Positions 1 to 64,000 of a stretch of DNA of 64,000 bases are shown here, piece by piece. Position 1 is the first letter of the stretch. Every line of letters begins with the position of its first letter. Position numbers and translations under genes: made by a program. Below the pieces are notes generated by a model. The model had not been told where the DNA came from. It did no database searches and saw only the letters and a program-made list of their open reading frames with translations. The stretch covers positions 1 to 64,000 of the forward strand of contig JAYMGJ010000008.1 in the NCBI GenBank assembly GCA_037178675.1, in the 5' to 3' direction. The stretch is from Scleroderma bovista. Taxonomy: Eukaryota; Basidiomycota; Agaricomycetes; Boletales; Sclerodermataceae.

Positions 1-506
1 CCCCGGCTATGTGATTACTTCTCTCCGCTCCGACGGAGTAACATTGTTATCTTGGTGCGGAACTCCGATCGGACTCCGGTCCGGTCCGGTGGACATGAGG
101 CCTCCGGCCTCATGCCCTAGGCATGTCCGCTCTGCAAGCGGAGCCAAGACCCCGGGATAGGGCTCAGAACGAAACGTTTTGATGCAATGGAAGCACCGCA
201 ACGAGGTAACGCCTCTAGCGTTGACGTACCCCCAAGGGGTTACGATGTCACACGGTGATTAAATTCCCGATACTATGGGATCCAATCAGATTGGACCGGG
301 TAAGTAGTTTACCTATCCCTGACCCGTGACGGCTGTGTGTAGTGCCGCTCTGCCTCCTCCGACGGAGTTCTTGGCATCGGAGACGCTTGCCAGCTTGGTA
401 GCGATTGGGCGATTAGGGTAGGCTATGCGAAACGTGTCCGTTTCAACCCCGTCGTTTGAGTTTCAGACTCAGCTTCGGATCATATATATAAGAGATAACG
501 AAAGGG

Positions 507-529
507 CTGACGAGGCAACAACGCCGAAA
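507..529 (+). ncRNA. Hammerhead-ribozyme-like core, copy A
   Basis: The core reads CUGACGA, then a GGC/GCC stem II with loop AACAAC, then GAAA. It shares its upstream leader with copy B at 954-975, but stem II has a different sequence that still pairs. Stems I and III and the cleavage triplet could not be folded convincingly by eye, so activity is not claimed. Confidence 0.4.
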
Positions 530-546
530 GGTCACCGGTCTTCTGT

Positions 547-740
547 CCCCGCACAGGAACCACCTTCCCTTTCGCCTTCGTCTCTCAGTCAGTAAGCTGG
601 CTAATCGCAAAATCGCTTCGCGATTTTGCTCCCCCCTAACCTAACCCCGCACAGGAACCACCTTCCCTTTCGCCTTCGTCTCTCAGTCAGTAAGCTGGCT
701 AATCGCAAAATCGCTTCGCGATTTTGCTCCCCCCTAAGTA
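547..740. repeat. Two tandem copies of a 98-bp unit with a perfect hairpin
   Basis: The unit starts CCCCGCACAGGAACC at 547 and again at 645. Each copy contains a perfect inverted repeat with 10-base arms around TTC (607-629 and 705-727). The units end in CCCCCCTAA, resembling a telomere repeat. Confidence 0.85.
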
Positions 741-760
741 CCTAACCCTAAGAGCCAGCC

Positions 761-1096
761 TTCGGTGTTTACACTAAAGGCCCCTACCTCCCTCGTCTTT
801 TCTCATCACCCAGCAACCTGGCTCCCCGTTGGCACTACCCTGTGTGGTGTTCTACTCCCCTAACCCTAAGGATAAGTCACTCTTATCAACGCTTGCGATT
901 CGGACTCCGTTCTAAATCCCTGTCCATGCAAATATATAAAGAGACGAAAGAGGCTGATGAGACTTCAAGTCGAAAGAGCCACGCTTCGGTGTTTACACTA
1001 GAGCGCCCTTCCTCCCTCGTCTTTACTCATCAACCCAGTAACCTGGCTACCCGTTGGCACTACCCTGTGTGGTGTACATCCCACCTAACCCTAAGT
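761..1096. repeat. Duplicated ~110-bp block ending in CCTAACCCTAAG
   Basis: A segment starting CTTCGGTGTTTACACT occurs at about 761 and 984. Both copies run through a shared TTGGCACTACCCTGTGTGG and end in CCTAACCCTAAG, at about 869 and 1096. The second copy abuts the broken gag reading frame, so this junction truncates the gypsy element. Confidence 0.75.
954..975 (+). ncRNA. Hammerhead-ribozyme-like core, copy B
   Basis: The core reads CUGAUGA, then a 4-bp GACU/AGUC stem II with loop UCA, then GAAA. Compared with copy A the stem II bases differ on both arms while pairing is kept, which suggests selection on structure. Outer stems are unresolved. Confidence 0.45.
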
Positions 1097-1710
1097 AAAT
1101 CCTTTTCTTCCAGGTCAAACCTGTCACGGCGGAGGAGTTCTTCTGCTACCTTGCAGACATCTGCATAGGGATAGGGTACAGAAACATCCAGCTTTGGATC
1201 CTTGAGAAGAAGACGAGCATCCACATCAGATCGGAATGAGCGGGGTAGTCCAATCCAGAAATAGCGATTATAGTCTCCTTCTGATATCTTTCCTTTATTC
1301 ATCAGCCATCCTCCAATGCGAATGAAGTCTCTGTTGTATGCTCTGAAGTCATGAAGGGAGTTGATTGGAGTGTCCAAGGATTCAAGGACAAATCGCTTGA
1401 GATCTGTCTCTTGGAAGCGCTGATCGGAGAAATCAGCATCAAAGTGCTTCAAGAGATCCTTCTTGAAGGCATCCCAGTTGGGAGTATGGTAGTGTGGCAT
1501 GCCTTGGATGATCTCTTGTACATGGATGGAACAGTATTGAAGGATAGATTGCACCTTCTCAGTGTCAGTGGTGACATGATGAAGAGCGCAAAGGCGTTCA
1601 TAGTGGGTAATGAAGGGCTTGACATAAGAGTGCTCTCCAGTGAACTTCTCTGGGGCTGACTTAGTCCCAATGATTGGTAGAGTAAGCACAGAGGGTGTGA
1701 CAGTAGCCAT
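1060..1710 (-). pseudogene. Truncated Ty3/gypsy Gag polyprotein
   Basis: Gag coats retrotransposon RNA in virus-like particles. The frame opens at ATG 1710 and encodes the block usual in mushroom gypsy Gags: a TKSAPEKFTGEH start, an HYERLC motif followed by HHVTTDTEK, a helical middle with NWDAFKKDLLKHFDAD, and YNRYFWIGLPRSFR with a late LLRRDRFDLEE. Open frame continues upstream to 1923 with a Ser/Thr/Pro-rich stretch that may be an N-terminal extension. After about 1095 the sequence changes to the unrelated telomere-like mosaic, so nucleocapsid, protease, RT and integrase are all missing. It directly follows the primer-binding site and LTR on the same strand, the normal 5' order of an element. 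Confidence 0.75.
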
Positions 1711-1923
1711 GGGTGATGATATGTTGATAGCGATAGGGGTAGAGGAGGAAAGTGTTGTCGATGTAGGAGGTAGAGCAAGTTGTGGAGTGTTATGAGGCGA
1801 TGTAGGAGTCCAAAAGGACAGTGTAGATGGGGTAGATAGAGTTGTGGGAGATGGAGAGGTCAACGGAGATGAGGATGTTGACAGAATTGATGAAAGCAGG
1901 ATATGAAATCCAGAAACTACCAC

Positions 1924-1941
1924 CCCTCGCGGTGGGCTCCA
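1924..1941 (-). other. Primer-binding site of the gypsy element
   Basis: On the minus strand, two bases after the LTR end, the sequence begins TGGAGCCCACCGCGAGGG. A TGG start that would pair with the CCA end of a tRNA is standard for LTR elements. I do not name the tRNA. Confidence 0.6.
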
Positions 1942-2456
1942 GATGTGCGCCTAAGTGAGGGAAGAGGTCAGAACAACCAACAACCAACACCAAATGACAG
2001 CAATATGCGAGTGGTGGTCTTCCTTTGCGTTTCTGGTATTTAATCTCCTCAGGGGGATGTGCTGCACGCCTTCAGGCAGGATGCAGGAGGGAAGGGAAGG
2101 GCTTCTGATGGGGATGGAATGCGACTGGGGATGGTATTGACTCCTCTTCAGCCTACCACAGTGGTTAGGAAGAGTCCTGGGATAGAAGAGCGATGATAGA
2201 TTGATGACAGGGGTGTAACAGCAGTGATGGAGCAGAGGGGAAGCAAGGGGACAGTTCCTGCTTCAAGAATGCGATGGACAGTGATGGGATAGAGTGGACA
2301 GTGATGCTAGACTGCGCTTCAGCCTAGAGAAATGATCAGATACAAGATATATCTGATAAACAGCAATATAGGAGCTTTAGGCCAGCACTGAGTGACCTAC
2401 AAGTCCAAAGACAGAGAGGGAGCTTATAGACAGTGAGGGAGAGTGAATGTGGTCGC

Positions 2457-2462
2457 TTTATT
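2457..2462 (-). terminator. LTR polyadenylation signal AATAAA
   Basis: AATAAA on the minus strand lies 45 bases downstream of the LTR TATA box, which places it in the presumed R region. It is conserved in the second LTR at 33146-33151. Confidence 0.55.
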
Positions 2463-2503
2463 GAGGGGGAAGCAGACACTTCCTTGCAGCCTTTGGCTGC
2501 TGG

Positions 2504-2511
2504 TTTATATA
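2504..2511 (-). promoter_or_regulatory. LTR TATA box (TATATAAA)
   Basis: TATATAAA on the minus strand lies upstream of the polyadenylation signal and points toward gag. It is conserved at 33193-33200 in the other LTR. It is the likely core promoter of the element, with everything from 2512 to 4286 acting as U3. Confidence 0.6.
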
Positions 2512-3274
2512 CAGGAGGGGCTGTGGCCCTGTAAGCACAAATGACTAAGTGCTTGGTAAGAGATTGGTAAGAAATTGGTAAGCAATTGATAAGCAGTGTA
2601 ATCAGGCTGAGTCATCGATGGGGAGAGCCTGAACAAGCTGCTGAGCCAAGGGAAAGAGCAAAAACATAGGTAAAAAGGGGTGTATAACCAAGAATATGGA
2701 AAAATCATTGCATGGGGCCCAAAAGAGAGGGGGGGAAAGCAGGGGATGAGTAGATCGAAGCTAAATGAGCATATGCGATGACATAATGCATATGAATCAT
2801 AGGGGCATGAGTCATGAATTGATAAGCAGCATGATAAGCATGATTTGAAGGATGATTGGTAAGTGATTGGTAAGGGGAGTAATGGGGATTAGTAATGCCA
2901 AGAGGGGATGAATAATGCGCAGCAGAGTGAGTCAGAGTGAGCCAGAGTGACTCTGTGTGACTCAGAAAGAAGGGAAGCACAACCTATGATTTATTGAACT
3001 TTAGATCTGGAGATGAGCTTCTGAAGCAGTGCCACTGATGGGAGTGGCTGGGGGATAATAAAAGAATTGATCCGACCAGAAGAGCAGTGTCAGGGGGCCT
3101 GGAATGACAAGTAGAGTCACAGCTGGTCACAGAGTGTCACAAATCCCTTGGATTGAGCTTCTGTAGAGCAAAAACGCGAAATTTGGTGCTCCCGAAGTGC
3201 AGTCTTCCCTTGAGCAGTAAGGGGAAGGTTCTATACTCTATTAGGGCTCCTAAGAAGTGTTCTAGAGCACTGTT

Positions 3275-3772
3275 TCATTCGTGTTTGTTGCGGGATAGCA
3301 GGGAAGAGAATCGCAAGTAGCGGATTCGACGTGTCCAGGGAAGCGAGATGAATGATAGAGGGAGATGGATGTGACAGGACTCTGGGATGAAAGGACCATA
3401 TGCAGAGGACTCAGGAGACACAGAGACGACCAGGTATGAATTTTCAAGTCTAACGATAGACTTGAGACGACCAAAGTATGTGCGCGACGCAGGACTGACG
3501 AGGAGAACGCGCTGACCGAGAATGAGAGGGACTGAGGGAGAAGGCTGGGAAGATATGTACCAGACAGTACACAGGAGCTCAGGGAGAGGCTGTCCCAAGA
3601 GCAGGACATAATTGAGGTCTGCTGCAATAGCGGAGAAACGTTCCAGAGAAAATGTGGACTCCATAGTGAGTGATGAAGCGGGTGTCTGGATTGCGGGTGG
3701 AATATCTCCATGGGAAATGAACAGATTTACGTCGGAACTTGACGGGCAGATAGACCATGGTCTAGGCTCCAT
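3275..3772 (-). CDS. 165-codon open reading frame inside the LTR (U3)
   Basis: The frame runs from ATG 3772 (MEPRPWSICPSS) to a stop at 3275. It is on the same strand as gag but upstream of the LTR TATA box, so it would need its own promoter. The copy in the second LTR (33964-34461) is also 165 codons with only a handful of substitutions. The predicted protein has a hydrophobic, beta-strand-like centre and a basic C-terminus; no domain is recognised. Because the LTRs are nearly identical, joint openness alone does not prove selection. Confidence 0.3.
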   Translation of the reverse strand: MEPRPWSICPSSSDVNLFISHGDIPPAIQTPASSLTMESTFSLERFSAIAADLNYVLLLGQPLPELLCTVWYISSQPSPSVPLILGQRVLLVSPASRTYFGRLKSIVRLENSYLVVSVSPESSAYGPFIPESCHIHLPLSFISLPWTRRIRYLRFSSLLSRNKHE

Positions 3773-4298
3773 GATGGTATAGTCACATGATTGATAGCTT
3801 CAAAAATGGCGGAGCTATTCAAAATATTGGAATGCCGGCACTGGGCGCCTAAATTTGACATTTGGGCGCTAAAAATGATTCTTCCTTTTCTCCTTTGTTT
3901 CTCTATCGTTTCTTCTGCTTCTTTGGTTGTTCTGGTATGGGAGTTGGACTGCAGTAGGTTGCATTCCTCTCTCATACTGAAATGATCATCAATCCTTGGA
4001 TTCTTCTGCTTCTTGGCGGTTCTTGTGCGAGGGATGACTGCCAGACGATGGCATTCATCTCTTGCTCCAGGATAGTCATTCTTGTGTGATAGATGGCTAT
4101 GACAAGCTTGTATTCATCCTTCGCATAAGGATAGTCATGACTTTGCGTGATATGGATAGCGAGGGCTGTCTGTATCCCTCAAGTCGGGACAATCTTTCAA
4201 CAGATCTTGGGTGTGCGTTCTTCGCATTAGTTTCATCGGCTAACTTTCTCCATGTCCACAGTACCAAACACGTTTGGTGCGTGACAGCGGGACAGTGA

Positions 4299-4490
4299 TG
4301 GAGAAGGGCAGGCAGCGTGGGAAGCAACTGTGCTACAGGGAATCATGTAATCAATCCCGCAATGGAAAGAAGGGCGGGCAGCAGGACAAGGTTGGTGGTG
4401 GAGAAGGGCAGGCAGCGTGGGAAGCAACTGCACTACAGGGAATTGTGTAATCAATCCCACAATGGAAAGAAGGGCGGGCGGCGGGCAATG
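4299..4490. repeat. Two tandem copies of a 100-bp unit
   Basis: The unit begins GAGAAGGGCAGGCAGCGTGG at 4301 and again at 4401, so the period is exactly 100 bp. The copies differ at a few positions. The array starts about 15 bases past the LTR end and lies in the upstream region of the oxidoreductase gene. The rest of 4287-4734 holds no gene. Confidence 0.85.
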
Positions 4491-4672
4491 CCGCCCTGCA
4501 GTGTTGCCGACAGGTCACGTATACCACCCAGAATGGTAAGGGGGGGAGGAGACAAGAAACGGACAAGGAAGAGATGACTTGGGGCAATATTTAATGCTGG
4601 TGGTGGGGCATTAGAGTTATCAAGCCTTAGTTGACTTAATGAGACAAGGAACCATTCAGTTTAGTAATACTT

Positions 4673-4680
4673 ATATAATG
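4673..4680 (+). promoter_or_regulatory. Possible TATA box of the oxidoreductase gene
   Basis: An ATATAATG stretch within CTTATATAATGG lies about 60 bases before the ATG at 4735. This is a usual distance in fungi, but the call rests on sequence alone. Confidence 0.3.
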
Positions 4681-4734
4681 GGAACCACAGGTGGGTCATA
4701 GTAGACTCAATGTCACGGTTTTATCGGATCGGGC

Positions 4735-6509
4735 ATGCCGCGTAACGTGTTTACACTTCTCGACAAGATGCAAGGACATTCAACTGGACCTGGGACCGCT
4801 ACTACCGAGGTACCCCCGGTAGAGTACGAACCTGCTAGCATACCCTCCGCAAATCCTACTCACTCTTTCTGGATTCATTCATCCCCTGACGCTAATCCCC
4901 TGGCGCGCGAAGGAAGCGAGGGCCCCTTGATCACTGACGCTGATATCTGCATTATCGGCTCAGGAATCACTGGTGTCGGTGTCGCCTACCACCTTTCCGA
5001 AGCATCCGAAGCTCTGATCACATCGGATAAGCCCTCGCTGCGCGTGCTCATCCTCGAGGCGAGGGAATTTTGTTAGTGAACCAGATCGGCCTTGGTACTT
5101 CATTTCGTCAATTTACACATTGGCACAGGTGGAGGAGCAACTAGTGGGTAAGTTGCTATCGGTGTTCACTCTCTGGTCAGTATTTTTTAGGCCGAAACGG
5201 TGGTCACCTCACACCCGCATGCTTCTTTAAATTTTCTGGGCGAGAAGAGAAATACGGCATCGACGAAGCCATTCGTTCTTCTGCTGTGGAAGCGTACACG
5301 GCGTCGTCGCTTGTTGATATCATTGAAAGGCATGGTTGGTCGGAGGAAGTAGACCTGGTTAACGGTGGCAATGTCAGCTTGCTCTTCACACAGGACGAGA
5401 CGGAGACAATCGAAAGGGATTTCGAGCGTGCAAAGTCTGCAGGCTTGAACTTAGAGGGCGTACAATGGCTTACTGCGGAGGAGGTAAACAGGGTGAGAAT
5501 ACCTTGTTGGAGCGTTTATCCTCTATTGATGGCTTCCTAACAGAGCTTTGGAACTTCATATCCCGCAGTTACAAGACCTGGCTGGAACCTGTGGCCGGTC
5601 AAACTAGTCACAAAGCTATACGAACGTGCCACTCAGCGGGTGGGCGCGCGCTTCGATTTGAAGTTGCATACCTACACCCCAGTAACCTCCGTGGAAAAAA
5701 TAGCTCAGACAATTTCGGGGTCCGATCGAGCATTCGTGCTATCGACTCACAGAGGGTCCATTTCGTGTTCGCGCGTGGTGCATGCAACAAACGGATATGC
5801 TTCCCATCTACTGCCCATGCTTACTGGTCCAGATGGAATCATACCTTGTCGAGGACAAATCATTGCTACTAGAGCCTCTGTGGGGCCAAAAGGGAGACGA
5901 ATACTGGTTCCCGCGGCCCTTAGAACCCAGGCAAAATAATCCTTTGGTCATCCTGGGATGGGGTCCAGAGCAGTATATTGACGACGACTCGAGCATCAAT
6001 CCCGCAGTGGCAAAGCATCTGAGGGAGCTACTTCCCGCTTTGTTCCAAGGTAAATACGAGCGGGGGAACGAAGCTGAAATGGAATGGGTACGTTGACCTT
6101 TTTACATTTGGACTTGGCACTTATTCATCATTGTTCTGCTAAGACTGGTATCACGGGAGTCACTGCGGTGAAAGACCCATTCGTGCGTCAGTTTCATCAT
6201 ATAGTATCCCGACAGATCCATATAGCTTCCGAACTGTCAGGTTGGACCCATACTTGATTTCTCGACTGGCGATGATGCAGCTTACAAGGGACAATATATC
6301 GCTGCTGGGTATAGCGGGCACGGAATGCCTCGTTCCTTCGCATGGTAAGTTGTTGAATCACTCAGTGTTCGCGATGTTGGATGCCTGTGAATAGTGCGGA
6401 GGTCGTTGCACAGATGATAATTGCGGAGCTGTCTGGTAGCGAATGGAGCTGTCCGACGTGGTTCCCGAAGCGTTATTTGACGTGGAATCGAATAGCGCAC
6501 CGAAACTAA
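4735..6509 (+). pseudogene. FAD-dependent oxidoreductase (DAO family) with two frame breaks
   Basis: DAO-family flavoenzymes oxidise amino acids or related amines. Exon 1 from ATG 4735 carries the dinucleotide-binding motif IIGSGITGVGVAYHLSE at about residues 75-91. Later exons give the family blocks RNGGHLTP, FGTSYPAVTRPGWNLWP, ATNGYASHLLPML, RGQIIATRAS, DEYWFPRPL, AAGYSGHGMPRSFA, and a C-terminal LTWNR ending at 6507-6509. Introns are short, including 5' splice sites at 5070, 5510 and about 6350. Two places do not join in frame. At about 5150 the donor leaves one extra base before RNGGH. Near 5880 the frame must skip one base between ATRAS and DEYWFP. Either the gene is recently inactivated or the assembly has indel errors. 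No signal peptide is seen. Confidence 0.7.
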
Positions 6510-6870
6510 ATGGTCCTGTATTCTGACAAATGTATAAATACGTTCCAGGAGTCCTGAGTGGTATGGACTTGGTCTATTAGTTCACCACGTAACGCATTGC
6601 TTTCCCAACCGTAAGGTCTCGATGGCTCCAACTCGTATTTTTGCGGATGCCCTCAGACTTTGCAATGGGTGCTTTGCCAACCAATTCCGTGACTGAGCCT
6701 GAATTCACATTTGGCCGAGCGCGGCTTCAAATCCGCACGGTGCACCACTGCACCCCATGGACGATTGAACCCCATGATGTCATGCATGATGATGGCAGAA
6801 CAGGTGCTCCACCTGAAATCTGTATTTATGGTAAGTCTGCAGCAGGTCACCGATCCAGCCGTCGAAGGAC

Positions 6871-7744
6871 ATGGCCCACATCATCCATCTGCCAGCTGAG
6901 CTCCTCTTCCACATCTCCAAGTTTCTCGATATACCAGCCATTCTCCAATTGCAACGGGTACATGGTGTCTTTTAGCTCCTGCGGAAAGGGACGAGACTGA
7001 CACTTGCCATTATTTTTCTTCCCCGGATCACTGGCATCCCACCATTAGACATGCAAATTTCTCCTCGACTTCGGTAGAGACCGAAGTGTCTGGCTAGGCA
7101 TATTCGATACCATGCAGAGATCTCAGCCTCTCCCATGCATTCGATGCGACTTCGAAAACATGGAGCCGCTCGAAATGCAACAGACTTTGGTTTCCGCGTT
7201 CAATATACAACGTACTTTCCTTCTCCCGAGAGAATCGGCGCGTTCTCTGCTTCCCGATCACAATGATGGCACCTGTGTAACATCGCCAGATTCACCGAAG
7301 CTTTCTACCATTTCACTTGTATTGGATGAATATACCCTGCTGGGGTATACCGATGGTACGGTCAGCCTTTGGGCCAGAACGCCGTACTCGCAGGAGACAA
7401 AACAATGGTTCCTCTATGCTTGCTTCTTACTTCCCCAGAATTGGATCTTGTACGACCATTACCTGTCAGCGGACAAGTCTGTTCTCTACGTCGCAGCTTG
7501 TCGCACATCCGGGCTCAGGTTTGTCTCTGCCCCGCGTTAAATGGTACATAAGTGTTTTACTTATCCGCGACAGGGCTCAGATATACACGGTTCCACTCGG
7601 CATGAAACAAGCTTCCACTGCTTTCCCGCTACCCTTTCAAGGCATCACAGAGTCCGACTTGGGGATGCAGTACATGCTCAGGTGCTATGACCATGGACGG
7701 CGGACGTTACACAAGAAGTCTGACGCGGACGTCTGTATGTATCT
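6871..7744 (+). CDS. F-box-like protein, possibly degenerate
   Basis: F-box proteins recruit substrates to SCF ubiquitin ligases. ATG 6871 opens MAHII followed by LPAELLFHISKFLDIPAIL, a good F-box at residues 6-24. The frame stops soon after, so an intron must follow. A second exon around 7100-7540 encodes IFDTMQRSQPLPC and a WD/propeller-like strand YTLLGYTDGTVSLW, and a third from about 7570 gives IYTVPLGM. This layout fits a large mushroom family of F-box proteins with a C-terminal propeller-like part. I could not extend the frame past about 7744, and the junctions are uncertain, so it may be a relic or a short gene. Confidence 0.45.
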
Positions 7745-9774
7745 TGTTTATTTCTCTTGATCATCGCCAATCGATGAAAGAAACCAAGACAGTACACTTT
7801 CCGGCCTCGACTTTCAAGAAAGAGAAATGATCAACTGCTCGCAAGTCGGAGGAAACACCTCTCCTTCACATGAATTAGATACTATTCCATGTCCTATTTG
7901 CTACTGTGCGGATGTACGAGCAACCTTCGGCATTACAGGCATCTTAGTCTCCCGTAGGCAACCCTCAAAATTTGAAGGAAGTGTTCCTTCCAGGTGGCAT
8001 CTCGAGTTCATCCTTTACAGCAAATACTACCGTGCTACCCACCTTCGGCACATCGCCACCGAGAACTGGTGCCTTAGGTGAATTTGTAAGTGTTCCGACT
8101 CTCAGTGTGGCTGAACCATCCTTCAGTTCCCTGCTACTCTACAGACAATTTATCTTTGTTTCGACAGACTCGATGATCTTCATTGCATTTGCAATCATTC
8201 ATATCAGCAACTAGAAAGAGGCTGTCGACGGGAAACACCTTGTTTACCTTGTGTTACTCCCCCGTCCGAAGCGCGTCGAGGGCACCAAAGGTCAACAGGC
8301 ACGTTAGAATCGCAGTTTATTATGCTGTACAGTAGCCAAGACTAAGAAACATCGAGGGTCTTAGGGTGAAGAATGTGAGACTGGAGTTAACGGAGATCGC
8401 AATACTGACGATCGCAGACGTCGAAGAAAAGGTGACGCACTTGTTAAACAAGGTGATTTCAGACGATGATACAACGCATTCTTGTGTTTCTGGAACTAAT
8501 TCTGCCATTGGACCAGCAGATCATGTAAACTTGTCTTGGAGTCATGGTGTGGTTCGCTATGTAAAAAATAGCGCCGCGTAAGCTTCGAGAAGTTCTAATA
8601 CTCCCACTATCTATTTGTCATCGTCTTCCTTGCGTACTAGCAACCCCCGAAATGGGCAGGCCTGAAAGAGAACATTTCTGCTCGTCGAACACGATTGGTA
8701 TGTCTTGGGTGCATATTAGTCATGACAATCATTATCCTTTAGGGTTGATCGTGCTACTAGATCTTCAGCACTGTTGGTTTTCCAACAAGCTTATTGTCGG
8801 TGACGCATCCTGTGCGAAGTGAGATCTACAGGACATTTATCTCCACCGCTAGCTAAAACCCCTTCAAGGTGGATCGAAAAGGAGAAAATATCATTTTGAG
8901 TGGGGTAATACGCATTTTCGTTGCCCATATGTCTTTCAAATTGTTGTTCGTCCTATTTACTCATCTAACATTAGTGCCTCGGAAAGGACTAACCTGGGCC
9001 CACATTCGTGTTACGTAGAGCGAAAAAAAAATACGTAACTGAATGGGCGGAGTCAAAATGAGCCCCTCTGCGTCAATTTTTGCACATTCCATTAATAATT
9101 ATTTTTGCTCTTCGCCCAGGTGCACCAAATGATTCCGGACTATATCTAAAGGGGAAGGTGCGCGTTCAGTGGCAGGTTGTATTTTATACACTAAAGAAAT
9201 ACCTGTAGAGAATTTATAAGGCTGACTTTCGTCTGCCAATCTGCAATACTATGCGTTGATTTCACCGTGACATGACTCCAGAACCACCCAGAAACCGGGC
9301 TACGTTATTTGCGATAATCCACCTCCCTTTAATATGCGATTGAGGAACAAAGATATGTCAGTTAGCGCCCAAAGCTCAGTAAATCCTCATTGATCCCTGG
9401 TATTAGGACTTGTCACTAGAAAGGTGCCACTTGGATTACGCTGCACGGAGTGTTGAAGATTTGAATACCCGTGATGTATGTGGCGTCCTTTGCCACGTAC
9501 TTAATCGAACTTAATCCCGCATTTGCGGTCTTCCACAGAGCCATTGACTTCGTCACGGTTCTTCCACCATTTAAAGAATTCCCATGCACGGCAGGGGGGT
9601 GTAGCATATTATATACCATATACAATCTTCAGATTGGCAACATTCAAACTACTTTTTCTCACCCAGGCTTTTTCTCTTTCTAGTCCCTGTAGTGATGTCC
9701 TCAGAAGTACACGGCACGTCCTCCATTCTTATTACCTCAACAGCAGCCTGAACAACCCTTCTAATTCCATTAAC
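7745..9774. other. No recognisable gene
   Basis: Only short open frames are present, such as 7827-8081 and 8366-8581, with no motif I recognise. The first 400 bases may be the decayed 3' part of the F-box-like gene. Base composition becomes AT-richer from about 8600. The last ~100 bases are the presumed promoter of the iron transporter. Confidence 0.5.
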
Positions 9775-10751
9775 ATGCCTCCAGAACCTATTCCAGGACC
9801 AACATCCCTCACTTTCCAAACCAACTGTAACACATCTCACCGTGAAGGCGGAGACCTCAAGTACGATGATGATCGAACCCTAATCAATCCAGACATTGTT
9901 CGTGACATGTGAGTCTTCGGTGTTCCCTACCAGCCCCATTTACCTTCCCACTAGTGTAATTGGTCTGTCAGACGGCCTTACCGTCCCTTTCGCACTCACT
10001 GCAGGTCTCTCTTCTCTCGGGACATCCCGACTTGTTGTTATGGGTGGCATAGCAGAACTCATTTCTGGCGCCATTTCAATGGGCATTGGTGGCTTCCTTG
10101 CTTCGCAAGCTGAAAGAGACCATTACCGCTTCCTCAGACGTCAAAAATCGTCAAGAATACTTGGAACTTGCGTTGGGGAAATGGAGAAGGAGGTATTTGC
10201 TATCCTGGGGCCCGTTGGTGTGGATGAACAAGCTGCGCGGGCAGTTGCGAAGTGTTTGTGGAACATCGAACGCGACGCAACAGATAATGCAAGTACTGGC
10301 ACAACCACATCCATAGGAGATGAAGAGAAACAAACAACTGAGAAAAGGAAAGACGTCGGACTGACCCCGTTTCTTCTCAAATTTGGTCACGGTCTAGGTA
10401 TGCGGTGACTGTTTCTTGCTCTCACCTCATAACACCTACCTGCGATTAGAGGAAGTACCAACAAAACGGCTTTATATTTCTGCCATGACAATAGGCATTG
10501 GGTATCTAGTCGGTGGGGTGATCCCCTTACTCCCATATATCTTCATTAGTAGAGCGAATGTCGCTCTCCTTTATTCTTGTATCCTTACCGGCGTCGTCTT
10601 ACTAGCGTTTGGCGGGGTTAAAGCCCGGGTAACTGGTGCTGCAAATGGCCCAGTAGGATATCTGTGGGGTGCACTGAGTATGTTAATGGTGGGTGGTGCG
10701 GCGGCAGCGGCAGCCTATGGGATGGTCGTACTTATGGAAAGGGCATTTTAA
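9775..10751 (+). CDS. CCC1: CCC1/VIT1-family vacuolar iron (and manganese) transporter
   Basis: Members move cytosolic Fe2+ and Mn2+ into the vacuole. Three exons (9775-9908, 9955-10397, 10450-10751) join cleanly at GT-AG sites and give about 292 residues, close to the family's usual size. The first membrane segment reads IVIGLSDGLTVPFALTAGLS, followed by GGIAELISGAISMGIGG, the two diagnostic blocks with Asp, Glu and Met metal ligands. A cytosolic loop rich in Glu (EMEKEV, AKCLWNIE) follows, then three more hydrophobic segments at the C-terminus (ISAMTIGIGYLVGG; NVALLYSCILTGVVLLAFGG; LSMLMVGGAAAAAAYGMVV). It is complete and looks functional. Whether iron or manganese is the main substrate cannot be read from sequence. 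Confidence 0.9.
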
Positions 10752-11204
10752 AGATGGTGTTCCTACGATATATAGTGCCCGGAGTTCGGAGACTACTATG
10801 AGAGCTCGTGTTTAGTTATGCATAATTACCAGTGTCGAGTACTTACCATCAGTTCTGTACTATCATGTGATCCTTTTTCCCCTTTCCTTCAAAGCCCAAT
10901 GAACGAGTAAGGTTGCAGTCGATGCCGGGCGCGGGCCCCATGAAATGAGCATGAAATCGAGACGTTGGTACAACATAACATATCAGATCAGCTTGTGACA
11001 ACAAGGTGAAAAATGCAATTTCAATGGACTTAGGTATTTAGGATGGAACAAAGAAGATATCGCGACAAAGCATGGTCGTTATCGGTCCTTCAGGGGATTT
11101 CCAAACATGGTTAGGGTTTGATCATTGCGCGTCATACAGTTTTGTCCCAACCACCGTGCCCGTGTTTTCAAAAAGTCAGACTTTGATACGGCCAATTGTG
11201 TTGG
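10752..11204. other. Intergenic region
   Basis: This is the 3' flank of the iron transporter and the promoter side of the Hsp78 gene. I saw no clear heat-shock element or TATA box. Confidence 0.5.
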
Positions 11205-14200
11205 ATGTCATCCGCAGTAGCGACGAACTCCATTTCAAGACACTTGTTTCCAAGAACTTCCATCAGGCTCAGAAGTGGTACTGCAATCCTTACACTCCCA
11301 ACTCGCACGACTCAACGGTTTCGGCAACCCTTTCTGTCATGTGTACCGCAACGTACTTCGCAGCCTCGCTTCACAAGAGGTTATGCGATGCAGCCCCCAG
11401 GAGGTGGATTTCCCAGCTTTATTCAACAGCAGCACCAAAAGGGCGACGCTTTGAAGGAACATGTGAGTGGGGTCGGTCAGTCATTTTCTAACTACTTGTG
11501 TGACACCGCCCCAGAGTGTCGACCTTACTGAAATGGCACGAAATGGGAAACTTGATCCAGTGATAGGGAGAGATGACGGTGAGTGTCACATGATATGGTG
11601 TAACTACTACCCCACGGGCCACTGACCTGTTACAGAGATACGCAGGACAGTGCAAAGTAAGGTTATCCCTACATATTTCCATGGTAGTTTTTCATCTTAT
11701 TACCATCAGTCCTTTCACGAAGAACCAAGTCCAATCCGGTTGTAAGTTGGCTTTGGTTCGCGTTTGCAACATTGCCAACCTTACATTGTTTAGCTCATCG
11801 GACCTCCTGGTGTTGGGAAGACTGCTATTATCGAAGGACTTGCAAGCCGGATTGTAGCGCGTGAAGTCCCTGAAGTTAGTCGAGGCAGGACATATGTCTC
11901 ATGGTCTTTCGGGCTAACATCGGTGACCATTGTAGTCGCTCCAAGACAAAAGGGTACTCTCTATTGATCTCTCTTCGATATTGGCTGGATCAGGAATTCG
12001 TGGTCAGTTTGAGGAAAAGTTCAAGGCTCTGATCCGAGACATAGAGGAAGAGGTTGGCTTCTCCTATAACTGCATTTGGGCACATTTTACCCATCTATTT
12101 AGGCAGGGAAAGTCATTTGCTTCATTGATGAAGTCCGTGAGTAGAAAGGATGACTGTATCCAATGGCCCCCGTCATTTTCGGATAACGCCTTGCAGATAT
12201 GCTGTTCAATCTCGGGAAAGCGGAGGGGAGTGTCGACGGAGGGCAGATGATCAAGCCTGCCCTCGCACGAGGCCTACAGCTAGTTGGAGCTACTACCCGT
12301 CAGTATCCATCCTTCCGGGTAAAATTATGCTAATGGAGTACCTTCAGCGGACGAATTCAGGAAGACGATTAGTAAAGATGCTGCCCTGGAGCGCCGTTTT
12401 CAGCCCGTACAGATTGATGAGCCAACTGTCGAGTCAACCATTTCCATTCTCCGGGGTCTCAAACCTCGTTATGAAGTCCACCACGGTGTGGAAATAGCCG
12501 ACAGCGCGTTAGTCACGGGTGAGCCTTTCTATTTGAATGCAGTGATTTCGCAGTATTCACGCACCGTAGCTGCTGTGTATAGTGCACGGTATATCTCTGA
12601 TCGCTATCTTCCGGATAAAGCAATAGATTTGGTCGACGAAGCTGCATCTGCGCTGCGGCTTGCGCAGGAATCCAAGCCGGACGAACTTGAGGCTTTGGAG
12701 CGTGAAATCATGACGCTCCAAATCGAATTAGAGAGCCTGAAAAAGGAAACAGACGTCTTCAGTGTTGAGCGTAGAGCAAAGCTTGAAAACGACCTACAAA
12801 GCAAAAAGGTAGAGGCACAGGAACTCACAGCGATCTGGCAAAATGGTGAGTCTTGGTTTATATTGACTTGTTGCTGCTGACGGATGCCTTCAGAGCGCGC
12901 GAGGCTTAATCGGATCAAGGATCTCAAGAAGCGATTGGAGGATGCCAAGCACGAGCTCGAGGTTGCTCAGCGTCAAGGACAATTCGAGAAGGCCTCTCAG
13001 CTTCGTTTTGGAACCATCCCTGATTTGGAGCGACAACTTCCAGCAGACAGTGAAACACGAGACGAAGAGGTTGAAAGCCCCTTGGCTATGCTGCACGACA
13101 GAGTGACTAGCAACGATATTGCCAGAGTTGTTGCCAAAGCTACAGGTATCCCTGTCCAAAACTTGTTAAAGGGCGAACGCGAGAAATTAGTTCATGTAAC
13201 TCCATGGGTTCTTGTCTGGGAAACATGTTCTGATTTTCTTTTAGATGGAAGCAGCACTCCAGCAGCGCGTTGTTGGACAAGACCACGCGGTTGCAGCCGT
13301 CAGTGATGCTGTACGGATATCCCGAGCGGGTTTACAAGCACCTAATAGACCCGTTGCCTCATTCCTTTTCCTGGGGCCTACTGGTGTTGGCAAGGTTCGT
13401 CGCGAGTTCGGGACATAGCTTCCTCCTGACGTTATGTGCAAATCGACAGACGGAACTTTCAAAGGCCCTCGCAGGATTCTTGTTCAATGATGAACAACGA
13501 GGACTGTGAGACGATATCTATTCCATTTCCGGTCAGTGCTGACGTCAATTGTAGCATTAATATCAATATGTCTGAGGTGTGTTCGAGCGACCTCGATTCG
13601 AATACATATGGTTGTCCAACACCCGGTGCTTCTTTTGTGTAGTACCATGACCGACACACGATTTCCCGTCTCATTGGGGCAGCTCCGGGGTATGTAGGAT
13701 TTGAGGAAGGAGGTAAGGACACTTGAAAAAGTATCCCTTCTTTTCTGACAAGAGTGTGTAGGTCAACTGACGGAGGCAGTTCGGCGAAAGCCATACGGTG
13801 AGCGAGCAGTACAATGGATTTCCCAGATGTATCTGATCCCCTGAAAGCGGTTATCCTTCTTGACGAACTTGAAAAGGCCCACAAGGTTTGCGTCTAGACA
13901 TTGCTGTATGTGTTATAGATTGACATTTGAACCAGGATGTTTCCATGCTCCTACTTCAAATTCTTGACGAGGGAAGCATTACCGATAGTCACGGGCGAAA
14001 AGTTGATTTCAAGGTATTTCACAGAGATTTCCGTTTAATCGTCACTGATTGAGTGCAGAATACGATCATCTGCTTGACGAGCAACCTTGGAAGTGACATC
14101 CTGGCCCTCAGCTCATCGTCCGATGCGAACGGTGTCGTTACCGACGAAGCAAGGTCGCTTGTTATGGAGCGCACCTCCGAATACTTCCCACCCGAACTGC

Positions 14201-14622
14201 TGAACCGTCTAGACTCAATAATAGTATTCAACAAGTTGTCCCGCAAGTCGATCCTGGACATCGTCAGACTGCGACTTCGGGACATAGCTGCACGTCTTGC
14301 GGAGCGGCGGATCACGCTTGATGTGGATGATGGAGCCAAAGAATGGCTGGCCAAGAGGGGTTACTCCGAAGTGTACGGTGCCCGTGCGATTGCTCGCATA
14401 GTGCGCACGGATGTTCTTTTCCCCCTGGCACAGAAGATGTTGAGGGGAACCATTCGGTATGTGGGGTCTCCTCGGACATTCGGGGCCAGTGTTTAAATTG
14501 GTTACAGCAATGGAGATGTTGTCCACATCACTGTCGCGGGGGATGGAGAAAGCCTTCATATCCAGGAAAATCACCCCACTGATCCTACTTTCGCCGAAAA
14601 GCAAGAAGCGACCAGTATTTGA
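11205..14622 (+). CDS. HSP78: Mitochondrial Hsp78/ClpB-type AAA+ disaggregase
   Basis: This is the matrix chaperone that threads aggregated proteins through a hexameric pore together with mitochondrial Hsp70. The start is ATG 11205. The Arg/Ser/Thr-rich N-terminus ([18 protein letters not shown]) is a mitochondrial presequence, and the ClpB N-domain is absent, as in yeast Hsp78. After more than a dozen short introns the protein shows the first AAA domain (Walker A GPPGVGKT, Walker [10 protein letters not shown]), the coiled-coil M domain ([17 protein letters not shown] to EFDKASQLR-like), and the second AAA domain ([31 protein letters not shown], sensor LTSNLGSD). It ends with the C-terminal D2-small domain and stop TGA 14620-14622. 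Every junction I checked keeps frame. It appears complete at about 800 residues. Confidence 0.93.
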
Positions 14623-14973
14623 GTATGTTGTCAAATGTACCAGTAGCCTCGCTCACTGTGTTCTAATCATCAAGTTGTTTGTATAGTATATAATGCATAC
14701 ATGGCCTACTCGACTTGGATTCGAGAGTGGGTATGTCGCTGAGAAGTAGCAATCCCCGCGGACTGGTTGGGTTGTGGTACAGATTTGTATTGAGACGTAG
14801 TCTGGACCATAACCAGTTTGACTGCGATGATGAGCACAGATTTTGCAATGGTTTGGAGGGTTGATGAGTCTGACGGCTGGCTCCGGTCCGGAACAACATC
14901 CTCAAACAACATCGTGTTTCGCCGACTTGACTGCTAACCACACTCTGGTCAGCATAGAACTTCTTGGACCAAG
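14623..14973. other. Intergenic region
   Basis: Short spacer between two genes on the same strand. Nothing recognisable beyond a TATAATG near 14690. Confidence 0.5.
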
Positions 14974-17900
14974 ATGGGGGCGAAGCGCAGAGCAATATGG
15001 GGTCCGATTCCGTCCATACTTGTCCTTGCACCTTTCCTGGTCGTTTTGCCGTTGTATACGCTCCATCGACAATTTTGTGAGTCTGAGGTCAAAATGCGGG
15101 ACTTGGGCGGCTCTATTAATCTCGCTGACTTTCGTTTTCAGCGTTGCCAGTCCCCAATGTTCATCCGTAAGTACTCGAGTGCTACCTCCTCAGCATATTT
15201 CCTTGACATGTATTTCATACCCAGCTATGATCCCAAGACCAATCTCCCTCACCCCTCAGAAGCAACCATTCTTTCTTACGCCAAACACCTGTCTGAAGGT
15301 ATCGGCTACCGCACCCCTGGAACTCGCGAACATGCAATAGCAGATGCATGGTTATTCCAGAAAGTCCAAGATATTGGTCAACTTTGTCGACAGGCCGTAG
15401 AGAAAGAGCCCGATAGAAAATTAGAATGTACCATCTGGCGACAAGAAGGAAGTGGGAGTCATCGGTGTGTTGATCATCATTCATTCAGCCTCCTCATCCC
15501 CAACACCTTTCGCTCTCCCTACCTGCATTGAGGTGCTAGTTTTGACATTATGGCTACCCGACTATATAAGACCTATGTCAACCTCTCCAATATCATTCTC
15601 CGGATCTCCGACGGAACAGAACGCTCGAAAGCAGACACAGTGCTCGTCAATGCTCACCTGGATAGTACTCTGCCGAGCCCTGGAGCGGCAGATGACGCAC
15701 TGCCCGTCGGAGTTATGTTGGAGTGTGCGCGAACTTTGATCGAAACCCCAGGCTGGGAACCCACACATGGAATCATCTTCTGTATGTTCCCAAGTCCTAT
15801 CATCGTCTGGGGCCCGGTCTGAAACCACCAAAGTATTCAACAATGCAGAGGAATCCTTGCAGGATGGATCGCATCTGTACTCCACGCAGCATGAGACCGC
15901 ATCCACGTCAGTCTGAGTTACTTCGCTCAGGCTGCGCTTTCTTGTCTCATGCGTTTCCTACATAGTGTAAGGGCAGCTGTGAATCTTGAAGGTGTGTGTG
16001 TGCTGGAAACATAATTGCATCTGTGCTCACCACAATCCATAGCCGCCGGAACAACAGGCCCCGAGTTACTTTTCCAGGCAACGTCGGAACAAATGATTGA
16101 AGCATATTCCCGCGTCCCTAGGTCAGTATCTGTATTCGATTGTCGTAGGTTCTTTAACACGTCTGGTCCCTCCCTCTTCTACAGACCGTACGGCACTATA
16201 TTTGCCAATGAAATATTCAGCTCTGGAATTCTTCTCTCAGAGTTCGTTCATGACCCAATCTTTTATATCTTATTCATTTACCCCATTTGTGTAGCACGGA
16301 CTTTAGACAGTTTGAACTCTATCTGAATGTTACCGGTTTGGACGTGAGTGCTTTATTTTTTTCGCCCATTCGCTGCTAATCTATCACATAGATGGCAATT
16401 GTAGGAAACAGTTACATGTACCACATGCGCGGGGTAACCTACCAAACTCGATAACCACTCTACTATCTGACGCTACCATATTTGTAGGACCTCGTGGAGA
16501 ACATACAGTCCGGCGTTGCTCAGCATATGGCTGACAATGTCCTTGCCCTCCTTCATTATCTGTCTTCTGATACCTCTCCAATATCGACTCTTGCGGGTGG
16601 CTACGCACGCCCGAGAATAGTCTTCTTCGGTATCCTTGACTTTTTCTTCATATACTCCTTTACAACCGCAAAGATCATGTATGTGACAATGTTCGTCGCG
16701 TCGCTCATACTTGTGCGAGTTGCTCGGGTAAAGAAGGTGTGGTCCGCGTTTGGGGCAGTATTAGCTTCTTTGGTGGGCGCTATAATCGGGGCGAATGTGG
16801 TAGCAGCAATCATGAAATATGTCCTTGGCAAACCCCTAAGCTGGTTCAAATGGGAGTACTATCCTCTAGCTCTCTATGGCCCTGCAGCTATTGCTGGTTC
16901 GTGGCCAACTGTATTCTGACTTACCAGTCTGCTCACTACATGTCAGGCATGTTGGTTACTCAGCTGCTTTTCACCAAGCCAGGGCAATCTTCCATGGAAC
17001 GCCCCATTTTTGCTGGTCTGCTTCTATTCCAGTCCTTCCTCGCTGCCCTTGGACAGCTTATCAACATTGGTTCAAGTGCTGCCCCTTTCATCGGCAGCTT
17101 GGGTTTCTTCACTGCGATGTGTTTAGATACGACACTGGCATACATGCACAATACCCTGCCCTTTAACGATGATCGTGAATTACCGCTTTGGGCATACCCG
17201 GTTGCAATGTTTTTGCCTTTGTGCTGTGGTGTCCAGTTACTAGCTGCAACATTGGTCGTATTTGTTCCACTAGTAAGCTTTAAGACATCCCGCCCCCCGC
17301 CTAACCCTGATCATTGTTTGTTTCGCAGACGGGCCGAATGGGTGGGGATGCTCCGGCCGAATTCATCATCGCCTCAATTGTGACTGTCATTGGAGCGCTA
17401 TGTATCTCCTTTGTACTAGCCCTTGCGCACCGCTTTGGACCACGGATACTTCGGCGCGCTGTCATTTTCACCTTCCTGGGTCTCGGTGTGGCCATGGCGT
17501 TCTTCTATGCTCAAGATACCTTCGATCGTACGCACCAGAAAAGGCTGTTTGTTGTTCATAAAGAGGATGTAAGTGTGGAGCTCGTGGATTCTATCATTTT
17601 TGATTGTGCTGCCCGCACTATACTGAGGGGATTTACAAATTGGAGGTGGCAGTTTGTTTGGTGGCCGAAACACTTACAGCGGTCTCTAATCTGGTTCCGT
17701 TACCAATCCTACTATGAACTGTTACTCATGCTGTGGTAGCTCGTGACAGGGAAACAAGACCTCCATATCGCCGCTGCTGATGGCGCGGCAGGGTTCGATG
17801 GACTAGTGCATGAGATTGCAACGAGATTTGGTGCAAATGGTGTGCCCCCGCAGGCAGTGGTTATGGACGACTATAACGGTGATTGGGATACCCTTTACCC

Positions 17901-18596
17901 ATTTTCGGTGGTAGGTGTTTAGTAGTCTTGATTGGTCCAAACGCTAAACCTTTTCTTTCGGCGCTTGACTACGGATTCGAATTTCCACTGACATGACGCA
18001 ATCGTCTTGGCAAACATCCTAGTTCCTCTCCCCGTACAGGATTGAGCTGCCGGTTGATCCTGCCGCTGATGCAGTTACCTCTCTACCACCGGAGTACCGT
18101 TTCACTGTGACTGCTGTCAACGATAGAATAGATACACAGGAAGGAAAGAGACATCTGACGCTCAAGATAGACCATCCAGGAATAATATGGACAGGTATGC
18201 ACATGGTCTTCTCATCATCATAATTAATAAATTGACACTGTTGCACTGGAAGTCATCGCCTTTGATGCGCATGTCCTCCAGTGGACGCTGGACAACACTC
18301 CCCCTGACGAATTTGTAAGGCACCACATCAAGGAAGCATCATTTTATGGAACAGATTCTTGGAATGTGTCTGTTACTATAAAACATCCGCCTCCGGCTTC
18401 CCAGGACGAAACTGGGCTCAAAGTGAACTTCATTGGCATTCTAGAGAGGCGGATGTGGCCTGCAAAGAAGGATGATTCCGATGGGAGCTCTGCGATGAAG
18501 CTCTTTGAGGAGTTTGATCGGTGGATCGAGGAGCGGACGAGCGGGACCGTGGATTCGCTGCTTCTCGGGTGTGTGAGCGGTGAAACTGTCGTTTAG
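14974..18596 (+). CDS. PFF1: M28 membrane metallopeptidase (FXNA/ERMP1; fungal vacuolar membrane protease Pff1)
   Basis: This is a two-zinc aminopeptidase-like enzyme anchored in the ER or vacuole membrane. ATG 14974 opens a cytosolic MGAKRR and a signal anchor (IPSILVLAPFLVVLPLYTL, about residues 12-30). The peptidase domain follows with HPSEATILSYAKHLSE, GYRTPGTREH, and the zinc-binding VNAHLDSTLPSPGAADDALP, where His-Asp and the Asp-Asp pair are metal ligands; later blocks are FNNAEES, NLEAAGTTGPELLFQ and the pre-membrane His. From about 16,600 the C-terminal half holds around eight hydrophobic segments, then a lumenal domain ending in a conserved FDRWIEERTSGTVDSLLLG. Many 45-60-base introns interrupt it. 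Stop TAG is at 18594-18596. It appears intact. The substrate is unknown for fungal members. Confidence 0.88.
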
Positions 18597-19625
18597 ACAG
18601 CCTGACAAAACTTGGAATTGGATGCATACTTCTTTTATATATACCGTGCAGTGCTTGCTGACAATTGCAAAGCAAGGGTTCTGGGAGTTCGTTAAATCGT
18701 GAGAACCTGCCGGTTTGGAAAATGTTCCCTTTTCTGGACGAGCGTGAGAAATATAAAATTCGCCCTTCATTAGGTAATCAACTTAAGCAATCCAAAGTGC
18801 ATGCAGCAAGCAAGGGTTCTGCCGACGCAGGCGGCATTTCGAGTGACTGATTTCAAGTAAGTAATTGTGGAGTGAGTACCTAGAACGCGAGGGCAGTGTG
18901 TGCGGCTTTCACTGGTGCTCCGCTGATCCTGACGCGTTTAGGTTATGTAACTACGGGGCTTCTGAGTGTTGCCGCCGAGGTGAGGTGATCTCGGGATAAC
19001 TTCGCTTCGGTTCGAAATTCCAATGGTTCGATTACAGTTGGAAGTCGAAGTCTAACGAAACTGCAGGCAACCTTGCGAACTAACTGACCAAAATTACAGC
19101 AGTTTGCAAGCTTAGTAATGGCGTGATTTGTACAAACAACTACAAAGTGTTGTGGTATTTGCGATGCTCTGGTTAGAGAAAGTTGCCGATCGACCTCATT
19201 CCACCTCACGTTCGATGAATCGAAGTGGAACTGCCACTTCGGTTCGCCTCAGTTCACCTTGACGGACACTACCAGCCTGCCACATATTAGGCTAAGTAAT
19301 AAAAGCTAACGCCAGTCTAACGCAGTCTAACGCCGGGCGATACCTTAAAGCATGATACGGAAGCATCACGACACACTGCCCCTGTCGGATGAAAGTTTTG
19401 CGGCATTATTGCCTGACTACATGCACCAGTCATAGACTCCATCAAGTTGCACGCTTGAGAGCTAGCAATGCGCCTGATTGCACTAGCTTGCACTGCCAAC
19501 AAACATGGTCCTCGCATTACGTCCACCTTGCTTGGGGCATTCTATAAGGGAGCCAAGAAAGGTCCAGGGAATGCTATTCCACTCGCCGAAAGTACTCCTT
19601 GTCAAGCGCGAATCATCGTTTTTCA
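18597..19625. other. Intergenic region before the laccase
   Basis: No gene recognised. A short triplicated CTAACGC motif lies at about 19305-19335. The laccase promoter must lie in the right half; no clear metal-response or TATA element stands out. Confidence 0.5.
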
Positions 19626-21788
19626 ATGCGACTGGTTTCGGCAGGTCTTGCTCTTGCGAGCGTTGTGGGTCAGTTCGCGCATGGGGGATCGGCCGTTACT
19701 ATTGGGCCACAGAATCGTCGCTCCTCTGTTGGCGTCTTAGGACCAGTGACCAATCTTGAAATCGTGAACAAGATTATAGCACCAGACGGGTATTTTCGTC
19801 CGTAAGCCCAGTCCTGTTTAATTAAAAGAGCTAGTTCCTGACACGTTTGAAGGACCGTCCTTGCTGGGGGAGTCTTTCCCGGACCGCTGATTGCGGCGCA
19901 GAAGGTACCATTTTCCCCACTTCGACTTGTGTACATGCATCGTGAACGTCCTTTCTGTCATTCCAGGGAGATGACTTCCGTATCAGTGTCATCAACAAAC
20001 TCAATAACACAGCTATGAACACTACCACAAGCGTCGTTAGTTGATGCGATTTTGTCTAGTGATCTTCCCCATACTGATGCAAATGTTAATCTAGCACTGG
20101 CATGGTATCTTCCAACACAAATCGAACTGGGCTGACGGAACCGCTTTCGTTACTCAGTGTCCCATAAAGCCGAATGGGACTTTCCTTCACGTATTTAACG
20201 CGCGAAACCAGGCCGGAACGTACTGGTATCACTCACACTTATCAGCCCAGTACTGCGATGGGCTGAGAGGACCGCTTGTCATTTACGACCCCGATGACCC
20301 CCTGAAGTATATGTATGATGTTGATGACGGTGCGGTTTTGGGTCGTTTTTCGCCCATTCAGACAAACTCACGCATCACGCAGCATCTACACTGATCATAC
20401 TTTCTGACTGGTTCGTTCTGGAGCGTTTCGTGGTTACTGCCGATAACCTAACACCGAATTCTTCAGGTACCATAAGCTATCCCCGACAATGTACACTGGG
20501 CCTTTCCTCCCAGATTCCACGCTGATTAACGGGCTTGGACGTTATACAGGGGGACCTCTTTCGCCACTCGCCGTCGTCAATGTTCAGCAGGGCTTGCGCT
20601 ACAGATTTCGCATTATTGGCGCATCCTGTGATCCGTGGTTCAATTTCACAATTGATGGGCACCCGATGACGATTATCGAAGCTGACGGAAATGAGGTCGA
20701 GCCTGTAACTGTCGATTCCATACCAGTATTTGCTGGCCAGCGATACTCTGTGGTGGTCAATGCTGACCAGCCTGTTGGAAACTACTGGATCCGAGCTTTA
20801 TCAAATCATCTCAACCAAACGTTTGATGGAGGACAAAGCTCGGCGATCCTGAGGTATGCTGGTGCACCGATTGAAGACCCTCAGACGGAGCATGGACCAT
20901 ACGTACTGCCTTTTGACGAAAGCGCGCTTCATCCTCTTTCTGGCGGCCCTGCACCCGGTACCCCTGGGCCTGGAAAAGCGGACGTTAGTATTAATCTCAT
21001 CCCGGGTCTCCGAGGTGGACAAGCCCAATACACGATTAATAACGTATCCTATGTTGACCCTCCACTCCCTGTGCTCTTGCAAATTCTCAGCGGGAATGTG
21101 CATCCATCCCAGCTCCTCCCTAATGGCAGTATCTATACACTGCCTCCTAACAAGACGGTGGAGATTAGTATGCCAGCGACGGAACTCACGACTGGTGGTG
21201 CATTGGGAGGTCCAGTACGCATAATGCAATCTCCCCACGATTTAGTTGAACTGACGTGAAATTGACATTTGCAGCACTCGGTTCATCTCCACGGGGTAAG
21301 CACTCGTAATAGGATATTACAGGCGTAGCTCATCCACGATCAGCATGCCTTTGACGTCGTCCGTGTGGCGGGTAATAGCACCTACAACTATGTTAATCCG
21401 GTGAAGAGGGACACGGTAAACCTCGGTCTGCAAGCGAACGGCGACAACGTGACGTTCCGTTTCGTTACAGACAACCCAGGACCTTGGTTTTTCCACTGGT
21501 AAGTTACTTGTTTTCTTAATACCGGTGCCAACATGACCGTGCTCCTTTCATCCAACCCCCTAGTCATAATGATTGGCATCTTCACAAGTATGTGTTTCTT
21601 CGAGCCCCGATCCTAAGCACTAAAATGATCTTGTACCAGTGGTTTTGCTGTTATCATGGCAGAAGCGCCTTCTGAAGCTCAGGTCCAGGAGAGTAAAACT
21701 ACTCCAGGTTAGTACCCACTATTGCGACTGATCAAGTAAATATATGACCATTTACTTTCTAGGTTATTGGTATGACCTGTGTAAATGA
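19626..21788 (+). CDS. Laccase (multicopper oxidase, EC 1.10.3.2 type), secreted
   Basis: Laccases oxidise phenols with reduction of O2 to water, in lignin attack, pigment formation or fruiting. ATG 19626 gives a signal peptide ([20 protein letters not shown]) and a start matching basidiomycete laccases ([20 protein letters not shown]). All four copper signatures are present: HWHG (L1), [18 protein letters not shown] (L2), HSVHLHGHAFDVVR (L3) and GPWFFHCHNDWHL (L4). Between them sit [11 protein letters not shown] and [19 protein letters not shown]. About ten short introns all keep frame in the places I checked. The C-terminus (GYWYDLCK, stop 21786-21788) is slightly shorter than in many laccases. 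L4 has Asn after HCH (HCHND) where Ile or Val is more common. Confidence 0.93.
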
Positions 21789-22058
21789 GCGTAACCGGAC
21801 CCATGATCTCCATGGCGAGTCGTTCTTCGCCAACTTAGCTGCTACCCTGGATCGAGTGTCTCCAATCACTTTCGACACCTTAGCATTTCTAATACGGACC
21901 TTAGTAGTCATGTAGTAGTCACGTCAACTACTAATTTATCAGTCTATCTCCGATTGTGTCAACCACTTGAACTGTTTGTGCACGATCAACTATCTTTCTG
22001 TTTGACCTTGCATTACTTTTTTGACCTTATCTGCACAATCGACTTCGATCCGTAGACG

Positions 22059-24090
22059 ATGTCGAGATTTGTGCGCGCGTCCAAGTATCGGTACGTCTGG
22101 CCTTTCATCAACCAGCTCAACGCCTATACCCACCGTTTTTGCTCCCCGTTTGTCGTCTTTGGCTCTCATGCGACACTCTTAGTCATGTCTTTGGCCAGAC
22201 AGGCAAGAAGGAGTATGGTTATGAGAATGTCAAAGTGTCTAATAGCGCCTGGGACACGAACTTGATCTCTGCATCTGCTGTGGGTCACTTATTCTACAAC
22301 GATGCCATACATCCAAGTAGAAACGTTAACTGTGCTTCTTCTTCCAGCGCTACATAAGCATCAACTGGTCCGCGTCTGGAGGAGGTGCATTTGCCGTTCT
22401 CCCAGCTCCCTCACCCTTCGAATCTGCTCTTCATGGCGTCCCTACTAAACTCCCGGACATCATCCCACTCGCACGAACACATACCGCGCCTGTCCTTGAT
22501 ACGGCGTGGTCACCTGCGAACGATACCCTTGTTGCCTCTGCCTCTGAAGATGGCACCTGTCTCCTTTGGAAGATCCCTGATGGCCTATTCGACGGCTGGA
22601 CAGCAGACGGATGGGAACCGCACGATCTCGAACCCATCGCTCGTGTCGATGTGAGTCCTCGCAAAGTCGGTCAGGTCCTGTGGCACCCAACGGCTGCAAA
22701 TGTCCTAGCGACTGCGTCCGGTGAACATTTAGTGAAATTGTGGGATCTCGCAGACCCGGCACGCCCACGTTCCGTGTTGAATGGACACGGCGATACTATT
22801 CAATCACTTTCTTTTAATGCGACAGGATCTATCCTTGTTACGACTTGTCGTGACAGAAAGATTCGGTTGTTTGATGCACGTACGGGTGGTGACGCAGTAC
22901 GTATGACGGACGGACATGGTGGAATCAAGGGCGCACGTGTGACGTGGATGGGGGATACAGGTCGGATTGCGACAACTGGGTTTAGCAAGATGAGCGATCG
23001 CCAGGTTGGGATATGGGAGTCGGGTGGACTTGAGAGCGTCAAAACGCTCGCACTGGATCAGAGTGCAGGAGTTGTGATGCCTTTTTGGACTGACAACGGG
23101 ATTTTGTTCCTTGGTGTGTGGGATTATAATGATTTTCGGGCATACACACCTCAACTAACTATCTCACCCTGGTGCTGCAGCGGGCAAAGGGTTTGTGGTG
23201 GCTGTCTTGCACACCATCTGAGCTGATAGATCTTGATTAGAGATGGCAACATCCGCTACTATGAATATGATTCGGACACGCTTTATGCTCTTTCGGAGCA
23301 CAAGTCTACGGAACCCCAGCGCGGTATGTGCTTCCTTCCGAGACGTGCGGTGGAGGTATCCGAGTGCGAGATTGGCCGTGCATACAAGGTGACTGGCACT
23401 GCGGTGGAGGCGATTGCATTTATCGTTCCCAGAAAGGTGAATTTCAATTTCGTCACTGTACATGTTCGAAACATGCCCTGGCTTGTACTGATCGCCTTTC
23501 CTTTACAAGGCGGAATCCTTCCAAGCTGATATATACCCTCCGGTACTCTCCTCAGAACCATCTCTGACAGCTGCCGAGTTCTTTGCTGGCAAGGCTGCAC
23601 CGTTGAATCTGGTCAACCTCGAAAACGGTGCCATTATTACAGGCAGCGGTGTCGTGGCAGCTCCCGCCCCTGTGCACGTGCTGGCGCCGACACCAGTGGT
23701 TTCTGCACCACCTCCTGCACCTGAGCCAATCGCAGTTGACATTCCACCTGTGACTCCCGTGGTCGCAACGTCCGCCCCTGTCCCACAAACCGCATCTCCA
23801 CAAGTTCTCTCTCCACCACCGGTTCGATCAGAATCGTTTGCAGCACACTCCTCTCACCATCACCCAAGTACGCCCAATGAGGTATGTTATATACAACTAC
23901 GATCTGTTTATGGAGTGAGTTAACGAGCATCTCTCGTTTCTTACAGGGAAACGTTGTCCTTCAGGATGAAGTCAATCGGCTCAATGGCGAACTTCGCGAG
24001 GCGAGGCAAAAAATTCGCAACTTGGAGCTACAGGTAGAGGGACTTAAGGCGAATGCGAGGAAGGCAGCACAGGCATTGCTTGATGTATAA
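22059..24090 (+). CDS. CRN1: Coronin (actin-binding WD-repeat protein)
   Basis: Coronin bundles F-actin and regulates Arp2/3 at cortical patches. ATG 22059 begins MSRFVRASKYRHVFGQ, the conserved coronin N-terminus. The seven-bladed propeller follows, with SNSAWDTNLISAS, APVLDTAWSPANDTLVASAS, EDGTCLLWKIPDG, VLWHPTAANVLATASG, LSFNATGSILVTTCRDRKIR and the diagnostic GDGNIRYYEY-like block (here DGNIRYYEYD). A Pro/Ala/Val-rich linker at about 23,640-23,870 leads to a C-terminal coiled coil (LQDEVNRLNGELREARQKI) that trimerises the protein in this family. Introns are short, and the first splits the N-terminal block after 11 codons. The gene seems complete. Confidence 0.93.
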
Positions 24091-24570
24091 CAGAAGGTAT
24101 CCGCGATGTCGACGAGGTTAAATCAGAGTGTAGTCTTGATAACATGGTCTTGGCTGCGCCAATGTAGACTCCGTGCGTTCTGCAACCACAGGGACCAAGT
24201 TCCAAGCTTGACCAGGCTTCCGCCGTTTGATCAACGTTCGCAAATCGACTTGTCCTTCTACACTACAGTTTCGGAGTTGAGTATGTTCCCACGTAAATAA
24301 ATTATTCTGTATAATAGGCTGGTATTACCATGGAATATTATGAAATATGCTAAAAAGGAAGGTAGCGCCTTGTGGCGTAGAGTCCTCTGGACTTCGCACC
24401 CAACTGCTCCTCACTCGCTTAGCACAGCGCCGCCCCACACCAACGTGGATGTTTGCCATCGCCAATTGACAAATCTGCCAAAACATGTTTACACAAGAAA
24501 AAATATCGTCCGCACGTAGATTCTCGGTGGATGGTACTGTATTCTTTGGACACTGTTCTTAGGTGGACAC
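24091..24570. other. Intergenic region between coronin and the transposase-like gene
   Basis: No gene seen. I looked for a CACTA-type terminal repeat before the next gene and did not find one. Confidence 0.5.
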
Positions 24571-27500
24571 ATGTCGGCGTCAGAGGTATGGCGCCCCAAG
24601 AAGAAGCATACTGTGAACACTGACGGCGAGTAGTTTATTTAATCTTTAGCATATCCTAACCCTCTCATAGAAGGTGAGATCAAGGATGGCAAGGTCAGGT
24701 GTCGCTGTTGCCCGCCACAGCAGAACGGCAATCCTTGGTGGACTTTCTCTGGCTGGTCCAACCATATCGCCACCGATCGGCATCAAAAGAATGCAAAGGC
24801 CGCAGAGAAAAAGCAAAAGTCTTGTCTGTCCAAGTCACCGCTGCACACAGCTGGACCCTCGTTCTCAGCAGCGCCATCAGTGAGCACAGGCGCAGAATTT
24901 GATCATGGTATTTTTAACAACCATCAACCCGTTTTGAATACTGATAACTTATTTAGCTTTGTATGATGTACCATCTATGCTCGAGTCACCCACGCACGAG
25001 CCACCTGCGCACGAGCCACCTATGCACAATAGTGCACAACGAAGCAGGGTCCTATACAGTGCTGGAAGTGAGCCTGTCGATCCCAGGGCCCGATCCCTTG
25101 CCAACGCATTCAATCGTGCTGAGGGGGATGCTATTGACGCCTATCCTGATGAGGATGATCCTTTCTTTTGTGATGGCGATGGCGATGGACAAGGTAAGAG
25201 CTATCACTTCATACATCATTCAATCTAATATCACATCGTACAGATTTCCTTGCTACGGACCTCTTCTGTCATGCTCCTGGTGACTCACCGCAGTCCGAAT
25301 GGTTTCCATACCCAGACAAAGCGGTAAGAATATTTGGATGACTATTAATCGGATGTTCTGCTCACCAAATCATGTAGACATTTCTAACGGATCTTCTCTT
25401 CAACTCACCGCGGCTCCGGTTTTCACGAGCACAACAGAAAGCTATGCTCACATGGGCACGGGAATTAGGTGCTTCGGTACCCAGTTACAATCAATACCGT
25501 CGGGTCCATGCGTCAATATGTGAGCAGGTTCGAAAACCACCACAGCGGCAGACCACAGGTGATGGAAATATTTGGTATCTCAATGAAATCGGTGACGCGA
25601 TCGCAAAGGTAATGGATTGATTCCCATTGCCAAACATCCGATCATTGATATGATTGTAGGACATAGCCAACCCCGTTTCTCGGGAGGGCATGACGTTCTA
25701 TCCAGAGGATATCGGAACTCAGCGCTACCAAGTTTGGCATGGTGACAAGATGGTTTCCGGCGTCCCTGACAATCTTCTGACAGCAAACGTTCGATCTGGT
25801 GGGGTGATTTATTATGTTGATGAACTTGTAAAGTGTGCTAGTGGTTCTTGGTTCTTACCAAAGAGATGGGTTGTCTCTGGTGGCGAGATGATTGCAATAG
25901 GTCATCCAGTTGATGATGTGCCGGTATGTTAATTATACTTTTTATTGACAATGCCTTAAACCCATACTTCCTATGTAGGATGGTTTTATCGTGAAAGGGG
26001 AGATGTTGACGCGCTTGCCGGTTTCATCATTTGTGGAAAATTACCTGTCTGTTGTAGAAAAGAATGCCGGTGTTTGTCCCCCCTTCGCTTGTAAGTTGTA
26101 TACTCCCAGTCATTAGAAGGATGTAATGTTTGTATCATCTTTAGCGTGTTCGCAGTCCTATGCACAGAAAATGCCACATCCTCTCCGTGAGATTGCTGGC
26201 AATCGCCTCGTTTACTCTGTTCCCATTATCGTCTTCATTGATGATGTCTCCGGCAACAAATCAAAACAGTGGAATAAACACTTCTCGTGTTATATGTCGA
26301 ACGGTGCTTTGCCTCGTGAGAAATTGGATCAAGAATTTCACGTTCGTTTTGTTGCAACATCACCAAATGCATCTCTGCTGGAAATCATGCAGGGAGTTTG
26401 CAAAGCTATTGAGTACATTGTTCTTATTTTCTATGACAGTCTCTCATGTTCTGGTTTCTAGAAAAGCATTTGACGAGCCCATTGCAAGCTGGGACTGTAA
26501 AATGAAGGAAGAAGTATTGTTGCAGCCGTTTGGACTTCTCTTCGCAGGTGATAATCCCATGCAAGCAGAACTCAGCAGTTCAGCAGGCCTCAATTCCAAC
26601 TACTTTTGTCGAACGTGCAAAGTTGGTGGAACACGTAAACACAAGCAGTCTGACACTGGGTTTTCGCAGATTCTAGCGGTAGGTGGACACTGCATGCCAC
26701 ATTGTTTGGGCCCACATACAGCTTAATTCAGGAAGGTGTCCCGCGGAATAGCGGTGAGACTGCTGAACATGTGTTTCAGCAACTCATGACGGCACTCGAA
26801 CCAAATGTAGCGACTACTCTCAGTGACGCAGTATCAGGGAGCGGCATCAAGGACACGTTTGCCCAACCAATCATCGAGCGTCTCATCAAACTTGGGCAGC
26901 AGCTACGGAAAGGATCAGCAGACGGGTCTATGCTCTCCCCTGGTGATGTCCTTACCAATTTAACGGAGGAACTGAAGAAGATCCACGTGTCATCTGGTGG
27001 TGCTGTAATGAACCCTCTATTACATATGCCAGGTATGAATCATGATTCTCGGTGCGATATTGGGCGTAATGTGTAATATAGGTGTCGATATTCACAAAGA
27101 TACGCCCACAGAAATACTTCACACCATCCTTCTTGGCATTGTGAAGTATTATTGGGCGCAAACTGTCTGGCATCTTGAGAAAGATAAAAAAATGGCATTA
27201 TTTCAAATCCGTCTTGGTTCTGCGGCTACAACTGGACTGAACATTCCTAGCATACAGTCGGAGTACATATGCCACTACAAAGGTGGTTTGATTGGCAAAC
27301 ACTTCAAGACGCTTGCACAAGTTATGTCGTTTCTTGTTTTTGATCTAGTTCCTCGTGATGTCCTTCAGGCGTGGCTTGTCATTGGACGACTTATGGTGAT
27401 TGCTTGGTGTACTGATATTGAAGATATTGACGCTTACACGGTACAAGAATTTTTGTCACTAAAAGCACTGGTAGTGATGATGCTGGACCTCAGAACGAGC

Positions 27501-29531
27501 TTTCAATGTGCATCCAAGACTTCCTCCACGTGACATGCAAGTGCAGCCCAAGTATCCTTATTTCAAAGCCAAAATTTCACTTTCTTGTCCATTTGCCAAT
27601 GTACATCCGACGTTTTGGACCAGCAGTGCTTTTTTCAACAGAGCGTTACGAATCATTTAACGCTGTTTTCTGTTTCAGCTCCATATATAGCAACCATCTT
27701 GCACCAAGTCATGATATCGCTCGGTCGTTTACTAGTATGGACTCTGTTAAACATGTTGTAACTGGGGGCTTTTGGTCAGATGAGCAGACTGGCCAGTGGC
27801 TGCGGGCGAGTCCCAATGTCCTCAATCACATCCTCAATCACCCATATCACGCTGCCCTTGTGGGTCTTCCAACAGAAAAGCCAAGGTGTCCTGGTACGTT
27901 CATCTTTTAATTCATTTGACTCAACCGCTACATTCATACAGACGCTGATGAAATCCATGCAGGAACCACCATACCGTACAGTTGTTCAAATCACGCCACA
28001 TGCAACTGTGGTATTCAGCCACTACAGTGGTCGGAAACCCTTGCTGGGACTGTTGGTCACCCCACCGTTGATGCCACATGCAATTTCACTTGTCACACTG
28101 CAGTTGTTTCACAATCGGGAGATTTAATCAAGGTCGGCCAGCATGCGATCATACGACCTGAATTGGTGAGTTTCAGACTCCAAATTGACGTCTGCGGCTT
28201 AACACAAGGATAGGGTCCCTTTTCACCACTGGCGTTCGGACTCATTCACGAAGTGATGAATGCCACATCGGAACAGGGGACGGCTGGTGATATGCCACCC
28301 ATGGTGTACATCACAGTTCAATTGTTCGAACTAAACTCGACCAAGCATGAGATACTTGACCTACCAACGTTAACCAAATCAAACACCTTTGTGGTCCTGT
28401 CTCCAGCGGTGAGTAGAATTGTACCACTTTTATCATCTTTGAATAATGATGACTTTTAGGATATAATTTGTTCTGCGAACCTCCAACACGACTGTTTTCG
28501 AGCGAACTGTCAGGCCATAGGTCAAGAGGAAGTTAGACAAGAACAGGAAATAACTGGGAAAACACGCAGCATTGTAGTGCATGCAGATGAAGATTGTTTT
28601 GTCGTGAATACTCATGCTCTGCACAACGCAAAGTATATTCGTGCTGCTCTGCCTCCCCATCTCTTACCATCAATTCTTTTTCTTGATGATGACATTAAGA
28701 GACAGGTGCAACAAGATGCTGCTGCAGAAGTCCGACACAAAAAGGGTGTACAGACGGAAACTACAAAGGAACTCGTTATTTCTGCAATCGAGGCGCATGC
28801 GGGGGATGTATCAGATAGATCTGCAGCCCATTCCGAGACTGTGGAAATGACGACTACAATCATAGAGCGACTTCAAGATGACGAGGACTTCGTTGAAACA
28901 TTACAAGACCTTTTTGGTGACGTCTCAGTGTCGGAAACAAATGTTCTGCCAGAAATTCCAATCCCTCAAAGCCAAGAAACCATTCCTGCTGGGCCATCTA
29001 CTCTGCCATGTGATGCCCCAGCTGGACTACAGAAAGCGAAGGGAAAAAAAAAGGCAGTTCAATCTTCACCCGAGCCCATGTAAGTTTTACCTTTGCAAAA
29101 CATTGGGCGTTAAACCTAATGGCATCTTTTACAGTGAAAACGCAACAAATGATGTACTGAAACACTTCTGCAGGTTGAACAATCTTGTGGTTGGAGGAAA
29201 GAAAGTCGAGCTCATTGGTCGACTTCAAGCATACTTTCGGAGGTATGGACTCAATGCGGATTCACAGTTGAAAGTGCTGACATGGACTAGCCAAGGAAAA
29301 CCTCTCCCCACGGCACAAGAGGTCCAGCAAATTCAAGATACTGTACGGGCACAAAATGTATTATCAAAAACGTCACAGAAACGAAAACGAGCTGAAAACG
29401 ATACTGGCAATGGCGATACCGATATTCCAGCACGAAAGAAAAAAAATACTGTGGACGATTCTATGCGGCAGTCAAACCAATTGGGCCTTCATACAATTAT
29501 ATTTTCCAATGCAGTGGCCTCTGAGTCTTGA
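24571..29531 (+). CDS. Large transposase-like protein with BED-like zinc finger and SAP domain
   Basis: The model starts at ATG 24571 (MSASEVWRPKKKH) and joins more than ten exons with short introns to a TGA ending at 29531. Near the N-terminus CRCC, then WWTFSGWSNHIATDRH, makes a BED-like C2H2 finger. The core has VPIIVFIDDVSGNKSKQWNK, NPMQAELSSSAGLN with FCRTCK, EILHTILLGIVKYYW and LFSTERYESFNAVF. The C-terminal part has a Cys-rich SANLQHDC and a SAP-like helix pair (DVLKHFCRLNNLVVGGKKVE), then basic KRKRAEN. The core layout (an acidic FIDD, then a position-matched LHTILLGIVK block) resembles CACTA/Plavaka-type Tnp2 transposases by architecture. I recall the family as multi-copy in mushroom genomes but know no established name. 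Transposase function is inferred. Frame is kept at the junctions checked. Confidence 0.65.
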
Positions 29532-29689
29532 CGAGAAATCACGCGGTTTTATGTGTCAAGGCTGATGGTAAGTATTTGACTCTTGCAATGATATTGACCT
29601 AAAGCGTCTACAAGGGCCTCTGCAGGCTCACCCCGTAAAGAACAGCGACCTCGTCCATCATGCTGATCGAATGTTACCAGGCCCATTAG

Positions 29690-31610
29690 GAATCACCCAC
29701 GAACTCCAACTCACGCGCAGCCATTACCGGCGATACCATCCTCACTGTCCAATGCCCGCTTCTCTGCAGGCCTGCCTTACACATGGCTCGGCACTTCCCA
29801 CCTACTTGCCATCAATCCCTGCAAGGTGCTTTCCGCTGTCAACAATGCCAGTGCGCGAGAATATGAAGACTGTTGTTATAGAGACACGGGTCTCTCACCT
29901 GCTAGTGCACATGTGTTGCAGCCCCGTGTATCCGAGCTCACTACTCAGATGTATTTGCTAATGTGGCGACAAAGGGAGTCGCAGGCTTTGGTCATGCGGT
30001 GAGTGGTACACCTTGTCCTTGCCGTACCATATTTGCTAACAGATGAGGTGGGACATACAGTGGGGTTACAGGCTCAAGCAAAACATACAACGCACGTCTC
30101 GTTGATTAACTTCCTCTTTTCTCATCCCATACCAAAAGGGAGCACAGTGTCAAATCAAATCGCTCCACACCCTTCTCGACTCATTTGGGGACTCCAAGAC
30201 TCTTCTCACCGCGAATATATCAGGCGATGGGTGCTGGATCGAGCTGTACTTCAACGAGCGTGAGCGGAAGGGAGGTGGGGTACCAAGAGTGCAAAAATGC
30301 TCGCGTTTGCGCTCGACAAATCTGGCCTTACTCGGCTCATTTACGAAGAGCGCACATTCCATATCTTTTATCAGTTGAGTTGAAATCAAGCACTCCACAT
30401 GCTTCTAGACTCATTTGGAGACTCCAAGACTCTTCTTAGCGCGAATGCATCATGCCATGGACACTGGCTTGAGCTGCACTTCAACGAGCGTGGGTGGAAG
30501 GGAGGTCGGGGGAGGGGTAATGAGAGTGCAAAAGTGCTTGCATTTGCGCTCTACAGATCTGGACTTACTCGGCTCATCCATGAGGAGCGTACATTCCAAA
30601 TCTTTTATCAGTTGAGTTGAAACAAAGCGCTCTACACACTTCTCGACTCATTTGGGAACTTTTCTCAGCACGAATGCATCACACCACGGCCACTTGCTCG
30701 AGCTGCACTTCAACGAGCATGGGCGGCAGGTGGGGGGTATCAAGAGTGCAAAAAACGCCTGCATTTGCGCCACCTGACAAGTCCCACCTTACTTGGCTCA
30801 CCCATGAGGAGCGCACATTCCACATCTTTTATCAGTTGAGTCAAAACAAAGCGTTCCACACACTTCTCGACTCATTTGGGAACTCCAAGACTCCTCTCAG
30901 CACGAATACATCATGCCATGGCCACTGGCTCGAGCGGCACTTCAACGAGCATGGGCGGCAGGTGGGGGGGTATCAAGAGTGCAAAAAATGCCTGCGTTTG
31001 CGCCGCTCGACAAGTCCTGCCTTACTTGGCTCACCCATGAGGAGCGCACATTCCACATCTTTTATCAGTTGAGTCAAAACAAAGCGTTCCACACACTTCT
31101 CGACTCATTTGGGAACTCCAAGACTCCTCTCAGCACAAATGCATCATGCCATGGCCACTGGCTCGAGCGGCACTTCAACGAGCATGGGCGGCAGGTGGGG
31201 GGGGTATCAAGAGTGCAAAAAATGCCTGCATTTGCGCCGCTCGACAAGTCCCACCTTACTTGGCTCACCCATGAGGAGCGCACATTCCACATCTTTTATC
31301 AGTTGAGTCAAAACAAAGTGCTCCACACACTTCCCGACTCATTTAGGAACTTTAAGACTCCTCTCAGCATGAATGCATCACGCCATGGCTCCTGGCTCGA
31401 TCTGCGGTTCAACGAGCATAGGCGGAAGGTGAGGGGGAGGGGGGATATCAAGAGTGCAAAAGTGCCTGCATTTGCGCCGCTCAACAAGTCCTGCCTTACT
31501 GGGTTCACCCATGAGGAGCGCACATTCCATATCTTTTATCAGTTTTTAACTGGTGCTGCACCACAGGAGCGTGACCACTTTACGCCTGAGGATTGGACGT
31601 GACTGCATGT
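29690..31610 (+). pseudogene. Dead chitin synthase with myosin motor-like domain (class V/VII type)
   Basis: These synthases carry an N-terminal myosin-like motor. From about 29,740 one frame reads LPYTWLGTSHLLAINPCKVL, ASAREYEDCCYRDTGL and MYLLMWRQRESQALVMR. After an intron GVTGSSKT follows, a P-loop with Ser where GSGKT is normal. Then comes the motor exon (LLDSFGNSKT, HFNERG, HEERTFHIFYQL), present six times in tandem. Only the last copy continues into the expected FLTGAAPQERDHFTPEDWT, where homology stops. The rest of the motor and the whole synthase domain are missing and there are stops between copies, so it cannot make an enzyme. True myosins were excluded because the post-FHIFYQ segment matches chitin synthases. 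Confidence 0.75.
30155..31549 (+). repeat. Six tandem copies of a ~235-bp motor exon
   Basis: Copies start at about 30155, 30381, 30618, 30842, 31076 and 31310. The shared CTTTTATCAGTT mark falls at 30365, 30602, 30826, 31059, 31293 and 31533, giving spacings of 224-240 bp. Each copy covers the same stretch from LHTLLDSFG to FHIFYQL. Copies 3 to 5 are the most alike; copies 1 and 6 are more diverged, as if the array grew from the middle. Confidence 0.9.
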
Positions 31611-32292
31611 TTGTCGCACGTCTTGGCCTTCGGACAGTCTCAGATGGCGAGTCAACTTCATTCAACGCGCAACCAACAGCACTCAGAGACCTTCCTCAGT
31701 TTGAGATTGACATGTCAATCGCGCTTCTAGTAAGCATTCCTATAATACCTGGAGCGGGTCGATGCGGCCGCCATCGATTTCAAGTTGGTCTGAAGTCCTT
31801 CGCGAAAGAGGTCAAACTTGGTGGTGGATTGGACATATGGAAATGGGGCTATTAGTACGTGATTTATTGGGACCCTGCCATCTTTCTGACTGGAATCCAG
31901 GAGTGTCCGTCCAGCCCTTCACAAGCACCACCATGTCAAAATGTAGGTCCACTTTCACTTCATCCCTGATATTCTTGCATCGAGTACATCGCTGACTACT
32001 CCCAAAGCAACTTTTGCGAGAAGTATGGGCAAACTATGTGTGGATCTGAGGTATATGGACGCTGTTCTATCTGGCTTTTGAATCTGTGGCAGATGGGTTG
32101 AGGGTGCATTCTCGTTACATTCTCCAATATACACGATTTTGTAGAAAGCAACTTGTGTATAATAAATGATACTGAAAGGAATGTGTGACTTCACAATTTC
32201 ACCTTCGCTAAAACTTTGTTAAAGTGCCAACAACACTGTCACCCACATCCCGGTGTCGTCAACACTCCCCTCACGGCCAACCACCTGACACC
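31611..32292. other. No recognisable gene
   Basis: Downstream of the chitin synthase relic the similarity ends. Short open frames at 31553-31855 and 31762-31995 show no motif I know. The right part is the upstream flank of the disrupted gene. Confidence 0.45.
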
Positions 32293-32632
32293 ATGCCAGG
32301 CATCATGGATGAAATTAATGAGCGTCTCCGGCTGGAAAGGGGACAGCAACAACAAGCAGCTAGCTCACATTCAACCTCGCTGCAACCTGAGCAACATACA
32401 GACTCACCGAGCAATTGGGAATTCCCCACCATGACTACTTCCCATGGCGCACAACGGCCATTTATGACACGTCACCGGCGTGAGCGATCACGCTCAATGG
32501 AGTTCACATCAGTGAGCTCGACACTTGGGCGCCGCAACCGGGAACCACTTGAACTTGAAGAATGGTCCACCCCAGCGAAACGTCAACTTACGGACTTCGC
32601 CCAGGAGGTTTGTGCTGACCTTGGGGTGCCGG

Positions 32633-34974
32633 TGTGCGCCTAAGTGAGGGAAGAGGTCAGAACAACCAACAACCAACACCAAATGACAGCAATATGCGAG
32701 TGGTGGTCTTCCTTTGCGTTTCTGGTATTTAATCTCCTCAGGGGGATGTGCTGCACGCCTTCAGGCAGGATGCAGGAGGGAAGGGAAGAGCTTCTGATGG
32801 GGATGGAATGCGACTTGGGATGGTATTGACTCCTCTTCAGCCTACCACAGTGGTTAGGAAGAGTCCTGGGATTGAAAAGCGATGATAGATTGATGATAGG
32901 GGTGATACAGCAGTGATGGAGCAGAGGGGAAGCAAGGGGACAGTTCCTGCTTCAAGAATGCGATGGACAGTGATGGGATGGAGTGGACAGAGATGCTAGA
33001 CTGTGCTTGAGCCTAGAGAAATGATCAGATACAAGATATATCTGATAAACAGCAATATAGGAGCTTTAGGCCAGCACTGAGTGACCTACAAGTCCAAAGA
33101 CAGAGATAGAGCTTATAGACAGTGAGGGAGAGTGAATGTGGTCGCTTTATTGAGGGGGAAGCAGACACTTCCTTGCAGCCTTTGGCTGCTGGTTTATATA
33201 CAGGAGGGGCTGTGGCCCTGTAAGCACAAATGACTAAGTGCTTGGTAAGAGATTGGTAAGAAATTGGTAAGCGATTGATAAGCAGTGTAATCAGGCTGAG
33301 TCATCGATGGGGAGAGCCTGAACAAGCTGCTGAGCCAAGGGAAAGAGCAAAAACATAGGTAAAAAGAGGTGTATAACCAAGAATATGGAAAAATCATTGC
33401 ATGGGGCCCAAAAGAGAGAGGGGGAAAGCATGGGATGAGTAGATCGAAGCTAAATGAGCATATGCGATGACATAATGCATATGAATCATAGGGGCATGAG
33501 TCATGAATTGATAAGCAGCATGATAAGCATGATTTGAAGGATGATTGGTAAGTGATTGGTAAGGGGAGTAATGGGGATTAGTAATGCCAAGAGGGGATGA
33601 ATAATGCGCAGCAGAGTGAGTCAGAGTGAGCCAGAGTGACTCTGTGTGACTCAGAAAGAAGGGAAGCACAACCTATGATTTATTGAACTTTAGATCTGGA
33701 GATGAGCTTCTGAAGCAGTGCCACTGATGGGAGTGGCTGGGGGATAATAAAAGAATTGATCCGACCAGAAGAGCAGTGTCAGGGGGCCTGGAATGACAAG
33801 TAGAGTCACAGCTGGTCACAGAGTGTCACAAATCCCTTGGATTGAGCTTCTGTAGAGCAAAAACGCGAAATTTGGTGCTCCCGAAGTGCAGTCTTCCCTT
33901 GAGCAGTAAGGGGAAGGTTCTGTACTCTATTAGGGCTCCTAAGAAGGGTTCTAGAGCACTGTTTCATTCATGTTTGTTGCGGGATAGCAGGGAAGAGAAT
34001 CGCAAGTAGCGGATTCGACGTGTCCAGGGAAGCGAGATGAATGATAGAGGGAGATGGATGTGACAGGACTCTGGGATGAAAGGACCATATGCAGAGGACT
34101 CAGGAGACACAGAGACGACCAGGTATGAATTTTCAAGTCTAACGATAGACTTGAGACGACCGAAGTATGTGCGCGACGCAGGACTGACAAGGAGAATGCG
34201 CTGACCGAGAACAAGAGGGACTGAGGGAGCAGGCTGGGAAGATATGTACCAGACAGTACACAGGAGCTCATGGAGAGGCTGTCCCAAGAGCAGGACATAG
34301 TTGAGGTCTGCTGCAATAGCGGAGAAACGTTCCAGAGAAAATGTGGACTCCATAGTGAGTGATGAAGCGGGTGTCTGGATTGCGGGTGGAATATCTCCGT
34401 GGGAAATGAACAGATTTACGTCGGAACTTGACAGGCAGATAGACCACGGTCTAGGCTCCATGATGGTATAGTCACATGATTGATAGCTTCAAAAATGGCG
34501 GAGCTATTCAAAATATCGGAATGCCGGCACTGGGCGCCTAAATTTGACATTTGGGCGCTAAAAATGATTCTTCCTTTTCTCCTTTGTTTCTCTATTGTTT
34601 CTTCTGCTTCTTTGGTTGTTCTGGTATGGGAGTTGGACTGCAGTAGGTTCCATTCCTCTCTCATACTGAAATGATCATCAATCCTTGGATTCTTCTGCTT
34701 CTTGGCGGTTCTTGTGTGAGGGATGACTGTCCATGTTGGCATTCATCTCTCGCATCAGGATAGTCATTCTTGTGCGATAGATGGCTATGACAAGCTTGTA
34801 TTCATCCTTCGCATAAGGATAGTCATGACTTTGCATGATATGGATAGCAAGGGCTGTCTGTATCCCTCAAGTCGGGGCAATCTTTCAACAGATCTTGGGT
34901 GTGCGTTCTTCGCATTAGTTTCATCGGCTAACTTTCTCCATGTCCACAGTACCAAACACGTTTGGTGCGTGACA
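32633..34974 (-). mobile_element. Solo LTR, copy 2, with CCGG target duplication
   Basis: It is nearly identical to the LTR at 1944-4286 and lies in the same orientation. It is flanked by CCGG at 32629-32632 and again at 34975-34978. No gag, pol or second LTR accompanies it, so it is a solo LTR left by recombination between the two ends of a full element. The TATA box (33193-33200), AATAAA (33146-33151) and the 165-codon internal frame (33964-34461) are all kept. Confidence 0.9.
33964..34461 (-). CDS. Second copy of the 165-codon LTR open frame
   Basis: Same length and frame as 3275-3772, with about five visible amino-acid changes (for example Pro to Leu and Pro to His). No domain recognised and no known counterpart. 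Confidence 0.3.
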   Translation of the reverse strand: MEPRPWSICLSSSDVNLFISHGDIPPAIQTPASSLTMESTFSLERFSAIAADLNYVLLLGQPLHELLCTVWYISSQPAPSVPLVLGQRILLVSPASRTYFGRLKSIVRLENSYLVVSVSPESSAYGPFIPESCHIHLPLSFISLPWTRRIRYLRFSSLLSRNKHE

Positions 34975-36109
34975 CCGGTTGAGCAACGCGACATGATCAT
35001 TGAGAAAAGCAAGGTAAGGCTAATGACAACAAACCCACAAAGCAACACTATAGCAAGCTAACCAATGATAGCTCCCCATGCAGAAGACATTGATAACAGT
35101 GATGGCTATGATGGCAAGAAATGATGCTGTGCGACAGGAACTGGCCGTGCGCAACTATATTTCATCTCCAGCATTCAAGGTCAGTACAGTTGAAAAACGT
35201 GTACATCAAACTGACCAGTGCTGACAGGAAAACGTATCTGGAAAGTTGAAGGTCATGCTGCTTGATCCCAGGATATCTAACTACAAAGATGGGCTTCTTG
35301 AGCGAGCCCTCGTCAGTATCTAAACTTGACCTCGCGAGCATGGACTTACTAATATACTCACAGAGACACATTCACCTCAATCCAAAGACCTACAAGATCC
35401 CTCTGGATGTTCAGCAAGGTATATCGTCCCATCTCTTTGCTGCAGAGGTCAGCGCAGCATTGGTATACCACAGAAACCAGATTAAAAAAAAGGTTTGCTC
35501 ATTCTAATCCATAAAAGGTATATCTGATTTGATCGTTATCAGCTGACCATCAATTGGAAAAATAAGAAGGATATTTACGCAGTTCTGAATGACATTGTCC
35601 CCCGTGGCATGGAGGTGACAGATGAGATGTGGGGGCGTATCGCATGGATCGTAAGTACTTCGCTGTCTCATTCTCTCACAAACTCTGACTGTGCGCCCAG
35701 CAAATTCATCTTTCGGAATTCAAGGGGACTGACTTCTGGCAGTTCATTGACGAAGAACTTGCTAGAATTCGTGCAGGTAATGAGCATTTGCTGGACGAAG
35801 CAGAACAGAGGACTGAAATCAGTCGGTAAGCCTTTGTTTACCTGTGTTCATGGACGGTGTTCTGATTATGGGATCAATGTTATCACTGCAAGTATCTTCG
35901 AGGCATGCTTGAAAGAACACAAGAAACTTTGCCCTCCAGAGAAAACAAAACGCGGTGCATCCACACGATCGATACCAGGGTGGCAAAGGGAAATGAGCCG
36001 GGCCGTCCAAGAAATGGAACAATTTTCTGATGCAGAGGGCGCCGATGAGAACGATGGGGCTGACGGTGGAGGTGAAGATGAAAATGGTGACGGCGCAGAG
36101 GAGTACTGA

Positions 36110-36845
36110 TCTAAACTTATAGAAATTCTACTAATACTATACCAATATGCCTGGTAACTCTTTTGAGTCTTCTTTGCCCGCAATGCATTTCATATCCACC
36201 ATATTTACCATTTATTCACGACATTCTTCACTGTACATTATTCATAATAGTAATATACCCTGCATAATAAGTAATGGTTGTTCATGTTTTCACGAGGCGC
36301 ATCCATAGGTCTTGGGGTGATTCAAGCTTCCGGTGATCAGGTCTGGTTTTGCATGAACATAAGATGGTATCATCCTAAGCAGAAACACCTCCTTTCAGTA
36401 TAGATTAGACCCCAGTCTGTTCTAGACTGGTCTACATTGACATTATGCCAACAACATGTAATTTCAACCCTATGGTCTCCAATGCTACATACGTGTGAAG
36501 TGTGTAACGCTGACTACATACTAGTTTGTTGACCTCAATCTGACCTAAAAGCAATGGCGTTCCAAGATTTTCTCACACGGGTCTGTCTCAACCTCTTTCC
36601 CGAAGCGGTGGTGATACACGTTGTTGAGCAAGTAACCACGTGCGCCAATTACATAATATCTCTGACTCCTGCTGATTGTGGCCCGGTGACCGCCTTCTGA
36701 CCTACTATTAATTGACTAACCATAGCGCGGGTTGACTCGCACTTTCGACTTCCAACTACAGACACCAATTGGTTGGACGCAAGCGGTCCGAGGGGGCATA
36801 TCTCTCCGATCGCATAGTCCAGCTCTTTAACTCGCTTCGTGTTGC
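36110..36845. other. Intergenic, AT-rich
   Basis: No gene. The right end is the promoter side of the IBTK-like gene; I see no clear TATA box. Confidence 0.5.
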
Positions 36846-39800
36846 ATGACCCTCCTCCATGTCTACTTCAAGCTACGCAACCAGCAGGCATTCCAGCGCC
36901 TCCTCGAACGAGACCGGTCTGGCCTTCCTGGGACAGCAGCAAGTCCTAGCGGTGTTGGAAAGTCATCTCCAGGAAAGTCATGGTCTGCCAAGTCACTGGC
37001 CATAACACCAGAAGTCAATGCTTTTGACGACCTCGGTCGTACGGTGCTGCACCTGGCATGTTCGTCCACAGACCCTGCAAGCTCCGAGTACGCACGCATG
37101 CTTCTTGCGCATCCGAACATCAACACCAACATCCCGGATAAAGAGAACCATTGGACTGCCCTCCACAGAGCTTTATATGCTGGAAATATTGAGGCTGCGT
37201 GAGTTTTCTTACATCAATTCGGATCTGCTCCAGCCCATTAAACTACTGAAGAGCCGCCTGCCTAACACTGACGCGTTTTGAATTTGCAGAATTCTCCTAC
37301 TAAAGCATGCAGATATTGACACCACCATCAAGGATCTGGAGGGATACACTGCTTTCGACGTGTACAACTCAACAGTTCGGAGTGCGAAACCGCATTCCGC
37401 TGTTCATGAAGATTTTGCAGACCTATTCACTTGGGGAACAAATCGGTTGGTTTCCTGTTATTACTATGATTCTAACAGCCGACCTTTACATGCTTTACGT
37501 TCCAGGAATGCCGTTTTGGGACTTGGTGATGGAAACGACCGTATATTCCCCGATTGCGTGGCCTTGCCCAAGAAAGATGCACCTGCTTTTTCAAGCCGCA
37601 CGCTGGAAGATCGTTTCACCGTCAAAGTACGTGAGGTTAAGATGTCGAAGTTGCACACAGGTAGGTTTCTCGACGGGCAACCTATCCTGAAACATTCACC
37701 AATCGGTTTTTTATATCTGCACTTATTGCACCTACGAACATTCATTTTGACACCTGTCTTTCTCTAGCCATTTTAACGAATGAATCCCACACTAATCTAC
37801 GTCTCTGTGGATTCGGAAGTGGGGGACGGTGCGTAAAGATATTCATCCCATCATTGCGGATCATTCATTTCCGGTCTCTATGTAGGCTTGGACCGTCGTC
37901 TCATATGGTTTACACTCCCACCGAGATCACACTTCCCCCCAGTTGCACGATCATCTCTGTCGCTCTTGGTCAGGATCACACCCTGGCGCTCACTGATGCA
38001 GGTGAAGTTCTTAGTTGGGGCCTTAATCGGTTTGCCCAGCTAGGATATGTGGTTGAGAGTGGCCAAGGAGGATACTCTAATGAACCTGTTCAAACCATTC
38101 CCCGAAAAATCACTCACCTGAAGAAAGAATGTGTAAAGGGAGTTGCGGCTTGTAAGAGTGCGAGTGCTTGTTGGTCGGAAGATCAGGTGTGGACATGGGG
38201 CACGAATGGTGGTCAATTAGGTAAGTCCACAAGGCTTCTAGGCCTCTGAAAGTCGATTGAATCTTGTGCGACAATATTGACCTATGTTCTGACAGGATAC
38301 AACAAAACTACTACACCAGTTCAAGTTTACCCACGTCAGGTATCGGTCATCACCCAGTCCGTGCATGGCATTGCAATGGCTGTCAGTATTATTTTCGTGT
38401 CACCTTTTCCCGACCAATCGTTTTCCCCGGTCACTAGGAAACAGCCATGGTATGCTTGTTCAAAACCGGCGACGTTATTTGTCTATGGCATAGTGGAGTG
38501 TCGAAAATCAGGTATGCCCATACTACGCAACACCCTCTTGATATGATTAATGATTGGACAGCTTTCCCGCACACTCTTTTCCCTCTGAAATAACTGTCTA
38601 TCGTACCCCACAAGCTCTGAAAGGGGCAGCGATCACGAAGCTGGTTAGTTGTGAAGATGCATTCGCCACTTTGTCCTCCAACGGAGAGGTCTTCACATTC
38701 TCTGCACCTGGGTCTGAGGGCGGCGTCTCTGGCACATCTATGGAAAGGGAGAAATTAACAAAGCCTCAGCGAGTTTGGGCACTAAGAAGGCAGTTTGACA
38801 GTGTTCGGGTATGTGCGCATTACTACTGATGCTTACCATATTCCTGACCGAACTTTTCATGTTTCACACTGAAATCAGGATGTTGATATAGGCAGCGACG
38901 GTGCTCTCATCGTGTGCACGCAGTCAGGACATGTTTACGTCCGCTCTCGCAAATTCAAGGGAAGCGGTGCAAGTAAATCTTTTAGGTTCCAGCGCATCCC
39001 ACATATCCAACGGGTAGTTGCGGTGTGCACAAATTCTACTGGCGCTTTCGGAGCGTTACGCGTTGATTATAAGCCAATACCTATCCATGTTGTCGGGCCG
39101 ACACTGGAGGTTGATATGGCTGCGATCGCACCATATATGCGCAATGTCAACAAGGAGAAGTTACATGCCAGCATTGCAACTGCGCACGTCTCCTTGACGG
39201 AGGATGATGTTGAAGGTGCCGTGATGTCGAATGACATCAAAACGTTAACGAATTTAATAAGCGTGCTAAATGCACAGCTTCAAAACGGATCGAGTGATAG
39301 GGGGACACCTGTTCGAATGGCCCATGGGGCAGATGTCGCGATCCGTATTGGAACGGGCGTGGAGATGCCTACGCATAAACTCGTTCTTGCCTCACGCTGC
39401 AAGCCTTTGCAAGCAGTACTAACCCATAATTCAACCCTGGAGGACACACATTCCGGACTCACGATCAGCTTTCAGGCCTCGCCGACTTCGTCGCCATTCT
39501 TCGGCTACTTGCTTGTAGCAGGAGTCAGCCCTCTTTCATTCCTGATCCTCCTCCATTATTTATACTCTGACGATATACTGACACCATGGGACCGCCGAAT
39601 CGGGGCCGTTTTTTCGGAGCAATTTGAAGGCCTTGGAATTTCCCCTGCGCAAGTTAAGGTGGAGCTGACAGCTCTGTCTGGGATCTTGGAACTTCCTCAG
39701 CTCTCTCTAGCGCTCGGATCGATGGTGAAATATGTCCCAGTATCTACTCTCCGTAGGGATTACGAGCAGCTATATGACCAAGCGCAGAGTTCTTGCTCGT

Positions 39801-41707
39801 TGCTGCCCAGAAGAGACACCCATGTCGATGCTCTGGCACCTGATGTAGCTCTGCATCTCAGTGACAAAGTGGTATACACGAATTCTGTCATTCTTCGAGC
39901 GCGTTGTCCATTTTTCTCAGCGTTCTTTGGGGATCCCGAATGGACTGTTCGTCGAAGAGATCATTTCGGTGTCATCGATGTTCGGATGGGTCATCTAGAA
40001 TGGAGGATAATGCAGTTTGTGCTCAAGTTTATCTGTTTTGGGGAAGAGAAGCTGTTTGACGCGCTCGGTATGTGTCTCTTTGTCTCGACTAGTGCAAAAT
40101 TTGACGTCGCTATCGCAGACACTCTGGACACCGTGGATGAAGTCATCGACTTCGCGTTTCGTGTGCTGGCTGCTGCGGTGAGATTTTTATGTACCAAAGT
40201 GTCACGCTTATTCAACGCGATGCGTCAGAACGAATTTTTACTCACTCGACTAGTGCTCATTTGTTCAGAAATCCTTCTTAGTCATCTTAGCCCCAGTAAC
40301 GCTTGCTCTCTCCTCTCCGACGCGATTCATTACAACGCAGTGGAGCTCGCTAGGAGCATCGAGAGTTACATGGCCGCTAATCTCGAGATGTTCTTGGAAT
40401 CTAGGATTCTAGACGATCTGGAGACAACAATGGTGCGACACCTTGCGGAATACACGCGCAGAGAGCAACTGGAGAAGTCGCCTATTACACGGTCGAATAA
40501 ACTTGCTAGCTATGCGATGGATAAACATAAGGAGTGGTTGGCACTGCAGGATATTCCTGGCCCCTTTGTACCAAGCTTAAGGATATCACAAGCGCAGCGT
40601 GAGTCGCAGAAGGCACTCAGACCGGTTACTCAGACGCCAACACCGAGTCCCTCCTTGGGGCCCACTCGACCTTCAAGATCAGCCTCGCACCTTGACCTGG
40701 CTGGCGATGAGCTATTTGTGATGGACGATGCAGAGTCAGGAACCTCACTTGATTTGAGTGTCTTCCGACCTAGCTCGCCCGTGCCACCTCGAGCTACGTG
40801 CACTCCTCGTCCTGTATGGAAAGTTAATCCATCGGCGTCTCGGTGTGTTCTGTCCGAATGTGCTTCTGGCATCATTGCTAATGGATTGCAGTGTGGATCT
40901 CAAGGCCATCATGACTGAAACTGAAGCAAGCAAGAAGGACCCGCCTTCTGTATCATCAGCCAGCTTAAGAGCTATGGAGGCAGCGACGAGTTCACTGGGA
41001 CAATTTACGAACACGGGTGATCGGCTGCCTTCTTGTCACGGTCCGGTAGTAGCAACCACACCACCACCTACCCAGCTGGTTCGTCCAGCGTTATTGTCCC
41101 CAAGAGCGCTGCCTCCGAAACCCCAGTCTGTTCCGACAACCCCTCCCCGATCGACTCTCTCTCAACCACTAGGACCAAAGATCACGCCGGTACGACAAGT
41201 GTGTCCACCGTCTGGATCGTTGGAGCCACGCAAGCCACTGTGAGTGACGATGTAATTGTAGAAGTGCGCTGATTGAGATTTTCCATTACTGGCATCAGTG
41301 CCACCTGGACGCTTCCGCCTGTTCAGTCTACCGTGCAGTCAAGCGAGTCAGGTGTTGTGCTGTCGTTTTCTGAAATCCAGTTGTTGCAGCAACTGCATAG
41401 CACATCCACACGAAAGGAAAAACAGTCGCTTCTGGAGATTCAGGAGGAAGAACGCTCAAGACAGCAAGAGGAAGACTTTTTGCGATGGTGGACCGCAGAG
41501 GAAGAGCGCGTGAGACGAGAGCTTGCTGAGCAGGAGTTGCTCCTTTCACAGGCCAACCACGTGAGTGCCAGGGATTCTACTAGAAAGGCCAGGGGAAAGA
41601 AACGCAAGCCTTCGTCTATGTATTCGTCCCCGACTGCTTCACGCGAATCGCGTGTCAGTTCTACTGGCGCCCTCGAGGAGCGCAAAGGCCGTGAACCACA
41701 TCCTTGA
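36846..41707 (+). CDS. IBTK-like protein: ankyrin, RCC1 and BTB domains
   Basis: In animals IBTK is a BTB adaptor for a CUL3 ubiquitin ligase. ATG 36846 starts MTLLHVYFKLRNQQAF. Two ankyrin repeats follow (NAFDDLGRTVLHLACSS; HWTALHRALYAGNIEAA; ILLLKHADIDTTIKD). An RCC1 propeller comes next (DLFTWGTNR..AVLGLGD; TIISVALGQDHTLALTDAGE; VWTWGTNGGQLG). The large exon from about 38,880 carries two BTB segments (ADVAIRIGTGVEMPTHKLVL; DVALHLSDKVVYTNSVILRARCPFF) and a BACK-like region (ARSIESYMAANLEMFLESRI). The tail is Ser/Pro-rich with a charged helix (EEERSRQQEEDFLRWW). The domain order matches IBTK exactly. Splice sites near 38,400-38,560 and 40,070-40,220 were only approximated. A role as a CUL3 adaptor here is inferred. 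Confidence 0.85.
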
Positions 41708-42161
41708 TAACTTAATCATAAAGAGCCCTATCGATATCAATGCAAGGATATTATGTATCGGGAGGTTTATATTGTTAACTTATGACTGCAATCCCAGACG
41801 TTGATCCATGGAAGGGACCGATGGAATAAACATATGGTTCTGTATACACTTTTATTTTCTTAGCCACTAAGTACGGGTATTAGTTTGAACATGTACAAGT
41901 CATAATATGATCAAGCTGATCGCTTCTCTGAGAGCGCCGTCTTGGAGCTTGCAATTTTCACTGGGAAGATACGGTTATACACATATCGCCTAGGACCAAG
42001 CACTGGTTGGGCAGGGTGTGGCTTGCAGCAAAACGGGCGCTGAAGAAGATAGTAAACTCAAAGTTGCCTCACACTTTTGCCTTCCAAGGCATCATCATTA
42101 TTTAAAAAGGGCGCAATCAACCTCTCTTTCCACGCAATCCCAGTGTGCATCCCGATTCCCG
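41708..42161. other. Intergenic region
   Basis: No gene. An upstream in-frame extension of the next gene to 42018 lacks an ATG. Confidence 0.5.
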
Positions 42162-43085
42162 ATGTTCCTCAACAGATTTCATCGTGCTCTTTCTTCCTTC
42201 AATTACGTCACCCATCGCTGGGCAGCCATACCCCTACGCGACTCGCATGACCGGCCTTCTTCTCACCCAGCAGACGCCATCCCCAAGCAGAGCCTAACCC
42301 TCACGTCTTGGAATATCCAGGCCTCCCAGTCAGGGCCCGTCGCACGCTCCAAGCTCATCCTCGATCACATCTTGAAGGGACCCAAGTTTTCCGATATTAT
42401 TCATCTCCAAGAAGTCACTTCCAGCGCCCGACAATCTCTCCTCGACGATCCCAGAGTACGCTCTGGCTTCCTGACGACCGACGCTGAGGACGGCGCGTCT
42501 TTCAAGGGCCTACCATTCGCGACTATGACGTTGCTCTCCCGCAAGCGTTTTGGCTCTCCGTTGCTCGACGAGGAGGGCGAGGGAGGGGGGAAGCTGATGG
42601 TCGACAGCGTCTTCCGCATGGAGCTGCCTAGCAGGTACAGGAGGGATGCGCTCTGCGTGGATATCGCCGCCCCAGCTGTGTCTGGCGCAGCATTCCGTCT
42701 CCTTAACGTGCACCTCGACTCCCTCGACTCGCATTTCCGGCGTGCTCTACAGATGTGGGCACTGGCTGGCCTCCTGCGTGAGCCCAGATGGAGGGGTGGG
42801 ATCATCGCAGGCGACTTCAATGCAATCCTCCCCGAGGATCATAGGCTTGTCGACGAACACAAGCTGCTCGATGCCTGGGTCGCGCTGCACGGGAGTACGG
42901 GGCCTGATGGAGCTACGTGGGGTGTTGGCGTGGAACTAGAGGGCGGACTGAAGGCAGGGAGGTTAGACAAGGTCGCAATGTTGGGCTTGAAGCCTGATGA
43001 GATCGAAGTCCTCCAGCCTGGTCTCGTCGGGGCCGATAGACCCTGGAGCGACCACTGCGGGCTGCGCTGCACCTTTACCATCTAA
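42162..43085 (+). CDS. Endonuclease/exonuclease/phosphatase (EEP) family protein, TDP2-like
   Basis: EEP enzymes cleave phosphodiester or phosphotyrosyl bonds with a divalent metal. A single exon of 307 codons runs from ATG 42162. The four catalytic blocks are in order: SWNIQA (residues 49-54), HLQEVT with the metal-binding Glu (about 81-86), HLDS and GDFNAI in the middle, and WSDHCGLRCTF at the C-terminus. This motif set (WN, LQE, GDxN, SDH) is that of TDP2-like members, which repair 5'-tyrosyl DNA adducts, but the substrate cannot be told from motifs. The N-terminus (MFLNRFHRALSSFNYVTHRW) could be a mitochondrial presequence. No introns, which is unusual in this window. Confidence 0.82.
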   Translation: MFLNRFHRALSSFNYVTHRWAAIPLRDSHDRPSSHPADAIPKQSLTLTSWNIQASQSGPVARSKLILDHILKGPKFSDIIHLQEVTSSARQSLLDDPRVRSGFLTTDAEDGASFKGLPFATMTLLSRKRFGSPLLDEEGEGGGKLMVDSVFRMELPSRYRRDALCVDIAAPAVSGAAFRLLNVHLDSLDSHFRRALQMWALAGLLREPRWRGGIIAGDFNAILPEDHRLVDEHKLLDAWVALHGSTGPDGATWGVGVELEGGLKAGRLDKVAMLGLKPDEIEVLQPGLVGADRPWSDHCGLRCTFTI

Positions 43086-43318
43086 TACGGTAAGCAAGTT
43101 CTTTTTCTAGCTTGTTCGATGCGTATATAACCAACCACTTGCTTTTCCCCAGACGCAGTTAGATCGCAAGCGGTTGAACCATTTGTTACTTTTCTTTTCC
43201 AACGTCGGATGATCCATCCCTTCCGACTATGTTATGTACGTTTGTAAGATCGTCTGTGTAAGTTGTTAAGTCGCCATAATCGTTGCCTCTCGCAGCTATA
43301 GGACTATAGATAACCACC

Positions 43319-44266
43319 ATGTCTCAACCTCTCCTTCACACCGCTCTCAAGCAGCTCTTCAAGAACTGGTACGCTACGGTTGGAGCTCAAGCGGCTGCCA
43401 AAACCCGCGTCTCCGCTGTTGGCGGCCTCTATATCCAGGCCAGGGACATACGCATCACGATGGTCAGTATCATTTATTTTTCTTGGGCTACAGAGTTCGG
43501 TTACTCACAGCTTAACATCAGGATATTGACGTCGTTGTCAAGTCCGACCCCTCGATTGACCGCTTCAAGATCCGCAACCTGATCGCTGCGAGCGACAGCC
43601 GCTTCACCGTGAACATGGAGAAGATTTGCAGCCTGACTTACCGCGAGAAACCAGGACCCCGTGACTACGATCGATATCATCAACGACAAAGTGGTAAGTC
43701 CAAATTATCGTTCCTTCACCTCATCGCTCGTGTTGATATGGCGTATACGTAGACTCTTTACATACTTGAGGGCATGTCCCTCCTCGACGTCGTCGATAAA
43801 GACCAGGTGCCTTTGCCGTCTGGGCCGAACACGCACGCGCCAGAGAAGCCACTGCCTCTCCTGAAAGTCAGGGTGCACCCGTACAGGAACGCATCGTGTT
43901 CCAGAAACAGTCCTTGGGGTCCTCTATTCGTAAGCCTGAGTCGTCGTCGTCGTATGGTGCACCCATCGCACCGGCTGCGTTGCAGAGCAGGAAAGCGAGT
44001 CGCAGTTCGTTTCAGCCACGCAAGCAGGAACTCCCCGGGAGTACTTATACCTGGAGCAATTCCAGTCATATTGGGTTCCATCAGGGTGCCCCTGCTGGGT
44101 AAGTTCCCTGCACTTACTGTTTGCGAATGGAGTATGAAACTGAAGGGCGATTAGTGTCCAGGATGACCCATTTGCTGATTCCAAGCGTGCGCCAGCCCAA
44201 CCAACTGTGCCAGAGCAGGCTGCTGCGGCGCTCTCACCTGCTGAGACAATCCATGTACCAGAATAA
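43319..44266 (+). CDS. Unrecognised gene, structure uncertain
   Basis: ATG 43319 opens MSQPLLHTALKQLFKNWYAT, with a following VSAVGGLYIQARDIRI. After an intron ending near 43522 comes DIDVVVKSDPSIDRFKIRNL. Further right, about 43,770-44,100, one frame is Ser/Gln/Pro-rich (FQKQSLGSSIRKPESSSSYG). The frames of these parts do not join cleanly by eye, so introns are missed or a base is gained or lost. A stop lies at about 44264-44266. I recognise no domain. It may belong with the next gene. Confidence 0.35.
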
Positions 44267-44699
44267 GCCCTGTCGTGTATGTGTCTCTGTGCGCGTTTCT
44301 TACCAAGCTGCAGGCCATTCGACCCACGTTTACCAAGAGACGACATGATGATGCCAGCAGTGGAACCAGTAACAATCCCACTTCGCCCATTCCACGAAGT
44401 CATTCCGACCCGGTCAGTCACTAATGTCCTCTGGGGATGGACTGTTAATTGACGCACCCAATAGACCCTCTCGTCAAACATCTGGATACAGTCTTGCCGA
44501 CCATAGGGACTACCTCAGCAAGGCAGAGTACGCACTTCTTCGAATTCTACCGCACTTTTCTTAACATCCCCTTTTCAGCGAACGCCGTCCCCTCGTATCC
44601 CGTCCGTCGACGCCACCCATTGATACCTCCTTCCGTTCCTCCAACCCCCCTGTCACCCAACCCACTCCCCTCCCTGGTGGGCACAACCACCCCAATTCG

Positions 44700-46073
44700 A
44701 CGTAAACGGATCTGCAAGGAACTACAGCTACGGGTCAGTCACGACGCCCTATGCCGACCGTGGATGGTTCGAGTACATACTTCCCCACGGACTCAGATAC
44801 TTCGGCAACCCGCGTAAAAGCGCAACCACCGACCTCGATCTGCGAAACTTTTCTAAACTCGACCAGGTCACGAGTGTGATTGATACGGTGGACAGTGTGC
44901 CGGAGGGATGCGAAATATGGGTTAGGCCGAGCTACAAGGCGATGGGATGGAGGAGACAGAAGACGCCCGGACGGCTTGTCATTTATTGGGTGGACCATCG
45001 GTACCGTCGCATTCTGAACGAGATGCCTTCCGATGATCTGCCCCTGTCGGGAGAAGACGATAGTACGTTCTCATACCTACTTCCTTGATATCGGAGGTGC
45101 TCATGTTTTTACAGGGCTCGATGACGAGTTCAGATACTGGTCCTATGTCAAGATGCACCCCGCTCATGTCGTTCTTACACGCCCTTCATTGGTCGTATAC
45201 CGATCGGCTTCTTGCGCATCCCCAGCCCATCCAGCCTCCGTTTAGCCAGGAGGAATGTCAGGAACTCATCAGACTACTCAACGGTGCGGCCACGGTGCAT
45301 ACCTATACTGTCTTGCCGTTTCTGATAGTTTCTCTACAGATCCTGGCCAGCAATCTAGTCTTTCATACACGCGCATGGTCGCGCGAATCCTATTACGAGT
45401 CGGTACGTTCCGTTTTTTTGCATCGACTGCACGGAATCCCCGTCTTATCTTGTACACGCAGCACGTTGGCGCCAGGTTCACTTCAGGCCGCACAGACCTC
45501 TACCCCGCGACATCAGCCATATGCACACTGCAAAGCACACGCCGATCCTCCACACAGTGCTGGAAATCGTCGTCGGTACACTATGCCTAGGTCGACAGCG
45601 AGATACAGTACCTCGGTGACACTCATGACCCTACCAGAATTGGACAGTATAGCCCGGATTGGAGGTTTGGTCGCCATCTTATGCTCTGTGCTGAGCATGA
45701 TCACATCTTTCGTATCTATTTTCCAGTATAAATCAGAAATGGCACAAGGTGCCGCACAAACCGCTGGAGAAGGGTTTGTTCTGCTTCCTGTAAGCGACAT
45801 CCTTGTTCATGACTCTGTCGCCAGTCACTGATACGGGTCTTTCAGCGCCGAAGCATCATGCTTTCGCTTCCGCTCGTGTTCCTTGCATATTCTGTCGCTG
45901 GATTCATCACGGGCGTCGTCATATACTCGTTTAGGAGTGCCACCATCAACTTTGCTCATGCAGGAATGCCTGTCGCTGCCAAGTTTGATGAGTATGTGCG
46001 GTGGATGGTGATTGGTGTTCTTGGAGCTCTGACGGGGGTGTTGATCGCTTCTGTAATGGTGTTGAGGAGGTAA
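44700..46073 (+). CDS. Putative WW-like protein with C-terminal membrane segments
   Basis: The clearest exon (about 44,700-45,061) encodes RGWFEYILPHGLRYFGNP, WW-domain-like in spacing, followed by LDLRNFSKL. This matches my memory of a mushroom protein family of unknown role. A later frame reads ALHWSYTDRLLAHPQ and FSQEECQELIRLLN. From 45,640 hydrophobic segments appear (LVAILCSVLSMITSFVSIF; MLSLPLVFLAYSVAGFITG; WMVIGVLGALTGVLIASVMV), with a stop at 46073. Between YWSYVKMHPAHV and ALHWSYTD, near 45,170, the frame shifts by one base with no intron in sight. The start codon was not found. Confidence 0.4.
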
Positions 46074-46440
46074 TTAAGTGATCTGTGTATCTGTAGGTTC
46101 GTGATATATCCTTCCGTCCTCATGACAACTTTATCATAGTCCGAATCGACATTCATCACCAACTGCCATCTCTTCGTACCATCGGAGGCTTCGTAAATTT
46201 ATTTCAGGCTTGTCTAATTACCGAACACAACATGGGATTTAGATGTCTATGTATGCGACCGGGTTCCTCAGCGGAACTGGTTGAAAGCTTTGTGATGGCT
46301 AAGGTGGTCAAATCAATCTAGTCCCATTCCCCCATTCAAATGATTTTTGGATAGTTGATAGCTATGCAACAAGTCAGCTACAAATATCAGTCAAATTCAC
46401 ATTATGAATGTAACCAAGTACTATGGCATTTAAATGTCAT
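46074..46440. other. Intergenic between convergent genes
   Basis: Shared 3' flank of the plus-strand membrane protein and the minus-strand kinase. Nothing further seen. Confidence 0.5.
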
Positions 46441-49097
46441 TTACGAATCACTGTCATTTTCAATGTACGAGACACCTGGGTTCCTTTCACGAAGGATCCA
46501 GGATGAAGACACATCTGTATTCCCCTGACCCCGCGCCATCTTTGATGATACCAGCCCATATTCATCGTCGTCATCGCCAGCATTAGACTGACTGTGTCTG
46601 CGCTTGTTGACCTGAAGTGGGAGGTTTACTATTTCGGCCTGAGGAGCACCAGAATGACATGGCAGTAGATCCGGCACCGACTGTTTTTGCGTCAAACACT
46701 GACAAGTACTCAACGTCAACCGCAAGAACTTATATAGGGTGGAGTACGAGGAGAGGTCGTTGAATTCGTGCTTTCTCCCCAGATAGCCGATCACCAGCGC
46801 GTTACGAAGGGCATCGAGTGGGGCCTGGAGGGATTCAAGCTGGGGGGCAAGGAATCTGGCGAGAAGATCATATAAAGCCCCCCCTTGACTGAATACCTCT
46901 TCGCGTTTCGGGCTGCATATGCTCGTGTCCTGGAAGATCTCGGACAAAATGCCCGCAAATTCGGACCTCTCCTTGTCGGAATCAAGGTTGCAGGGAAACC
47001 GCACTAGAAGTGTCCAAAGGAGAAGCCAGAAGACGGACTCCATGTCATGCTCAAAATTGTGCACAACGAAATGGTTGTTGGGTTTGCTGGGTTTTCCCGC
47101 CACAAGGTCCGACCAAGTCTCGTCCAAGGTTGATTGAGGTATATACAGGTAGATCTGTTTCTGGATTTCCACAGCCATGAAGAAAGCCGTACCCTGACCT
47201 GCCGTCAGTGACCCCTCACTCCCGTAGATGTATGATGTCATACGCACCGTTTTTGGGTCTGGGCTACCCCTTCCGTCCGACGGACGAAAGCGCTTAGCAT
47301 ACTCTAGATCAGCTAGTATGCCTCGCACCTCGGGGTCATTGTTGACCCCAAACCAATAAAGGTTACCCGAGCTGATATCACGATGGACCCACCCAGCCAA
47401 GAACATCAATTGCAGAGCTGGACTGCCAATCAGCACCTGGGTAATAACACAATGAGAATGGAGTATCTCACCAAACACGCAAGATAACAATGCTGTCATT
47501 GCATCGCCTAATTTTGACACATCGTGCAAAGCCACACACACCTCCTTGAAAACGACACGAGACTGCCGCTTCGGACAATGGCGACGATTGAATGGTTTTT
47601 CCTTGTGCGCAAGCAGGTCGCTTGGTTGAGACAGGGACGTCCGAGAGAGGTCAGCGTGCGGAAAAGACGAGAGTCTGACGGTAGTAGGTGGTGCTTCAAA
47701 AAGTGTGGAATCAGGCTCAGCTGCCTCGGCGACCTCCTTCGACGTCGTTCCTTGCCATTCGCGGACTAGCGTAAGAAAGTACCGATGCCAATCCTGCTCC
47801 AGCAAGCACTCCCGTAGCTTCTGCTTCGACTCGTCATCCATGCCCGCGAAGCCCTTCGGTTCCACGCCTGCTTGCAATGCATTGGAAATCTTCTCGAGAT
47901 CGGCAAATATCTCTCGCTGAATGTCACCCTCGGTCATCGACCCGGCGTCAAGCCAGACGTCCTTCAAGACCACCGGATGCGAACCCTCAAGTGGCTGGAG
48001 CTCGTCAAATGATGCAACTTCGATAACCTCCCATACTCGAGTCGCACGTCCTGTTGTACATAGACTACGATGGTCGAAAATCGCCTTCTGCGTCTTGTAG
48101 TAATGACCGTCGACCTCGTAGACAAAACAAACCCTGTCTGCCTCGTGGTCCAGGCGACGTTGGATGGTCGGATCGTAGCCGAGTTCCTCTTCGGTGGCGA
48201 ACATCAATGAGAGCATGACCCAAATGTACATCCAGCAGTCCTAGACAGTCGATCAGCGTTTATTTCAGATGGACCGAACGGGTGATTTTCCTCACCTCCG
48301 TGAAGTTAAATTCCGGGGACTTGGCCGAGTGCGACCGCGAGAAGTACCAGACGGCCATTGCATCGTCCTCGATGGTGATCTGGGAAGTCGTGAGATGGGA
48401 AGCAAGATGGCCATTGGAGAAACATACGCCGTATATGTGCTTGCGACGGGGATCGTCATTCATACAGAAATTGGTGGTGCCCAACAATTGTTTACGGTTC
48501 TGATACGCGTAAGTGGAGTGAACCCACCAAGAGAGCGGGTACTGTGCGCACCTCTCGAACGTCCTTTCGAGTGGTCTTATATTCCGAAGGAACGGCGAGA
48601 TCTGCCACAGGTATGGTGGACGACTGTACTGAGGATGGTGGCATTGTTGACTGCCTGAGCTTGAGCAGTGCGTCTATCTTGAAATTTGCGCCGTAAGTCT
48701 CGGCTTCGTTGAAACTGTCGGGCTGTTGTAGGAATTGGCATGATGCCTCACGTCCGTTGGCAAGTGTGAGTTTTTGCAGTACATCGGCGATAGCGACAAG
48801 GGGCTCGTAACGCTTCTTCTCGTTCACAGTCCTGATATTAGACGGGCTGACAGGATAACTTGTGAACTGGAGCCGAGACCCATCTGACTCGACAAGCTTG
48901 GCGGCCTTGAGAGCGGTGACTGCAGCTTCGACATCCGCCACGGACACTTCGAATGGGAGGTAGTGATCGAATCCTGTTTCGCCCCATCCCAGACAACGGA
49001 CCATTTCGTTCCTCATCTGAACGAGAATCTCTGAGCGATGTTGAGTAAGGTCTCTCGTTGACCTCGGAGTGCCTGACTTGTGAGGTGTGTCTAACAT
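46441..49097 (-). CDS. FunK1-family protein kinase
   Basis: FunK1 kinases are a fungal expansion typical of mushrooms. Three exons join in frame: 49097-48552, 48499-48296 and 48240-46441, with GT-AG introns of 52 and 55 bases. The N-terminal half has the family's ATEEELGYDPT and HYYKTQKAIFDHRSLCTTGR. The catalytic loop reads WVHRDISSGNLYW, the metal-binding motif is ADLEYAKR (DLE where kinases have DFG, normal for FunK1), and GTAFFMAVEIQ is the APE-like block. The C-terminal tail has KRRHSQ and an acidic DDDDEYG. Total is about 850 residues. The start ATG 49097 lies only about 85 bases from the telomere-like repeats, so its promoter overlaps mobile DNA. Confidence 0.85.
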
Positions 49098-49174
49098 CCG
49101 TTGGCTGCATCAGAGTTCAATAAGACTGATCAGGCTACAAACGTTGCATGCAATCCGGAACATGACCTACACCA

Positions 49175-49280
49175 CCGGTTAGGTATGGTTAGGTTCGGTT
49201 AGGTTCGGTGTTAACCCAATTAGGGTAGGGTTTAGGTACTAGTTAGGTTCAGTTAAGGTTGGTTAGGTTTTTCATTCGAT
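49175..49280. repeat. Degenerate telomere-like repeats
   Basis: About ten imperfect TTAGG-type units (GGTTAGG, GGTTAGGT, TTAGGGTAGGG, GTTTAGG) lie between the kinase gene and the 3' end of the reverse transcriptase gene. Read on the RT sense strand they are CCTAAC repeats, able to pair with a G-rich telomere overhang. Confidence 0.75.
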
Positions 49281-49343
49281 CAAAAGCCGAGGTTCCTGAT
49301 CGGATGCTTCTAGCCTTAAACTGCGGATTGCCCTAGTTAAACC

Positions 49344-51470
49344 TCATACATCGGTGATATCGATGTCGACCAATTGGTCCCAGTAATCAGGAGATTCTCC
49401 CCGAGTACTGTCTAGCTCAGCAAGAAGCGATCGCTTCCAAGCTTGTGACACGTCGAACAGGTTGCGTGTACGCTTCCTGCTCACGAGCCACCGTTTATCA
49501 CATAACCCAGCGCGTTTGACGTCGAAGATGGTTTCCTCGACCGAGCGTCCGGCGGACTCACCGTCGGTTAGCCTACCATAGTGAGTAACAACCCAGTCGC
49601 AGGGCCGCTCAGACGGCACCACATTCCGCCACCGTGCGCTAGCCTGAACTTGGCCGAGACTAGCACACTCCCCTGAAGAGGAGGGCCCATCAGTGGTACC
49701 ATTGGATCCGGAGGACCCGCCGGCTCCCTGCCAGTCACCCTGAGGGGGAGCAGGAGGCTGTTGCTTAGCAACGGAAACAGGATACTCGTCTATAACGAAC
49801 GTCCGAGCTTCCGGAGTGAACCCGATAGACCTTCCTAAGGGAATACCGGGCCGGAACTCATGTCGGGACCTCTCTGCGGTGTCTTCCGTACACCACATGT
49901 GGTCATAGATGCCGTTTAAGTACGTCATCCATTGGGATGTGATTGTCTTGCTGAGTTCATCGACATTGAACGCGTACCATGCCGGATTAAACTCGGTCTT
50001 AAGGACCAGAACGGGCCGTGCGGGTTCCGGCTCGGAGAGCCGTTGTTCCCACCGTTCTGCCAGGTGATCCTTAGTCCAAGTCAAAACCAACTTTTCTGGA
50101 TACCCACGTGCCATATAGAGACCCTTAAGGTCTTTAATGGCCGAGACATACTCTTCAACAGAGGACGAGAGCGTGGCCAGGCGTGACATCTCACCGATGT
50201 AAGTTCCCCGTTTTACATCTTTAGGGTGGTGAGATACCCATGGTATGCGTTCTTTGTGGTTTAGTTTCTTCTGATAGGGTCGGTGCCCGATCTGACCGGT
50301 AACCGGATCGAGGTACACCAACATGTCCAGGAATGGAACGTTATATTCCGAAACTTCCCACAGTAGTCGAACACGTTCTTTGCCAGGGTCATCGTATCGC
50401 AAGATCGAGGCCACCTTAAGTGTGTTTTCCGCACTATCGGCATATACAATTCCTAGGACGTCATCGATATATCTACCGATGAATGCCCACCCTAAGTCCT
50501 TAAGCGATTGCTCGCTGGAGAATAGGTGTTCCTCAAAGTAGGCACTCCATAGATTAGCGATGTCAGGCGATGGAGCCTGTCCCATTGCTAAGCCCTGAGT
50601 TTGGAGCCAGTAGCGTCCTTGGAATTCGACTACATTATTTAGATTGGCTATGAGTAAACACCGGCGGAATAATTCTATTTGCCGCTCGTTAAGCGTGTTT
50701 GCATAGTGTGCCTTGAATAGTAACATTACTATGTCAAGTGCTTCTTCCAAGGGGATACTCGGATAGAAGGCGACGACATCGCCGCTCACTAACCAGGCCT
50801 TTTTAGACCGGTCAAGCCGTAATGTTGAAAACTTTTGTGCAAGGTGCTTGGTCCCATGTAACACAAATTTGCAGCGCTCTACGAGCAGCTTCAACATTTT
50901 GGAAACATACTTAGCAACAGGGGCCTGGGCGCTGGAGTGACAGGGAATTATGGGCCGGTGTTTAACCGGCTTCTTATGTATTTTTGGAATCACATAGAAC
51001 CGAGGAATACTCGGCAAACCCTCAGACCCTTCGGCCGGACATTTGTTTACCAGAAATTTAACAAGTTGCTCGCTTGCGCCTTCGGAGTCTAGCCCTTCGG
51101 CGATAGCACGAACTTCTCGTACAGTTTCCATGAGAATATCATGGCATCGGTCAGATGAGATGGACTCATACTGTGATGCATCGTTCAAGATAGACTCGAC
51201 GCCCTCTATGAACCATTGCTTCGTGATTATAGCTACACTGAGGTTCTTATCGGTAATCGTCACAATGAGCTTATTTGCCCGTAGTGAGTCCTGGACGGCC
51301 TGCCAATCGATGAGACTAGAAGCATAATCTCTGTGGGTTACGATCGTGGGTACGACTATACAGCCTGTGGTGGAATTATAATTACAAACTGTAAACAATC
51401 TTTTGGGAAATGTAATGATGGGAGGAGGTAGATAGACTGATTGGGAGGTCCCAGTCCAAGTTTCAGACAA
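49344..51470 (-). CDS. Penelope-like element reverse transcriptase, endonuclease-lacking (Coprina-like)
   Basis: It copies element RNA into DNA at chromosome ends or breaks. The open frame of 708 codons starts with TTG and has no good ATG, while the frame stays open only a few codons further, so the 5' end is probably truncated. RT motifs: TDKNLSVAI (residues 73-81), IPKIHKKP (161-168) with HRPI, motif A SGDVVAFYPSIP with Asp 231, motif B QGLAMGQAPSPDIANLW (292-308), motif C YIDDVLGI (334-341). The C-terminal ~200 residues are Gly/Ser/Pro-rich then basic, with no GIY-YIG nuclease. Lack of the nuclease, CCTAAC repeats after the stop codon and a basidiomycete host all fit the telomere-associated Coprina group. 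Confidence 0.85.
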   Translation of the reverse strand: MSETWTGTSQSVYLPPPIITFPKRLFTVCNYNSTTGCIVVPTIVTHRDYASSLIDWQAVQDSLRANKLIVTITDKNLSVAIITKQWFIEGVESILNDASQYESISSDRCHDILMETVREVRAIAEGLDSEGASEQLVKFLVNKCPAEGSEGLPSIPRFYVIPKIHKKPVKHRPIIPCHSSAQAPVAKYVSKMLKLLVERCKFVLHGTKHLAQKFSTLRLDRSKKAWLVSGDVVAFYPSIPLEEALDIVMLLFKAHYANTLNERQIELFRRCLLIANLNNVVEFQGRYWLQTQGLAMGQAPSPDIANLWSAYFEEHLFSSEQSLKDLGWAFIGRYIDDVLGIVYADSAENTLKVASILRYDDPGKERVRLLWEVSEYNVPFLDMLVYLDPVTGQIGHRPYQKKLNHKERIPWVSHHPKDVKRGTYIGEMSRLATLSSSVEEYVSAIKDLKGLYMARGYPEKLVLTWTKDHLAERWEQRLSEPEPARPVLVLKTEFNPAWYAFNVDELSKTITSQWMTYLNGIYDHMWCTEDTAERSRHEFRPGIPLGRSIGFTPEARTFVIDEYPVSVAKQQPPAPPQGDWQGAGGSSGSNGTTDGPSSSGECASLGQVQASARWRNVVPSERPCDWVVTHYGRLTDGESAGRSVEETIFDVKRAGLCDKRWLVSRKRTRNLFDVSQAWKRSLLAELDSTRGESPDYWDQLVDIDITDV

Positions 51471-51589
51471 AACGGCGGTCGGAATAATATTCTACAGGTG
51501 ATGCAAGCATGCTTGGGTACCGGAAACACATCTTATTAGGAAATATTCTGCAAGGCTCAGGACCATTCCCATAATCTTCAGAGACCTCA

Positions 51590-52060
51590 AAAACCCCAAT
51601 AACAACCATTTGAACAATCTGTAATAGCTTCCTGAATTTATTAGATACAGTAATGTAAGGTATGAGGAGTAGGGTGTGTGTGTTGTCGCAAAAAAATACA
51701 GGTACATCACAAATGTTCTTTCCACAGTCCTGTGATGATATATATATGGGGTAGACATGTTTCAGGTATCAGTGACATGCTCCTGAATTTTCTGAGACCA
51801 ATATAAGATGAGAAGAGTCACACTGGGTATATTCATAGGAACACATGTTGGGGTGTAGGAATCAACTCCCATCATCTTTCTAGTCATTTATAACATCCAT
51901 ATTACCACTGTCAATATGCTGAAAAGACTGTCTGAATTTATTTGATATCATGCTATCTGATATAAGGAGAAGGGTATGTATGTTGCTGAAAAGAATACAG
52001 AAACACTCACAGTGTCCTTCACATGGTCCTATGATGATATATAGTTGGGGTAGATGGGTG
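51590..52060. repeat. Three diverged tandem units of ~150 bp
   Basis: The mark CTGAATTT recurs at about 51632, 51783 and 51932, with similar neighbouring sequence (for example TGATGATATATA followed by GGGGTAGA in units 1 and 3). The period equals that of the array at 53.5 kb, but I could not align the unit to it. No gene lies in 51471-52140. Confidence 0.55.
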
Positions 52061-52139
52061 TGTTGGTAGGAAAAAGTTGTTGTGGTCAAAAGTTGTATGC
52101 TACTATAAACTAAGTTCATAATCGACTAAAGCAGGTGAA

Positions 52140-53365
52140 ATCGTGCTGTGGAGTGATTTGTGCATGTGGCTGATCCAGACAACTATTCTTAAAGATGGAT
52201 TCATTACCATGGCCTTTGAATCAAAGGAGGGAAAACAATTTACTCTCACCATGCACACACTCCTGAGCAGACAAAGTAAGTGGTGGATTTTGCTGGGTGT
52301 CCAAAAGCCTTTGTCCATTTTCGATTGTCGAAGACAGGAGATTTCAGTCTTTAATGAAGACAGGTGGCCCTTCATACCAAATACCTTCCCTTCATGATGG
52401 ACTGAGTTATTCCATGTCTATCTTATCTTCACACACACTCAAACCTGTGTCACTAAGATGTTACGAGTTAGTTTAGATACAAACCAATATGAGTTTGACT
52501 AATTATTTACCAGGAATATGATAGTGGGCTGAATTTCACTACTGATGCTTGGATGACAGCAAACCATCATGCACCCATTGCATCCTGTGTCCATCTGGAG
52601 CACAATGGCACAACACTGATGATGCCATCAGACATTATTCAAGTACCTATATTAGTGGGTGACTAACCTGATGTACCTTGTGAGCGCTGACATGATATCA
52701 GTCCCACACTGGTCTCGAAATGGAAACAGTGTTTGCAAGTATTCTGGAAGGTCTTGGATTAGCAGAAAAGGTTTTACTCGATTCAAACTTATCTGCTAAT
52801 TGGATACTTGAGAGTACTCCTAGATATTTGGTGTGATGTGTGACAATGCAATGAATAACAATGTCATGATCCAAGAGCTCTGTACACTCGAAAATAAGTT
52901 TGCTGACTCTCCAAGCCATACATGCTGTTTGTTCATATTGTGGGCCTCATTGCCAAGTCACTGATCTGCAAATTCAATGGAAAGAATGCAACCATCAAAG
53001 AAGAAACTGAACTGGCTAGATTGACAAAAGAGTTGTCTTAGGAAGAAAGCATGGTTCAGATCGAGGATGATGGTGATGATGAAGCTATGCAGGAGATCGA
53101 CAACAATGAGAGATGAATGGAATAGAATGGATGATCTGACAGAGGTAGCAAGCATCGAGGTTGAAACGTTGATCCATGGCCTACAAGATCAGAACCATTG
53201 ATCAATTGTTGCATGGTGGTCAGTTTGATATCACAAGATGTTTCAACATAATGAAATTATACCCTTTACTTGCTGGAATATGCGGCCTCTCGACATACAT
53301 TGGTTTATCCGCACCCAAATACGTCAAGCCTACTTGCCCAGTGACAAATGCTTTATATACCTGAA
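52140..53365 (+). pseudogene. Decayed hAT-family transposase
   Basis: Pieces in all three frames spell a hAT transposase in the right order: LWSDLCMWLIQTTILKDG with FALTMHTLLS-like, then GLNFTTDAWMTANHHAPIAS, HTGLEMETVFASILEGLG, and CDNAMNNNVMIQEL with HTCCLFILW. Stops and frame changes break it throughout. TTDAW and CDNAMNN correspond to the first and second catalytic Asp regions. Later pieces around 53,180-53,360 (RTIDQLLHGGQFDITRC) are not placed. It ends just before the left satellite array. Confidence 0.65.
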
Positions 53366-53504
53366 AGCATTCCATCTTCTGTTCCCTATCAAATGGTGAG
53401 AGACGTGTTGATACAACACTTGGCTTGAATGGTTGGAAAGTATTCAAGATGTCGACCTGTGCATTTAATCTATATGACATACATCCACTTGATGTTGAGT
53501 AGTC

Positions 53505-55165
53505 ACTGTAATAATTTTATGGTTGTGTTCTGCATGTACCAGCCTTGGTATGATTGTACCAATGAGGTATAATGTTGCAAGCAAGTGCGAAGAAATGGGA
53601 GGATGGTGTATAATTATTCGGGGTTTGACTATAGGGGAAGGACTCTGTAATAATTGATGGACGTATTCTGAAGCTTGTAAACACTTTTGATAGCCCTTGT
53701 ACTATTTTAACAACTAGGTATAATATATCGAAAAAGTGCAAACAAGTGGGAAGATGGTGTACAAGTGTTGGGTGGTTGGCTATGTGGGTAGACCTCTGTA
53801 ATAATTCAATGGTTGCGTTCTGCAGCTTGTAAATACTTTTAATACCATTCTTACTATTGTAACGGCTATTTAGGATGTTGCGAACAAGTGCGAACAAATG
53901 GGAAGATGGCATACAAGTGTTGGGGGTGACGATAGGGGCAGATCTCTGTAATATTTCGATGAGCACGTTCTCAGCTTGTACACACCTGTACCAGTACTTG
54001 TACCATGGTCGGGAATATGTGGAATGTTGCTAATGGGTGCGAACAAATGGAAAGGTGGTGCACAAGTGTTAGTGGTTGACCATACAGGTTGACTTCTGTG
54101 ATAATTTAATGGTGGTGTTCCACAGCTTGTAAACACTTGTTGCAGCATTTGTACTATTGTTAGAACTAGGTAAAATGTTTCAAACAAGTGCGAACAAATG
54201 AGAAGGTGGAGGACAAGCATTAGACGGTTGCCTATAGTGACAGACCTCTTGAATGATTGACGTGCATGTTCCACAGTTTGTAAACACATGGAAAAGCATT
54301 GGTACCATTGTAGGGACTAGGTGGAACATTGCGAACAAGTGCGAACAAATGGGACGATGGTATACAAGTGTTAGGGGGTTGACTATAGGGCAGGCCTCTC
54401 TAATCATTTGAAGGGCATATTCTGCAGCTTGCAAAAACCTGTAGCATCACCTGGATGATCCTATAGACTGGGTGGAATGTTGCGAACAAGTGCGAACGAA
54501 TAGGAAGATGGTTTACAAGTATTAGGGGGTTGACTGTTCAATGGGCATGTCCTGCAACTTGTAAAAACATATAGCAGCACCTGGACGATCTTATGGACTG
54601 GGTGGAAGTTGTAAACAAGTGCAAACAAATAGAAAGATGGTGTACAAGTGTTAGGGGGTTGGCAATAGGGGCAGGCATCTCTAATCATTCGATTGGCATG
54701 TTCTGCAGCTTGTAAAAACCTATAGCAGCTCCTGGATGATCATATGGACTAGATGGAATGTTGTGAACGAGTGCGAACAAATAGGAAGATGGTGTACAAG
54801 TGTTAAGGGGTTGACTATAGGGGAAAAACCTCTGTGATGATTTGATGGTCGTGTTATGCAGCTTGTACACACTTGTTACAGCCATTCCACTATCGGTAGA
54901 ACCAGGCTCCATGTTGGAAACGAGTACGAACAAATGGGAAGATGGTGTACAAGTGTTGGGGGTGACTATAGGCAAATCTCTGTAATAAGTCGATGGTCAG
55001 ATTCTTCAGCTTGTAAACACATGTAGCAGCCTTTGTACTATTTTAAACACCAGAAGGAACATTGCGAACAAGTTCCAATATAGTGTACCAGTGTTGGGGG
55101 TTGCATACAGCAGTAGACCCCTATTGGATCTTTAAAAGACCCAGGGTACACATCTGCATCCATTA
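53505..55165. repeat. Left tandem array, about 11 units of ~149 bp
   Basis: The core TGCGAACAAGTGCGAACAAA-like sequence recurs near 53576, 53727, 53875, 54027, 54176, 54328, 54477, 54610, 54760, 54912 and 55060. Each unit also has GCTTGTAAACACTTG and GTGTACAAGTGTTGGGGG. The units are diverged but never lose register. The array stops about 35 bases short of the stop codon of the minus-strand giant gene. Confidence 0.9.
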
Positions 55166-55197
55166 GATGCGGGACAATACTAATAATAGGTCATTCC

Positions 55198-58100
55198 TCA
55201 TTCCTCATCCTCCTCCCTCCCCCTTTCATCATCCCCCTCCTCATGTGATTCATCATCCCCTTCTTTCTCTACCACTCTATTCTTTTTTGGAGGCTGACGG
55301 GTATTCCTTGCCTTTGCTGACTTTCGCTGTCTTGCCTGTTGTAGACTCTTCTTCTCCAATTGCAACACTTTGTTGGTAAGTATATCATCATACCCTGCAT
55401 GCCGCATGAGGTCCATGTGCAGCATATTATTTGTCTTCACAACTCGACAGGCTTTCTTCCTCTTCTTGCACTGATCCTTCTCCATTGAAATTCCCTCGAT
55501 CTTGTAGAACTTAGGGTTTGTCACCAGCACTATCCTGTCTTCTTCTGCTCTCCAGGTCTTTCCAGGAGTCTTTGCACTGCCTTTCATGGAGTCTGGCAAG
55601 GTCTGAAGAAGGGAGAACATCTTCCCAAGACGATCCGTGACCTCCAAGCATTCCCCCGCAGTCCTTCTCTCCATCACCTGGTGGTACTCCCAGATGTATC
55701 CTGGCTTTTTCCAGAGGGAACTCCAAGGAGATCTCCGTGCAGGCTGTTCTAGAGTTGCCTCTGGGAAGAAAATATCCATCCTTTCTGCAAAGCTGAGCTG
55801 GCGACGACCTGCTCCTGCGCTCCCTGGTATCTCTGCATTGCAGGCCTTGAATTTACAGGCTCGGATGGTCTTATAAACCTGGTTAAGTGTCCAACTCTCC
55901 ATAGCATCCTGCAAGGAAGCGGGTTCTGGTCTGCTCCTTGGGTCTGTGAGCCAAGAATCCTGTATCTGAATCCAGAACTGGCAGGTGAATTGCACAAATA
56001 GCTTTCCCACCACTGGTTCAAGACAGAAAAACTGTTCGGACCATCTCCATGGCCGCATGATTAACCAAGGCTGCATTTGAATGGTGGTCTTCAATCTTGA
56101 CCAAGTTGGCATGTTTCCGATTGGAAACTCTTCTGCACAATCCTCTAGAGGAATCCTTGGCCAGGTCGGCCTTCCATTCCTCTTTGTCAATTTTCCCTGC
56201 ATTACCCTCAGCACCTCCAGGTCATCGTATTGCTGCACCGCTTTGAGATGAGGCGTCCTCTTCAGGTCTAGGTCCAGCAGGAAGAACATCCCAAACCTTC
56301 CACATACCCTTGAGAACTGGAGAAGAGTCATGGATTCTCTGACATGATAGTTGAGAATTATTGGGGTGGAGGAGGTGCATCGAATCATGTGACAGATAAT
56401 GCCTGTCAGAATTCCCAGGTTGGGTGGTTCCAGTTCCTTGAGTCTCATCTGAGTCATCTGGAGTGCCCTGACACGTCTGGCCAGAAATTCAAACCAGACC
56501 TCGGATCGTATCCACAGGATAGGATCTGAAGCTATAAACATTTCGACCTGTAGGAGCGTTCAAGATGACAGTCAAAGATATGCCTATGAAATCTCACCCT
56601 GCAAGGTAACTCGATCATCAGTACTTCTGCAGCCATCCCACTCATTCTATATTCATCTCGAACTCCATATGACCTTTTCTTAGCCTGTCCAGAATAGATT
56701 TTGATGGCCTGCATGCATTGTTCCATATAGTCACCATTCAGGGCATATGCATCCTTGTCCATCGCAAAGGTGGGCAAGTTATCATTTGGTCGGACTGCCT
56801 CATAGGCAAGATTGTAGGCACTCCTGAATGCGATGTGAGTTTGTCTCCCTCTCTCCTGGGACATCTCTGCTTGAATACCACCATAACGCCCAAGAGTACA
56901 TGTATGGTGTAGGTTCCCCTGCAGATAACCACCAGCACCAAAGGACGCTTCCAGAGAATCCAGTCGCCACAATCCTACCAGCTTTTCGTCACATGTAGGA
57001 TGGATCCCAATGCCCAAGTCGACCAACAGTTCGCCATTGTTTCTGTCAGTCATGTATGGCCAATCCAGGGCAGGTATCCCTTCAATAAGAGTCTCTATGG
57101 CAGATTTATCTCCTCGGAATAAACAGCTTTTTGCCCACAGCTTGATTCCCTTGCATTCCAGGACGAAAAAAGGAGCCATAGTTTGCATACCGGAGAGAAT
57201 CATCCATGATGATCTCCTCCATGGTGGACTGGATCTTCTTCAATGTATGCATAGAAAAGGGGACTGCTTTGGGACGGCCAGGCTTTCTTTTTCCACCCTT
57301 TCGTGCCTTGAACCTCACTTCATCCAGAGTGAGGGATACATATGGGGCGCTCCCAACGTCTGCATGTTCACAAATGGCAGGAAGCAAAATATTCTCCCAA
57401 AAAAAGTCTAGGATCTCCTTTGGTATGCGGCTGGCATGCCTGTGGGTTATCTCATCCCTGTGTATCATCCTGGGGAAGCAGATATAGACATGCATGTTTC
57501 CGGAAGCGTTGCTCAAGGTACCAAAGGTGGTATGAGGGACTCCAGACAGTGGAAATGACATGGTCAGCCACTCAGTACGGCCCCCCAAAGCACAGGCATC
57601 TTGCTCGGATTGGGGTACAAGGATGTCAACATACACATGGTTGTTCTTGTGCATGGGGGCCTTCTCCTCCAGAATAGGACCAAGGTAGATGGCAAGTGGA
57701 GTGGAGAACTGAAGAGAACGAGTGACCCATACCAGACTGTCAATGTCCACTGTCACAAGCAAGTCCTCGGAAGCCACTTTGATGCCGTCCAGTTCCATAT
57801 TGAGGCAGATGTGATGTCCATCCCTATGTCGCCCACAAGTGAAGGTATTCAATAGGCTGTTAGAATTTCTGTCCCCACTCAGTTGTATCATCTGAGATGC
57901 ACTCAGTATGGTTACATCTTCCACCATGACTCTTGGAATGGGAAATGAATGTGGAAACGGAAACTGTCCCCGAGCAAGAGAGTATTCACCTGTCAAGACT
58001 TCTAAGAAATTGGCACAGTTCAGATCATGTTGTCACTCACCAGTAACATGGTCATCAATCTGATGAGAGGAGTCATAGTTGTCAGGAATTCCAACAGGGA

Positions 58101-59993
58101 GGACATGATCTGCAGGTCTGACTGGTGGATCCAGATAGAACATCTGGCTGAAGGAGCTCAGGAGGCGATAGCCATGGTCTCGAAATGATGTCCATATTCC
58201 AGGTCGATAGTAGGGCTCCTCCACAAACTCATGGGGATTGCGATCCTGATGCAAGCTTTCCAAGATGGGCCCACCTTCATACTCATCATAGGTGTTATCA
58301 AAGGGTTTCCATCTACGGCCCCGATAGGCAGGAAGGTGCAATGCAGGGGTGGGTCGTGGAAAGCGAAAAATAGATTCACCAGGCCAGCCCTTGATATGCT
58401 TTTGTCTTCTTGGGTCTGAATTCTCTTGTACATCGATTCCATGCACTGCCCGAGGAGGAAGATGGTCTCTGGCTCTGGCCCTGTGTACATAAGGGTAGCG
58501 CCTCAGCAGGTTCCTGAGATGCTGAGCCTTGGTATGTAAAGGAGACTGGTCCTCTTCTATATCACTATCCCTTGGGAGATCATCATCAGATGGTGGAAGA
58601 GAGGGTGGTCGACTTTGAGAGCGGATCCTCTGACAGACAAGACATTGTGCACTGACAACATTAAGTTCACGGATGATGGAGGCATGTACCTCTCCAAAGG
58701 CTTGGTTCTCGACTTCAGAAATGGATTCTGCGCTGACACCCATTGTGTCGTCCCACTCTGACCATATGTTTCCAGGGGGGTGATCGGTGTTAGAAAGGTA
58801 GCAATAGTCTTCCCAGCTCCTTCTACAGGCCTCCTTCACCATGGCAAACATTCGGAGTCGCAGGCGATGACCGCATGGAATCGAAGGAATGTGAACAGTA
58901 TTTCCATGTCCACCATAGAGGCCACTGTTCATGAGAGACTCCATGACAAAGGATGCAATTGGCCCACAGTCTGTGCCATTCTGCATCCAATTCCAGGCAT
59001 GTACAGTGACTCGATCTGGGTCCATTGCATCGTACCCATGAAGGGCTGCTATGCGTGTCCAGTAGAAAGGGCCATTCCACCCCTGCCAGTCGTCATGTGG
59101 ACTACCATAGCTTTGATGAGGTATATCTGGGACACCAGAAATACGCCTTCCAAAAACATAGGCAGAGTGTGATTCATATTCAAAGACTGCCACGAAGAAA
59201 TGACTGTTGCGCATGACCACAAAAGCGACAGGAACAGAGGAATCAGCAGGAAGAGTGTCAAAGAGATGTCGCTGGCGAAACAGGTTTATCTCGCCTGCTT
59301 CAGGCAAAGCATGGGAATTTGAAGGAACAGACGGGATAGCAGAGAAGAGGTCGACATAACGAACATGACTCATGCCTTGTACAGCGTACCATTGTGACAG
59401 AAGGTGGAGGTTGAGGACAGTGGCATCGATCCAGGTCTCATGTGTGAGGGTATGCAGGTTCTGATATGCCATCGCCCACACAGTTGGTCTAGCCATGGAG
59501 CACACTATGCAAATAAGAAAATGAACAGCCAGCAAGGAGAAGTAATCAGGAACTTACTGATAATGTGGTGAACTGAAGGTACAGGTGACTCCTGATGCAA
59601 GGATGGAACACGTGGAGGCGATTGGCAGGGAATTGTTTGAGCACGCTCATCGACAAAGTCATCTTTGGAGTCATCAGAGTCTCCATGAGGGGAGTGGTGT
59701 TTCCCATCAGAACCATCCAAGTGGTCTATCATAGCCTGGCACTTTATATATATAGCATCCAGTTCATGCTCGTCAAATGATGACCCAGCATCATCTAGGG
59801 CCTGAGAACGAAGACCATCCATTATCAAATCATAGGATGGTGATAGAGGAGAACGGCGGGTCGAGTCAGAATCATGATCAGAGGAATGTGAAAGGTTTTT
59901 CATGAGATTGTCAAATGCACGTAGTATTTCATTTTCACTGGTAGAAGATAAGCTGGCTCTTTGTGCTTTGTGAGATCGGATCTGTGGTGCCAT
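55198..59993 (-). CDS. ~1,590-residue protein with Ulp1-like cysteine protease domain
   Basis: Five exons start at ATG 59993 (MAPQIRSHKAQRASLSS), with GT-AG introns near 59.54, 58.0 and 56.55 kb. An acidic, Ser/Asp-rich N-terminus leads to a Ulp1/C48-like domain: catalytic His in RNSHFFVAVFEYE and Cys in MQNGTDCGPIASFVMES. Next come a basic GGKRKPGRPK motif, then VLECKGIKLWAKS, LVDLGIGIHP, SFGAGGYLQGNLHHT and RSAYNLAYEAVRPNDN, conserved-looking but unassigned. The tail is Lys-rich then strongly acidic. One frame break occurs at a run of six A's (57166-57171), where a single extra base separates NYGSFF from VLECKG. I recall the family as multi-copy in Agaricomycetes without a function. SUMO-protease-like activity is only inferred. 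Confidence 0.6.
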
Positions 59994-60184
59994 AACAGCA
60001 GGGTATGTTAGAATCGGAAGGAAACATTGTTTGCCGACCATGACCAGATAATATTAGGTAAAATGGATGGGGACCATGCACTACCCGAGCTCTCACAGCA
60101 TTTAGCCGATGCTGAACTTGAAAATTAACACACCATCTCCCTTTCCTGTCCATCCTTTACTTCGTCCCACATCCAACTCTGAGA
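59994..60184. promoter_or_regulatory. Shared divergent promoter of the giant protein and BAH-PHD genes
   Basis: Only 191 bases separate the two start codons, so both genes must be driven from this spacer. No clear TATA box on either strand. Confidence 0.45.
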
Positions 60185-61417
60185 ATGTCAAAACCATCAA
60201 AAGCAAGATTTTATACATTTCCTTCCTCTAAAGTCCTAAAGGGTAAGTATGTTAATGGAAGAAATGTAGACATGTGCGCTTATCCGATAAGTGAACAACC
60301 TCATGGAGGCAGATGACGACATCTTGGATGGAAGAAAGGAAATTCCGGAAAAAATGTCACATCTATTCTATCGGGGGGACAGGTAAGAGACTATATGAAT
60401 AATAGGGTAATGTTATAACATGTTCCTGCATCAGTGCCCTTATTTTTGGGATAGATAATGCACGGTGGTATGGGAAGATCCATGATATCAGGGTTCAAGA
60501 ACTGAAGAAAACTGTGGTGAGAGTTTCTAGATTATGTTCATGGGGTATGGTGTTGACAAAAATGCAGAAGGCATGGGTAGCTGTACAGTGGTACTACCGA
60601 AAGGAGGATATAACCCAACAGAAGTGAGTCGACTAAGCATCTAATGCATGCTTGTTTCAGGATTCTGAGTTTCTTGTAGGATCAAAAAGTATGTAGGAAG
60701 GTGTGAGCTGGTGTTATCAGACCACATCGATATTGTCGACCCAACCACCATCTCATGTTGGTGATTTTTGATATTCTCCATGCATCCATGATTCTGACAG
60801 AGATATTAGCACCAGTAGAGATCACCCATTTCACAGAAGGGGATGCATATGGTCCCTTGATAGGGCCAGATGACCTGTTCACACGATGGTCAATGAAAAT
60901 AGATAGGGAGCAGAGATTTGAGGTATGCCTGGCTGTATTGATGGGTTCAAATATTTCTATGACATATACAATAATAATGGTTCATTAGGAATCCATCCAC
61001 AGATGCATTATATGCGAAGAACCCTACAACCCTGATATACACCAGCAACGCTATTGCCGTAGCTGCAACCAGTGGTTCCACATCGACTGTTTGCAGAGCC
61101 TCCCCAGAGGAAGTAAGAGGCCTCTGGACCTCATGAAGGAATCGATCACAAGGAGTGAAATCTCCATGGAAGATATCTATCAAAAGACTCTGTGCATTCC
61201 CATATGTAGAGGGATGGAAAATGGTATTGTGGGAAATGGAAGGGTCATCTTGAATATGTGGTTGGAGGTTGAGAAAGCAGAGGAACAGAGGAAAAAAGAC
61301 ATAAGTGTGGTTTTAAAGGGTCATCTAACATCAGATGTGTTGCAATCGGCAACCCAGCCACATGTGTATTATCATTGTCCTCTCTGCATTGGAAATGGCC
61401 GGGAGTGCTACTTGTAA
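60185..61417 (+). CDS. BAH-PHD chromatin-reader-like protein
   Basis: ATG 60185 (MSKPSKARFYTFPSSK) opens a short first exon, followed by about six more. Spliced, they give a BAH domain: ALIFGIDNARWYGKIHDIR, AWVAVQWYYRKEDIT, GRCELVLSDHIDIVDPTTIS, VEITHFTEGDAYGPL. A PHD-like finger follows: CIICEEPYNPD, RYCRSCNQWFHIDCLQSL, and a late HCPLCIG. BAH-PHD pairs read histone tails in fungi and plants. A similar BAH plus PYNPD-finger architecture is frequent in mushrooms. Its place between inverted arrays suggests it helps a mobile element recognise or manage chromatin, which is inference. It ends with TAA at 61417. Exon ends near 60,360-60,420 are approximate. Confidence 0.7.
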
Positions 61418-61449
61418 TTAGGATAGACTCACCATTCACTCCATCTCAT

Positions 61450-62790
61450 TCAGAATTGTTATTATTTGGATGTGTCTAATGTGTGTTAACGTAAAATACA
61501 TTCAAATATGGCCCTGCCACGGTAGTCTCCACTCCATAATGAACACTTTGTTGGCGTGTATTCACAATATTTCACACATTATAAATGGGAATAGAAATGC
61601 TTGTGCAAGTATAAAGGCCTGTGAAAGTGTGTACAAGGTACGGAATAAGACTACACATGTGCAATAAGAGCCTAGCCTGGTAGCCACCCACACAACATCG
61701 TACACTTTGTTCGCACATGGTAGCAATATCCTACGTCATTTCTACACACATATGAAGGTCCTTACAAGTGTATATAAGGTGCAGAATAGGACCAAACATA
61801 TCCAACAGGGGCCTACCCTGGGAGTCACCCACACAACATTGTGCACTTTGTTCGCACGTGTTCGCATTATCCTGGATTGTTTCGGTTCACATATAAAAGC
61901 ATTTCAAAGTGTTTACAAGCTACAGAATGAGACTATACATGTCCGATAAGAACCTACCCTGGTAGCCACCCACACAACATCGTACAGTTTGTTCGCACGT
62001 GGTAGCACTATTTTACGCCATTTCCACACACATATAAAGGCGCATACAAGTGTGCACAAGATTCGGAATAAGACCAAACGTGTCCAACAGGGGCCCACCC
62101 TGAGAGTCACCCACACAACATTGTGCACTTTGTTCGCAACTTCCTGAGCCATTTGGATACACACATGAAAGCATGTCCAACTGTGTACAAGGTACGGAAT
62201 GTGAGCAAACAATGCCAATAACAGCCTAGCCTGGTAACTACCCACAAGACATCATACATTTTGTTCGCACGTGTTCGCATTATCCGTTGCCATTTGGATA
62301 TATATATAAAAGCATGTTCAACTGTGTACAAGGTGCAGAATGAGATCACACGTGTCCAATAAGAACCTACCCTGGTAGCCACCCACACAACATCGTACAC
62401 TTTGTTCGCATGTGGTAGCCCTATTCTACATCATTTCTACACACATATCAAGGCTCATGAAAGTGTGCACATTGTTCAGAAAGGACAGAACATGTCCAAC
62501 AGGGGCCTACCCTGAGAGTCACCCATACAACATTGTGCACTTTGTTCGCACTTGTTCGCAACATCCTGAGTCCTTTAGGTACAAATATTAAAGCATGTCA
62601 AACTGTGTACAAGGTACGGAATGACATCACACATGACCAATAAGAGCCTAGCCTGGTGGCCACCCACACAACATCGTACACTTTGTCCGCACGTTGTAGC
62701 AATATCTTGCATCGTTCAGGAATACATATACAATCCTTGCAATTTTACATGAGTTGGAGAATAAGACTACACATTTGAAACAGGGGCCTA
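61450..62790. repeat. Right tandem array, about 9 units of ~141 bp
   Basis: The mark CACTTTGTTCGCAC recurs at about 61547, 61706, 61847, 61988, 62129, 62259, 62401, 62541 and 62682. Units alternate between two types (GTGTTCGCA and GTGGTAGCA after the mark), a higher-order period near 282 bp. Reverse-complemented, the unit matches the left array at 53.5-55.2 kb. Starts about 30 bases after the BAH-PHD stop codon. Confidence 0.9.
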
Positions 62791-63160
62791 CCAGGCAGTA
62801 GAAAAATGATTGTGTTTGCCTGTCTGCAACTGTAGCACGCCACAAGAATATGGCATGATGCTATGTATCCTTCAAGCCACATGCCTTTGCAAGAATCACA
62901 AACCCCTTTTTTGCATTTATATCCACATTCTGACCGTGTGCCCCATCCAATCTCCGCAAATAGGCTCCCAATGATGACACATCATGTGCAACAGTATTCT
63001 ATAATTTATCTTGAATATCATAGACAGATAATTTCATGGTAGACGCACAAATGTGTTCCGATTGGTTTTGAGTTGTGAGAGTACATTTAAGACCTCTGAG
63101 GGTTGTGTCCGGTGCAGGTCCTTCAACCGTGAGAAAAATCGGGTGACCTAATGTGGACCC
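62791..63160. other. No recognisable gene
   Basis: The spacer between the right array and the AT-hook gene. If the element has a terminal inverted repeat on this side it should be here, but I could not identify one. Confidence 0.4.
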
Positions 63161-63979
63161 TCAGCATGAAATGAACACCTGAAACATAGAAATTCGTGCC
63201 TGTACATCCATCCCATCATCCCCATTCTTGCACCCTTTCGCCAAATATTTGGTAGTCTCTGTGAGGCGTGTTAGCATGGATACTTCATCTTGACTGGGTG
63301 AAGGTTGAGTAGGCTTGGATGGTGCTTCGATACTCCTGGATGGGCCTGCCGCCAGTCGGACTGGGGTTGGAGACACCTCACGCATCTTTGATGGCGGGGG
63401 GCGTGCGACTACTTTGCGTGGACTAACAGTTACTTCCACCACATCATAATCATGTTTGGCCACTTCCCCGTGAGCAGCTGAAGAGGCCTGGCTCCGTAGT
63501 ATACGGGTGTTGATCACCTCCTGTGTCACCTTCCTTTTCACCTTGCGTTTGCTTCCTGCAGGACGGCCCCTAGATCGCTTTGTCTTGATAGGGGCATCCT
63601 GTGGCATGTCGGTGGCCTCTCTCGTAGTATCATTCATTTGAATATCACCCCCAAAGCCAGTCCATTCAGAAAATCTGTACTCCTCTTCTTCCATGTGTCG
63701 GCTATCCTCCAATGCACGCTCTGAGGATGGTGCAACATTTGGTTGAGTATCATAAGGTTCGGGGGGAGAGTCGAATGGGTTACTCGGCAGTGGAGCATTG
63801 TCGCATATCATCTCTTCATCACCATGAGACATGCCAATTGGGGAGGGCGGTGGAAAGCTATGAGACACATGGACCGCCGTAGTTGAACCACCTGGTGTCA
63901 TACCATCTCCATCATCCCCTCCAACATATTGTTCATGTGGGGATGTTTCTATTTTTCCTGATGGAATGGAGACATACAT
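63161..63979 (-). CDS. AT-hook protein (at window edge)
   Basis: An open frame of 272 codons runs from ATG 63979 to a stop at 63161. The middle carries KTKRSRGRPAGSKRKVKRK, an AT-hook (RGRP core) that binds the minor groove of AT-rich DNA. The rest is disordered: a Gly/Asp-rich start (GGDDGDGMTPGG), Pro/Ser-rich stretches, and a C-terminal predicted helix (MLTRLTETTKYLAKGCKNG). More exons may lie beyond the window. It could be a DNA-binding partner of the neighbouring mobile unit or a separate gene. Confidence 0.55.
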   Translation of the reverse strand: MYVSIPSGKIETSPHEQYVGGDDGDGMTPGGSTTAVHVSHSFPPPSPIGMSHGDEEMICDNAPLPSNPFDSPPEPYDTQPNVAPSSERALEDSRHMEEEEYRFSEWTGFGGDIQMNDTTREATDMPQDAPIKTKRSRGRPAGSKRKVKRKVTQEVINTRILRSQASSAAHGEVAKHDYDVVEVTVSPRKVVARPPPSKMREVSPTPVRLAAGPSRSIEAPSKPTQPSPSQDEVSMLTRLTETTKYLAKGCKNGDDGMDVQARISMFQVFISC

Positions 63980-64000
63980 TCAAATGGCATATTATATAGT

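Follow-up and report, generated by a model that had tools for sequence, protein, structure and literature searches.

Divergent genes between opposed repeat arrays

The window is the 64-kb stretch of Scleroderma bovista DNA (contig C8, positions 1-64,000) that was analysed here. Toward its right edge it holds two divergent genes enclosed by two repeat arrays, the beginning of the element that carries them, and part of a third gene. These features are as follows.

51356-51358, plus strand: left end of the element, with the target letters CT at 51356-51357 and the element proper from 51358 (ATACAGCCTGTGGTGGAATTATAATTACAAACTG...).
51358-53505, plus strand: left segment, A+T-rich, with no open gene recognised.
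53506-55101, plus strand: left array, 11 units of about 151 bp, the 11th weak with 13 mismatches (TRF, self-BLAST, core anchoring).
59993-55198, minus strand: gene A, exons 59993-59558, 59504-58041, 58001-56598 and 56547-55198, traced by hand.
59994-60184, no strand: divergent intergenic region between genes A and B, 191 bp.
60185-61417, plus strand: gene B, six exons (60185-60242, 60292-60382, 60435-60623, 60680-60756, 60810-60922, 60989-61417) traced by hand, 318 amino acids.
61603-62792, minus strand: right array, 8 units of about 141 bp (TRF, self-BLAST, core anchoring).
63155-64000, minus strand: 3' part of gene C, which reaches about 65430 in contig C8 and whose exon joins are guessed.

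The gene A product has an N-terminal Ulp1/SENP-like domain and a long, conserved C-terminal part without a recognised fold. The frame of the window's copy is broken by a short homopolymer indel in exon 3, and the copy on contig C314 is open over 1551 codons. A histidine is invariant in all 12 aligned gene A sequences, and the Q and C of a Gln-x(4)-Cys motif are kept in all of them except P0011, which is without that stretch. The predicted structure of the N-terminal domain, a low-confidence model, matches a clan CE protease fold; this is indirect support for a Ulp1/SENP-like protease. Models of the rest of the protein were too poor for a fold reading. None of 17 gene A homologues matched any Pfam family at E ≤ 0.5, integrases and transposases included, a level that distant relatives may escape. 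The protein is therefore called Ulp1-like by fold and is not placed in peptidase family C48. Gene B matches BAH (E 4.3e-6, 27.1 bits) and PHD (E 6.2e-4, 20.2 bits) below the respective Pfam cut-offs of 30.8 and 24, and its homologue P0018 also has BAH and PHD matches that both fall under the cut-off. The 191 bp between genes A and B presumably act as a shared promoter. Gene C has a conserved MSDYYW N-terminal domain and, judged by eye, an AT-hook (RGRPAGS).

TRF detected a period of 151 in the left array at 53565-54535 and 54537-54823, with an overlapping period-130 row at 54414-54666, and a period of 141 in the right array at 61625-62694. Self-BLAST widened both arrays beyond these limits to those listed above. 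Unit spacing anchored on the shared core is 129-153 bp on the left and 131-141 bp on the right. The arrays begin 97 bp past the gene A stop and 186 bp past the gene B stop. The initial annotation had described two arrays flanking two divergent genes, and TRF, self-BLAST and the hand-traced exons confirm that arrangement; the enclosed stretch measures 6.5 kb rather than the 6.2 kb then given for the two-gene cassette. Its statement that the units match when inverted also holds. The unit consensus sequences score 38 in reverse-complement alignment versus 18 in direct alignment, and 1000 dinucleotide shuffles peak at 31. Self-BLAST found an exact inverted match of 27 bp (53872-53898 versus reversed 62541-62567, E 8e-7) and 68% inverted identity over 173.

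Both arrays contain a 20-bp core, TGCGAACANGTGCGAACAAA, consisting of two direct TGCGAACA boxes 10 bp apart, and the cores of the two arrays face each other across genes A and B. The core has 13 matches at ≤3 mismatches in the window, eight on the plus strand, all in the left array, and five on the minus strand, all in the right array; the rest of the 64 kb has none at this threshold. The expected number was 0.02, and 0 of 100 shuffles reached 13. The 51.8-Mb genome has 156 places that match the core at ≤1 mismatch and none that match a reversed control pattern.

A common left end at many insertion sites

The left array is set about 2.15 kb inward of the left terminus, where GC drops from 0.516 in the flank to 0.399. 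The left-end sequence is ATACAGCC or YTATACAGCC, and its pattern is found at 52 places genome-wide at ≤3 mismatches compared to 15 for a control pattern. Thirty of the 52 places were cut out and 24 were analysed, which gave 21 distinct flanks; L039, L042 and L046, which are further starts within sites that had been included, and the weak L051-L053 were excluded. The base before the left end is always A or T in these flanks (12 T, 9 A), the next is always C or T (12 C, 9 T), and W-Y-T is present at the left junction in 21 of 21 distinct insertion sites. The initial annotation had suggested a search for empty sites in related strains; within the genome, homologues of the flank that lack the insertion were found for seven of the 21. 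Five (L024, L026, L040, L041, L045) are uninterrupted, with the same W-Y-T and a clean junction, and two (L034, L047) have no clear-cut junction. The empty sites read through with W-Y-T, so the target supplies both Y and T, and the element begins ATACAGCC. One element copy is nested in the end of another.

Seven left-end sites out of the 21 have a gene A match downstream: two on C8, one of them a fragment where the contig ends, and one each on C314, C36, C465, C444 and C617. The other 14 sites have none and extend from pieces of <50 bp up to a left end with its array, as on C452 and at C8:188376. In the genome, nine matches to the gene A protease exon fall on seven contigs, and the gene B PHD exon has four. 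On six of the seven gene A contigs the left end, left array and gene A follow one another in the same order, and the seventh is cut off. These data give good support to the conclusion that the element is mobile DNA. The initial annotation had proposed multi-copy mobile DNA with a protease and a chromatin reader, and the 21 distinct left-end sites and the empty-site homologues bear out the mobility. The opposite case that it had named, a single-copy and syntenic cassette, does not describe the S. bovista genome, with its nine gene A exon matches on seven contigs and its 21 left-end sites. It had also inferred a large transposon at 53505-62790, with inverted iterated arrays around the two genes. 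The mobility, copy number and arrays stand, but the mobile unit is larger: homology among copies runs on past both arrays, a result that rejects them as termini, and a third gene lies to their right.

A candidate decayed hAT-type transposase was noted by eye in the left segment, at 52.1-53.3 kb, and was dropped when five pieces gave no transposase match in Pfam. A retrotransposon, with a fixed left end and shortened copies, was rejected on the basis of genes on both strands and the absence of a reverse transcriptase from the scanned ORFs inside the unit.

Copies without genes A and B and the right side

Among the 156 genomic core sites, the 100 listed, all exact, are on 20 contigs, and 13 of these contigs lack a gene A match. 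C248 and C560 share the left end and carry both forward and inverted cores, with no gene A or B match. C422 has a truncated left end and keeps a relic of the gene A 3' end between its arrays. Of the 13 contigs, at least these three hold relatives of the element, which is what non-autonomous copies would look like. On C12, C538 and some other contigs the cores all point one way and usually lie 160 bp apart. The initial annotation had regarded arrays genome-wide without the two genes as evidence against its proposal; such arrays exist, in part as copies of the element itself. The gene-less copies fit non-autonomous elements that would keep the sites for a trans-acting protein.

An alternative that is unlikely but deserves serious weight is that the arrays serve the transcription or chromatin of the A-B pair, as terminators, enhancers, boundaries or nucleation sites for silencing, and are merely carried by the mobile element. 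The arrays adjoin the 3' ends of the two genes, at 97 and 186 bp, and are 2.15 kb from the left terminus, and the pair has a common intergenic region. However, the relatives without genes A and B still have forward and inverted cores, and this is more in keeping with cis sites that are used in trans than with promoters whose genes are missing.

The element continues rightwards past gene C and beyond the window, and its right end was not found in the genome sequence searched. A right end at 65476 was rejected because gene C is directly repeated over 1.27 kb (64213-65476 and 80875-82144) and this position marks where the repeat stops. The repeat brackets a block of about 15.4 kb in C8 (65476-80875) that has no counterpart in the compared C617 stretch and contains three more core arrays at 70.8-72.6, 78.6-79.2 and 79.4-80.6 kb. 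Right ends near 85.7 or 87.3 kb are not supported, since C617 and C108 share sequence past both. The compact relatives C422, C560 and C248 did not define an end either, as homology reaches the end of every queried stretch. The right flank was not found through empty-site partners in the sequence searched, and the following 160 bp of the target repeat that the insertion interrupts were not found rightwards in C8 up to 92 kb. No contig has a facing inverted left-end copy at ≤2 mismatches, and none convincing was seen in the stretches scanned. At 3 mismatches there is one facing set (C221), at a level where the control also matches (15 versus 52). C8 and C314 hardly differ to the right of about 53 kb, compared to 57 differences at 51356-53000 and different flanks, and an assembly join or recombination there must therefore be allowed for.

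Genes A-C might be a cluster of host genes that segmental duplication and ectopic recombination between repeats have spread, without transposition of its own. The copies are mosaics, and C8, C314, C617 and C108 have common sequence to about 87 kb that includes a kinase-like gene. A precise common left end in 21 unrelated contexts with matching empty sites, together with several paralogues per species in Pisolithus, argues against this origin, and we consider it improbable. Rolling-circle or other one-ended mobilisation, Helitron-like, would leave a fixed left end and a variable right side with captured genes, as suggested by the missing facing left-end copy and by many copies that match the first part of the left segment only. 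The target is W-Y-T and not A|T, and the scanned ORFs (9 + 10) have no Rep/helicase match; this mechanism also has a low probability. Chance insertion of A-B in or beside a separate satellite-bearing element, which the cores on contigs without gene A and the left end plus array of C452 and C8:188376 might suggest, is improbable given the constant order on six of seven gene A contigs and the gene A relic between the arrays of C422.

Homologues of genes A, B and C were also found in other Boletales genera, where they are annotated as hypothetical proteins. Six of ten gene C homologues share a species and a contig of equal length with a gene A homologue, and four do not. The pairs include the following.

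Tylopilus felleus: gene A V8E55_001296, gene C V8E55_001298.
Pisolithus tinctorius, two A/C pairs: 4023805/4023802 and 4364396/4364399.
Pisolithus sp. B1: A/C 1067853/1067849.
P. orientalis and P. albus: gene A and gene C homologues on equal-length contigs.

Equal length was taken as the same contig and close locus tags as closeness, so the support for A-C linkage in these genera is indirect. One of six gene B homologues is also on a contig of the A/C contig's length, in Pisolithus sp. B1. The pairing suggests that gene C, which lies outside the right array, belongs to the unit.

Relation to known transposons and a proposed mechanism

Several described systems come closest to the locus. According to PMC2613891, CACTA/EnSpm elements (Spm/En, Tam1, soybean Tgmt*) have iterated motifs in both borders, many as inverted pairs, that are bound by a TnpA-type protein, and defective derivatives are mobile if the cis sites are kept. 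The element resembles them, as they are described there, as a large DNA transposon with iterated, inverted motifs on both sides. In contrast, its arrays span 1.2-1.6 kb in units of 140-150 bp and sit about 2 kb in from the left end, the left terminus is ATACAGCC and not CACTA, and no tnp2-like protein was recognised. The left end differs from the 5'-CACTA, CATCA or TGT terminus of CACTA/EnSpm and Plavaka (CMCT). CMCT elements have a target duplication of 2-5 bp, and W-Y-T is seen here at the left junction. PMC2836005 describes DNA transposons with Ulp1 proteases, suggested to aid transposition, in Ginger1, in one family together with a PHD finger, and in Mutator-like elements (Kaonashi). The Ulp1-like domain and the PHD match are a likeness to Ginger1. 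There these domains are C-terminal in a Gypsy-integrase-like transposase, whereas in the present element a protein of about 1551 amino acids without a recognised integrase has the Ulp1-like domain close to its N-terminus, and the PHD accompanies BAH in a separate gene. Kaonashi and other Mutator-like elements have a MURA-type transposase and long TIRs, and neither was recognised here by Pfam or by the inverted left-end scan of the stretches examined.

The KDZ and Plavaka elements of mushrooms are basidiomycete DNA transposons with a TET/JBP epigenetic enzyme, and the Kyakuja and Plavaka termini differ from the left terminus found here (PMC12730594). The likeness to the present element is that of a basidiomycete DNA transposon with an epigenetic-type gene. 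The cargo here is instead Ulp1-like and BAH-PHD, and TET/JBP was not seen. Pfam holds KDZ models, and the gene A family has no Pfam match. Starships are likewise large, cargo-bearing and fungal; those described come from Pezizomycotina and are classed by a tyrosine recombinase. No such recombinase, which would also mark a Crypton, was recognised in the ORFs scanned here (9 + 10, the right side being incomplete). Pfam gave no transposase match in 10 further proteins, gene B included. No described transposon family in the open-licence literature searched could be matched to the arrays combined with genes A-C. Ulp1 and PHD in transposons and epigenetic cargo in mushroom transposons were known before, and their combination here is apparently undescribed.

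Our preferred explanation, with a probability of about 0.6, is that the sequence forms the interior of a large DNA transposon from an undescribed Boletales family, whose arrays would be inverted iterated binding sites for an element protein. The mobile unit would start at 51356-51358, extend right of the window and carry at least three genes, encoding the Ulp1/SENP-like giant (A), a BAH-PHD reader (B) and an AT-hook protein (C). The opposed arrays, with boxes paired at roughly one helical turn, suggest that an element protein binds cooperatively and pairs the two sides. The protein that binds the cores would most likely be A or C, and it may bring the two sides into synapsis and/or control the element's own transcription, like TnpA at the Spm/En subterminal repeats (PMC2613891). 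The protease domain of gene A could act in deSUMOylation, removing SUMO or a similar modifier from host proteins that silence or repair DNA at the element. The BAH-PHD protein may tether complexes to silent chromatin or shield the element from it. More tentatively, and with some doubt, the family could be a new Boletales lineage at the superfamily level, in which the Ulp1-fused enzyme of about 1551 residues would be the transposase, with BAH-PHD and AT-hook partners, and would recognise, in place of terminal inverted repeats, long inverted arrays built from a paired 10-bp box.

These data suggest that Boletales genomes share a conserved set of mobile genes. An element that bears SUMO-protease-like domains and histone readers would have the means to counter host silencing directly. 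With three genes and a defined 20-bp site, the escape of large transposons from chromatin silencing in mushrooms becomes testable.

Insertion sites and nested ends

In the window, the insertion target of the element, a large multicopy DNA transposon-like unit, is a repeat carrying an ORF that looks Penelope-like by eye.

Window 49344-51491, - strand: ORF of 715 aa that weakly matches reverse transcriptase (RVT_1, E 2.3e-4, under the cut-off)

Further copies of this repeat, on contigs C836 and C444, were likewise hit by element insertion. At 175626-175670 of the window's own contig (C8), one element end sits 26 bp into a second copy of the same end, and this nested site is common to C8, C36, and C480. 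Comparison of C8 with C314 around ~53 kb shows near-identity rightward versus 2-4% divergence and different flanks leftward; the change reflects either recombination or an assembly switch within the element.

Core clusters and other repeats

The 20-bp core motif of the element's arrays also forms clusters, spaced mostly at 160 bp, on eight contigs (C12, C181, C193, C321, C348, C367, C516, and C538), with a single orientation per contig among the matches listed. A match to gene A, the Ulp1/SENP-like giant protein gene, was absent from all eight. The C12 core, the one inspected at the sequence level, is the AGC variant. Additional repeats were recorded.

Window 30149-31544: tandem repeat with a 233-bp unit, present six times and bearing no relation to the element or its arrays
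C422:5531-5787: ~256-bp dispersed repeat within the compact element relative, with numerous copies across the genome

An identical, equally spaced pair of short tandem repeats occurs at window 2553-2966 and again at 33242-33655, as either a duplicated segment or a repeat family.

Sequence to the right of the window

A block and a kinase-like gene lie farther along C8.

C8:65476-80875: 15.4-kb block containing three additional core arrays
C8:69.6-70.0 kb: ORF in the block, JmjC-like by eye
C8:77.4-78.0 kb: ORF in the block with a weak ATP-grasp match (RimK, E 0.0037)
C8:84.0-86.7 kb: gene for a kinase-like protein that resembles FunK1 by eye

A 1.27-kb segment of gene C, the AT-hook protein gene, flanks the block on both sides as a direct repeat, and no counterpart of the block was found in the compared stretch of C617. 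The kinase-like gene is also present in C617 and C108 at ~97% identity and is possibly cargo.
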